From positions 1 to 53,080 of the forward strand of contig PWVL01000210.1 of the NCBI GenBank assembly GCA_003561875.1: a stretch of DNA of 53,080 bases, written 5' to 3'. This document shows, piece after piece, positions 1-53,080 of the stretch. The stretch comes from Desulfuromonadales bacterium (GTDB lineage Bacteria; Desulfobacterota; Desulfuromonadia; Desulfuromonadales; Syntrophotaleaceae). The first letter of the stretch is position 1. Each line of letters begins with the position of its first letter. The translations under genes and the position numbers were made by a program. The notes under the pieces are model-generated. The model saw only the letters and a list, made by a program, of their open reading frames with translations, was not told the DNA's origin and ran no database searches.

Positions 1-97
1 AATCCTCATCTGTGAAGAAGGTCGTAAGCCTGCGGTTGCCCCGCTGGGTGACATGATGGGGAATGCCGGCGGCCACGACGCGAGCGATACGAGCCAT
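1..97 (-). CDS. REP-associated / IS200-like transposase, N-terminal fragment cut by window edge
   Basis: Reading leftward from an ATG at 97-95 the frame stays open to the window edge. It gives 32 residues that begin MARIARVVAAGIPHHVTQRG and continue NRR. This is the typical N-terminus of Y1_Tnp (PF01797) REP-associated tyrosine transposases, small single-strand DNA transposases related to IS200/IS605. The HxH-like metal motif and the catalytic tyrosine lie outside the window, so intactness cannot be judged. The 37-bp direct repeats just upstream (131-208) carry a GGTGTCCCCGGAATT-type core that I associate with this transposase group. No clear Shine-Dalgarno is visible in the AT-rich upstream bases. 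Confidence 0.8.
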   Translation of the reverse strand, partial: MARIARVVAAGIPHHVTQRGNRRLTTFFTDED

Positions 98-130
98 GGG
101 TCGATGATTAGCATTTTCTTGCCATTAATG

Positions 131-208
131 CAAGGCAATAATTAAGTATGGTGTCCCCGGAATTAGTCTGCCAAGGCAATAATTAAGTATGGTGTCCCCG
201 GAATTAGT
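131..208. repeat. Two 37-bp direct repeats beside the transposase
   Basis: Two identical 37-base copies occupy 131-167 and 172-208, in phase at 41 bases and separated by CTGC. Each holds AATTAAGTATGGTGTCCCC followed by GGAATTAGT. A partial echo (GAATTAGTTG) follows at 210-220. Their position right upstream of the transposase start suggests element-end or REP-type sequences. Function is inference. Confidence 0.85.
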
Positions 209-268
209 TGAATTAGTTGGAATTGTAGCACTGTCCTTCGCGCCCTCTACCTCCCCATGAACGAACAG

Positions 269-297
269 GGCCCGCTCCCCGGACGAGGGAGCGGGCC
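269..297. terminator. Strong GC hairpin between transposase and OmpA gene
   Basis: An 11-bp perfect stem (GGCCCGCTCCC at 269-279 with GGGAGCGGGCC at 287-297) has a 7-base loop. On the plus strand it is followed only by TTTGTCGTT. On the minus strand, where the OmpA-like gene ends at 329, it is followed by CTGTTCGTT. It most likely ends the minus-strand gene, but the T-run is poor on that side. Confidence 0.5.
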
Positions 298-328
298 TTT
301 GTCGTTAAACGCGCAAGCCGGATGAATA

Positions 329-1012
329 TCAGTAATAACCCGGATACTGTTGCTGGTGGTGGTGTTGCTGCGGCGTGATGGTCATGGTGACCCGGCGATT
401 CATCTGCCGGCCGCTTTCGGTGGCGTTGCTGGCGATGGGGCGACTTTCACCGTAACCGACGGTGGTCAGACGCGTGGCCGATACTCCGTAACCCATCAGT
501 CCGTTCTTGACCGATTCGGCACGCCGCTCGGAAAGGGTCTGGTTGTAGGCTTCGCTGCCGGTGCTGTCCGTATGTCCGGCAATGAGAATGGTGGTCTGGG
601 GATACTCATTGAGTACCCGGGCCACCCGTAACAGTTCGTCGTACCCGCCGGGTTTGATCGCGTGTGAATCGAAGTCAAACAGCACATCCGACCTGAAGGT
701 CACTGCCAGTACCTCGGCATCCCGGCGCACACTGGCCGCCTCGACCCCGGCCAGGGCCTGGTTCATGGCCATCTCCTGGCGCTCCATGTAGTTGGCGAAA
801 AATCCGCCGGCGGCGGCCCCCAGAGCGGCCCCTACCCCGGCACCGATGAGGGTGCTGTCCGTATCGCGGCCGATAAGCTGACCGAGCCCGGCTCCCACTG
901 CGGCTCCGGTGCCGGCACCGATGGCGGCGCCTTTCTGGGTGCGGGTCATGGGTTGGGCGCAGCCCCCCGCCATCAGTGCGACCAGAGTCGCCAGAACAAT
1001 TATTTTTTTCAT
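329..1012 (-). CDS. OmpA-family outer-membrane lipoprotein with glycine-zipper region
   Basis: A 227-aa protein read from the ATG at 1012, preceded by AAGGAGC about 6 bases upstream. Residues 1-17 form a signal peptide ending in a lipobox-like MAGGC, so Cys18 would be lipidated. Residues about 28-80 form glycine-rich GxxxG repeats (a glycine-zipper segment that may enter the membrane). Residues about 105-220 are an OmpA C-terminal domain with the peptidoglycan-binding signature (TILIAGHTDSTG, NQTLSERRAESV, MNRRV). The fold anchors the outer membrane to the wall by binding diaminopimelate. The layout matches YiaD-like lipoproteins. The C-terminus is an unusual Gln/His-rich tail (QQHHHQQQYPGYY). 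Transcription runs away from gatC, as a single gene. Confidence 0.88.
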   Translation of the reverse strand: MKKIIVLATLVALMAGGCAQPMTRTQKGAAIGAGTGAAVGAGLGQLIGRDTDSTLIGAGVGAALGAAAGGFFANYMERQEMAMNQALAGVEAASVRRDAEVLAVTFRSDVLFDFDSHAIKPGGYDELLRVARVLNEYPQTTILIAGHTDSTGSEAYNQTLSERRAESVKNGLMGYGVSATRLTTVGYGESRPIASNATESGRQMNRRVTMTITPQQHHHQQQYPGYY

Positions 1013-1361
1013 ACCTGCTCCTTCTTGTAAGTCAGCTAAGTCACTTGTTATCCACAAGCTTCCGGACCAACGCCCGGCTACCGATCGGGCCGAATGACCC
1101 CACCCGGCCCTGTCCTGAACCAATGATGCTACTTTTACCACACCACGGCAGCAATGCCAAAGAGAGGAATTTCTGCATCCTCGGCGGGAAGACGTCCCTT
1201 CCCGCAAAAAGTTTACCGGAGTCGCAAAAAAAGTTCTCGATGCTTCCGTCTGCCGGACTGCGGATCAAACGCAGACTGGTCAATCACAGACTTGTAAAAT
1301 CGCCTTGTAGCGTGGTAAGTTCAGCCGTTCTTTGATCGTTTCAGCCATTGGAGGCCACCCC
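1013..1361. other. Divergent intergenic region, OmpA-like gene / gatC
   Basis: This 349-bp stretch must hold divergent start signals. No near-consensus sigma70 promoter stands out for either side. A hairpin GCGGGAA (1184-1190) with TTCCCGC (1199-1205) is present, but it lacks a downstream T-run on either strand. No convincing small ORF is seen. Confidence 0.6.
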
Positions 1362-1649
1362 ATGAAAATCTCTCGAGAGCAGGTGGAACACGTCGCCCGA
1401 CTGGCCCGCCTGGCCCTTGCCGATGAGGAACTGGACGCCCTGACGGGCGAGATGGACGCCATTCTCGGCTACGTTGAAAAACTCAACAACCTGAATACGG
1501 ATCATGTGGTGCCCACGGCCCACGCGGTTCCCATGGAAAACGCCTTTCGCGACGACCGGATCGGGCCGTCCCTGGGCACCCAAAAGGCTGTTGCCAACGC
1601 CCCGGAGGCGGCAGACGGCTGCTTTGTGGTGCCAAAAGTCATCGAGTAG
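1362..1649 (+). CDS. gatC: Asp/Glu-tRNA amidotransferase subunit C
   Basis: A 95-aa protein starting [20 protein letters not shown], with GGAGG at 1350-1354, 7 bases before the ATG. GatC is the small subunit that wraps around GatA and stabilises the GatCAB complex. The complex amidates Glu-tRNA(Gln) and/or Asp-tRNA(Asn) in organisms lacking the matching synthetase. Length and the N-terminal VxxVAxLARL pattern are normal for the family. It is the first gene of gatC-gatA-gatB and is followed by gatA after 44 bases. Confidence 0.97.
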
Positions 1650-1693
1650 GGCTTCCTTGTTCTTTTCCGCCCATTGTGCTGTGGAGTTACCCC

Positions 1694-3151
1694 ATGTCAT
1701 TGACCGATCTGACCCTGCGCGCCATACAACAGCGACTGCAGGCTAGAGAACTGACTTCCGTTGACCTGACCCGGGCTTTTCTGGATCGCATCGCCGCTGT
1801 GGACGGCCGCATCAATGCCTTCCTGACCGTGACCGGGGAACAGGCCCTGGCCGACGCGGCGCTGGCCGATCGACGGCTGGACGAAGGCCGGGGCGATGCC
1901 CTGACCGGCATCCCGCTGGCTCTGAAAGACGTCTTCGTGACCGAAGGGGTGCGCACCACCTGCGCCTCGCGGATTCTGGACAATTTTATTCCGCCCTATG
2001 ACGGCACCGCGGTGGCCCGACTCAAGGCTCAGGGCGCGGTGCTGCTCGGCAAACTCAATATGGACGAGTTCGCCATGGGCAGTTCCAACGAAAACAGCGG
2101 TTACAGCCCGGTCCGCAACCCCTGGAATCCCGACTATGTTCCCGGCGGCTCTTCGGGCGGTTCGGCGGCTTGCGTCGCGGCGCGAATGGCCGCGGCCACC
2201 CTGGGCACGGATACGGGCGGCTCCATTCGCCAGCCGGCCTCCCATTGCGGCGTGGTGGGACTGAAACCCACCTACGGCCGGGTTTCCCGCTACGGGGTCG
2301 TTGCCTACGCCTCTTCCCTGGACCAGGTCGGGCCCATCGCCCGCGACGTGGAAGACTGCGCCATGCTGCTGCAGGCCGTCGCCGGCCACGACCCGGCCGA
2401 CGCCACTTCGGTGACCTTGCCGGTGCCGGACTATTGCGCCGCCCTCAAAGACGGCGTCAAAGGTTTGAAAATCGGCCTTCCCAGAGAATATTTCATCGAG
2501 GGCCTGGACCCGGAAGTACAAAAAGCCCTGGAACAGGCCATCGCTGCGCTGGGTGACGCCGGGGCGGAGTTTGTCCAAGTATCCCTGCCGCACACCGATT
2601 ATGCCGTCGCCTGCTACTACATCATCTCTACCGCCGAGGCGTCCAGCAACCTGGCCCGGTACGACGGTGTGCGGTTCGGCCGCCGCGTGGATCGGGGTCA
2701 GGGCCTGATTGACATGTTCATGCAAAGCCGGGCCGCCGGTTTTGGTCCCGAGGTTAAACGCCGCATCATGCTCGGCACCTACGCCCTGTCTTCCGGCTAC
2801 TATGACGCCTACTATCTGAAAGCGCAGAAGGTGCGGACCCTGATCCGCCAGGATTTTCTCGACGCCTTTGACCGGGCCGATGTGCTGCTCACCCCGGTGG
2901 CGCCGACCCCGGCTTTCAAGCTCGGCGAAAAGACCGCCGACCCGCTGCAGATGTACCTGTCGGATATTTTCACCATTCCGGCTAACCTGGCCGGCACCTG
3001 CGCCATGAGTGTGCCCTGCGGCGTCTCCGCCGAGGGTCTGCCCATCGGCCTGCAACTCATTGGCCGGCCTTTCGACGAAGCTACCCTGTTGCGCGCCGGA
3101 TACGCCTTTCAGCAGACCGGAGACTGGCACCAGCGGCCGGCACCCCTGTAA
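1694..3151 (+). CDS. gatA: Asp/Glu-tRNA amidotransferase subunit A (glutaminase)
   Basis: A 485-aa amidase-signature enzyme that hydrolyses glutamine and passes ammonia to GatB. The start [10 protein letters not shown] is chosen because GGAG lies at 1683-1686, 7 bases upstream, and it gives the standard family length. The Lys-cisSer-Ser triad is intact: Lys78 in GIPLALKDV, Ser153 in [10 protein letters not shown], and nucleophile Ser177 in TGGSIRQP. It lies 103 bases upstream of gatB, in the same direction. A long open frame on the opposite strand (1697-3190) is a codon-bias shadow. Confidence 0.98.
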
Positions 3152-3254
3152 CGGATTTCCGGCGGTCGGATTCCGCAGTGCTTCCGGCAATCTTCTGCCG
3201 CAGAGCTTCCCGTACCTGTGATTGTTTCCTGACCTGCGTCAAAAGGATGGAACC

Positions 3255-4691
3255 ATGCTCTCCAAATACGAAGTCGTCATCGGGCTCGAAGTTCACGTCC
3301 AGCTCACCACCGACACCAAGATCTTCTGCCATTGCGCCACCCGCTTCGGCAACCAGCCCAACTCCCAGACCTGCCCGGTGTGCCTGGGACTTCCCGGGTC
3401 CCTGCCGGTACTGAACAAGAAGGTGGTGGACTATGCCATTCTTACCGGACTGGCCACCCACTGCAGCATCGCCTCCCGTTCTCTTTTGGCGCGCAAGAAC
3501 TACTTTTATCCCGACCTTCCCAAAGGCTATCAGATTTCCCAGCTGGAGCTGCCCATCTGCGAACACGGGCGGTTGGAGATCGACTCGCCGGAAGGTGAAC
3601 GCAGAACCATCGGCATTACCCGAATCCACATGGAAGAGGACGCCGGCAAACTGCTCCACGACAGCGGCGCGGTTTCCCGGGTGGACCTCAACCGGGCCTG
3701 CACGCCGTTGCTGGAGATTGTTTCGGAACCGGACATGCGTTCATCCGACGAAGCCATCGCCTACCTTAAAAAGCTGCACCAGATCGTGGTCTATCTGGGC
3801 GTCTGCGACGGCAATCTTGAGGAAGGCTCCTTCCGCTGCGACGCCAACGTCTCCCTTCGGCCCCGGGGCCAGAAAGAATTCGGCACCCGCGCCGAACTGA
3901 AGAACATCAACTCCTTTCGCTTCATCAAGCAGGCCATCGACTACGAAGTGGAGCGGCAGGCCGACATTCTCGACGAAGGAGGCCGGGTCATTCAGGAAAC
4001 CCGCCTGTTCGACACCGCCAGCGGCACCACCCGTTCCATGCGCGGTAAGGAAGAGGCCCACGACTACCGCTACTTCCCCGACCCCGACCTGGTCCCGCTG
4101 CTGGTTTCGGAAGACTGGATTGAGGAGATTCGCAACAGTCTGCCCGAACTGCCCGAGACGAAAATTGACCGTTTCGTCAGGGAGTACGGCATTCCCCGCT
4201 ACGACGCCGAAGTGCTGGCCGCCGAACGGGCCACCGCCGACTACTACGATGCCCTGGTCAAGGAGCAGGGCAACGGCAAGCTCTGCTCCAACTGGGTGAT
4301 GGGGGAAGTGCAGCGGGCGCTCAACGACAGTGGCCTGCCGGTGGCCGAATGTCCTGTTGCCCCCCGGCAGCTGGCCGGATTACTCAAGCGCATCGAGGAC
4401 AACACCATTTCCGGCAAGATCGCCAAGCAGGTTTTTGACGCCATGTGGAAATCGGACCGGGATGCCGATAGTATTATTGAAGAGCAGGGCCTTCGGCAGG
4501 TTTCCGATCTGGGAGCCATCGAGCCGATTATCGACCAGATCCTGGCCGCCAATCCCGAACAGGTGGCGGAATTCCGGGCCGGCAAGGAGAAGCTGCTCGG
4601 TTTCTTCGTCGGTCAGGCCATGAAGCTTACCAAGGGCAAGGCCAACCCGGCGGCGCTGAACGAGGTTTTGGTTAAGAGGCTTAAGGGCTGA
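3255..4691 (+). CDS. gatB: Asp/Glu-tRNA amidotransferase subunit B
   Basis: A 478-aa subunit that binds the mischarged tRNA, phosphorylates its Glu or Asp side chain and amidates it with ammonia from GatA. The start [17 protein letters not shown] has AAAGGA about 8 bases upstream. Recognised stretches include [19 protein letters not shown] and a C-terminal YqeY-like tail domain ending [12 protein letters not shown]. Length is normal. The TGA stop at 4689-4691 lies inside a tandem AGGGCTG repeat, so the repeat begins within the last codons of the gene. Confidence 0.98.
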
Positions 4692-4711
4692 GGGCTGAGG
4701 GCTGAGGGCTG
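4684..4711. repeat. Four tandem AGGGCTG heptamers across the gatB stop codon
   Basis: Exact copies at 4684-4690, 4691-4697, 4698-4704 and 4705-4711 are followed by a partial AGGGG. Each junction makes a TGA, and the first of them is the gatB stop. The array fills most of the gatB-mtnA gap and looks like slippage-prone intergenic repeat DNA. Confidence 0.9.
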
Positions 4712-4756
4712 AGGGGAAGTGTATCTGTTCGGGTGTTGTTGATCATGGAGAGATCG

Positions 4757-5803
<1,047 letters not shown>

Positions 5804-5808
5804 CGCCC

Positions 5809-8800
5809 ATGCCTTTTGAGCTTCCCATGGCCCATCTGACCCGTGCCCTTCGTGAAGGGGAGGAAAAAGAGCTGGCAGCCCTGTTGCCGGCCTGCGGTTA
5901 TCGGGAAGAAGAGAAAAGCGCTGCCAACCTGCTGTTGCTGGCGGAGCGGGGCCTGAATGAAAACCAGCTCGCCGAACTCGTCGGCAGGGCCCGCGCCAGC
6001 GCGGCACCGGACCAGGCCCTGAATGCCCTGGAACGTCTTTCCGGGGCACTTTCCACGGAGCAAATCGTCGAACTGCTGCGGGACGAGGCCGCATACACCA
6101 CGCTGCTGACGGTTCTCGGCGCCTCCCGGTTTCTGGCTACCCTGCTGTTCCGCCACCGCATTCTGCTGGAGCAACTGTTTCTGCAGGGCGGCTACCTGCA
6201 GGCTCGAAGCGAAGCGCAGATGCTTGACGAGCTGCGCCGCAACATTCCCGACACGGCCGGCTTTGAAGAGCTGCAGCAAGGCCTGCGCTTCTTCAAGCAG
6301 CAGGAAATACTGCGCATCGCCACCCGGGATCTGACCGGCCTGGCCGATCTCGCCACCACCACCGCCGAACTTTCGGATCTGGCTTCGGCCACCCTGCAGC
6401 GAGCCTATGAAATCTGCCAGCAGCTGCTTCGGGACCGCTACGGCGCTCCCCTGCTCGGCACGGACAGCGATGCCCCGGGAACCGAAGCGGCCTTCGCGGT
6501 TCTGGGCATGGGCAAGTTCGGCGGCCAGGAACTCAACTTCTCTTCCGATATCGACCTTATCTTCTGCTACAGCTGTGAAAAGGGCGAAACCGCCGGCATT
6601 GCCGACGGCGATCGGGTGCGCAACCGCATTCCCCTGCGCCAGTACTTCGTCAAGCTGGCGGAGAAGATCAACCGGGCCATGCACGAAGTGACCGCCGACG
6701 GGTTTGTGTTTCGGGTCGACCTGCGCCTGCGCCCCGAAGGCCGTTCCGGAGAAATCGCCAGCTCCTGGCGCAGCACCGAAGCCTATTACGAATACTGGGG
6801 ACAGAGCTGGGAGCGTTCGGCCATGCTCAAGGCCCGGCCGGTAGCGGGGGATCTTGAGTTCGGCAAGGCCCTGCTGCAGAGTCTGGAACCTTTCATCTAC
6901 CGTCGTTATCTCGATTACACCATGATCGAAGATCTCAAGGTGATGAAACAGAAGATCGACCACAACCTGACCCGCGAACGGGAGGGCGAACTCAATCTCA
7001 AGCTGGGGCGGGGCGGGATTCGCGAAATCGAGTTTTTCGTTCAGGCCCTGCAGATCATTCACGCCGGCAAGAATCCGGCGTTACGGGAAAAAAATTCCCT
7101 GCGTGCTCTGGAGCTGTTGCGCCAGCACGGCCTTATCGACGCCGATACCGCCGCCCTGCTCGGCCAGGCTTACAGCTTTCTGCGCACCGTGGAACATCGC
7201 ATTCAGGTGGTACAGGAACGTCAGACCCACAACCTGCCCGAGGACAGCCTGGAATTCGAGCAGTTGGGACGGCGTTGCGGCTTTGACGACCCGGAGGTTT
7301 TTCGCCGCCGATTGGAGGATTATCGGGGCGAGGTCTCGGCCATCTACCACGATCTGTTTTATACCAGTGAGGAAGAAGCGGAGGCGGTTCCGGCCCAGGT
7401 GGCCTACCTGTTTGACCCCGCGGCAGAAACGGAGGAGTTGCGGGAACTACTCAAATCCGCGGGCTTTGCCAATCCCGAAAGCGCCCTGGAAACCCTTTGC
7501 GCCCTGCGCGGCGGACCGTCCCGACATCCGCTTTCGCCCGCCGCACGCCGCCATTTTGACCGTCTGGCACCGCTGCTGATGGCGGAAATCCTGTCCCTGC
7601 CGGAGCCGGACCGGGCGTTTCGCAATCTGGAAAGGTTTCTCGGCGCCCTGCGGGCTCGAGCGACGTTTTTCGCCCTGCTGGCGGAAAACCGTCCCCTCAT
7701 CGGGCTGCTCATTTCGCTGCTGGGCAGCAGCGAGTTTCTGGCCAAAATTCTCATTCAGCACCCCGGCACCCTTGATTTTCTGGTAGCGGAACCGGAGGGC
7801 GGGCCGCAAATGGCCCGGGAAGTCCTCGAGGAGGATCTGGCCAAACACCTCGATCGTGCCGACGGCTACGAAGAGCAGCTTGATGCTCTGCGCCGCTTTC
7901 ACCACGAAGAGTTGCTGCGACTGGCCCTCGGCGATTTGCGGGGCGATCTGCCCCTGAGCCGCAACGGCGCTCAGCTCTCCCTGCTGGCGGAGGTCTGTCT
8001 GCAACAAGCTACCGTCATGGCCCGTCATGAACTGCTGGAACGTTACGGTCTGCCCTGCTGCGGCGAAGTCGACGGCAACGGCCACGAAGCCGCCTTCGCC
8101 ATTGTCGCCCTGGGAAAACTCGGCGGCGAAGAACTCAACTACCATTCGGACCTGGACATTATCTTCCTTTACGAAGATCAGGGCCGGACCCGCCCGGCGG
8201 CAATGTCCGACCCGAAGCGGTTCAAGGAGCGCAGCAACCAGGAATATTTTTCCCGGCTGGCTCAACGGATCATCTCGATTCTGAGCCTGGTAACCAGTGA
8301 AGGCCGCCTGTACGAAATCGACACCCGATTGCGCCCTTCGGGTTACCAGGGTCCCCTGGTGAGCAGCCTGCCGGCCTTTTGCGACTATCACGAGGATTCC
8401 GCCCAGCTCTGGGAACGGCAATCCCTGATCAAGGCCCGGGTGGTCGTGGGACCAGCCGATTTCGCCGCCGCCATCGACACCTCTGTGCAGCGGATCGTCT
8501 TTGAGCGCCCTCTTCCGGACAATCCGGGGAAAGAGATTCACCGGCTGCGGCAACGCATGGAGAGGTAACTGGCTCGTGAAGGGGACACCCACTACGACCT
8601 CAAAACCGGTCGTGGCGGGTTGGTGGACGTGGAATTTCTGGTGCAGTACCTGCAGCTTCTGCACGGCGCCGGGGACAGCCGGCTGCGCAGTTCCAACACC
8701 CTCGAAGCCCTCGAAGCCCTGCGCCTGGGCAACTGGCTCGATGACCAGGAAGCCCGCACCCTGAGCGACGGCTTCCGGTTTCTGCGGCAGCTGGAAAACA

Positions 8801-8985
8801 AGCTGCGACTGCTCCACGATCAATCCTTCAGTCAGTTGTCCAGGGATGCCGACTCCCTGGACGGCCTGGCGCAACGTCTGGAATATTCCGGACCACGGCC
8901 CGGAGCCCGGTTGCTGGCCGATTACCGGCACAGCACCGACGGCATTCGCCGCGTTTACGACCGCTATCTGGGCCGGAATGGATAA
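5809..8985 (+). pseudogene. glnE: glnE, bifunctional glutamine synthetase adenylyltransferase/deadenylase, interrupted by one in-frame TAA
   Basis: The frame runs 919 codons from ATG 5809 to TAA 8566-8568. It continues in the same frame for 138 more codons (LAREGDTHYDLKTGRGGLVD..., ending DRYLGRNG) to a stop at 8983-8985. The homologous position normally reads RMERELARE, so a single GAA-to-TAA change explains the break with no frameshift. The protein adenylylates and deadenylylates glutamine synthetase. The first nucleotidyltransferase motif (GMGKFGGQELNFSSDIDLIF) lies near residues 227-246 and the second (ALGKLGGEELNYHSDLDIIF) near 763-782; both keep DxD. The truncated product would lose only the C-terminal helical part of the adenylylating half. 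The start has AAGGAG 12 bases upstream; ATG 5827 is an alternative. Real pseudogene, readthrough or base-call error cannot be separated here. Confidence 0.9.
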
Positions 8986-9043
8986 AGGGGTCCGTTCGTC
9001 ACGGAGCGTTGCCCATGGCTTGTTGGGACAGAAAAGGGTTGTG

Positions 9044-9952
9044 ATGATGGGATCAAAACCGTGCAAGACAAGTTTGAGGAGTGTATCGCTGCTGACGGCG
9101 CTGCTGCTGGTAGTGCTGTCGCCGATGGCGGGGCGGGCCGAAGGGATTCGGGCGGCGGTCTTTCCCGCCGGCCTCTATCCGGGGGATGTGGCGCGCATCG
9201 AAGTGACTGCGTCGGTGGAAATCACCGAGGGGTATCTTGACTGGCAGCAGCAACGCGTGCCCCTGGTGCGAATGGAGAATGGCCTTCCGGGGCTGCTGAG
9301 CGGCATTCCCCGGGACCTGCCGGCGGGTCGTCATGACGTCCTGCTGAAGCTTTTCCTGCAGGATGGCAGCCGACGGCTGCAAAACCTGGCCCTGGACGTC
9401 GGCGCAAAGGTCTTCCCCGAGCAGCACCTCACCCTGCCCCCGCAAATGGTTCGTCCCGACCCCGAAATTCTGCAGCGCCATTCCCGCGAGCGGGCCGAAC
9501 TGGAGCGGGCTTTTGCCCGCGGGCGACAGCAAAGACTCTGGAGCGCCCCCTTTCAACGGCCGGTGCCGGGCAAAGTCCTGTCCCCTTTCGGTGTTCAGCG
9601 CATCCTCAACGGCGAACCCCGCAGCTATCACAGCGGCGTTGATCTGCGCGCCGCCCGGGGCGAGCCGATCGTTGCCGCCGGCGACGGGCAGGTGTTGCTG
9701 GTGGCCGATCACTATTTCGCCGGCAAGAGTGTCTACATCGATCACGGGATGGGAATCATCACCATGTATTTCCATCTCGACACTATCGCAGTGCAGGAAG
9801 GCGAGCAGGTCTCAAGCGGCCAGACCCTCGGCCTTGCCGGAGCCACCGGCCGAGCCACGGGCCCCCATCTGCACTGGGGAGCGCGGATACACCAGGTACG
9901 GGTCGATCCTCTGGCCCTGCTGCGGGTTCTGCCGACCGATCAGTCAAGGTAA
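9044..9952 (+). CDS. M23-family metallopeptidase (LytM/DD-endopeptidase-like), secreted
   Basis: About 302 aa from ATG 9044 with AAAAGG about 6 bases upstream; GTG 9041 or ATG 9047 are also possible. Residues about 1-33 are a signal peptide (SLLTALLLVVLSPMAGRAEG). A linker with a charged helical stretch (HSRERAELERAFARGRQQRL) precedes the C-terminal peptidase. Zinc ligands are visible as HSGVDLRAARG (HxxxD) and PHLHWG (HxH). Such enzymes cleave peptidoglycan cross-links or, if inactive, activate amidases; all ligands here look intact. It starts 58 bases after the glnE end in the same direction. Its last 13 bases overlap a convergent small gene. Confidence 0.9.
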   Translation: MMGSKPCKTSLRSVSLLTALLLVVLSPMAGRAEGIRAAVFPAGLYPGDVARIEVTASVEITEGYLDWQQQRVPLVRMENGLPGLLSGIPRDLPAGRHDVLLKLFLQDGSRRLQNLALDVGAKVFPEQHLTLPPQMVRPDPEILQRHSRERAELERAFARGRQQRLWSAPFQRPVPGKVLSPFGVQRILNGEPRSYHSGVDLRAARGEPIVAAGDGQVLLVADHYFAGKSVYIDHGMGIITMYFHLDTIAVQEGEQVSSGQTLGLAGATGRATGPHLHWGARIHQVRVDPLALLRVLPTDQSR

Positions 9953-10104
9953 TTGCGCACATAGCGGCGGCTCAGATACAGGCCGGCCGCAGCGCAAAAT
10001 ACCGCCGAAAAGTAGGCTGTCATCAGGCCGATGGTGCTGCCGAGCCACCAGCCGAATCCGCCCCCTGCCGCGACTCCGAGCAAAACTACCAGGAATCTGA
10101 CCAC
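9940..10104 (-). CDS. 54-aa small membrane protein, convergent with M23 gene
   Basis: A GTG start at 10104-10102 is preceded by GGAGG with a 6-base spacer. The frame encodes V/MVRFLVVLLGVAAGGGFGWW followed by LGSTIGLMTAYFSAVFCAAA and ends SRRYVRNYLD. Two hydrophobic segments (about residues 3-20 and 24-44) separated by a Gly/Trp turn and a basic C-terminus indicate a two-pass inner-membrane protein. Similar short Gly-rich proteins of unknown function occur in Geobacter relatives (memory-based resemblance). The stop at 9942-9940 lies inside the M23 gene, a 13-bp tail-to-tail overlap. Function is unknown. Confidence 0.7.
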   Translation of the reverse strand: MVRFLVVLLGVAAGGGFGWWLGSTIGLMTAYFSAVFCAAAGLYLSRRYVRNYLD

Positions 10105-10159
10105 CGTCCGCCTCCGCCCTGTTCAGGGCTGTACCGAACCCGCCCTGAGTCCCCCGCCT

Positions 10160-11095
10160 TTACCATCCGCAGCCGAAGGCCGATTCAAAGCGCTGCCGGA
10201 ACTCTTCAGCAGTAAAATGGTAGTTCTGCGTACCGTGGCTGGCGATCTTGATGGCGCCCATCAGAGAAGCAATCTGACCTGTCTTCGGCCAGTCGCAGCC
10301 CTGGGAGATACCGTAGATCAACCCCGCCCGGTAAGCGTCCCCGCAACCAGTGGGATCCTTGACGGCTTCGGCGGCCACGGCGGGAATATGAAATTCGTCG
10401 CCGTTGGTGTAGATAACCGAGCCCTTGCCACCGCGCGTAACAATCAGCGCCTGCAACCGGGAAGCGATCTCTTCCAGAGTCAAGGCGGTGCGTTCACGCA
10501 ACAGCTGCCATTCGTAATCGTTGACCGTCAGCCAGGTTGCCCGGTCGATAAATTGCCGCAGCTCCTCACCACTGAACATGGGCAGGCCCTGGCCCGGGTC
10601 AAAAATAAAGGGAATTCCCGCCGCAGCGAACTGGGCGGCATGCTCTATCATGCCTTCGCGGCCGTCGGGTGAAACAATGCCCAGTCGCACCTCCGCCGCC
10701 GTTGCATCCAGCCTGTTGTGGTGGGCAAAACTCATGGCACCGGGGTGAAAGGCGGTGATCTGATTATCGTCAAGGTCGGTGGTGATGTAGGCCTGGGCGG
10801 TGAGAGATGCCTCGATCTCGGTGACGTAGCGGTCATCGATGCCGCAACGGGCGAGCCACTCCCGGTAGGGGCCGAAATCCCCGCCGACCGTGGCCACGGG
10901 CAGCGGATCGCCGCCGAGCAATTTGAGGCCGTAGGCGATGTTACCGGCGCAGCCGCCAAACTCCCGACGCATTTCGGGAACCAGAAAGCAGACGCTGAGA
11001 ATATGTACCTGGTCGGGGAGAATGTGGTTCTTGAAGCGATCGCCAAAAACCATGATGTTGTCGTAGGCAAATGAGCCGCAGATCAGGGTACGCAT
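10160..11095 (-). CDS. PfkB-family sugar/nucleoside kinase, adenosine-kinase-like
   Basis: A 311-aa ribokinase-fold kinase. The N-terminus (TLICGSFAYDNIMVFGDRF) carries the substrate-site pattern and FGGCAGNIAYGLKLLGG is PfkB signature 1. DPTGCGDAYRAGL near residues 248-260 is signature 2 with the anion hole and catalytic Asp. The Cys in DPTGCGD is frequent in adenosine-kinase-like members. It would phosphorylate a sugar or nucleoside with ATP, and the exact substrate cannot be told from sequence. AAGGA lies about 12 bases before the ATG. It stands 55 bases upstream of the small membrane gene in the same direction. Confidence 0.85.
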   Translation of the reverse strand: MRTLICGSFAYDNIMVFGDRFKNHILPDQVHILSVCFLVPEMRREFGGCAGNIAYGLKLLGGDPLPVATVGGDFGPYREWLARCGIDDRYVTEIEASLTAQAYITTDLDDNQITAFHPGAMSFAHHNRLDATAAEVRLGIVSPDGREGMIEHAAQFAAAGIPFIFDPGQGLPMFSGEELRQFIDRATWLTVNDYEWQLLRERTALTLEEIASRLQALIVTRGGKGSVIYTNGDEFHIPAVAAEAVKDPTGCGDAYRAGLIYGISQGCDWPKTGQIASLMGAIKIASHGTQNYHFTAEEFRQRFESAFGCGW

Positions 11096-11277
11096 GGGCA
11101 GAGGGTTCCTTTCCGCCCGGCCGTGCTAAGGAGCGCGGAGGGCGATGCGGTGGGATCAGGAAACGGAGCCCATTCTGCCCCAATTCGTCAGGGATGTACA
11201 GTCGGAACGGCCGTGCCAAGTCTGGAAGCGGCGACGGGCGACCGATATCCCGGCCGATGTCGTCATTACCCCGCCGA

Positions 11278-11706
11278 CTAATGGATATAGTACCCTGAAA
11301 CACGCCACACGCCGTCGCTTTCCAGCATGGGAGTTACCGTCTCCAGGGCTTCCGGCTGGTTTTCAAAGACCGTAGCAAAACGCACCACCACATAATGGCC
11401 TTCCGGAGCCCCCGGCAGGGATCGAGTGTATTGTGCGCCGAGAAGTTCCCGGCTGAGGGCGCGGCCAAAAGGCGGACGAAACTCCTCCAACTGCCCGATC
11501 CAGCCGGACTTGGGAACCAGGTTTTTGAAGAAATCCGCACTGACTTCCCAGCTTTCCGCATAAAGTCCCGAGTCAACAAGACGCAGATACTCCTTCGCTA
11601 CGACTCCTGCCGCTTTTTCTTTTTCCTGGTCGGCGAGGGAAAAGGACGCGACGGCAAGACAGGTCGCCAGCACCACCATCATTTTCAAAACAGTTACTGG
11701 TTTCAT
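11278..11706 (-). CDS. Exported DUF4019-family protein
   Basis: A 142-aa protein from ATG 11706, with CCGGAGG about 7 bases upstream; the longer open frame to 11748 has no such site. Residues 1-24 form a signal peptide (LKMMVVLATCLAVASFSLA). The rest matches the DUF4019 pattern: aromatic/charged helix (AESWEVSADFF), then RALSRELLGAQ, LPGAPEGHYVVVRFATVF, ETVTPM and a C-terminal GVWRVSGYYIH. The fold is an NTF2-like small beta-sheet protein of unknown role. It follows tpx on the same strand after a weak terminator-like hairpin. Confidence 0.8.
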   Translation of the reverse strand: MKPVTVLKMMVVLATCLAVASFSLADQEKEKAAGVVAKEYLRLVDSGLYAESWEVSADFFKNLVPKSGWIGQLEEFRPPFGRALSRELLGAQYTRSLPGAPEGHYVVVRFATVFENQPEALETVTPMLESDGVWRVSGYYIH

Positions 11707-11747
11707 CGAAAACCTCCGGGACGCAAGAAGAAAGTTGGAACCGAACA

Positions 11748-11772
11748 ACCCCCGCCCGAAAAAGACGGGGGT
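11748..11772 (-). terminator. Hairpin downstream of tpx
   Basis: The 7-bp stem ACCCCCG (11748-11754) with CGGGGGT (11766-11772) has an 11-base loop. On the minus strand it is followed by TGTTCGGTT. It lies 20 bases after the tpx stop and 41 bases before the DUF4019 start, so it may be a leaky terminator allowing readthrough. Confidence 0.5.
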
Positions 11773-11792
11773 CGCTGCGACGACTGCGGGGA

Positions 11793-12311
11793 TTACAATA
11801 GTTTTTTTACCGCTTCCAGAGCAGCGGCATAATCAGGTTCGTCGGTCAGTTCACTGACCCGCTCAAAATAGACGATGTTGCCGGCCCGATTGATCACAAT
11901 CACGGCCCGGGCGAGCAGCTTGATCTCCTTGATCAGCAGTCCGTAAGCCTCGCCGAAGCTGCGCTCCTGATAGTCGGAGAGGGTCTGCACCCGCTCGACG
12001 CCGGCCGCGCCGCACCAGCGTTTCTGGGCAAAGGGCAGATCGGCGCTGATGGTGTAGACCACCAGATCCTCGGACAATCCCACTACCTCTTCGTTGAAAC
12101 GGCGCGCCATGGTGTCACAGACCGAGGTATCCAGGGAAGGAACCACCGTCAGCAATCGCACCCGGCCTTTGGAGTCCTGCAGTCGCACCGGCTTGAGTTC
12201 GTTGTCGAAAAGGGTAAAGTCGGGCGCCGGAGCACCTACGGCCAGTTCCGGTCCGATAAGGGTCAGGGGGGTACCGTGCATGGTGACGGCGTGACTGCGT
12301 TCTTTTGGCAT
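11793..12311 (-). CDS. tpx: Thiol peroxidase (Tpx, atypical 2-Cys peroxiredoxin)
   Basis: A 172-aa peroxiredoxin that reduces H2O2 and organic peroxides using thioredoxin. The peroxidatic Cys65 sits in VVPSLDTSVCDT, and the resolving Cys100 in FAQKRWCGAAG has the spacing typical of Tpx. The start ATG is preceded by AGGAGG with a 6-base spacer. A near-consensus promoter lies about 90 bases upstream (12400-12427), so it is likely the first gene of its own unit. Confidence 0.96.
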   Translation of the reverse strand: MPKERSHAVTMHGTPLTLIGPELAVGAPAPDFTLFDNELKPVRLQDSKGRVRLLTVVPSLDTSVCDTMARRFNEEVVGLSEDLVVYTISADLPFAQKRWCGAAGVERVQTLSDYQERSFGEAYGLLIKEIKLLARAVIVINRAGNIVYFERVSELTDEPDYAAALEAVKKLL

Positions 12312-12399
12312 AAGAGCCTCCTGGATGCTGAAATGCGCGACCCGGTCCCGTCAGACCTTCCGCGCCGGGGTTAATTCAGTCCTGCTGGTCGGATAGGGA

Positions 12400-12427
12400 A
12401 TTCTACCTGCCCCAACGGACCTGTCAA
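12400..12427 (-). promoter_or_regulatory. Sigma70-type promoter for tpx
   Basis: On the minus strand, TTGACA (12427-12422) and TAGAAT (12405-12400) are separated by 16 bases. The predicted start of transcription is near 12393, about 80 bases before the tpx ATG. Confidence 0.75.
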
Positions 12428-12444
12428 GGCCCCTCACACACGCC

Positions 12445-14154
12445 TCAGCGACGACAGGCCGGGGCACAGGGTGAGGTGGGCCGTTCGGCCAGCGCGCTGC
12501 GGTACTCCTGCCAGAGATGGGATCGTCTTACCCCGCTGTCGATAATCTCCCAGGGAAAGACTTCGTCTCTCTGCCGCTCGCGATAGAGATAAAATGCGGC
12601 ATCCACCTCCGCTCTGGCGCAAGCGGTCCGCAGGTTGTCTCCCGCGGCCAGCCAGGGCAGGATCCGCCCGCAGCGACGATCGCCCCGGGCCAGCAAAGCC
12701 TGCAGTTCCGCGGCGCGCAAGGATTCGGCAATCACTTCCGTATTGGGCAGGCGACCCACCGCCGCACGCAGACTGCGCAGCCGTTTTTTCAGTTCAGCCT
12801 GGGGTGTCATGGCTGCCCATTGCAGCGGCGTAAAGGGCTTGGGAACAAAGGGATTGACGGACAGGGTCAGGTGGCCGATACGGCCCCGCCGCCTACCCGC
12901 GTCCAGCCAGATCTGACGAATTTTTTTAGTCAACTGCAGCAGTTCCTCCAGATCCCGGCCGGTTTCGGTAGGCAGTCCGAGTAGAAAATACAATTTGAGG
13001 TTGGGAATGCCGCCTTCGGCCACCAGACGCACCGCCCGGAGGATTTCCTGTTCCTCAAACCCCTTGTTGATGACATCGCGCAACCGCTGACTGCCCGCTT
13101 CAGGGGCCAAAGCCACGGTACGGTGACCCGACTCCTTCAGGACGGCAATTTCGTTTGCGGTGAGAGAGTCGATGCGCAGACTGGCCACCGAGACCTGCCC
13201 CCCGGCCTGATGAATGGCATGCTGTAATTGGTCTATCTCACTGTGATCGGATACCGCGGCACTGACCAGACCGAGCCGCTGCCGGCAGCGGAGGCCGGCG
13301 GTAAACTGGGGAATCAGTGCGGCGGCGCTGCGTTCCCGCGGCGGCAGATAGATGAAGCCGGCGGCACAGAACCGGCAACCCCGACCACAGCCTCGGGAGA
13401 TTTCCACCAGCGACAAGTCGCCGAATTCCGTCTCTTCGGTATGAATAAAACTTCGGCATTCAAAGTCGTCAAGACGCTCCAGCCATTGGCGACGCACCCG
13501 CCGGGGCGCTCCCTTTTGCGGCGTGACCGTCGCCAGACTTCCGTCCCCGGCATACTCGACCTGATAACGGGAAGGCACATAAATGCCGGGTAGACGGCAC
13601 AGCTTGTCGTAGAGTTGCTGCCGGGGCAGAACGGGAGGCTGCAGGCAGTCGAGCAGGGCGGGGAGAATCACTTCGCCTTCACCCACAGCGAACAGGTCCA
13701 TGATGTCGGCCAGAGGCTCGGGATTCAGAAAGGCACAGACCCCACCGCACAGCACCGGCGGATAGTCGTCACCACGCTGCGCCGCCCAGAAAGGAATGCG
13801 TCCCAACTCGAAGAGAGTGGGCAGATGCAGACAGTCGTTTTCAAAGGAGAGAGAAAAGGCGACCAGATCGAAATCGGTGAGAGGCCGGGCCGATTCCAGG
13901 GAAAAAAGCCCGAATCCGGATTTGCGATGTTCCTGCAGGTCGGCTTCATCGGGAAGAAAAAACCGCTCACAGAGGGCGTCAGGACGGCTGTTGATGGCCT
14001 GGTGAACCCATTGAAAACCCAGATTGCTCATGGCCTGGTGATATCTGTTGGGATAGATCAGTGCCACCCGCAACCGGCCGCCCCAGGGATGCGGGGGACT
14101 ACCCTGCTCGGCCTCAAGGCGGCGGCGGGCATTTTCCAGCAATCGGCGTGACAT
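12445..14154 (-). CDS. Radical SAM protein with B12-binding-type N-terminal domain
   Basis: 569 aa from ATG 14154, preceded by GGAGG 5 bases upstream. An N-terminal Rossmann-like region (RVALIYPNRYHQAMSNLGFQ, ADIMDLFAVGEGE) resembles the B12-binding domain of this radical SAM group. No DxHxxG cobalamin-ligand motif is seen. The [4Fe-4S] cluster motif is SRGCGRGCRFCAAGFIY, a CxxxCxxC arrangement near residue 250. LRIDSLTANEI, LAPEAGSQRLRDVINKG and LYFLLGLPTETGRDLEEL follow, as in the TIGR03960-like family. Many relatives carry an extra C-terminal DUF2344 domain, which I do not see here. The substrate is unknown. The gene is isolated from ftsZ by a terminator at 14232-14264. Confidence 0.85.
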   Translation of the reverse strand: MSRRLLENARRRLEAEQGSPPHPWGGRLRVALIYPNRYHQAMSNLGFQWVHQAINSRPDALCERFFLPDEADLQEHRKSGFGLFSLESARPLTDFDLVAFSLSFENDCLHLPTLFELGRIPFWAAQRGDDYPPVLCGGVCAFLNPEPLADIMDLFAVGEGEVILPALLDCLQPPVLPRQQLYDKLCRLPGIYVPSRYQVEYAGDGSLATVTPQKGAPRRVRRQWLERLDDFECRSFIHTEETEFGDLSLVEISRGCGRGCRFCAAGFIYLPPRERSAAALIPQFTAGLRCRQRLGLVSAAVSDHSEIDQLQHAIHQAGGQVSVASLRIDSLTANEIAVLKESGHRTVALAPEAGSQRLRDVINKGFEEQEILRAVRLVAEGGIPNLKLYFLLGLPTETGRDLEELLQLTKKIRQIWLDAGRRRGRIGHLTLSVNPFVPKPFTPLQWAAMTPQAELKKRLRSLRAAVGRLPNTEVIAESLRAAELQALLARGDRRCGRILPWLAAGDNLRTACARAEVDAAFYLYRERQRDEVFPWEIIDSGVRRSHLWQEYRSALAERPTSPCAPACRR

Positions 14155-14231
14155 AGAGCCTCCAGTATGGATCCGTCCAAGCCTCGGGGTGCTGCGGTCA
14201 CAATCGGTTCCGGCAGGCAAGCCGGACAGGG

Positions 14232-14264
14232 GAAAAGAAAAGGGGACCGCGCAAAGCGATCCCC
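14232..14264 (-). terminator. Rho-independent terminator after the dcw operon
   Basis: On the minus strand, a 9-bp stem (GGGGATCGC with GCGCGGTCCCC, one G-T pair) has a 5-base loop at 14264-14242. It is followed directly by TTTTCTTTT (14241-14233). This is the clearest terminator downstream of ftsZ, and it separates the dcw transcript from the radical SAM gene that starts at 14154. Confidence 0.85.
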
Positions 14265-14538
14265 GGGGACGAGGGGGGGTCGTCACATCATCACAGCACC
14301 GGCCATCGGGCCGGCTGAAAAAGACACATCAACCTACGCCCGCCACCACGGGTCCTTGCCGGCGATCAAGCGGAGTCTTGTCGCCGCAGGTCGCGAACAT
14401 CGGTCGATAACAGAGCAAAACACCGTCGCAGGAAGAGGCCTCTTGCGAAGCCCGGCCCTTTCGCAGGCCGCAGGAAGGTGTTCTCAGAGGCTCGTGGCGC
14501 CAATCAGCAGCCGCCTGGCGTTGATTCGTCACAATCCA
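14265..14538 (-). other. Non-coding stretch after ftsZ with nested hairpin (14419-14482)
   Basis: This 274-bp stretch between the ftsZ stop and the terminator has no convincing gene. On the minus strand AACACC (14482-14477) pairs with GGTGTT (14424-14419), enclosing TGCGAA/TTCGCA (14465-14460 with 14449-14444). An outer GGCC/GGCC pair flanks that inner stem. A second hairpin, GCCGGCC...GGCCGG, lies near 14303-14318. The nested pairing suggests a structured 3' UTR or a small RNA ending at the 14232 terminator. I do not recognise an Rfam family. Confidence 0.45.
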
Positions 14539-15684
14539 TCAATCGACCCGCTTGCGCAGGAAAGTGGGAATGTCGAACTCGCTCTCTTCACCGGCGGCAG
14601 AACGCGGCATTCTGGGAAGATCCTTCTGGCGCTCACGAATGAAGGTCGGCAGATCCCGATCGACCTTTTCCGGCGTCAGATTGATGCGGCTCTGAAACTC
14701 TTCAACGTTGCGGCGGCCCTTTTCGAAGGAGGCACCGAAACCGGTGGCAATAGCGGTGATCTTGATTTTGTCGCCCAGGTCCTCGTTGATGACCAGGCCG
14801 ATGATGATGTTGGCGTCTTCGTGAACTTTTTCGTGAATGATGCTGCTGGCCTCGTCGAATTCCACCATGGTCATGCTGGAGGAACCGGAGATGTTGACCA
14901 GCAACCCCTTGGCGCCGGAGATGTCGATATCTTCCAACAGCGGGCTGCTGATCGCCTGCTGAGCCGCCTCACTGGCGCGGCGTTCTCCCTCGGCAACTCC
15001 AATACCCATCATGGCCATGCCCCTCTCACTCATGATGGACTTGACGTCGGCGAAGTCCACATTGATCAGGCCACTGGTGGTGATCAGGTCGGAAATGCCC
15101 TGTACCGCCTGCCGCAACACATCGTCCGAAGGGCGGAAAGCGTCAAGGATGCTGGTATTCTTGCCGGACAGGCCGAGAAGCCGGTCGTTGGGAATGACGA
15201 TCAGGGAATCGACCACTTCCTTGAGACGGTCAATGCCGTATTGGGCCTTTTTGTGCCGCTGCTTGCCCTCCCGGGTGAAAGGTTTGGTCACCACTCCGAC
15301 GGTCAGGGCACCCAATTCCTTGGCCACTTCGGCGATTACCGGTGCGGCACCGGTACCGGTGCCGCCGCCCAAACCGGCGGCGATGAAAACCATATCGGCC
15401 CCCTCCAGAATTTCCGCGAGGCGGGTCCGATCCTCCAGAGCCGCATCCCGACCGATCTCCGGGTTGGCGCCGGCCCCCAGGCCCTTGGTCAGTTTGGAAC
15501 CGAGTTGCAGCTTCAAGGGCGCTTCACTGTTGCGGAGCGCCTGGGCGTCTGTATTGGCACAGACAAAATCCACTCCTTCGAGCTTGGAACGGATCATGGT
15601 GTTGACCGCGTTGCCACCGCCGCCACCAACGCCGATAACCTTGATCCGGGCCGACTGATCGATACTGTCGTCAAATTCAAACAT
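14539..15684 (-). CDS. ftsZ: Cell-division tubulin homologue FtsZ
   Basis: A 381-aa GTPase that polymerises into the Z ring. The start has GGGAGG about 6 bases upstream. The N-terminal nucleotide site reads VIGVGGGGGNAVNTMI, the tubulin signature is AAGLGGGTGTGAAPVI, and the T7 catalytic loop has NVDFADVKSIMS. A charged linker (about residues 325-365) leads to the conserved C-terminal peptide FDIPTFLRKRVD, which binds FtsA and other membrane anchors. It is the last gene of the dcw cluster, 103 bases after ftsA. Confidence 0.99.
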   Translation of the reverse strand: MFEFDDSIDQSARIKVIGVGGGGGNAVNTMIRSKLEGVDFVCANTDAQALRNSEAPLKLQLGSKLTKGLGAGANPEIGRDAALEDRTRLAEILEGADMVFIAAGLGGGTGTGAAPVIAEVAKELGALTVGVVTKPFTREGKQRHKKAQYGIDRLKEVVDSLIVIPNDRLLGLSGKNTSILDAFRPSDDVLRQAVQGISDLITTSGLINVDFADVKSIMSERGMAMMGIGVAEGERRASEAAQQAISSPLLEDIDISGAKGLLVNISGSSSMTMVEFDEASSIIHEKVHEDANIIIGLVINEDLGDKIKITAIATGFGASFEKGRRNVEEFQSRINLTPEKVDRDLPTFIRERQKDLPRMPRSAAGEESEFDIPTFLRKRVD

Positions 15685-15787
15685 AACTGCCTCCCCCTGT
15701 GCGCCGCCTCAGGTTTCTCCGTAACCTGGAACGACTGATGTGTTCTCCGTCTGCGACCGGTCCCGGCAGGAACCCGGCCCGCACCCC

Positions 15788-17017
15788 TTAAAAAAATTCG
15801 CCCAACCACTCGCGCATGCGTCGCACCACCTTCTCGAAAACATTTTCCTGCCCGACCATAAACCTGCGGGCCTTGATGTTGCGGGTGCCGTATTTAACCA
15901 GACCGACTCCGGTGGCGTAGACAGGCGAGTTGACCACATCCACCAGGCCGCCGATATCCTGGGGAACGCCCCGCCGAACAGGCAGGCCGAAAACCTGCTC
16001 GGCCATTTCTGGCATGCCCGCAAGAATCGCCGAGCCGCCGGTGATCACCACCCCGGAGGCCAGAAAATCGGCATAACCGCTGCGGACGATTTCCCGGTTG
16101 ACCAGGGTAAAAATTTCTTCCACCCGGGGTTCGAGAATCTCGGCCAGCAACTGCCGCGACAGAACGCGCGGCTCACGTCCCCCCACGGAGGGCACTTCGA
16201 TGCTCTGATCCTTGCCGACCATGGATGTCAGGCAGCAGCCGTGCTGGATCTTGATTTTTTCCGCTTCCGCCATGGGGGTCCGCAGACCGACGGCGATATC
16301 GTTGGTCAGATGGTTGCCGCCCAGGGACAGTACCGCCGTGTGCTTGATGGCGCCGTCCAGATAGACGGCAATGTCCGTGGTACCGCCACCGATGTCGATC
16401 ATTGCCACCCCGAGTTCCTTTTCGTCGGCTGACAGCACGGCATCCGATGACGCCAGCTGTTCCAGAACGATATCGGCGACATTGACTCCGGCCCGGTTGC
16501 AGCTCTTGATGATATTCTGGGCGCTGGCCACGGCGCCGGTAACAATGTGGACCTTGGCCTCCAGGCGCACGCCGCTCATGCCGAGGGGTTCCTTGATGCC
16601 GTCCTGATCGTCGATGATGAATTCCTGGGGCAGGACATGAATCACTTCCCGATCCATGGGAATCGCCAGCGCCTTGGCCGCATCGATGACCCGGTTGATG
16701 TCTTCACGGGTTACTTCGCGATGCTTCACCGCAATCACACCCTGGGAGTTGAACCCCCGAATATGACCTCCGGCGATACCGGCAAAAACCGACTTGATCT
16801 CGCACCCGGCCATGAGTTCCGCTTCCTGCAGGGCCTTCTGAATCGATTCGACGGTACTCTCGATGTTGATCACCACGCCCTTGCGCAACCCCTTTGAAGG
16901 ACTGGTGCCAATTCCGACAATATCGAGTCCCTCGTGGGTCAGGTTGCCGACAATGGCGCAGATTTTGGTGGTGCCGATATCGAGCCCGACAATCAGATTC
17001 TCCTTGTGATTGCTCAT
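15788..17017 (-). CDS. ftsA: Cell-division actin homologue FtsA
   Basis: 409 aa from ATG 17017 (MSNHKENLIVGLDIGTTKIC), with AAAGGGGA about 9 bases upstream. FtsA tethers FtsZ to the inner membrane. Actin-fold ATP motifs are GLDIGTTKICAIVG (phosphate 1), MIDIGGGTTDIAVY (phosphate 2) and VVITGGSAIL (adenosine). The C-terminus (VFEKVVRRMREWLGEFF) is an amphipathic membrane-targeting helix. The frame stays open upstream to 17359, but that extension is the inverted-repeat element and has no family similarity. The start just inside the element border places the FtsA ribosome-binding site next to the repeat. Confidence 0.98.
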   Translation of the reverse strand: MSNHKENLIVGLDIGTTKICAIVGNLTHEGLDIVGIGTSPSKGLRKGVVINIESTVESIQKALQEAELMAGCEIKSVFAGIAGGHIRGFNSQGVIAVKHREVTREDINRVIDAAKALAIPMDREVIHVLPQEFIIDDQDGIKEPLGMSGVRLEAKVHIVTGAVASAQNIIKSCNRAGVNVADIVLEQLASSDAVLSADEKELGVAMIDIGGGTTDIAVYLDGAIKHTAVLSLGGNHLTNDIAVGLRTPMAEAEKIKIQHGCCLTSMVGKDQSIEVPSVGGREPRVLSRQLLAEILEPRVEEIFTLVNREIVRSGYADFLASGVVITGGSAILAGMPEMAEQVFGLPVRRGVPQDIGGLVDVVNSPVYATGVGLVKYGTRNIKARRFMVGQENVFEKVVRRMREWLGEFF

Positions 17018-17038
17018 TGGTCTGTTCCCCTTTGGTAA

Positions 17039-17296
17039 ACTAGTTTTCATCCGGAAACGGCTCTTTTCCATCGTGGCAGCGCCAATCCGCAACCTTGTTT
17101 GTGACTCGGACCATCCCTGGCCCTCGCCCCCGGGCAGCCAGGGTCTGTCCATTTCCTCTATTCTGTGGACTTGTGTAGCGTACTGTTGTACGCCTCCGCA
17201 CACGTCCTTGATTTTCTCGCTACAGCAAAACTGCTCGTTCCCAACAGGAAAACCGCGCTGTATCCATCCGGAGTTTCCGGATGGATACAAACTAGC
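17039..17296. mobile_element. MITE-like 258-bp inverted-repeat element between ftsQ and ftsA
   Basis: The left end reads CTAGTTTTCATCCGGAAAC (17039-17057). The right end, reverse-complemented, reads CTAGTTTGTATCCATCCGGA followed by AAC, an imperfect terminal inverted repeat bounded by CTAG on both sides. The right end also contains a near-perfect palindrome GTATCCATCCGGA/TCCGGATGGATAC (about 17260-17287). The interior has another hairpin, GCGTAC/GTACGC, near 17186-17202. There is no transposase frame. The ftsQ stop codon TAG (17294-17292) lies inside the terminal CTAG. The element accounts for nearly all of the 274-bp ftsQ-ftsA gap, the widest gap in an otherwise compact operon. Confidence 0.6.
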
Positions 17297-18128
17297 TCCG
17301 TCCCCGCACGGGGCGGCTGCCAAACTTGACGATAACCCGTTCGACGACGTTGAGATCAACGTAATCTATGGCCGCCAGTCGCGGCTGCAACTCCTGATAA
17401 ACCCGCTCCAGGCGGTCGAGTTTGGTGCGGTAGCCGTTCTGGCCGAAACGGATGGGGACGCCGCCGCGATAGGTATAGAGGGTGATCCCCTGGTGAGCAT
17501 CGACGCCCAGCTCCGAAACCTGATCCAGCCCGAAAATTCGCCGTTCCGCCAATTTCTGCAACAGTCCCAGGGCGCCCAGAAGCAACTCCCGGCCCTGTTC
17601 GGGGTGATCCAGCATCAACTGCCGGTCAATCCCGGAGATGAGAGGGTAATCGAGCCGGTCCCGGGCATCAAGCATTTTAAAGATTTCACCGTTATTATCA
17701 ACGTAATACAGATAGCCCAGACGAACGATCGCCTGCGGCGTGCGCTCTTCGATACGAATTCTGACTTCATTGGGGAAAACCCGCTGCACCCGCGCGGCGG
17801 CCACCCAGGGGTTTTCACTGATCTTGCTGCCGATGAGATTCAGATCCAGGTCGAAGATCCGGGTTCCCGGCGCGATGTCCGACAGGGCTACGACTTCCTC
17901 CCGGCTGAGGCGCTGGTGATTCTCCACCTGCACCGCCGCCACCATGAAAAGCTCGGAGTCGCGCAACATTCGCGCCGCCTGTCCCGCCCCCAACAGCAGC
18001 GCCGCACTGCCGGCGACAACAGCAAGAGCCTGCAGAACGCGCCGGCCGAGGTATCGCCACGGCACCGGTCGCTTCTGCTTTCTGGGGCGGTTTCTCCGCA
18101 CCGGGGTCGATTGTCTGTAACGACGCAT
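17292..18128 (-). CDS. ftsQ: Cell-division protein FtsQ
   Basis: 278 aa from ATG 18128, chosen because AGAGGT lies 6 bases upstream and this start follows the ddl stop by 8 bases. A basic cytoplasmic N-terminus (RRNRPRKQKRPVPWRYLGRR) is followed by one membrane helix (VLQALAVVAGSAALLLGAG). A POTRA domain comes next (FMVAAVQVENHQRLSREEVV, NPWVAAARVQRVFPNEVRI), then the FtsQ beta domain. FtsQ recruits FtsL and FtsB to the septum. The stop codon overlaps the CTAG end of the downstream repeat element, so the native 3' end may have been replaced or trimmed by insertion. Confidence 0.95.
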   Translation of the reverse strand: MRRYRQSTPVRRNRPRKQKRPVPWRYLGRRVLQALAVVAGSAALLLGAGQAARMLRDSELFMVAAVQVENHQRLSREEVVALSDIAPGTRIFDLDLNLIGSKISENPWVAAARVQRVFPNEVRIRIEERTPQAIVRLGYLYYVDNNGEIFKMLDARDRLDYPLISGIDRQLMLDHPEQGRELLLGALGLLQKLAERRIFGLDQVSELGVDAHQGITLYTYRGGVPIRFGQNGYRTKLDRLERVYQELQPRLAAIDYVDLNVVERVIVKFGSRPVRGRS

Positions 18129-18136
18129 GCCGACCT

Positions 18137-19069
18137 CTACTTGTTCAGGCCGCATCCGGCCAGAATCCGCTCCACCAGTTGATCAAAAGAAAGTCCTGCG
18201 GCGGCGGCGGCCTTGGGCAGCAGACTGGTTTCGGTCATGCCCGGAATAGTATTGACCTCCAGACAGTAGAACTTTCCGTCGCGAATCATAAAGTCGACCC
18301 GGGCGGCGCCGCTGCAGCCAAGAATCCGAAACACCGCCACGGCGGCCTGCTGGAGCGCATCGTAAAGGGGTTGCTCCAGGGGAGCGGGCAGCAGGTATTC
18401 GGTGCAGCCGGCCGTGTATTTGGCCTGGTAATCGTAAAAACCACCCTTGGGAACCACTTCAATCACCGGCAGCGCTTCTCCGTCGAGGACCGCTACGGTC
18501 ACCTCCCGGCCGGCGATATATTCTTCCACGAGCACCCGATCGTCATGACCCAGTGCCGCGGTCAGCGCTTCCGGCAACTGTTCCGGCTCGTGCACCAGGC
18601 TGATGCCGATGGTCGATCCTTCACGCACCGGTTTTACCACCACCGGCAGCGGCGGACAGTCAACCGGTCGGCCCTGCTCGATATCGCTACGGGACAGTTC
18701 CGCAAAAGCCGGCGTCGGCAGGCGGTGATAGAGCAGCAGCTTCTTGGTCACCACCTTGTCCATGGCCATGCTGGAAGCCAGCACCCCGCTTCCCGTATAG
18801 GGCAGCTGCATGGTTTCCAGCAACCCCTGCACACAACCGTCTTCGCCGTAGCGGCCGTGCAGGGCAATAAACACCCGGGAACACTGCTGCCAGGTCAGGC
18901 GGCTCGGCAGTTCGCGGCCGGCGTCGATGGAAAAAGCCGAGTATCCGAGTCGCTTCAGGGAGTTCATGACGGCCTCGCCGGTTCGCAGGGAAACCTCCCG
19001 TTCCGCCGACAGGCCGCCGAGCAGCACCGCTATGGGTTTTTCCTGCACATTTTCGCCCCACATGGTCAT
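18137..19069 (-). CDS. ddl: D-alanine--D-alanine ligase
   Basis: 310 aa from ATG 19069, which overlaps the murB stop as TGATG; ATG 19063 is an alternative. This ATP-grasp enzyme joins two D-Ala for the MurF step. Recognised parts are the N-terminal LLGGLSAEREVSLRTG, LHGRYGEDGCVQGLLE, MDKVVTKKLL, VVVKPVREGSTIGISLV and the metal/ATP region CLEVNTIPGMTETSLLPKAA. It lies in its frequent place between murB and ftsQ. Confidence 0.97.
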   Translation of the reverse strand: MTMWGENVQEKPIAVLLGGLSAEREVSLRTGEAVMNSLKRLGYSAFSIDAGRELPSRLTWQQCSRVFIALHGRYGEDGCVQGLLETMQLPYTGSGVLASSMAMDKVVTKKLLLYHRLPTPAFAELSRSDIEQGRPVDCPPLPVVVKPVREGSTIGISLVHEPEQLPEALTAALGHDDRVLVEEYIAGREVTVAVLDGEALPVIEVVPKGGFYDYQAKYTAGCTEYLLPAPLEQPLYDALQQAAVAVFRILGCSGAARVDFMIRDGKFYCLEVNTIPGMTETSLLPKAAAAAGLSFDQLVERILAGCGLNK

Positions 19070-19971
19070 CAAACCTCTCCCGCAATACGGACTTCGGGTT
19101 CCAGCGCGATACCACTCTGGCGGTACACCCGGTCCTGTATCTGCGCCATCAAATCAATTACGTCGGCGGCGCTGGCGCCTCCGTTGTTGACAATAAAGTT
19201 GCTGTGCCGCTCGGAGACCTGCGCCCCACCGACCACGGCACCGCGCAAACCGGCCCGATCAATAAGTTTCCAGGCCTGCTGCCCTGGCGGGTTCTTGAAT
19301 ACCGAACCGGCGTTGGGCCGACCAACCCCCTGGGACCTGCGCCGCAGCAGCAGCCGCTGGCGAATCTCTTCCTGCAGTCCTTCGGCATCGGCGGGCACCA
19401 GCTTGAGTTCCGCCGCCACCACCACCCGGTCGGCGGGCAGGCTGGTGGTGCGATAGGCAAAACGAACCTGCTCGGCAGTCCAGTGTTCCTCTCCATCGGC
19501 CCCGGCCAGCACCAGGGTGCGCACCAGTCTGCCGATATACTGAAAACCGGCGCCGGCGTTCATCACTACCGCACCGCCCAGGGTTCCGGGTATCCCCGCC
19601 ATCTGCTCCAGACCCCCCAGGCCCCGGCGGCAGGATTCCCGAATCAGGGACATGAGCCGCACTCCGGCTTCGGCTCGAACCATGGGTGCAGCGGAAAAAT
19701 CCAGCCGCGCCAGGCTGCTTAATTCGATAACCGCACCGCGTATGCCGCCATCGGCGACCAGCAGGTTGCTGCCCTTGCCGATCACCTGCCAGGGGATCTT
19801 TTCACGGCGCAACAACCCCAGCGCCAGGCGCAGGTCGTCGCGATCCGCAGGACACAGGAACAGGTCGGCGGGACCGCCGATACGCCAGGTGGTATGCCGG
19901 CTCATGGGCTCCCGGGTAAGAACCGGTCCGCGCAGGGCGGCCCGTATTTCCGTCAACAAGGCTTCAGTCAC
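19069..19971 (-). CDS. murB: UDP-N-acetylenolpyruvoylglucosamine reductase
   Basis: 300 aa from a GTG at 19971 that overlaps the end of murC by 8 bases (CACGGTGACTGAAGCC). This FAD enzyme reduces the enolpyruvyl group to make UDP-MurNAc. Flavin-site motifs are [14 protein letters not shown] and [16 protein letters not shown]. The catalytic serine is in [11 protein letters not shown], and the C-terminal Glu is in [11 protein letters not shown]. The short form lacking the E. coli-type insert indicates a type II MurB, as in many non-gamma bacteria. Confidence 0.96.
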
Positions 19972-21346
19972 CGTGACGCTCCCGCAATTCCGCGATCAGA
20001 CGTTCACCCACCTGCCAGACCGTCCCGGCGCCCAGGGTAATTACCAGATCTCCTTCCCGCACCTCCCGGCACAAATGTGCCAGAACGTCATCGGCAGAGC
20101 CCCGGAAATGCACGTCCTTGTGACCATGCCCGTGAATTTCATCGGCCAGCCGCGCGGCATCCACGCCGTCCACCGGGGCTTCGCCGGCGCCGTAGATGTC
20201 CATGATCACCAGGTGGTCGGCCTGGTAGAAGGCGGTCACAAACTCATCAAACAGGGCGGCGGTACGGCTGTGGCGATGGGGCTGGAAGACCGCCACCACC
20301 CGGCGCTTCCAACCGCTCCGGGCAGCCGCCAGGGTGACCCGGATCTCGGCGGGATGATGTCCGTAATCGTCCACCACCATAATCCCCCGCTCCTGATACT
20401 TGCACTGAAAACGACGCTGCACGCCGCAGAAATCCTGAAACGCTTCGGCGATGTCGGCAAAGGGAATCTGCAGCTCCCGAGCCACCGCCACCGCCGCCAG
20501 CGCATTGAGCACGTTGTGCTGACCGGGCATGCGGATGGAAAGGCGGCCAAGGGGTTCTCCCTGGTGGCATACGGTAAAGGAGCTGCGCTCTTCCCGGTAG
20601 ACAATGTCCACGGCGGTGAAATCCGCCTGGTTGGCCAATCCGTAGGTGACGAAACGTTTCTTAACCTGCGGAATCAGGCTCTGCAGGTTGGGATCGTCGA
20701 GGCACAGGACCGCCAGGCCGAAAAAAGGCACCTTGTTGATGAATTCGCGGAAAGTTGCCTTGATCTCATGGATATCCCGATAAAAATCGAGATGATCGGC
20801 ATCCACGTTGGTAACCACGGCAATGGTCGGCGAGAGCTTCATGAAAGAGCCGTCCGACTCGTCGGCCTCGGCGACCAGGAATTTGCCCTGCCCCAGCTTG
20901 GCGTTGGAGCCGATGGAGTCGAGGCGCCCGCCGATAACCACGGTGGGATCGATACCGCCATGGGACAGCACGGTGGCGACCATGCTGGTGGTGGTGGTCT
21001 TGCCGTGGGTCCCGGCTACCGCAACGCCGTATTTCATCCGCATCAGCTCCGCCAGCATTTCCGCCCGGGGAATCACCGGCACCAGCAGGCGGTGGGCTTC
21101 ATGCACCTCGGGATTGTCCGGCCTGACAGCCGTCGACGTTACCACCACGTCGACTTCGCGCAGGTTGTCCGCGGCGTGACCGTAACGGATTTCGCCACCC
21201 AGATCGGCCAGCCGCCGGGTGATCTCGGTCTCGCGCAGATCGGATCCTGAGACCCGGTAGCCGAGATTAAGCAACACCTCGGCAATCCCGCTCATGCCGA
21301 TGCCACCGATACCTACGAAATGAATTTTACGAATCCTGCCGTACAT
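19964..21346 (-). CDS. murC: UDP-N-acetylmuramate--L-alanine ligase
   Basis: 460-aa first Mur ligase, adding L-Ala to UDP-MurNAc. The N-terminal UDP site ([20 protein letters not shown]) is followed by the ATP loop GTHGKTTT (residues 113-120), then EADESDGSF and TNVDADHLD. The C-terminal part has [12 protein letters not shown] and VFQPHRHSR, both typical of MurC. Its end overlaps the murB GTG start, implying translational coupling. The ATG lies 9 bases after the murG stop. Confidence 0.98.
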
Positions 21347-21355
21347 AAAATCAGC

Positions 21356-22456
21356 CTATTCCTGTTTCTGCGTCGACGGGGAGCAAGCCCCGACAAGACG
21401 GCGGCATTCTTCCAGAATACGTTCGGCGGCACCCCGCCGGGCCAGAGAGCGGGCCAGCCCCGCCATGGACAGCAGGCGCTCCCGATCCTGCAGCAGATCT
21501 CCCGCCAGGCGGGCCAGAATATCGCCGTTCAGCTCCTTTTGCGCCAGCATCAGAGCCGCTCCCCGCCGGCTCAGCATCAGCGCGTTGGCGGTCTGGTGAT
21601 CCCCCGCCGCAAAGGGATAGGGGATCAGAATGGCCGGCCGGCCACAGGCGGTCAGTTCGGCAATGGTGGTGGCTCCCGCCCGGCAGATGACCAGTTGTGC
21701 CCGGGCATAGGCCGCCGCCATGTTGTGGATGAAGGGCACCACCTCGGCGTCGCCCCAGCCGGCCCGCCGGTAGGCCTGGGAGACCTCCCCAAGGTCGGCG
21801 CTGCCAGTCTGGTGATGAATCCGCAGACGGCCGCGCAGGGCCTCGAGCCGCGGCAGGGCTCCCATCATCGCCCGATTGATGGCCCGCGCTCCCCGACTGC
21901 CGCCGAATACCAGCAGGGTCGGGTCCGCATCCGGTAGCGGCGGACAGTCCTCCATGCCTTCGCGCAGGGGGTTTCCGGTTAACATCGTGCGTCCGCGGTT
22001 AAAGGCTCCGTCGGCCTCGCTGAAAGACAGAAACACCCGCTCCGCCCACCGCGCCAGCAGGCGATTGGTCAGGCCCGGCCAGGCATTCTGCTCATGAATG
22101 ACACAGGGAATCCGTTTCAGGCGGGCGGCCAGCAGGGCCGGACCCGACGCGTATCCCCCCACGCCGAGAACCAGGTCCGGCTTGAATCTGTCGATAACGC
22201 CCAGGGACTGATGTATGCTGGCCGCCAGTTGCGGCAGCAACCGCAGTTTGCCCCACAGACCCTGCCCCACCAGACCGCGGATGGAAACCGTCTCCAGGGG
22301 CAGCCCCAGCTCCGGCAGCACCCGGGCCTCGATACCCCGTCGGGTCCCGACAAAAAGCACCCGGGAGTCGGGGTCGCCGGAGAGCAATTTATGCGCCAGA
22401 GCCACCGCCGGAAACAGGTGGCCGCCGGTGCCGCCTCCTGCAAACAGAATCTTCAT
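21356..22456 (-). CDS. murG: Lipid II synthase (UDP-GlcNAc transferase) MurG
   Basis: A 366-aa GT-B glycosyltransferase that adds GlcNAc to lipid I on the inner face of the membrane. The N-terminal acceptor loop is AGGGTGGHLFPAVALA. HEQNAWPGLTNRLLA and the UDP-binding CRAGATTIAELTACGRPAIL match the family. The start overlaps the ftsW stop by 4 bases (ATGA). The C-terminal tail (about the last 15 residues, ending STQKQE) is variable in the family. Confidence 0.97.
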   Translation of the reverse strand: MKILFAGGGTGGHLFPAVALAHKLLSGDPDSRVLFVGTRRGIEARVLPELGLPLETVSIRGLVGQGLWGKLRLLPQLAASIHQSLGVIDRFKPDLVLGVGGYASGPALLAARLKRIPCVIHEQNAWPGLTNRLLARWAERVFLSFSEADGAFNRGRTMLTGNPLREGMEDCPPLPDADPTLLVFGGSRGARAINRAMMGALPRLEALRGRLRIHHQTGSADLGEVSQAYRRAGWGDAEVVPFIHNMAAAYARAQLVICRAGATTIAELTACGRPAILIPYPFAAGDHQTANALMLSRRGAALMLAQKELNGDILARLAGDLLQDRERLLSMAGLARSLARRGAAERILEECRRLVGACSPSTQKQE

Positions 22457-23559
22457 GTGCCCCCCTTGCCGGCCTGGGCGGAAATATTCAACAGTATGGC
22501 GACAGACGCCAGGGTGAACAGCAGGCTGGTGCCGCCATAGGAGACGAAAGGCAGTGCCATCCCTTTGGTCGGCAGCAATCCCAGCACCACGGCGATATTC
22601 ATGAAGGCTTCCATGCCGAGCAGAGTCGTAATGCCGAAGGCCAGATGCCGACCGAAATCGTCGGGAGCCTGGAGGGCGGTGCGAAAGCCGCGCAGCACCA
22701 GCAGCAGAAACATCGCGGTGACCACCAGGACACCGGCAAAGCCGAGCTCTTCCCCGACCACCGAAAAGATAAAATCCGTATGCGCCTCGGGCAGATAGAA
22801 AAGCTTCTGCTTACCCTCACCCAAACCGTTGCCGAGCCATCCCCCCCGACCAAAGGCGATCAGGCTCTGAATGATTTGAAAACCGGTATCGGTGGGATCC
22901 TGCCAGGGATCCAGAAAGGCCAGAATGCGTCGTCGCCGATAGGCCACATGCCAGACCGCGTAATAGACGAAGGGCATGGCCAGCAGCAGCAAACAGAAAA
23001 GGTGGCTGATGCGGGTGCCGGCGGCCAGCAGCATGAGACCGGCCACGATGGCCAGGGTGATGGCGCTGCCCAGATCCGGTTGCTTGAGCAACAGGGTCAA
23101 CAGCAGCGCCAGCACGATCATGTAAGGCAGTATGCCGAGCTTGAAGCTTTTCACCTTGTCCTGTTTCCGTGCCAGGGAATGGGCCACATAGCAGACCATG
23201 GCCAGTTTCACCGCTTCGGCGGGCTGAAAGTTGAACCCGCCCAGTCGAATCCAGCGGCTGGCACCGTTGACCTCGACACCGATTCCGGGGACCAGCACCA
23301 GAATCAACGCCAGAGTGCCGCAGAGCAGGCCGGGCACCGCCAAACACCGCAGCCGCCGGTAGTCAACGTGCATCAGAACGGCCATCAGGGCGAAGCTGAT
23401 CGCCGCAAATATCCCCTGTCGCTTGAGAAAGTAGAACCCGTCCTGGTAAACTCCCTGAGCCATCACCGAAGAAGAGGAATAAACCATCACCAGCCCGAAG
23501 CAGGTCAGGGTAACAGCCAGCACCAGAATGGCCTGATCGTAGTGACTGCGCCCCGTCAT
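22453..23559 (-). CDS. ftsW: Septal peptidoglycan glycosyltransferase FtsW
   Basis: A 368-aa SEDS-family polymerase with about ten membrane helices that works with FtsI. Family motifs are VMVYSSSSVMA, GASRWIRLGGFNFQPAEAVK, LKQPDLGSA and the C-terminal LPTKGMALPFVSYGGTSLLF. Position between murD and murG and partnership with ftsI favour FtsW over RodA. The ATG overlaps the murD stop (ATGA). Confidence 0.96.
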   Translation of the reverse strand: MTGRSHYDQAILVLAVTLTCFGLVMVYSSSSVMAQGVYQDGFYFLKRQGIFAAISFALMAVLMHVDYRRLRCLAVPGLLCGTLALILVLVPGIGVEVNGASRWIRLGGFNFQPAEAVKLAMVCYVAHSLARKQDKVKSFKLGILPYMIVLALLLTLLLKQPDLGSAITLAIVAGLMLLAAGTRISHLFCLLLLAMPFVYYAVWHVAYRRRRILAFLDPWQDPTDTGFQIIQSLIAFGRGGWLGNGLGEGKQKLFYLPEAHTDFIFSVVGEELGFAGVLVVTAMFLLLVLRGFRTALQAPDDFGRHLAFGITTLLGMEAFMNIAVVLGLLPTKGMALPFVSYGGTSLLFTLASVAILLNISAQAGKGGT

Positions 23560-24917
23560 GTAGGTTCCTCCGCGGATTCCGGCAGCTGTTGCACGTAGTG
23601 GCTGAACAGCTCGCCACGCTCGCTGTAGGAGCGAAACATGTCGAAACTGGAACAGGCCGGGGACAGGAGCACCGCTCCGCCGGACGGCGTCAACTGCCGG
23701 GCCAGGCGGACCGCCTCCTTCAGAGTCGGGATCCGGTGAATCGCCGCCCGGCCGTGCAGAGCCCGGGACATGCGTTCGGCGGCCTCGCCGATCAGGATCA
23801 GATGGGCGACCCTGCCCTCAACCGCCTTTGCCAGGGGCGCGTAGTCGCCGCCCTTGTCCCGACCGCCGGCAATCAGGGTAACAGGGGCAGCCAGACCGTC
23901 CAGGCTTTTGACCACACTACCGACATTGGTGGCCTTGGAATCGTCGTACCAGGCCACGCCGTCCAGATCCCGAACCCGCACCATGCGATGCTCCAGACCG
24001 CCAAAGGCACACACCGCCGCCCAGGCGGTGGCCGGCGGACAGCCTTCCAGAAGCGGCGGAATCAGCGCCGCCATGACGTTTTCCCGATTGTGACCGCCGC
24101 ACAGCCGCAGTTCCGCACCGTTAAAGCGCTGCTCCGTGTCCCGCCAGCGCCACACCAGGTCTTTCCCCTCCAGGCTCATGCCCTGCTCCAGAGGACGGCT
24201 GGAGGAAAACAGCACCTTGCGACAGACGCCGTCACCAACCAGCGACACAACCTGGGGATCATCGCCGTTAAGCACCGCCACGTCACTCTCTTTCATGTTG
24301 ACGAAGAGGCGCTGCTTGGCGGCCAGGTAGGCGTTCATATCGGGATAGCGGTCGAGATGGTCCGGGCTGAGGTTCAGCAACAGGCCGTATCGAGGCCGAA
24401 AGTTCTCCACTGCTTCCAATTGGAAGGACGAGATTTCCGCAATCAGCCAGTCCCAGTGCTGTTCCACCGCCTCGATCAGAGGCGTTCCCAGGTTTCCGCC
24501 GACAAAGGTTTTTCGTCCCCAGGCCCGAAAAACCTCGCCCATAAGACAGGTGGTGGTCGATTTGCCGTTGGTTCCGGTAATCCCCACCAGGGGCGCCTTC
24601 AGTTCCCGAAAGGCGATCTCGATCTCACCAAGCACCGGCACTCCCCTTTGGCGGGCCGTCTCCAGGACCGGCAGGGTCAGGGTCACGCCGGGACTCACCA
24701 CCACCAGATCGGCCGATGCGAACCACCGCGGGCTGTGGCCGCCAAAATCGAAGACCACGCCTTGTGCGGCAAGGGAAGCACAGTCGGGCAGTTGCGCAGT
24801 GGTGCGGCTGTCGGAGAGGATCACCCGCGCCCCGCGGCGGAGGAAAAAGTCCGCCAGGGACCGTCCGGATCGCCCGGCTCCCACCACCACCACCTGTTGT
24901 CCGCCATACCCTGCCAT
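23556..24917 (-). CDS. murD: UDP-MurNAc-L-Ala--D-glutamate ligase
   Basis: 453-aa second Mur ligase, adding D-Glu. The N-terminal domain starts VVVVGAGRSGRSLADFF. The ATP loop is GITGTNGKSTTT (112-123), followed by EISSFQLEAV, NLSPDHLDRY and GLEHRMVRVRDLDGVAWYDD. The C-terminal LLSPACSSFDMFRSYSERGE is diagnostic for MurD. It starts 58 bases after mraY. Confidence 0.98.
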   Translation of the reverse strand: MAGYGGQQVVVVGAGRSGRSLADFFLRRGARVILSDSRTTAQLPDCASLAAQGVVFDFGGHSPRWFASADLVVVSPGVTLTLPVLETARQRGVPVLGEIEIAFRELKAPLVGITGTNGKSTTTCLMGEVFRAWGRKTFVGGNLGTPLIEAVEQHWDWLIAEISSFQLEAVENFRPRYGLLLNLSPDHLDRYPDMNAYLAAKQRLFVNMKESDVAVLNGDDPQVVSLVGDGVCRKVLFSSSRPLEQGMSLEGKDLVWRWRDTEQRFNGAELRLCGGHNRENVMAALIPPLLEGCPPATAWAAVCAFGGLEHRMVRVRDLDGVAWYDDSKATNVGSVVKSLDGLAAPVTLIAGGRDKGGDYAPLAKAVEGRVAHLILIGEAAERMSRALHGRAAIHRIPTLKEAVRLARQLTPSGGAVLLSPACSSFDMFRSYSERGELFSHYVQQLPESAEEPT

Positions 24918-24975
24918 AGGGCTTTACCCCTTTGAAAAAAATTCCTGAAGCGTTCCCCTGCCCCGCTGTTCCGAA

Positions 24976-26052
<1,077 letters not shown>

Positions 26053-26162
26053 GCGAACCCTCTCCCGGGATCAGATCCTATGCCGCTTGGCGGCAAAATA
26101 AATCCTGCGTGTTGCAGGCTCCGGCGGCACAATGCCCTGCGGACGGCCGATTTGCGCTGCGG

Positions 26163-27560
26163 TCAGTGGCCCACCGCCCGTTGCGGTCGAATCGCCTTGA
26201 GGGCGCTGCAGACTTTTTCCATGGCCATGCCCCGCGACCCCTTGACCAGCACCCGGTCTTCGGGTCGCAGCAGCCGCTGCAGCCGCTCCACCAGTTGCTG
26301 ATGATCGGTGTTGACGGTAATGCGGCTTCGATCCAGGCCGGCCTGCCGGGCGCCCGCCGCCGTCTCCGACGCCATGGTTCCAAGCAGCAGCAGTTCGTCC
26401 ACGCAGCCGGCAGCCGAGCGGCCGATTTCCCGATGCAGATCTCCAGCCGCTTCTCCGAGTTCCAGCATATCTCCGAGAACGGCAATATTGCGTCCCTTGC
26501 CCGGCAGCTCGGCGAGGGTCGCCAGAGCGGCCTTGACTGCCTGGGGATTGGCGTTGTAACAGTCCTCCAGCAGCAGTACGCCGTCCTCCAGAGTGCTGAC
26601 TTCCATCCGTCCGGTGCAGGGTCGAAAACGTTCCAGGCCGCGAACAATGGTCGTCCCGCCGACCTCCAGGGCCACAGCGGCGGCAGCCGCTGCCAGGGCA
26701 TTGTGGACATTGAAACTCCCCCAGCACTGCAGACGCACCGGAAACCGCCCTTCGGGAAGCACCAGTTGAAAGCGGACTCCCTCCGGGCCTGATTCGATGG
26801 CTTCGCCGCGCACCGTCGCCTGTTCACCGCAGCCAAAAACCAGGCGGCGGGCACCGTTGGCCACCGGCAGCGCCAGCACCCGGCTGTCGTCGCCATTGAT
26901 GACCGCGGTGCCGTCAGCGGGCAGAGCCGCAAAGAGTTCTCCCTTGGCCCGTGCCACGCCGTCCATACTGCGCAGAGTCTCGAGATGCGCTGCCCCGACA
27001 TTGGTGATCACACCAACGTGCGGCTGGGCGATAAAGGCCAGCCGGGCAATCTCACCCAGGGCGCTCATGCCCATCTCCAGAACCGCCCAGCGGTGTTCGT
27101 CGCTCAAGGAAAACAGGGTCAGGGGCAGCCCTACCAGATTGTTGAAATTTCCGGGAGTCATGAGTCCGGGGCCGGTGAGGGAGAGAATGGCGCCCAGCAT
27201 CTCCTTGGTCGTGGTCTTGCCTGCCGATCCGGTCACCGCCACCAGCGGCCCGGCAAAGGCGCGGCGCCGGGCCGCCGCCAGATCTCCGAGGGCTTTCAGA
27301 GTGTTGCCGACCCGAATCACCGGAACCGGAAAACCGGCGATCACTTCCTCGCTGAGGCAGGCGACGGCACCGTTGCGCACCGCCTGTAACAAAAAATCAT
27401 GGCCATCAAAGTTCGGTCCCCGCAGCGGCACAAACAGGTCTCCGGGGCGGGTGGTGCGGCTGTCGGTAGAGACTCCGCCAATCCACAGCCCGACCTGGGC
27501 ACGGGTCGCCGTGAGACTGCCGGCGGTTATCCGCACGATACTTTGAAGATCAAGTTCCAC
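26163..27560 (-). CDS. murF: UDP-MurNAc-tripeptide--D-Ala-D-Ala ligase
   Basis: 465-aa final Mur ligase, adding the D-Ala-D-Ala made by Ddl. The GTG at 27560 is chosen over upstream alternatives because GGGAGGG lies 7 bases before it and the reading (VELDLQSIVRITAG) matches MurF N-termini. The start overlaps the murE end by 11 bases. Motifs are GGVSTDSRTTRPGDLFVPLR, the ATP loop VTGSAGKTTTKEML (about 110-123), NNLVGLPLTLF and LLEDCYNANPQA. Confidence 0.97.
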   Translation of the reverse strand: MELDLQSIVRITAGSLTATRAQVGLWIGGVSTDSRTTRPGDLFVPLRGPNFDGHDFLLQAVRNGAVACLSEEVIAGFPVPVIRVGNTLKALGDLAAARRRAFAGPLVAVTGSAGKTTTKEMLGAILSLTGPGLMTPGNFNNLVGLPLTLFSLSDEHRWAVLEMGMSALGEIARLAFIAQPHVGVITNVGAAHLETLRSMDGVARAKGELFAALPADGTAVINGDDSRVLALPVANGARRLVFGCGEQATVRGEAIESGPEGVRFQLVLPEGRFPVRLQCWGSFNVHNALAAAAAAVALEVGGTTIVRGLERFRPCTGRMEVSTLEDGVLLLEDCYNANPQAVKAALATLAELPGKGRNIAVLGDMLELGEAAGDLHREIGRSAAGCVDELLLLGTMASETAAGARQAGLDRSRITVNTDHQQLVERLQRLLRPEDRVLVKGSRGMAMEKVCSALKAIRPQRAVGH

Positions 27561-29085
27561 GGCGTCCCTCCCGTTCCCGCAGCGCCCGTCGCAACTCCTG
27601 ACGGTCGTCGAAATGCAGCCACTTCTCGCCAATCTGCTGATAGTCTTCATGCCCCTTGCCGGCCACCAGCAGCAGGTCCCCCTCTTCCAGGAGGTTGACA
27701 GCGAAGTCGATGGCTTTTTGCCGGTTTTCCACCACCAGGTAGCCCCGTTCATGGCGGTGCCGGGCACGATCCGAAGGCAGAGGACCACGAAAGATTGTCT
27801 CCAGCCCCGGTCGAATTTCCGCGATAATGGACGCAGGATCTTCCGTTCGAGGATTGTCCGAGGTCACCACCACCAGGTTCGACATTTGCGCCGCCACTTT
27901 CCCCATTGCCGGCCGTTTGTTCCGATCCCGGTCGCCTCCACATCCGAACAGAGTGATGATGCGCTTCGGCTCCAGTCCCTGTACGGCTTTCAGGGCTTTT
28001 TCCAGGGCATCGGCGGTATGGGCGTAATCCACCAGAATCAGAGCCCCCAATTCGTTGTCCACCGGTTCGAGACGACCGGGAACCGGCGGCGCGGTCTGCA
28101 GCGCGGCGGCGACGCTCTGGACCGTCATTCCCAGGACCAGTCCCGCGGACGCCGCACAAAGCAGATTGCTGAGATTGAATTCGCCCCGCAGCGCGGAGCG
28201 CAGCTCCAGTTGCCCCGCAGGGCTGGTGATGAGGGCCTCAATACCCTCCAGAGACAGCCGGCTTTCCAGGGGCCGCACCAGAGCCGGCGGATTCAGTCCG
28301 CAACTCCAGGCGCCTGGTAGGCATCGGGCCAGTCGCATTCCGTAGGGATCATCAATGGCAATCACCGCTTTGTCCGGCCCGCGGCGGCCAAGACCGGTGA
28401 ACAGACGGCTCTTGGCCAGAAAGTAGCTTTCTATGTCGCCGTGGTAATCGAGGTGTTCCGGAGTCAGGTTGGTAAACACCCCCAGATCAAAGGCGATACC
28501 GTCCACCCGGCGCTGCTCCAGGGCATGGGAAGACACCTCCATGATCAGTGCATCGGCCCCGGCGGCGCGAAAACGGGCCGCCAGAGCGGTCAGATCAAGG
28601 GATTCCGGCGTGGTGCGGGTCGATGCCAGGGCCTCTCCCGCAAACCGGTAGTTCACCGTGCCGATGACCGCCGGCCGCCGCCCCGCAGCCACCAGTAACG
28701 CCTCGACCAGGTAGCTGACCGTGGTCTTGCCATTGGTGCCGGTGATCCCCACCACCAGCATGTCGGCGGTAGGGTCGCCGTGGAACCAGGCGGAGGCATG
28801 CGCCAGGGCGCGGCGGGTGTCATCCACTTGAATGCCCGTCACCCCGGCCGGAAGCGGTTGTTCCACTTCGTACACGATGGCCCTGGCACCCCGTTCCAGG
28901 GCTTGATCGATATACCGGTGACCGTCCACGGCGGCGCCGCGCAAGGCAAAGAAAACACTGTCGGGAACAACCAGACGGGAATCGTAATGCAGGGCGGAGA
29001 CGATCACGTTGGCAGGACCAACCACGGCACGGGGGGTCAGCTTTTGAACCAGTTCGGCAAGGGTCATGGGTTCGGCCATTTTCAT
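27550..29085 (-). CDS. murE: UDP-MurNAc-L-Ala-D-Glu--meso-diaminopimelate ligase
   Basis: 511 aa from ATG 29085 (MKMAEPMTLA), with only a weak AGGG upstream; ATG 29079 is possible. It adds the third residue of the stem peptide. The ATP loop is GITGTNGKTT (113-122), followed by TTPESLDL and EVSSHALEQRRVDGIAFDL. The DNPRTEDP motif at about 410-417 marks meso-DAP rather than lysine specificity. Its end overlaps murF, indicating coupling. The gap to ftsI upstream is 29 bases. Confidence 0.98.
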   Translation of the reverse strand: MKMAEPMTLAELVQKLTPRAVVGPANVIVSALHYDSRLVVPDSVFFALRGAAVDGHRYIDQALERGARAIVYEVEQPLPAGVTGIQVDDTRRALAHASAWFHGDPTADMLVVGITGTNGKTTVSYLVEALLVAAGRRPAVIGTVNYRFAGEALASTRTTPESLDLTALAARFRAAGADALIMEVSSHALEQRRVDGIAFDLGVFTNLTPEHLDYHGDIESYFLAKSRLFTGLGRRGPDKAVIAIDDPYGMRLARCLPGAWSCGLNPPALVRPLESRLSLEGIEALITSPAGQLELRSALRGEFNLSNLLCAASAGLVLGMTVQSVAAALQTAPPVPGRLEPVDNELGALILVDYAHTADALEKALKAVQGLEPKRIITLFGCGGDRDRNKRPAMGKVAAQMSNLVVVTSDNPRTEDPASIIAEIRPGLETIFRGPLPSDRARHRHERGYLVVENRQKAIDFAVNLLEEGDLLLVAGKGHEDYQQIGEKWLHFDDRQELRRALREREGRRGT

Positions 29086-29114
29086 GTCTATGCCCTGGAA
29101 AGTCAAAAAAAATT

Positions 29115-31076
29115 TCAGGTCGGGGGCGCCAGCCTGACCCATACTTCACTGCCAAAGCTGATGGACTCATGAGGGGCGGGATGCTGCTCTACCACCCGGC
29201 CGCTGCCCTTGAGGCGAATATTCAGCCTCGCCCGTTCCATGGTCTGGAGCACCTGACGGCTGCTCATGCCCAGGCAATCGGGCATGACGAGACCCTCGCC
29301 GGAGGGCCTGGGAGAACCGAACAGGGGCAGTTGCGGCTCCTCGAAGACAATCTCGGGAAGCGGCCTCTGCACCAAAGGTTCCGTGGGTGTAATCTGCAGG
29401 TGACGCACGGCCTGCTGGGCAATCCGGGAGAACACCGGCGCGGCTACCTGCCCACCGAAGGTGCGGCCCTCCGGCTCATCAATCACCACCAGGATGACCA
29501 GTTTCGGATCTTCCGCAGGCAGAAAACCGACAAAGGAAGCCAGCCGCTTGTCCGCCGAGTAGCCGCCGGTCACCGGGTCGGCTTTCTGCGCCGTCCCCGT
29601 CTTGCCCGCCACGGTAAAACCGGGAACCCGTGCCAGAGCGCCGCCGCTGTCTTCATCCACCACCCGCACCATCATATCCCGAACCTGATGGGCCACGGAC
29701 TCGGAAATGACCCGACGCACCGTTCGCGGCTGGCGTTGTTCGACCAGATTGCCCTGGTTGTCAATGACCTTTTCCACCAGGTCGGCTGCCATCAGCAGCC
29801 CGCCGTTGGCGATGGCCCCGGTAGCCCGTGCCAGTTGCAGGGCGGTGACCGAGATCCCCTGACCAAAGGAGATCGCCGCCAGATCGGCTTCAAACCAGCG
29901 CTCGGGGGGGCGCATGAGACCGCTCGCCTCGCCGGGAAAGTCGATGCCGCTGCGAACCCCGAAACCAAACCGGCTCAGGTAATCGTGATAGCGTTCCCGC
30001 TCCAACATCTTGCCGATCTTGGCCGAACCGATATTGGAACTGACCCGCACAATATCGGCGACAGTCAGATCCTGGTGCCGGCGAATGTCGCGTATGGTCC
30101 GCCCCCCGACCCGGTAGATGCCGTTTTCGCAGTAAATGACCTTGCCGGGTGTCACCAGGCCCTCATTGAGGGCAGCCGCCACCAGAAAAGGCTTCATCGT
30201 CGAACCCGGCTCAAAGGCGTCGCACAGGGCCCGGTTGCGCCAGTGACTCGGCCGGCTGCGCTGAAATGCGTTGGGGTTGTAGTCGGGCTGGCCGGCCATG
30301 GCCAGCACCCGGCCCGTTGCCGGATCCATTACCACCACGGTACCAGCCAGTGCCCGGGCCTCCCGCACCCCGGCGGCCAATTCCTTTTCGGCGATATGCT
30401 GCAGATTCTTGTCCAAGGTAAGCCACAGGCTGTGACCCGGCTTTCCGCCCCGCAGAGAAGCGTCCCGATCCCCCAGATCCAGACTTTCGCCCCTGCCGTC
30501 CCGCTCCATGACCAGAAAGCCCTGCTCGCCCTGCATCAACCCGTCGTACTGGAGTTCCAGCCCCTCGAGGCCCCTGGGATCCAGTCCGGTAAACCCGAGC
30601 ACCTGGCCCGCAAGATGAAAATTGGGGTAATAGCGCCGGTGCTCCCTGATAAAACCTATCCCCCGTAAGTTGAGGGCCCGCAGGCTTTCACTTTCCCGCG
30701 GCGTGATCTGCCGCTTGACCCACATGAAGCGCCGTTCCCGGTTGAGACCTGCCAGCAGATCCTGTGACTGAAGCGACAGGACCCGGGCCAGAGCCTGGGC
30801 GGTGCCAACCGGATCGTCAATGTGGTGCGGTTCGGCATAGACTGAATCCACCGCGGTGCTCAGGGCCAGTTCCCGGCCGTTGCGGTCATAGATGGTGCCA
30901 CGCTGGCTGGGAAGCCGGATGATGCGCTGATACTGACGCTGGGCCCGCTGGGCGAACAATTCGTGGTCAAGCACCTGCAGGCTCAAGGCCCGATAACCGA
31001 TCAGCGCAAAGGCCAGAATGAAGCCGACTGCGACGATTCGAATCCGCAGGTTATGCCAGCGTCGGGAAGAACTCAT
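29115..31076 (-). CDS. ftsI: Septal class B penicillin-binding protein (FtsI/PBP3) with C-terminal PASTA domain
   Basis: 653 aa. One N-terminal membrane helix (about 11-33) precedes the PBP dimerisation domain (RGTIYDRNGRELA) and the transpeptidase domain. Catalytic motifs are EPGSTMKPF (Ser292, Lys295), SSN at 346-348 and KTGTA at 492-496. After about residue 590 comes a PASTA-like segment (MPDCLGMSSRQVLQTMERAR, VRLAPPT). PASTA domains are absent from E. coli FtsI but occur in other lineages. The enzyme cross-links septal peptidoglycan with FtsW. It overlaps ftsL by 4 bases (ATGA). Confidence 0.97.
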   Translation of the reverse strand: MSSSRRWHNLRIRIVAVGFILAFALIGYRALSLQVLDHELFAQRAQRQYQRIIRLPSQRGTIYDRNGRELALSTAVDSVYAEPHHIDDPVGTAQALARVLSLQSQDLLAGLNRERRFMWVKRQITPRESESLRALNLRGIGFIREHRRYYPNFHLAGQVLGFTGLDPRGLEGLELQYDGLMQGEQGFLVMERDGRGESLDLGDRDASLRGGKPGHSLWLTLDKNLQHIAEKELAAGVREARALAGTVVVMDPATGRVLAMAGQPDYNPNAFQRSRPSHWRNRALCDAFEPGSTMKPFLVAAALNEGLVTPGKVIYCENGIYRVGGRTIRDIRRHQDLTVADIVRVSSNIGSAKIGKMLERERYHDYLSRFGFGVRSGIDFPGEASGLMRPPERWFEADLAAISFGQGISVTALQLARATGAIANGGLLMAADLVEKVIDNQGNLVEQRQPRTVRRVISESVAHQVRDMMVRVVDEDSGGALARVPGFTVAGKTGTAQKADPVTGGYSADKRLASFVGFLPAEDPKLVILVVIDEPEGRTFGGQVAAPVFSRIAQQAVRHLQITPTEPLVQRPLPEIVFEEPQLPLFGSPRPSGEGLVMPDCLGMSSRQVLQTMERARLNIRLKGSGRVVEQHPAPHESISFGSEVWVRLAPPT

Positions 31077-31393
31077 TGACGGATATAGACTATCTGTTCA
31101 GGGGTTGGATGGCGTATCCCGAGCTTTTTGCGGGCCACCTCTTCAATCCGTCCGGGCTGCCGCAGACTGGCGGCCTCGAGACGCAGGGAGCGTACTTCCC
31201 GCTGTGCCTCCCGCAGTCGGGATTCGATGCTGGAAATGTCGTATTGCAGACCGATGAGCTGCAGACGCGACCAGACAAAGAACAGGGAAACCGCCAGCAG
31301 AATGGCCAGAAACACAAAAATCCGCACCAGTCTCGTGGACGGAAGCGGAACCAGGCTGATTTTGGGAATTGGTCGTACGACGGTATGTGCCAC
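31073..31393 (-). CDS. ftsL: Cell-division protein FtsL
   Basis: A 106-aa bitopic protein from a GTG at 31393 with GAGGAGGG about 5 bases upstream. A short cytoplasmic N-terminus is followed by one membrane helix (VRIFVFLAILLAVSLFFVW). A heptad-rich coiled coil comes next (IESRLREAQREVRSLRLEAA) and the end reads RKKLGIRHPTPEQIVYIR. FtsL with FtsB and FtsQ activates FtsWI. Sequence conservation is low in the family, so position between rsmH and ftsI is part of the call. Confidence 0.9.
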   Translation of the reverse strand: MAHTVVRPIPKISLVPLPSTRLVRIFVFLAILLAVSLFFVWSRLQLIGLQYDISSIESRLREAQREVRSLRLEAASLRQPGRIEEVARKKLGIRHPTPEQIVYIRQ

Positions 31394-31477
31394 GGCAGCC
31401 CTCCTCGTGCAACGATCAAATCAAAAATCAAATCCCCGAACCGGGATCGAAAACCCGCTCCAGGTGTGCGGCAGAAA

Positions 31478-32431
31478 TTAACCCCGGCAGCGCCTGACGG
31501 CCCGCAACACCGCACTGCGGGAGCGGGGATTGGCTACGACCTCCGCGGTGCCGGCGCGAATTCCCCGACGGGTCAGCACTTCGACCCGGGGGCGGTGATC
31601 GCAGACACAGCGTGGCAGTCTGGGGGGACAGATGCAGCCTTGAGACTGATCCCGAAAAAAGTGTTTCACCAGCCGGTCCTCCAGAGAGTGGAAGCTGATT
31701 ACCGCCAGCCGCCCGCCCGGGCGAAGGCAGTCAACGGCCTCCTCCAGGCCTCGGGCCACATGATCCAGTTCGCCGTTGACCTCGATGCGCAACGCCTGAA
31801 AAACCCGAGTAGCCGGATGGATACGCACCGGACCCCGGCTTCCGGGAACGCAATCCCGAACCAGTTCGGCAAGCTGCACGGTACTCGTCAGGGGCTTCGC
31901 GTCCCGTGTATCGGCAATCCGTCGGGCGATCCTCCGCGCGTAACGCTCCTCGCCGTAGTCGCGGAATATGCGGATCAGGTCCTCGACGGCGTAGCCCGCC
32001 AGAATATCCGCCGCCGTCGAGCCTCCGCTGCGGTCCATGCGCATATCCAGGGGCGCGTCAACCAAAAAGGAAAAGCCTCGATGACCTGCATCCAGATGGT
32101 AGGAAGACACACCAAGATCCAGCAGCATTCCGTCCATTCCGTCCAGGTCGAGTTCCTCAAGAACTCGGGCCACTTCACTGAAGTTGCGATGACACAGGAT
32201 AACGCGATCCCGGTAAGGGGCGAGAGTTCGGGAGGCAGCCTCCAGCGCGTCCTGGTCCCGATCCAGCCCGAGCAGCCGCCCGTTCGGGGAAGTGGCATCC
32301 AGAATCAGCCGGGCGTGACCACCTCCTCCCAGAGTGCCGTCGACGAAAAATTCTCCGGGTCGGGGCTGCAGACATTCCAGAACTTCAACGGGCAGCACCG
32401 GGGCGTGTTGAAAAGCGGGAACCTCCTCCAT
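31478..32431 (-). CDS. rsmH: 16S rRNA (cytosine(1402)-N4)-methyltransferase
   Basis: A 317-aa SAM-dependent enzyme methylating C1402 in the 16S rRNA decoding centre. Motifs are the N-terminal FQHAPVLPVEVLECL, SAM loop VDGTLGGGGHARLIL, DLGVSSYHLD, RGFSF, LDMRMD and FQALRIEVNGEL, ending AVISFHSLEDRLVKHFF. It starts one base after the mraZ stop. The same C1402 residue is ribose-methylated by the rsmI product encoded at 37049. Confidence 0.98.
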   Translation of the reverse strand: MEEVPAFQHAPVLPVEVLECLQPRPGEFFVDGTLGGGGHARLILDATSPNGRLLGLDRDQDALEAASRTLAPYRDRVILCHRNFSEVARVLEELDLDGMDGMLLDLGVSSYHLDAGHRGFSFLVDAPLDMRMDRSGGSTAADILAGYAVEDLIRIFRDYGEERYARRIARRIADTRDAKPLTSTVQLAELVRDCVPGSRGPVRIHPATRVFQALRIEVNGELDHVARGLEEAVDCLRPGGRLAVISFHSLEDRLVKHFFRDQSQGCICPPRLPRCVCDHRPRVEVLTRRGIRAGTAEVVANPRSRSAVLRAVRRCRG

Positions 32432-32432
32432 C

Positions 32433-32882
32433 CTAGAATCCCAGATCGCAAAGGGTCTGAGGGTCCTCGTTGACCAGTGTCTCGGCGGCCCGCATCATCT
32501 CCTCGTGCATGCTGCGGTTCCAGATCTGGATTTTATTAAAAGAACCGACCACGACGATTTCCCGCACTTCTTCGAGGCCGGCGTACTCGCGCAGGGGCTT
32601 GCTCAACTGAATTCGGCCCTGCTTGTCGAAAGCGCAGGCGATGGCCGGAGTGAGCAGGGACAGATTGATCGCTTCACGCATGGGCCCGGGAGGCATTTTG
32701 TTGACGTTATCGACGATCCTCCGCCATTCGGGCACGGGGTAGGCCACCAGACCGCCCTTGTGCTGGGTCACCACCAGTTGTTCCTCCTGGTAGTTTTCGG
32801 CCAGCACCTCACGGAATCGGGCCGGAATACTGGCACGCCCTTTGATGTCGATGGCGTTGTTGTGTACACCCTGAAAGATCAT
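32433..32882 (-). CDS. mraZ: Transcriptional regulator MraZ
   Basis: 149 aa from ATG 32882 (MIFQGVHNNAIDIKGRASIP), with only a weak GGTGGG upstream. The two AbrB-like halves are visible: DIKGRASIPARFREVL near the N-terminus and DKQGRIQLSKPLREYAGL in the second half. In E. coli MraZ represses its own dcw operon by binding GTGGG direct repeats. A related sequence lies just downstream of the predicted promoter here (32907-32921). First gene of the operon. Confidence 0.95.
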   Translation of the reverse strand: MIFQGVHNNAIDIKGRASIPARFREVLAENYQEEQLVVTQHKGGLVAYPVPEWRRIVDNVNKMPPGPMREAINLSLLTPAIACAFDKQGRIQLSKPLREYAGLEEVREIVVVGSFNKIQIWNRSMHEEMMRAAETLVNEDPQTLCDLGF

Positions 32883-32906
32883 TCCCACCCCGTTGTGGCA
32901 TATTTT

Positions 32907-32921
32907 GACACTTTTACCCAC
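32907..32921 (-). promoter_or_regulatory. Possible MraZ operator repeats
   Basis: On the minus strand GTGGG (32921-32917), five bases, then GTGTC (32911-32907) gives the 10-base period of MraZ boxes. Only the first unit is exact and no clear third unit follows in phase. The site overlaps or follows the predicted transcription start, which would suit autorepression. Confidence 0.4.
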
Positions 32922-32932
32922 TTATTGGCCAA

Positions 32933-32961
32933 ACTATATCGAGCACCCAGAGCACTGTCAA
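32933..32961 (-). promoter_or_regulatory. Sigma70-type promoter of the dcw operon
   Basis: On the minus strand TTGACA (32961-32956), a 17-base spacer and TATAGT (32938-32933) form a nearly perfect promoter about 45 bases upstream of the mraZ ATG. The same hexamers and spacing occur before ffh. Confidence 0.85.
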
Positions 32962-33190
32962 CTGATTTTTGTGATCTTTTAAGATGTTAGCCGAAGAGAT
33001 TTGGAAGACTTCCGAACAGGTCTTCGGGCATCGGCCGGCGCAACCCAAAAGTAAAGCGCAGTGGAGGCCTGAACGGAACTCAAAGACGTTTACCAAACAG
33101 GGAGGTCAACAGGGGAATACGCGGTCGGAGCGAAGTGTCTCGGTTGATCAAAAATGGAACCCGGCTTTCCGTGTCGCAGCAGGGTGATTG
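32962..33190. other. Intergenic region between CNNM gene and dcw promoter
   Basis: Contains a GAAGAC/GTCTTC stem (33004-33009 with 33020-33025) without a T-run, so it is not a clear terminator. Nothing else is recognised, and readthrough from the CNNM gene into mraZ is not excluded. Confidence 0.5.
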
Positions 33191-34450
33191 TCAGGGCGTG
33201 TTGGTCCGGGGAATTTCGGGAAGTTTCAGCTCAATGGAGAGAATGCGGTGATTGACCACTCGGCGTACGGTGAACAGGGCGCCCCGGGCCTCGCAGGTTT
33301 CGCCACGGGCCGGTATGGTCCCGAGGCAATGCAGCAGAAACCCGGCCAGGGTGGTGGCGTGTTCTTCGGCGAGCTGCAAGCCGAACTGCTGGTTGACATC
33401 CCGCAGGGAGGCGCTGCCATCGAGGAGATAACGACCGGCTCCCAGCTCTCGGAACCAGGCCGGTTCCGCATCGTACTCGTCCTGTATATCGCCGACGATC
33501 TCCTCAACGATATCCTCCAGGGTAACGATTCCCGCGACCCCGCCGTATTCGTCGACCACCATGGCCAAGTGAATACATTGCTGGCGCAGAGCCTGCAGCA
33601 GACCGCTGATCCGCTGAGATTCGGGAACAAAGTAAGGCGGCCGGGCCTGTTCCCGCAGGGAAAACTCCCCTCGCCGATGCACGTAGTTGAGAATATCCTT
33701 GCTGTGGACAACTCCCACAACCTGATCCAGGTTCTGGTCGTAAACCGGAAACCGCGAATGGCGGGCCTGCTGGGCGATGCGCAGCACCTCGTCAAAGGGT
33801 GTGGAGACCTCCATGCCGACCACCTCGGTGCGGGGGATCATGATGTCCCGGGCGCGAAGCTCGGACAGTTCAAAAACACCGTGCAGCATGCGTCGCTTGT
33901 CCTGGGCAACCACCCCTGTCTGTTCACCGACGGCGATCATGGTGCGAATCTGGTCTTCGGAAACGACCTGGTGTTCCTCAACGGCGCCGAACCGGTTCAG
34001 CAGCCGGCTCAGAACGGTGACCAGCCAGACCACCGGAGCCAACAACAGCATAAACAGCTTGATCGGCCGCGCGACCCAGAAGGAAACCCTTTCGGGATTG
34101 CGTGCGGCGTACGTTTTGGGGCAGACTTCGGCAAAAACCAGAATGATCGGGGTCAGGATCAGAATGGTCAGCAGTTCGCCGAGATCGCCGTAAAAGCGCA
34201 CAAAAAAGGTTGTGGCAAAGACCGAGGCGGCAATATTCACCAGGTTGTTGCCTACCAGGATGGCGCCGAGCAGCTGATCCGGCTGTCGCCGAATGGCCTT
34301 GAGCCGCCGGGCGCCGGGACGGCCTTTGGCTACCAGGTATTGAATGCGCAGGGTATCAAGACTCAGCAGCGCCGTCTCGGAACCGGAAAAAAATCCGGAT
34401 AGCAGAATCAGACCTGCCAGAACCATCAGATAAAAATACGGACTCTCCAC
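33191..34450 (-). CDS. CNNM/CorC-type membrane protein with CBS pair (HlyC/CorC family)
   Basis: 419 aa from GTG 34450, with GAGGAG about 9 bases upstream. Residues about 1-190 are a DUF21/CNNM membrane domain ([47 protein letters not shown]). Two CBS domains (about 205-325) contain [13 protein letters not shown] and [22 protein letters not shown]-terminal CorC domain (about 340-415) closes the protein. Such proteins are linked to Mg2+ export or divalent-cation homeostasis; the older name haemolysin is misleading. It is transcribed toward mraZ and divergent from ligA. Confidence 0.93.
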
Positions 34451-34596
34451 AGCGAGGACTCCTCAAGGGAAAATGGGGGCCACCGCACACATCACCCTGG
34501 CCCCTCTTGACAAACCTGGGCCACGACGAAGGTTGAGTCCCTGTCAACACCCTCCCAACTGGTCATCGGGAGTTTACTTGAAAGAAGCCGCAATGA

Positions 34597-36985
<2,389 letters not shown>

Positions 36986-37048
36986 GTTAAAAACATGACG
37001 CGGCGAAAACCATCAAACAAAGAACACCTCGGACTTGGGGCATCCTCC

Positions 37049-37906
37049 TCATTCCTCTTCATCCTGCAGGGCCAGCGCCTCTCGGTAGACGTCGCTCCCT
37101 GAAAGCCCGTAATCCCTGGCAAGCTTGCGAGCAATCTTGCTCAGGGGCAGATCCGTCTCCTGCCGCCAGCGCTTCAGAGCCTCTCTGACCGATTCCTCCG
37201 GCGCGGTCGCTTCCGGCGGGCCGATGAGCAACACGATCTCGCCTCGTACCTTGCCGGCAAAATGAACACAGGCTTCGGCCGCACTGCCGCGAAACAATTC
37301 TTCGTGAACCTTGGTCAGTTCCCGCACTACAGCCACCGGGCGCTCCTCGCCGAGCTCCATCCGAACATCCTGCAGAGCCGCCGCCAACCGGTGGGGAGCC
37401 TCGTAAAAGACCAGGGTACGCATTTCGTTCCGCAAGGACCGCAGCAGTTGACGGCGGGCATGAGTTCTGGCGGGCAGGAACCCCTCAAAAGCGAAGCGCT
37501 TCGTGGGCAAGCCTGCCATGGACAGGGCCGCAATCAGAGCCGAGGGGCCGGGGATGGCGCTGACCGGAATACCGATCTCATGGCAACGCTGCACCAGCAG
37601 ACACCCGGGATCGGAGATGGCCGGCGTGCCGGCATCGGAAATCAAGGCCACGTTTTTGCCTCCCAGCAAAGCTTGAACGAGCTGCTCACCTTTGGCCGCC
37701 TCGTTGTGCTGGAAATAACTGGTCAGGGGGGTGCCGATGCCATAATGGTTGAACAATTTGCGACTGTGGCGGGTATCCTCGGCGGCGACCAGATCGACCT
37801 GCTGCAAAATACGCAGGGCGCGCTGACTGATATCCTCCAGATTACCGATGGGCGTCGCCACCAGATAGAGAGTGCCGCAGCCGCTGCTGTCTCTTGACTC
37901 ACTCAT
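37049..37906 (-). CDS. rsmI: 16S rRNA (cytidine(1402)-2'-O)-methyltransferase
   Basis: A 285-aa tetrapyrrole-methylase-fold enzyme. Motifs are [47 protein letters not shown] and [18 protein letters not shown]. It adds a 2'-O-methyl to C1402, complementing RsmH. The ATG overlaps the nadE end by 8 bases, so it is probably translated from the yraN-nadE-rsmI transcript. Confidence 0.97.
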
Positions 37907-39848
37907 GACCTGTCAGGCTCTCAAGATCCCGCAGCCACAGAGCGGCGCAGGCGTCGCTCGGCATCCGCCAGTCGCCGCGGGGCGACAGCACCACGCTGCC
38001 GACCTTGGGACCGTCGGGCATGCAGGAGCGCTTGAACTGCTGGGAAAAGAAGCGCCGGTAAAAGACCTGCAGCCAGCGGGCAATGGTCGGCTCGTCAAAG
38101 CGGTCGGCAAACACCTGACTTGCCAGGTACAGGATCTTGCGCGGCCGGTACTGAAGGCGGACGCAGTGATAAAGAAAGAAATCGTGCAGCAGATAGGGAC
38201 CGACCTTGTCTTCGGTGCGTTGTTTGATTTCGCCGTTGGCGTGGGGCGGAAGCAGTTCCGGGGAGACGGGAGTGGCACAGACATCGCGGAGGATACGGCC
38301 GACCTCGGGGGCGAACTCCGCCTCGGCGCACCAGGCCACCAGATACTGCACCAGGGTCTTGGGCACGCCACCGTTGACACCGTACATGGACATATGATCG
38401 CCGTTGTAGGTGCACCAGCCCAGGGCCAGTTCGGAAAGATCGCCGGTGCCGATGAGAAGTCCGCCGACCTGGTTGGCGATATTCATCAGTAACTGTGTCC
38501 GCTCCCGGGCCTGGGCATTTTCGTAGGTGATGTCGTGAAGCGACTCGTCGTGGCCGAGGTCGGCAAAGTGCTGGCGCACTGCCGCGTCGATAGAAATCAC
38601 CCGCAGCGTGACCCCCAGCAGTTCCGCCAGACGTTCGGCGTTTCCCCGAGTGCGGCCGGTGGTACCGAAACCGGGCATGTTTATCGCCTCGATTCCGGTC
38701 CGGTCGTATCCCAGTTTGTCAAAGGCCTTGACCGTCACCAACAACGCCAGGGTTGAATCGAGACCGCCGGAAATTCCGATCACCGCCCGTTCACAACGGA
38801 CGTGGCGAAGCCTTTTGGCCAGTCCGGTGGTCTGAATCTCGAAAATCTCCCGGCACCGCTCGGCGCGCTCCTCGGGGGCCGACGGCACAAAGGGGGTCGC
38901 CGGAATCGGCCGGCACAAGGAGGCGACCCGGACTTCGGGCAGGGGAAAGTCGATGATTCGAAAAGCTCCACTCCCTCGGGAGGCGGCAAAACTGCTGTTG
39001 CGGCGCCGTTCGTTGATCAATCGTTCGATATCGATATCGGCAAGGGCAATCTGACTCTCAAAGCGAAAACGCCCGGTTTCGGCCAACACCATGCCGTTCT
39101 CGGCAATCAGCGAGTGCCCGGAAAAAACCAGATCGGTGCTCGACTCCCCGGGTCCGGCCGAAGCATAGACATAGGCGGCGAGACAGCGGGCGGACTGGGA
39201 AGCGACCAGGTCACGGCGATAAGCTTCCTTGCCCAGCAGTTCCGGGCTGGCTGACAAGTTGAGCAGCAGAGTTGCGCCGGCCACCGCCATCGCGCCGCTG
39301 GGGGGATTGGCCACCCAGCCGTCTTCGCAGATTTCCACTCCGACCACGCATTCGGGCATTCCCGTCGCGCGAAACAGCAGATCGGGTCCGAAGGGGATGA
39401 TGCGCCCGTCCCATTCCACATGGTCGTCGTCGCGGTCCGCGGCGGCGGAAAACCAGCGCTCTTCATAAAACTCCTGGGTATTGGGAAGAAAGGTTTTAGG
39501 CACCAGCCCGAGAATTTTCCCGCAGGAGATAAAGGCCGCGCAGTTGAACAGCTTCCCCCCCCGGGCAACCGGGACCCCGACCACCAGGGTCAGCTGTTTT
39601 TCGGCGCTGAAACGGGCCAGATCAATAACCGCCCGCCGCGCCTCCTCAATAAGCAGCGTCTGGAAAAAAAGATCGCCGCAACTGTAGGCGGTGACACAGA
39701 GTTCGGGCAGCACAAAAAATCGGCAATCCGTGGTCTCATCGACTGCTCGCCGAATCTGCTCGCAGTTGAAGACGATGTCCGCTACCCGATGTTCGGGGCT
39801 CACCACCCCGATCCGCACCATTCCGTGATCGGACAAACCGGTTTTCAT
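37899..39848 (-). CDS. nadE: Glutamine-dependent NAD+ synthetase
   Basis: A 649-aa two-domain enzyme for the last step of NAD synthesis. The N-terminal nitrilase-like glutaminase triad is Glu49 ([13 protein letters not shown]), Lys118 (LVPKTFLPN) and Cys174 (GVEICEDGW). The C-terminal synthetase has the PP-loop [15 protein letters not shown] and [15 protein letters not shown]. The long form allows direct use of glutamine. The weak GAGG site is about 10 bases upstream. It is 20 bases after yraN and overlaps rsmI. Confidence 0.97.
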
Positions 39849-39868
39849 GTTGCCGCCCTCACTTCCTG

Positions 39869-40267
39869 TCAGCCTTCCGCTACACCGAAGGCATCGGCGA
39901 TATGATCGATGTGCGCCTGGTCACCCTGGACACGCACGGCCAGCACGTCAAAACGGGGCTGCAGGTTCTGCCAACCCCGATCCTTAAGATACCAGTTGGC
40001 GGCACGCACGATCTGCCTCTGCTTGACGGCTCCGACGGCCTCCTGGGGAGTCCCGTAAGCACAACCCCGGCGGGTTTTGACTTCGGCAAAAACCAGGGTA
40101 GCGCCCTTGCGGGCGACGATGTCGATTTCGCCCACCGGCGTACGCAGGTTGCGGACCAGAATTTTCATTCCGCAGCGACGCAGAAAACGGGCCGCCTGCT
40201 CTTCACCCCAGCTTCCCAGGGATTGTCGCTGTTCGGTCACCGGTCCCTCCCCAAGGGCCGCCTTCAT
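39869..40267 (-). CDS. yraN: UPF0102/YraN family nuclease-like protein
   Basis: 132 aa with the family pattern [41 protein letters not shown] and FDVLAV. The GEID...EVK arrangement resembles PD-(D/E)XK/Holliday-junction resolvase folds, but activity is unproven. It is usually next to rnhB. Here about 3.1 kb separates the two genes, and yraN has its own promoter at 40350-40379. Confidence 0.92.
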
Positions 40268-40349
40268 GCCACCTCGTGACCGGAAGGCCTCGTCGGTGGA
40301 GCCATCTTCCCCGGGCTGTTCCCCTGGCGGCGCAAAAAATCGATAGCAC

Positions 40350-40379
40350 CTTATACCTTCCGGCGGAAAACAGTGTCAA
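40350..40379 (-). promoter_or_regulatory. Sigma70-type promoter for yraN-nadE-rsmI
   Basis: On the minus strand TTGACA (40379-40374), 18 bases, TATAAG (40355-40350). The start of transcription would be near 40343, about 75 bases before the yraN ATG. Confidence 0.75.
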
Positions 40380-40599
40380 ATAATTTCCCGAATCTAACCC
40401 TCTGAACCTTTTTGGCTCGTTCCAAGCGTCTTTGAAGCGAATAAGGGTTGAACAATAAAGAGCTTATGGCCATCCTTGCCGGCATGATCGCCAAGAGGCG
40501 ATGTCCCTTTACACCATGCTCTGCTTGAAACGAGAAACGTAGATAAGCGACAAGGCCATTCTCGGCCTTGGCACGAACATGACCGGACAGGTGAACCCA
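40380..40599. other. Unassigned sequence between yraN promoter and decayed radical SAM gene
   Basis: A hairpin CAAGGCC/GGCCTTG (about 40550-40569) is visible. Short open frames occur on both strands, but none resembles a protein I recognise. It may contain eroded upstream parts of the neighbouring pseudogene. Confidence 0.4.
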
Positions 40600-41337
40600 C
40601 CGCCTGGGACCTGTTTCTCATGGAGCACATCACCCGCCGTCAACGCTGGCTGACCAGTTGGCTGCGGTTACGGACTCTCAATCTGCGCACCTCCCGCTGC
40701 TGCCCCAACGCCCGCAGTCATCCAATGTTCCGTCGCGCTTACCGCCGGCGCCGGAATGCGCCGCCACTCGGTGGAGTAGGTAGTGAAGATGCTGAAACGG
40801 GGCTTCCACGGCTGTTCTCTCGTCACGGTACTGTTCGTAGACGGGGCCTTTGCCGCAGAGGGAGAGCGGTTGCTGCGGATCTGCCATGCGATGCAGGGAC
40901 GCGGCTGGAATAAACATCTGCAATGGGCCTGCTGCCTGCGGGCCGACCAGGCACGACCAGCGTTGCTGCGGGAAGCGGGAATACGTATCTTCGCCAATAC
41001 CATGTTCGGATTGCCCGGCGCAACCGCCACCGATATGGACAACCGCCTGAGCTTCATTCGCGCCGCGTGACCCGAGGTTCTGTTGGCCACGGCCATGATA
41101 CCGCTTCTGGGTAGGGAGCTGTACCGGAACCTGAGTCCCGAACTCGAGAGCCGCTTGGCACGGGGCGATCTACACTATTTTTGCGGCGCTCTCGAGGGTT
41201 TTCATCCCACCACCATGTGCGACACCCCGTGGGGGCAAAAATATCGGCAGGTGCAGAAATATTCCGCCGACCCCCTGCTCTGGCACCGGCTGCCGCGGGG
41301 TACCGGTGACGAGTCTTCGGTGCATGGGCAATTCTGA
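40600..41337 (+). pseudogene. Decayed radical SAM gene
   Basis: Translated fragments in two frames align in order to a radical SAM protein. First AWDLFLMEHITRRQRWL and LNLRTSRCCPN (frame of 40620). After a frameshift between about 40715 and 40760 come GMRRHSVE, a TAG at 40777-40779, VVKMLKRGF, HLQWACCLRADQ, IFANTMFGLPGATATDMDN, a TGA at 41068-41070 and PEVLLATAMIPLLGRELYRN, ending at 41337. The cluster motif expected as TSRGCPxxCxFC reads TSRCCPNARSH, so two iron ligands are lost. LPGATATD and the GRELY remnant are typical of this fold. The N-terminal part is missing or unrecognisable. Confidence 0.75.
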
Positions 41338-41367
41338 GAAAAAACCGGCGCCGTTTTCGGCGGCGCC
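41337..41367 (-). terminator. Rho-independent terminator after GGDEF/lipoprotein pair
   Basis: The perfect 8-bp stem CGGCGCCG (41345-41352 and 41360-41367) has a 7-base loop. On the minus strand it is followed by GGTTTTT. It lies 50 bases after the lipoprotein stop. Confidence 0.85.
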
Positions 41368-41417
41368 GTGACCTCAAGGCGTTGCGATTACCCAACTGAG
41401 GCGCACCCCCGGATCAG

Positions 41418-41822
41418 TTAATAGGCCCGTTGCTCCATATCGATGAGCAGTTGCCGAAGCTTCTGCCGCTCGGTTTCCAGGACGGTAAGCTCTTGTTTAA
41501 GGGCGTCGATCTGCTGCAGCTGTCTTCGCTGCCGATTTTGCAGTGCCGTCACTTCCCGTTGCAGTTGAAGAATTTTCCGCCCTCGAAGGGCGCTCTCCTC
41601 GGCCAGCTGTTCGAGTTCCCCGACCTTGGCGTTCCATGGGCTTTCCGGATAAGCCTCGGCCAGCTGTGCAAAATCCGCGGGGCGTTCGCCCCCGCCGGAA
41701 AAGGCCTGCATACCCTGCAGAAAAAGGCGCTCGTCTTCGCCAGTCCTGTTTTCGAAAAGCCCTCTGGCGGCGCAACCGTTCAGCAACACCACTGCCAGCA
41801 ACCAAAGCCAAAGTCGCGTCAT
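41418..41822 (-). CDS. Small coiled-coil lipoprotein
   Basis: A 134-aa protein whose start overlaps the stop of the GGDEF gene as ATGA. A signal peptide (LWLWLLAVVLLNG) ends in a lipobox LNGC with Cys17. Residues about 65-130 are strongly heptad-like (LQREVTALQNRQRRQLQQID, ALKQELTVLETERQKLRQLL). No enzymatic motif is seen. Translational coupling suggests it works with the neighbouring membrane-bound GGDEF protein, perhaps in the periplasm; this is inference. No named family recognised. Confidence 0.75.
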   Translation of the reverse strand: MTRLWLWLLAVVLLNGCAARGLFENRTGEDERLFLQGMQAFSGGGERPADFAQLAEAYPESPWNAKVGELEQLAEESALRGRKILQLQREVTALQNRQRRQLQQIDALKQELTVLETERQKLRQLLIDMEQRAY

Positions 41823-43144
41823 TTTCGCAACTCCCGCCGATCAATCAGAAAATTACTGCCAGGCAAGGTTTTCAGGTACTCTTTCATTTTGGCGCACTCC
41901 CTACCGATGGTCTCCGGCGTCGGATTGGCCAGGTTCCGGGTACAGACAACGGCTATGGACATGGACAACAGGGGAAATCGACGCTTTTCGCCATAGCGGT
42001 CCTCGCCGCTGAAATAGCCACGACGGCGGTCTTCTTCAGTATAAAACTCCGGCACCATGGCGTCAAAGGCCCTGATAAGTTCCCGGGCCAGATTTTCTGC
42101 CCGTTCCGGCGTGCTCAGCAGAATATAGTCGTCGCCGCCGATATGGCCGATCAGATCCTCGGGATTGCCGTGATCGGCCCCGATCCTGCGAACCAGGTCG
42201 CCCACCCGTAAAATCACTTCGCTACCGGCTGTGTAGCCGTATCGATCGCTGTAGGCTTTGAAATAATCAAGATCGACATAGACGTGCGCAAAAGGGCTTC
42301 CGGAAGCGATGCGTCGTTCCAGTTCGCTGCGAATAACGAGGTTACCGGGAAGCCGGGTCAATGGGTTGGCGTCGAGGTGATGTTGCTCAAGGTCCCGCAA
42401 TTTCAGGGCCATGTCGGCAAAATGCCGGGCCAGGTGACCAAATTCGTCGTGTCCTTCCAGAACCAGAGGATATCCGTAGTCACCCGCAGCGATAGCCCGG
42501 GTAGCGTGCCGCAACTGTTCCATGGCGCGGTGAATTTTCAGTATCACCCCGGCTGCCACCGGCACCGCCAGACCGATCCCGGCAAAGGCCAGAGTCAGGG
42601 TCAGACGGTAGCCTCGCCTTAATTGGGTCGCCAGTTGGCGCATGGTATCGTCCATGCCCTGTTCCCGAGCCTGACGGTAACCGGCAAGATCTTCGAGGAG
42701 TCGGTTGCGCTGCGGCGACAGCAGCACCGCTGAATGTGCTTCCGCGGCCTGCCACTGTTCCTCCTCAAGCAGCCTCAAGGATTCGGCGCGAAGCTCCTCA
42801 AAAGAGGCGAAACCCTCCTCCAGTTCCTGAAAACCGGTTTGCGCCAAATGGGGCCTCAAGGGAACCCAGAAGCTTTCCATTTCCTGCCGGCGATTTTCGA
42901 GAAGGGCCAGCACGGTAGCGTCCTGCAGCACCATAAGTTGTCTTTCCAGACGTTCATGGGCCAGAATGCTGCGAGAAAGGTCACCGGCCAGGGTGAATGT
43001 CTTGAACTCAACAGCGACAAGCCGTTCCGCCCGTCGTGTGACCGAGTTCAGGGCCGCAAGAGCGTAACCTGCCGCGGCAAAGCAGAAAACCACTACCAGC
43101 AGGTAGCCTGCGGCAATTTTTTGCGAAACAGTCAGGCGCAACAA
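41819..43144 (-). CDS. Membrane-bound sensor with HAMP and GGDEF-type domain (GGDDY signature)
   Basis: 441 aa from a TTG at 43144, with GAGG 10 bases upstream; no in-frame ATG or GTG lies nearby, and a second TTG at 43141 is possible. Helix 1 (about 11-32) and helix 2 (about 181-203) bracket a helical sensory region of about 145 residues. A HAMP linker (about 204-255) leads to the output domain (about 265-435). That domain has the Asp of VYVDLDYFKAYSD (D291) and the active-site signature GHIGGDDY (336-340). GGDEF is here GGDDY, so diguanylate cyclase activity is plausible but uncertain. The lipoprotein gene follows with an ATGA overlap. Confidence 0.85.
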   Translation of the reverse strand: MLRLTVSQKIAAGYLLVVVFCFAAAGYALAALNSVTRRAERLVAVEFKTFTLAGDLSRSILAHERLERQLMVLQDATVLALLENRRQEMESFWVPLRPHLAQTGFQELEEGFASFEELRAESLRLLEEEQWQAAEAHSAVLLSPQRNRLLEDLAGYRQAREQGMDDTMRQLATQLRRGYRLTLTLAFAGIGLAVPVAAGVILKIHRAMEQLRHATRAIAAGDYGYPLVLEGHDEFGHLARHFADMALKLRDLEQHHLDANPLTRLPGNLVIRSELERRIASGSPFAHVYVDLDYFKAYSDRYGYTAGSEVILRVGDLVRRIGADHGNPEDLIGHIGGDDYILLSTPERAENLARELIRAFDAMVPEFYTEEDRRRGYFSGEDRYGEKRRFPLLSMSIAVVCTRNLANPTPETIGRECAKMKEYLKTLPGSNFLIDRRELRK

Positions 43145-43228
43145 CGGGATTTCACCTCGCTCCCTTTTGCCCTGCGAAACAGACCCGTGGGAACATCCCG
43201 GGGGTCATCCCGCAACAAGGTACCGTCG

Positions 43229-43257
43229 ATTCTAACCGGAAGCCGACAAACGGACAA
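43229..43257 (-). promoter_or_regulatory. Likely promoter of the GGDEF/lipoprotein operon
   Basis: On the minus strand TTGTCC (43257-43252), 17 bases, TAGAAT (43234-43229). The transcript would start about 80 bases before the TTG start codon. The rest of 43145-43375 holds a run of nine or more G (about 43325-43333) and no gene. Confidence 0.55.
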
Positions 43258-43375
43258 GAAATTGCAACATAAGTGCCGGATAAAAAACACAGAAGAAAAT
43301 TTCTTCCGCCGAGAGCAACAGTTGAGGGGGGGGGAACTTCGGCTGCACGGACCGGGACAGATTTTCAACAGGCCA

Positions 43376-44023
43376 CTATCCGCTGACGGCGGGAAGATAC
43401 TCGCGAACGCCGCGAAATGTCTTGCGGTGAATGGGGCTGGGGCCGAGTTCGGCTATCGCCCGGCGATGGGCGGTACAGCCATAACCCTTGTGGTCGGCAA
43501 AGCCGTAACCGGGAAAACAACGATCGTAATGCACCATCAGGCGATCCCGAACCACCTTGGCAATGACCGAGGCAGCGGAAATGGAAAGAGAGCGGCTGTC
43601 GCCTTTTTTGAGTGTGCGTTGCGGAACAGAACCGGGCAACGGCGTGATGCCGTCGATGAGCAGGTAGCCGGGAGGAGGGTGAAGTCGTACCACGGCCCGC
43701 GCCATGGCCTGAAGGGTGGCCTGAAGAATATTGATTGCATCGATCTCTTCCGCAGGGGCGAGTCCGATCCCCACGGCCACAGCCTGTTGCCGAATACGGC
43801 CGTAAAGCTCCTCACGCCGCTTCGGGCTGAGTTTCTTTGAGTCGGTCAGGCCCGGCAGATCGGAATCAGGGGGAAGCACCACCGCCGCAGCCACCACCGG
43901 TCCGGCCAGGGGCCCGCGGCCCGCTTCGTCAATTCCGGCTATCCGTTCATACCCCCGGGCCCACAGGCTGTTCTCGAACAGCAGCGGGTGTTCCGAGGCT
44001 GCGGCAAACAACTCCAGAGTCAC
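43376..44023 (-). CDS. rnhB: Ribonuclease HII
   Basis: 215 aa from GTG 44023, chosen because GGAG lies 7 bases upstream; the open frame extends to 44086 without family similarity. It cleaves RNA of RNA-DNA hybrids. Acidic residues appear in [25 protein letters not shown] and [28 protein letters not shown] and [15 protein letters not shown] are typical. It follows rplS after a strong hairpin, so expression may be reduced relative to the ribosomal gene. Confidence 0.97.
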
Positions 44024-44084
44024 GCAAGTTCTCCAAAAAGCCGGAAAAAGATGCTGCCGGGACGGTTTGCCCCGTACCAACAGC

Positions 44085-44111
44085 AAGGGCCCCGGAATTA
44101 CCGGGGCCCTT
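44085..44111 (-). terminator. 11-bp hairpin between rplS and rnhB
   Basis: AAGGGCCCCGG (44085-44095) pairs perfectly with CCGGGGCCCTT (44101-44111) across a 5-base loop. On the minus strand it is followed by GCTGTTGG, which lacks a strong T-run. It may act as a partial terminator or 3'-end stabiliser. Confidence 0.6.
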
Positions 44112-44127
44112 GACAGTGGCTGGCGAA

Positions 44128-44475
44128 TCAGGCCCGGCGGAGTTCGCGAATCCGTGCGGCCTTGCCCTGCAGTTTGCGCAGGTAATAAAGCTTGGCCCGA
44201 CGCACACGGCCGACCATCATCACCTCAATCCCTTCGATGACCGGCGAATGGAGAGGGAAAACACGCTCGACCCCCATTCCTCCGGATACCTTGCGAACCG
44301 TAAAGGTGGAACCAAGGCCACGATTAACGCGCTTGATGCAGACCCCCTGAAAAGCCTGAATGCGCTGTTTGTCGCCTTCAACGATTTTTACCTGCACCTT
44401 CAGAGTGTCGCCGGCCTTGAAGGGCGGAATGTTCTTTTTCATCTGTTCCATTTCCAAGCGGTCAATAACGTTCAT
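44128..44475 (-). CDS. rplS: 50S ribosomal protein L19
   Basis: 115 aa, [20 protein letters not shown], with AGGAGG about 5 bases upstream. Recognised stretches are [38 protein letters not shown] and [19 protein letters not shown]. Normal length. L19 sits at the 30S-50S interface. It follows the SPOUT methylase gene after a 78-base gap that contains a CATCCGGA palindrome. Confidence 0.98.
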
Positions 44476-44530
44476 ATCTTCCTCCTCAGCAACGAGCTGT
44501 TGTTTTCAGGTTGCATGTTTAGATAATGTC

Positions 44531-44557
44531 CATCCGGAAACTCCGGATGAAAACTAG
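44531..44557. repeat. Palindromic repeat at the methylase stop codon, sister of the ftsQ-ftsA element ends
   Basis: CATCCGGA (44531-44538) pairs with TCCGGATG (44542-44549) and is followed by AAAACTAG (44550-44557). The CTAG carries the TAG stop (44556-44554) of the neighbouring minus-strand gene. The same CTAGTTT...CATCCGGA...TCCGGATG arrangement follows the ftsQ stop at 17292. Confidence 0.75.
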
Positions 44558-45120
44558 ATATCCGTCGTTCCCAGCAGCCGATCGAGCATGATCGCGGCGG
44601 CCGAGCGCACCGGTAAATGATTGTAAGGATCGCCGGCACCGACTATCGGCTCCAGCACCGTCCATTCCTGTTCAAAAAGATCCGGGGCCAGGCCCCAGCC
44701 GGTACCGAGCACCAGTAGCAAAGCCTTTTCCCCGAGCAACTCCCGACAACACCGAAAGCTGATACCGCCGGTGGTGGAAGCACCGGTAAGAACGGGCCAG
44801 GGCTGCCGGCCACTCCGTTCCTGCCAGTCGGCCAGAGCTTCCTGCAGGTCAGCCACCACGGTCACCAGTTTGAGAGCTTCGGCCCGCTTCGGGTTATAAG
44901 CGGCGCCATACCCGTGGCGCCAGTGATCCAGAATACGCGCTACCAGCTGCTGTTGTTCGGCCACCGGGGTTACCACGTAAACCCTGTCGACACTGTAGGT
45001 GCGGGCAGTGCGGGCCAGGTCGTGGATATCCAGATTGGTAACCGCCGTGGTAATCCGATCTCCCCGCCGATCCAGGACCGGATGATGCACCAGAGCAATG
45101 GCCACGGACCGCCGCTTCAT
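44554..45120 (-). CDS. SPOUT-type RNA methyltransferase (Methyltrn_RNA_4-like)
   Basis: 188 aa from ATG 45120, which overlaps the trmD stop as ATGA; ATG 45138 would add six residues. N-terminal [20 protein letters not shown], middle [20 protein letters not shown] and C-terminal [18 protein letters not shown] followed by [19 protein letters not shown] fit the uncharacterised SAM-dependent RNA methylase family. That family is usually encoded between trmD and rplS. The GTGWGL and YNHLPVRSA stretches form the predicted trefoil-knot SAM site. The RNA target is unknown. The last codon overlaps the palindromic repeat at 44531-44557. Confidence 0.85.
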
Positions 45121-45860
45121 GAACTCTCGCCGCGACATTCCCTGCGCAGCTCCTCGAGCCAGAGCCGATCCTGCGGACTCAGTTCCGCCTTGTCCAGCAG
45201 ATCAGGCCGCCGCTGCAGGGTGCGGCGCAACTGTTGTTTTCGGCGCCATTCGGCGATAGCGGCATGATTGCCGGACAGCAGAACCTCGGGTACCGGCATG
45301 CCTCGGAAAACGGCGGGCCGAGTGTACTGGGGATGCTCCAGAAGTCCATCCGCGTGGGAATCTTTGAGAGCACTGGCCGGGCAGCCGAGCACGCCGGGCA
45401 CCAATCGTGCTACGGCATCGATCATCACCATGGCGGCCAGTTCACCGCCGGTCAAAACAAAATCCCCGAGGGAAAATTCGTCATCCACCAGAGTGCGTAC
45501 CCGCTCATCAAAACCTTCGTAGCGCCCGCAGACAAAAACAAGCCGCCGCTCACCGGCCAATGCCCGGGCGTGATGCTGGCGAAAGGGAACCCCCTGGGGA
45601 GTCATCAGCAGCGCCCGGGGACGGGGCTCCCGAGACACCAGTTCGTCAAGAGCCCGGGCAATCGGTTCCGGCTTCATCACCATTCCGTCGCCGCCGCCGT
45701 AGGGCGTGTCGTCCGTCACCTGATGCCGACCTTCGGCCCAATCCCGCAGGTTATGGGCAACAACACGAATGCGCCCGGAGGCCTGCGCTTTTCCGAGAAT
45801 ACTGTCGGAAAAAGGCGATTCGCAGAGGGCGGGAAACAGGGTCAATAGCTCAAAGATCAT
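45117..45860 (-). CDS. trmD: tRNA (guanine(37)-N1)-methyltransferase
   Basis: 247 aa from ATG 45860 ([20 protein letters not shown]), overlapping the rimM end by 11 bases. TrmD makes m1G37 and prevents frameshifting. The SPOUT knot motifs are [22 protein letters not shown] and [20 protein letters not shown], and [17 protein letters not shown] is also present. The open frame extends upstream inside rimM but without family similarity. Confidence 0.98.
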
Positions 45861-46386
45861 TGGATTTTTCAACCAGACCTTCGGGCAGATCGAAAAAAAC
45901 GACACCGGCCGACCGATCCACTCGCACCAGAAACCGATCCACCGCAGGAATCAGCACCTCTCCGAAAGGTCCCATGACAACATAGATATCGTGGGCTGCT
46001 GTAGTGAACATTTCGGTGAGGACCCCGAGGTCCCCTTCGGTACGATCGACAGCCCGAAGGCCCCGCAACTGGTGCCAGTAATAGGTGCCCGGAGATAGTT
46101 CAGGGAGCCGCGCCGGGTCGATGAGAACCGCAGCCCCTCTGTAATCATCGGCCCTGGCGACCTCATCGAATCCATCCAGCTTGACCAGCAGATTGCCGCG
46201 CACGGAACCGCGATGGCGAATGCGACATGGGACCGGCGCTCCATCGGACTGCTGAAGATACAACTCGTCGTGTTCAAGCAAAACCGAAAAATCGGGGTCT
46301 TCCGAGCGCAGCTTCAACTCTCCCCGAAGTCCGTGGCTGCCCGCCACCACCCCGACCCGCAGCAATTCCTTCACCGGTCTGATCAT
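45850..46386 (-). CDS. rimM: Ribosome maturation factor RimM
   Basis: 178 aa with N-terminal [19 protein letters not shown] and a C-terminal PRC-barrel region ([35 protein letters not shown]). It binds S19 and helps assemble the 30S head. Its start touches the khpA stop and its end overlaps trmD, so the genes are probably translationally coupled. Confidence 0.95.
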
Positions 46387-46619
46387 TACTCCAGAATCTG
46401 CAAGCTGGCCCGTTTCGCTTCCCGGGTAGCTTTGGCATTCAGCAACGTTCGCATGGCTTTGGCGGTACGTCCCTGCTTGCCGATAATTCGTCCCATATCT
46501 TCCGGTGCAGCGGCAAGCTGCAAGAGCATGCTGCCGTCTCCGTTGTCTTCCATGGTGACGATAACCGCATCCGGTTTTTCCACAAGCGACCTGGCGATGA
46601 ACTCGATAAGCTCTTTCAT
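46386..46619 (-). CDS. khpA: KH-domain RNA-binding protein KhpA
   Basis: 77 aa from ATG 46619 (MKELIEFIARSLVEKPDAVI), with GAGGA about 7 bases upstream. A single type II KH domain with the GxxG loop in GRIIGKQGRTAKAMRTLL. Conserved between rpsP and rimM in many bacteria, where it binds RNA, often with KhpB. Confidence 0.95.
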   Translation of the reverse strand: MKELIEFIARSLVEKPDAVIVTMEDNGDGSMLLQLAAAPEDMGRIIGKQGRTAKAMRTLLNAKATREAKRASLQILE

Positions 46620-46677
46620 GGGCAGTCCTCTTTCAAGAAGCTTCCCACCACGGCCCCAAAACCTGCCTTTAAAACCC

Positions 46678-46938
46678 TTAAGCCTGCTTGAACTTGCTCC
46701 ACAGGCCTTTGTCGCGAAGCAGACGCCGGACCGTTTCTGTGGGCTGGGCACCCTTTTTCAGCCAGTCCATGACCCGTTCTTCGTCAATTTGGACCATGAC
46801 CGGGGTCTGGCGCGGATCGTACTGGCCGAGATTCTCAATAAAACGACCGTCACGGGGATTCCGCTCGTCAGCTACCACAACCTGATAAAAAGGTTTCTTT
46901 TTTGCGCCGCCGCGGGCCAGTCTGATTTTTGTTGCCAT
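46678..46938 (-). CDS. rpsP: 30S ribosomal protein S16
   Basis: 86 aa from ATG 46938 ([20 protein letters not shown]), with AGGA about 7 bases upstream. [20 protein letters not shown] and the ending [19 protein letters not shown] match S16. The upstream in-frame extension to 47043 is not conserved. It lies 85 bases after ffh. Confidence 0.98.
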
Positions 46939-47023
46939 CCGCTGTTCCTCCTGAATGTTTCGAACGGTTGCCCGTTGTGTTTGCCAATGGGGATATGGGT
47001 AGGGAATCCCCGGAAACAAGCCT

Positions 47024-48373
47024 TTAAAAGGGCATACCTCCACGCCCCATGAGGCTCTTCATTCCTTTAGGACCCATTTTCTGCATCTTCTTCATCATTT
47101 TCTGTGCTTCACCAAAGCGCTTCATCAACTGATTGACATCCTGAACCGTAGTGCCGCTTCCCCGCGCAATACGCATACGCCGCGATCCGTTGAGAATTCG
47201 CTGATCACGCCGCTCCCGAGGAGTCATGGAATTGATGATCGCCTCGATTTTCTTCATTTCCTTGTCGGGCAGCTGCATGTCACCCATTTTTTTCATGGCT
47301 TTGCCAGCTCCCGGAATCATTTTCAGAAGGGATTCCAGGCTGCCCATTTTCTTGATGGTGTGCAGCTGGTCGCGAAAGGTTTCGAGGGTAAAACCGTCCC
47401 GGCGCAACTGCTGTTCCAGGCGCAGGGTGTCTTCCTGCTCCATGGCCGACTCGGCCTTTTCGATCAGGGACAGCACATCCCCCATGCCGAGAATCCTCTG
47501 GGCCATGCGGTCGGCATGAAAAACTTCCAGAGCGTCGAGCTTTTCCCCCATCCCGACCAGTTTGATCGGTTTGCCGGTCACCGCCCGGATGGACAAAGCG
47601 GCACCGCCCCGGGCGTCACCGTCGAGCTTGGTCAGAACTACGCCGCTGATATCCAGCCGTTCGTTGAAACTTTCGGCGACATTGACCGCATCCTGCCCGG
47701 TCATGGCGTCGGCCACCAGGAGGATCTCCCGAGGCTGCAGTGAGGCCCGAATCCGAACCAGTTCCTCCATCAACTGATCGTCGATATGCAATCGTCCGGC
47801 GGTATCGAGAATCAGGGTGTCAAAACCGTTCAGCTCGGCATAGCGACGGGCCCCTTCACAGATCGCCACAGGATTGTCCGCCGGGTCGCTGTCGTACACT
47901 GGAATTTCCAGCTGCCGCCCCAGGGTCTTGAGCTGATCGATGGCGGCAGGTCGATAGACATCGGCCGGCACCAGCAGCGGGGATCGTTTCTGGCGTCGCA
48001 GCTGCAGCGCCAGCTTGGCGCAGGAGGTGGTCTTACCCGACCCCTGCAAGCCGCAGAGCATGATCGCCACCGGCGGTCGCGCCGCGAGATCGAGTCGGTT
48101 GTCTTCACCCTCGCCCATCAACCGGCCGAGTTCGTCCCTGACGACCTTGATCACCTGCTGGGCGGGATTGAGGCTCTTGAGAACCTCCTGCCCCAGGGCC
48201 CGCTCCCGAACCGTGGCGACAAAATCCTTGACCACGCGAAAATTGACGTCGGCCTCCAGCAGCGCCAGACGAACTTCGCGCAAGGTCTGCTTGATGTTGT
48301 CTTCGCTGAGAACTCCGCGACCGCGCAGCTTTTTAAAGACCGAATCAAGTTTTTCCGACAGATTATCGAACAT
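47024..48373 (-). CDS. ffh: Signal recognition particle protein Ffh
   Basis: 449 aa from ATG 48373 ([20 protein letters not shown]), with GGAG about 4 bases upstream. The N domain is followed by the GTPase G domain ([42 protein letters not shown]). A methionine-rich M domain ([20 protein letters not shown]) binds 4.5S RNA and signal peptides. Targets membrane proteins to SecYEG with FtsY. First gene of the translation operon. The gene for 4.5S RNA is not in the window. Confidence 0.98.
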
Positions 48374-48419
48374 GATTCTCCAGGAAAAAAACACTGGTCA
48401 CGCAAAATTGCAAAAGGGA

Positions 48420-48448
48420 ACTATATGTAAGCACTCCGGCTTTGTCAA
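48420..48448 (-). promoter_or_regulatory. Sigma70-type promoter of the ffh operon
   Basis: On the minus strand TTGACA (48448-48443), 17 bases, TATAGT (48425-48420), about 46 bases before the ffh ATG. Hexamers and spacing are identical to those of the dcw promoter. Confidence 0.85.
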
Positions 48449-48611
48449 GGAGAAAACCCCGCTGGAATCAGGTGATTGGACTGCCGCGCCAAAGCCTGTT
48501 CACCGTCTTTTACGGGGCTACCATTTCAGGGGTTTTAGCGAAAGCCGATGCCCGGAAAAACAAACGGCGGCGGGGTTTACCGAACCACGACTGAAAACGG
48601 TGTGCCGGCGA

Positions 48612-48641
48612 TTGACAGCAGGGATAAAAAACCGCTAGAGT
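48612..48641 (+). promoter_or_regulatory. Possible promoter for the DUF721 gene
   Basis: TTGACA (48612-48617), 18 bases, TAGAGT (48636-48641). It would give a leader of about 130 bases. The remainder of 48449-48779 shows no gene. Confidence 0.45.
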
Positions 48642-48779
48642 CTCGGCTTCAAGTCGGCACGGCTTCCCGCCCAATCCGCCGGAAAGGCTGGCACCGTAGC
48701 TCGCAAAGCACTCCCGGCCCCGTGCGGAATCTTGCGGAAAACAGCGAGTTGACCCACCGTCTGGAAAGGTCGCAACCTT

Positions 48780-49289
48780 ATGGATCCGTCCCATCGCCAT
48801 CGTCAGGTCATCGGCATCGGCAGCGTTCTCGACAGCCTGCTCGAACAAAGGGGCATGGAAGAAAAGCTTCGCCGCTACCGGGCCTGGCAGCTCTGGGACC
48901 GGGTGGTGGGACCGCAGATCGCTGCCCGGGCCCGGCCCTGCAAGCTGCGGGACAGGGTGCTGGAGATCCGGGTGGATCATCCAGTGTGGATGCAGCAACT
49001 GCAGCTTATGAAGCCACGCATTCTGCAACGGCTTAACAACGCCCTCGGCGAAAATTTGATCCACGACATCTACCTGCGCCACGGCCGCCCCCGCCGGGAT
49101 CCGACCCCCGCCGTTTCCGAACCGCCGGGATTGAACTGGCAGCAGGCTCAACTCTCGGCCGATGAAGAGAACCAGATTGCCCGCACCGTCGCGTCACTGG
49201 CCGATCCGCAACTGCGCCAATGCCTGACAGAGCTTTTTCGCCGCCAGGCGCGCGTCAACAAGGCCCGTCGGGAGTACGCCGAAGACTGA
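48780..49289 (+). CDS. DUF721/DciA-family protein
   Basis: 169 aa from ATG 48780, with AAAGG about 11 bases upstream. The N-terminal half (VIGIGSVLDSLLEQRGMEEK, WQLWDRVVGPQIAARARPCK, VDHPVWMQQLQLMKPRILQR) matches DUF721, a KH-like domain. In other bacteria the family member DciA helps load the replicative helicase DnaB. The C-terminal half is charged and lower in conservation. It is convergent with the methylase gene, with 4 bases between the stops. Confidence 0.8.
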   Translation: MDPSHRHRQVIGIGSVLDSLLEQRGMEEKLRRYRAWQLWDRVVGPQIAARARPCKLRDRVLEIRVDHPVWMQQLQLMKPRILQRLNNALGENLIHDIYLRHGRPRRDPTPAVSEPPGLNWQQAQLSADEENQIARTVASLADPQLRQCLTELFRRQARVNKARREYAED

Positions 49290-49293
49290 CCTC

Positions 49294-50088
49294 TCAGCCG
49301 TCCCAGCCGGACTTTGTTCCGCAAATCGGCAGTCCGCAGTAGCAACTCAACACTTCGGCACTGTATTCCGCCCCCTGCCGAACATACAGGGGCGGATCCA
49401 GAACCAATCCGCACTGTCCCCCTCTTCGGCTTTCTACCAGCACCAGGCGGCCCTCGGCTTCAGGGCGGGAATGGACACAACGCAGCCGTTTAGGCTCCAG
49501 TCCGGCCTGACGCAATCGACTGAGCAGTTCGGCGAGACGCTCGGCAAGATAGATCAGGTAAAACCGGCCTCCGGTACCGAGAAGGTAGGCGGCGGCAGCG
49601 ATAAAATCGCCCAGATCTCCAGCTATTTCGTGGCGAGCTCGAGCCCTCTCCGATTTGGGGGAAATGCGGCCGCTGGCCAGCGGCCGGTAGGGCGGATTGG
49701 AAACCACCACCTGGGCACTCTCCGCTTTTAGGAGCCGACGAATTTCGCGCAGATCGGCCCGCCGAATGTCGATCCTGCCTTCAAGACCGTTCCAGGCCAC
49801 GCTGCGCCGGGAGCGCTCTGCAAGTTCCGGCTGCCGCTCTACGCCGATGATCCGTAAAGCCGAAGTGCGCCGGGCCAGCAACAGAGGCATAATGCCGCTG
49901 CCGCTGCCCAGATCCACCACGGTGTCGCCGGGAACGACCCTCGCAAAAGCGCACAGCAGGACCGGGTCAAGGGAAAAGCGGTAGCCGTCCCGCTGCTGAA
50001 TGATCTTCAGTGCGTCCGATCCCAGTTCGTCGAGGGTCTCCCCCGGACCCAATGGCTGTTTTTCCCGGGCAGGGTCAACCTCGGTCAT
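49294..50088 (-). CDS. TrmN6-like tRNA1(Val) adenine-N6 methyltransferase family
   Basis: A 264-aa class I SAM methyltransferase. Motif I is VVDLGSGSGIMPLLLA (about 58-73), and the N6-adenine/amine motif is VVSNPPYRPL (NPPY at 131-134). The N-terminal GYRFSLDPVLLCAFA is typical of the YfiC/TrmN6 group. It probably modifies A37 of a tRNA, though related enzymes have other substrates. The C-terminus is extended with a Cys-containing tail (YCGLPICGTKSGWDG). It lies 63 bases after purE on the same strand. Confidence 0.82.
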   Translation of the reverse strand: MTEVDPAREKQPLGPGETLDELGSDALKIIQQRDGYRFSLDPVLLCAFARVVPGDTVVDLGSGSGIMPLLLARRTSALRIIGVERQPELAERSRRSVAWNGLEGRIDIRRADLREIRRLLKAESAQVVVSNPPYRPLASGRISPKSERARARHEIAGDLGDFIAAAAYLLGTGGRFYLIYLAERLAELLSRLRQAGLEPKRLRCVHSRPEAEGRLVLVESRRGGQCGLVLDPPLYVRQGAEYSAEVLSCYCGLPICGTKSGWDG

Positions 50089-50151
50089 GGCCCTGAACTC
50101 CGTCCTGAAAGGAACCGGATCACAACGCCCGTCCCTTGTCTCGTGGTCTTG

Positions 50152-50670
50152 TTACAGACCGTCGGCAGCAAGGCGTTCCTGGACCGTCGAGGACTTTTCG
50201 CCCACTTTTTTCGCCATATCGGCCTTGAAATCGCTCAACCGGGAAGCCAGCGCCTCGTCGTCGGCGGCCAGCAGTTGAACTGCGAAAATTCCCGCGTTGC
50301 GGGCACCGGCCTTGCCGATGGCCATGGTCGCCACCGGAATGCCGGCAGGCATCTGCACCGTGGAAAGCAGAGCGTCCAATCCCTGCAGAGCCGACGAATC
50401 GATGGGCACACCGATCACCGGAAGGGGGGTTTCGGCGGCGATCACGCCCGCCAGATGCGCCGCCGCGCCGGCGCCGACGATCAGCGCCCTGATGCCCCGC
50501 TGACGGGCCATGCGGGCATAACCGGCGGTGCGCTCGGGAGACCGGTGAGCGCTCGAGACCTTCATTTCGTAGGAAATACCGAACCCTTTCAGGGCCCGGG
50601 CCGCTTCAACCATGATTTCGTAGTCGTTGTCGCTACCCATCAGAATACCGACCAGTGGTTTGTCACTCAT
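50152..50670 (-). CDS. purE: N5-carboxyaminoimidazole ribonucleotide mutase
   Basis: 172 aa. Class I PurE motifs are VGILMGSDNDYEIM, VSSAHRSPERT with His42, and IVGAGAAAHLAGVIAAETPL. It converts N5-CAIR to CAIR in purine synthesis. No purK is next to it. It is the third purine gene of this minus-strand run, 90 bases after purD. Confidence 0.97.
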   Translation of the reverse strand: MSDKPLVGILMGSDNDYEIMVEAARALKGFGISYEMKVSSAHRSPERTAGYARMARQRGIRALIVGAGAAAHLAGVIAAETPLPVIGVPIDSSALQGLDALLSTVQMPAGIPVATMAIGKAGARNAGIFAVQLLAADDEALASRLSDFKADMAKKVGEKSSTVQERLAADGL

Positions 50671-50760
50671 CGCCAGATCGCTCCTTTTTCAGACTGTTTG
50701 GAAGACTGGATATCGGTTACCCAGCGGTCGCCGGCAAAAACCCCGCATAGCACCCGCGCA

Positions 50761-52032
50761 TCAACGATTGAGCGCCTTTTGACCGATATCCCTGCGAAAA
50801 TGGACTTCCGGCCAATGGATTTTCGCCACGCCCCGGTAAGCCTTGTCGATGGCATCGGCCACCGTGGTTCCCAATCCGGTCACCCCCAGCACCCGCCCTC
50901 CGGCGGTCACCACCCTGCCGTCTTTTTCGTCGGTGCCGGCATGAAAAACCATCAGATCTTCGAGCATTGCGGCGGCATCCAGTCCTTCGATGGGGATGCC
51001 TTTCCGGTAGGTTCCGGGATAGCCTCCGGCCGCCATTACCACACAGACCGCCGCCTTGTCGTGCCATTCCAGTTCGATGCCGGACAGATCCCCCCGGGCA
51101 CAGGCCAGCAACACCGGCACGATGTCCGACTTGAGGCGCGCCAGCAGCGGCTGGGTCTCGGGATCGCCGAAGCGGGCATTGAATTCAAGAACCTTGATCT
51201 CCCCGTCCCGAATCATCACCCCCGCATACAGGATGCTGCTGTAAGGGCGGCCTTCGGCGGCCATCCCGGCAATGGTGGGTTTGAGTACCTGCTCAAGGAT
51301 CTTGTCATGAATGTCCGGGGTAACCACCGGCGCCGGCGAATAGGCTCCCATACCCCCGGTATTGGGGCCGCTGTCCCCGTCGTAAACTGCCTTGTGGTCC
51401 TGAGAAGAAGCCAGGGGCAGAATCAGCCGGCCGTCGGTAAAAGCCAGAAAGGAGGCCTCCTCCCCTTCCAGAAACTCCTCGATGACCACCCGACTGCCGG
51501 CGTCGCCGAAAGCGCCGCCGCAGAGAATGTCTTCCACCGCGGCCACGGCTTCCTCCTCGTTGCGGGGAATGATGACCCCCTTGCCGGCGGCCAGCCCGTC
51601 GGCCTTGACCACGATGGGAGCTCCCTGCCGGCGGATGAAAGCGATGGCCTGGGCCGCATCGGTGAAGGTCCCGTAGGCCGCGGTGGGCACTCCGTACTTG
51701 GCCATCAGGTCCTTGGAAAAACTCTTGCTGCCTTCGATGAGGGCGGCCTTCTGCCCGGCCCCGAAAATGGTCAGGCCCGCCTCACGGAAGCGATCGACGA
51801 TGCCCAGGGTCAGAGGCAGCTCAGGCCCCACCACGGTCAGATCGATCTGCTGCTGGCGGGCGAAATCGAGCAGTTTATCCACATCGTCCGCAGCAATGGC
51901 AACACACTCTGCCTGCTGAGCGATACCGGCGTTACCCGGCGCGCAAAAGATTTGTTTTACCAGGGGGGACTGGCGGATTTTCCAGATCAGGGCGTGCTCC
52001 CGCCCGCCGCCGCCGATGACCAGAACTTTCAT
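50761..52032 (-). CDS. purD: Phosphoribosylamine--glycine ligase
   Basis: 423 aa from ATG 52032 (MKVLVIGGGGREHALIWKIR), with AAGGA 8 bases upstream. An ATP-grasp enzyme joining glycine to phosphoribosylamine. Motifs are PIVVKADGLAAGKGVIIP, GPNTGGMGAYSPAPVV and LEFNARFGDPETQPLL. It lies 87 bases after purH. Confidence 0.98.
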   Translation of the reverse strand: MKVLVIGGGGREHALIWKIRQSPLVKQIFCAPGNAGIAQQAECVAIAADDVDKLLDFARQQQIDLTVVGPELPLTLGIVDRFREAGLTIFGAGQKAALIEGSKSFSKDLMAKYGVPTAAYGTFTDAAQAIAFIRRQGAPIVVKADGLAAGKGVIIPRNEEEAVAAVEDILCGGAFGDAGSRVVIEEFLEGEEASFLAFTDGRLILPLASSQDHKAVYDGDSGPNTGGMGAYSPAPVVTPDIHDKILEQVLKPTIAGMAAEGRPYSSILYAGVMIRDGEIKVLEFNARFGDPETQPLLARLKSDIVPVLLACARGDLSGIELEWHDKAAVCVVMAAGGYPGTYRKGIPIEGLDAAAMLEDLMVFHAGTDEKDGRVVTAGGRVLGVTGLGTTVADAIDKAYRGVAKIHWPEVHFRRDIGQKALNR

Positions 52033-52119
52033 TGCAGAATCCTTTCTTGCAAACACTGAAGGCACCACCAATGACCCTGAAGGTCGAACTCGGCACCTCG
52101 GGCCGGGAATCGTAACCGC

Positions 52120-53080
52120 TTAATGCCTGAAATGCCGCATTCCGGTAAATACCATGGCAATGCCGTGGTGGTCCGCTGCCGCGATAACCTCCTCGTCGCG
52201 AATGGAACCGCCCGGCTGAATAACCGCCGTCACGCCGGCATCGGCGGCATTGTCGATGCCGTCTCGAAAAGGGAAGAAAGCGTCCGAGGCCATGGCCGAC
52301 CCCTTGACGGCAAGCCCGGCATGTTCGGCCTTGATGACAGCAATTCGCGCCGAATTGACCCGGCTCATCTGGCCGGCACCAATCCCGATGGTCATGCCGT
52401 TCTTGCCATAGACGATAGCGTTGGACTTGACGTACTTGGCGACGCGCCAGGCAAACAGCAGATCCCGCATTTCAGTTTCCGTCGGCTTTCGCCGGGTCAC
52501 CACCTGCAGATCCTTGTACAAGGGCAGATCCGCGTCCTGCACCAGCAGACCGCCATGGACCCGTTTGTAGTCCTGCCGGATGCCCGGTTCCGCAGGCCAG
52601 AAACCGCATTCCAGCAGTCGTACATTCTTTTTCGCCGCAATCACCGCCGCTGCTTGTTCCGTGACCACCGGAGCAACAATCACTTCGACAAACTGACGGT
52701 CCACAATGGACTGCGCCGTGTCCCGATCCAGCTCACGGTTCACGGCGATGATGCCGCCAAAGGCCGACTCAGGGTCGGTGGCAAAGGCCCGTTGGTAAGC
52801 CTCAAGCAAGGTTTCCCCGAGAGCCACACCACAGGGGTTGGCGTGTTTAACAATAACACAGGCCGGCCCCTCGTCGAACTGCTTGACACACTCCAGAGCC
52901 GCGTCGGTATCGGCGATATTGTTGTAGGAAAGCGCTTTGCCCTGCCGCTGGCGGGCGGTAGCCATCGAGGCCTCCGGTTCCCCTGCTTCGACAAAGAAAG
53001 CTGCGCGCTGATGAGGGTTTTCCCCGTAACGCATCTCCTGGGCCTTTTTGAATTGTACCGTCAGGGGTTCGGGAAAAAAC
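52120..53080 (-). CDS. purH: Bifunctional AICAR transformylase/IMP cyclohydrolase, 5' end missing
   Basis: The frame runs past the window edge: before MRYGENPHQ it reads [15 protein letters not shown], so the ATG at 53034 is internal. What remains is the AICAR formyltransferase domain ([47 protein letters not shown]) and the C-terminus ending [14 protein letters not shown]-like ([13 protein letters not shown]). The N-terminal IMP cyclohydrolase domain lies outside. It is the first visible gene of the purine run. Confidence 0.97.

Follow-up and report, generated by a model that had tools for sequence, protein, structure and literature searches.

GlnE, the adenylyltransferase/adenylyl-removing enzyme that acts on glutamine synthetase (GS), is organised as an N-terminal adenylyl-removing (AR, deadenylylating) half and a C-terminal adenylylating (AT) half. 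The GlnE of Escherichia coli (PRK11072; PDB 1v4a and 3k7d) is one described system with which the gene reported here can be compared, and constructs that hold only the C-terminal half of GlnE, which act as one-way adenylylating enzymes, are another (PMC9249168). Our gene lies in a window of 53,080 nucleotides, the whole stretch of DNA that was analysed, which is contig PWVL01000210.1 of a draft Desulfuromonadales genome (GCA_003561875.1). It resembles that of E. coli in having two PF03710 nucleotidyltransferase (NTase) domains, both DxD motifs and the first PF08335 domain, but differs from it in that the second PF08335 domain lies beyond an in-frame stop codon and is thus absent from the predicted product. 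The features of the locus are as follows.

5809–8568, plus strand: glnE as assembled, an open reading frame for a truncated GS adenylyltransferase/adenylyl-removing enzyme of 919 residues, with two PF03710 domains, one PF08335 domain and a PRK11072 match
8137–8166, plus strand: NYHSDLDIIF, the catalytic motif of the second half, read from the translation; largely invariant among 27 relatives and located before the stop
8566–8568, plus strand: in-frame TAA at residue 920, where 30 of 30 relatives have a Glu codon
8569–8985, plus strand: untranslated remainder of glnE, 138 codons and a stop, with a PF08335 domain and matches to PDB 1v4a and 3k7d

The initial annotation, made from the window alone, had described a single in-frame TAA that splits an otherwise intact glnE, with the same frame and continuous protein similarity on both sides of it, and this description holds. 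The ATG at 5809 and the TAA at 8566–8568 belong to one frame with 919 codons ahead of the stop, and beyond it the frame runs on for 138 codons (LAREGD...YLGRNG) to a second TAA at 8983–8985, with no other stop and no frameshift in between. The window is collinear with a contig of G001, the only same-genus genome in our comparison, at about 87% DNA identity, and the two glnE genes align in a single continuous frame in which 812 of 918 codons before the stop and 115 of 137 after it are identical. The gene upstream of glnE (4733–5803) we take by eye to be mtnA-like, and the gene downstream is presumably an M23-type peptidase, also judged by eye.

Even truncated, the product exceeds the 487-bit cut-off of the NCBIfam equivalog PRK11072 with a score of 684 bits, and the read-through version scores 758 bits. 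A profile search finds both PF03710 domains and one PF08335 domain in the 919 residues, and the DxD pairs of both halves, together with the third Asp of the second half (D838), precede the stop, as the initial annotation had anticipated for the DxD motifs. A PF08335 domain follows each NTase domain only if the stop is an error; as assembled, the second is formed by the 138 residues after the stop (76.7 bits). These residues, correctly assigned beforehand to the end of the adenylylating half, contain the (K)TGRGGxVDVEF motif and the terminal helical domain of that half, include 31 columns that are invariant in an alignment of 27 relatives, and in both E. coli halves, the structures of which are solved, align to the terminal part (1v4a chain, 315–437; 3k7d chain, 393–465).

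Codon 920 is GAA in G001, whose glnE is intact, and each of the 30 aligned Desulfuromonadales homologues has either GAA or GAG there, so the proposal that the stop arose from a conserved Glu codon by one G-to-T change agrees with every relative aligned. When the C-terminal part of glnE was used as a query, 129 of 136 genomes of the order gave matches, and among the 136 only in the window's genome is this part of the gene interrupted by an in-frame stop. Three further genomes had been flagged for internal stops; those of G009 and G066 are natural ends at residues 1056–1057, and the gene of G002 is an intact frame of 1045 residues. None of the relatives among these 136 genomes shows a natural split of glnE, that is, a natural stop with a separate gene downstream. 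A second genome of the window's species was not found among the genome contigs scanned, which did include same-genus G001. Frame-changing gaps break glnE in three draft genomes of the order, G007, G079 (contig C36) and G101 (contig C163), and roughly 3% of the glnE genes in the assemblies carry an interruption at some point, so an interrupted glnE is not peculiar to the window. In G007, which belongs to the same family, a one-base loss in a G run of glnE (C1:954500–961000, minus strand, on a contig of 3.19 Mb) shifts the frame at about locus positions 1690–1700, within the GRGG motif (residues 935–938) and 16 codons past the position of the window's stop, removing the same C-terminal segment; this loss is likely a long-read homopolymer error.

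We consider it probable, on the strength of these sequence comparisons, that a bifunctional GlnE of otherwise ordinary kind has been truncated in the window's lineage by a nonsense mutation of one base, GAA to TAA, that happened recently. Every relative has a sense codon at this place and the rest of the frame is intact; the stop is most likely an ordinary nonsense allele that involves no new mechanism. The change at residue 920 would cut GlnE to 919 residues, leaving the AR half whole. The AT half would be left without the terminal helical domain that bears the GRGGxVDVEF motif, and for this reason we infer that adenylylating activity would be lost. GS would then be largely unadenylylated and active even when ammonium is plentiful. 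Given the two-half organisation of GlnE and the behaviour of the single-half constructs (PMC9249168), loss of adenylylation is expected and retention of deadenylylation is possible.

The partners of GlnE are encoded in the same genome. A type I GS gene, which retains the Tyr of the adenylylation site (DKDLYALPPEE), adjoins glnB on contig C78, GlnD is encoded on the same contig, a second PII gene lies on contig C14, and there is a strong NifH-family match. With all of these genes present, the gene content gives no hint of a loss of GlnE's target. No second, intact allele of glnE was found in the assembly. A match on contig C168 (1030–3078, minus strand) proved to be a separate GlnE-like protein of 683 residues with a single half, consisting of one GlnE-type NTase and a helical domain behind an N-terminal part that resembles the C-terminal regulatory region of GlnD; the gene adjoins a probable 2-oxoacid:ferredoxin oxidoreductase subunit gene and a probable GAPDH gene, and has matching sequence on contig C2 of G001.

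The alternative that has to be taken most seriously is that base-calling, damage or assembly error produced the stop and that the organism's own codon is GAA, in an intact glnE. One substitution suffices for this, since the frame holds no second stop or frameshift, and glnE is intact in nearly all relatives of the order. The draft assembly is fragmented (239 contigs, 2.22 Mb, 89% complete), other assemblies too contain broken glnE frames, one of them (G007) in a G run of the type associated with indel errors, and G-to-T changes are a known oxidative artefact of library preparation. Against error, however, stands a survey of interruptions in which 349 kb of the window's genome were compared with 658 kb of G001 (82 genes, about 29,000 codons, counted after removal of the shadow frames that had swamped earlier scans). 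The only convincing interrupted gene was glnE, which argues that the assembly is not generally faulty; four weaker flags fell in antisense or poorly conserved open reading frames. Two other stretches of the window stand out in comparison with G001. Positions 40596–41343 are poorly conserved and show stops and frame changes against a frame of 565 residues that lies near a contig end in G001, and about 250 bases at 17038–17300 match more than 20 places in G001, some at contig ends, at 73–92% identity or better, and represent a dispersed repeat that may be a small mobile element.

The second line of evidence against error is a surplus of amino-acid changes after the stop. When differences between the window and G001 were polarised with four close relatives, amino-acid changes on the window and G001 branches numbered 12 to 1 after the stop and 32 to 31 before it (Fisher p 0.006), in a comparison of small numbers that was chosen after the stop had been seen. 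Silent changes numbered 7 to 8 and 70 to 68, respectively. Fitted branch lengths after the stop are 0.162 for the window and approximately 0 for G001, and before it 0.061 and 0.084. One of the 31 invariant columns after the stop is altered in the window (Y989F), compared with none of 205 before it. The total divergence of the two genes after the stop is about normal and hardly raised, the G001 branch being unusually low, and the variable N-terminal stretch (residues 1–184) has a similar skew of 13 to 4. The corresponding counts are 4 to 9 in the AR half and 15 to 18 in the AT half ahead of the stop. Taken together, the substitution pattern leans, suggestively, towards a real and recent stop; recent because the AT half ahead of the stop lacks the relaxation that would be expected had adenylylation long been lost. 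We rank a recent nonsense mutation, as the probable explanation, before a base error, which is possible but distinctly less likely; both had rightly been named by the initial annotation, and neither would be surprising.

It is very unlikely that the truncated protein is a maintained, selected form, a natural deadenylase-only GlnE under which GS would stay on. On the window's branch, both the AR half and the portion of the AT half ahead of the stop do evolve normally, whereas the segment beyond it looks relaxed, and the G007 frameshift would remove the same segment within the same family; but these numbers are small, same-genus G001 is intact, and the loss in G007, of one base within a run of G, is typical of long-read error. 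The wider proposition, that a maintained deadenylase-only GlnE with permanently active GS in a probable nitrogen-fixing sediment bacterium has arisen more than once in the family by the same C-terminal loss, is similarly improbable.

Readthrough of the stop, which the initial annotation had named as a competing explanation, or separate translation of the downstream part, with full function kept, has little chance of being correct. In its favour, the downstream codons are still largely conserved, but a recent mutation or an error accounts for this equally well. TAA ends six other genes of the window, and the corresponding G001 genes stop no more than 15 codons away, and no other conserved gene in the sample is broken by it. 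The in-frame starts available for reinitiation (TTG 8620, GTG 8623, 8629 and 8641) lie inside the motif and lack an obvious ribosome-binding site, and the absence of a split glnE among relatives argues against split translation. Recoding of TAA is unlikely because this codon terminates genes of the window in the normal way, and no other in-frame TAA interrupts a real gene of the sample.

If the recent nonsense mutation is real, this lineage would have lost the brake on GS and kept the release of that brake, and ammonium assimilation would be changed in a genome in which a nifH-family gene is also present. The practical point is that physiology read from single stops in assembled environmental genomes needs the reads first. 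Among described systems, the truncated GlnE is comparable to the engineered unidirectional adenylyl transferases (uATs), in which GlnE has likewise been cut down to one working half (PMC9249168). In uATs it is the adenylylating half that is kept and the deadenylylating half that is missing; the reverse would hold for the truncation in the window.
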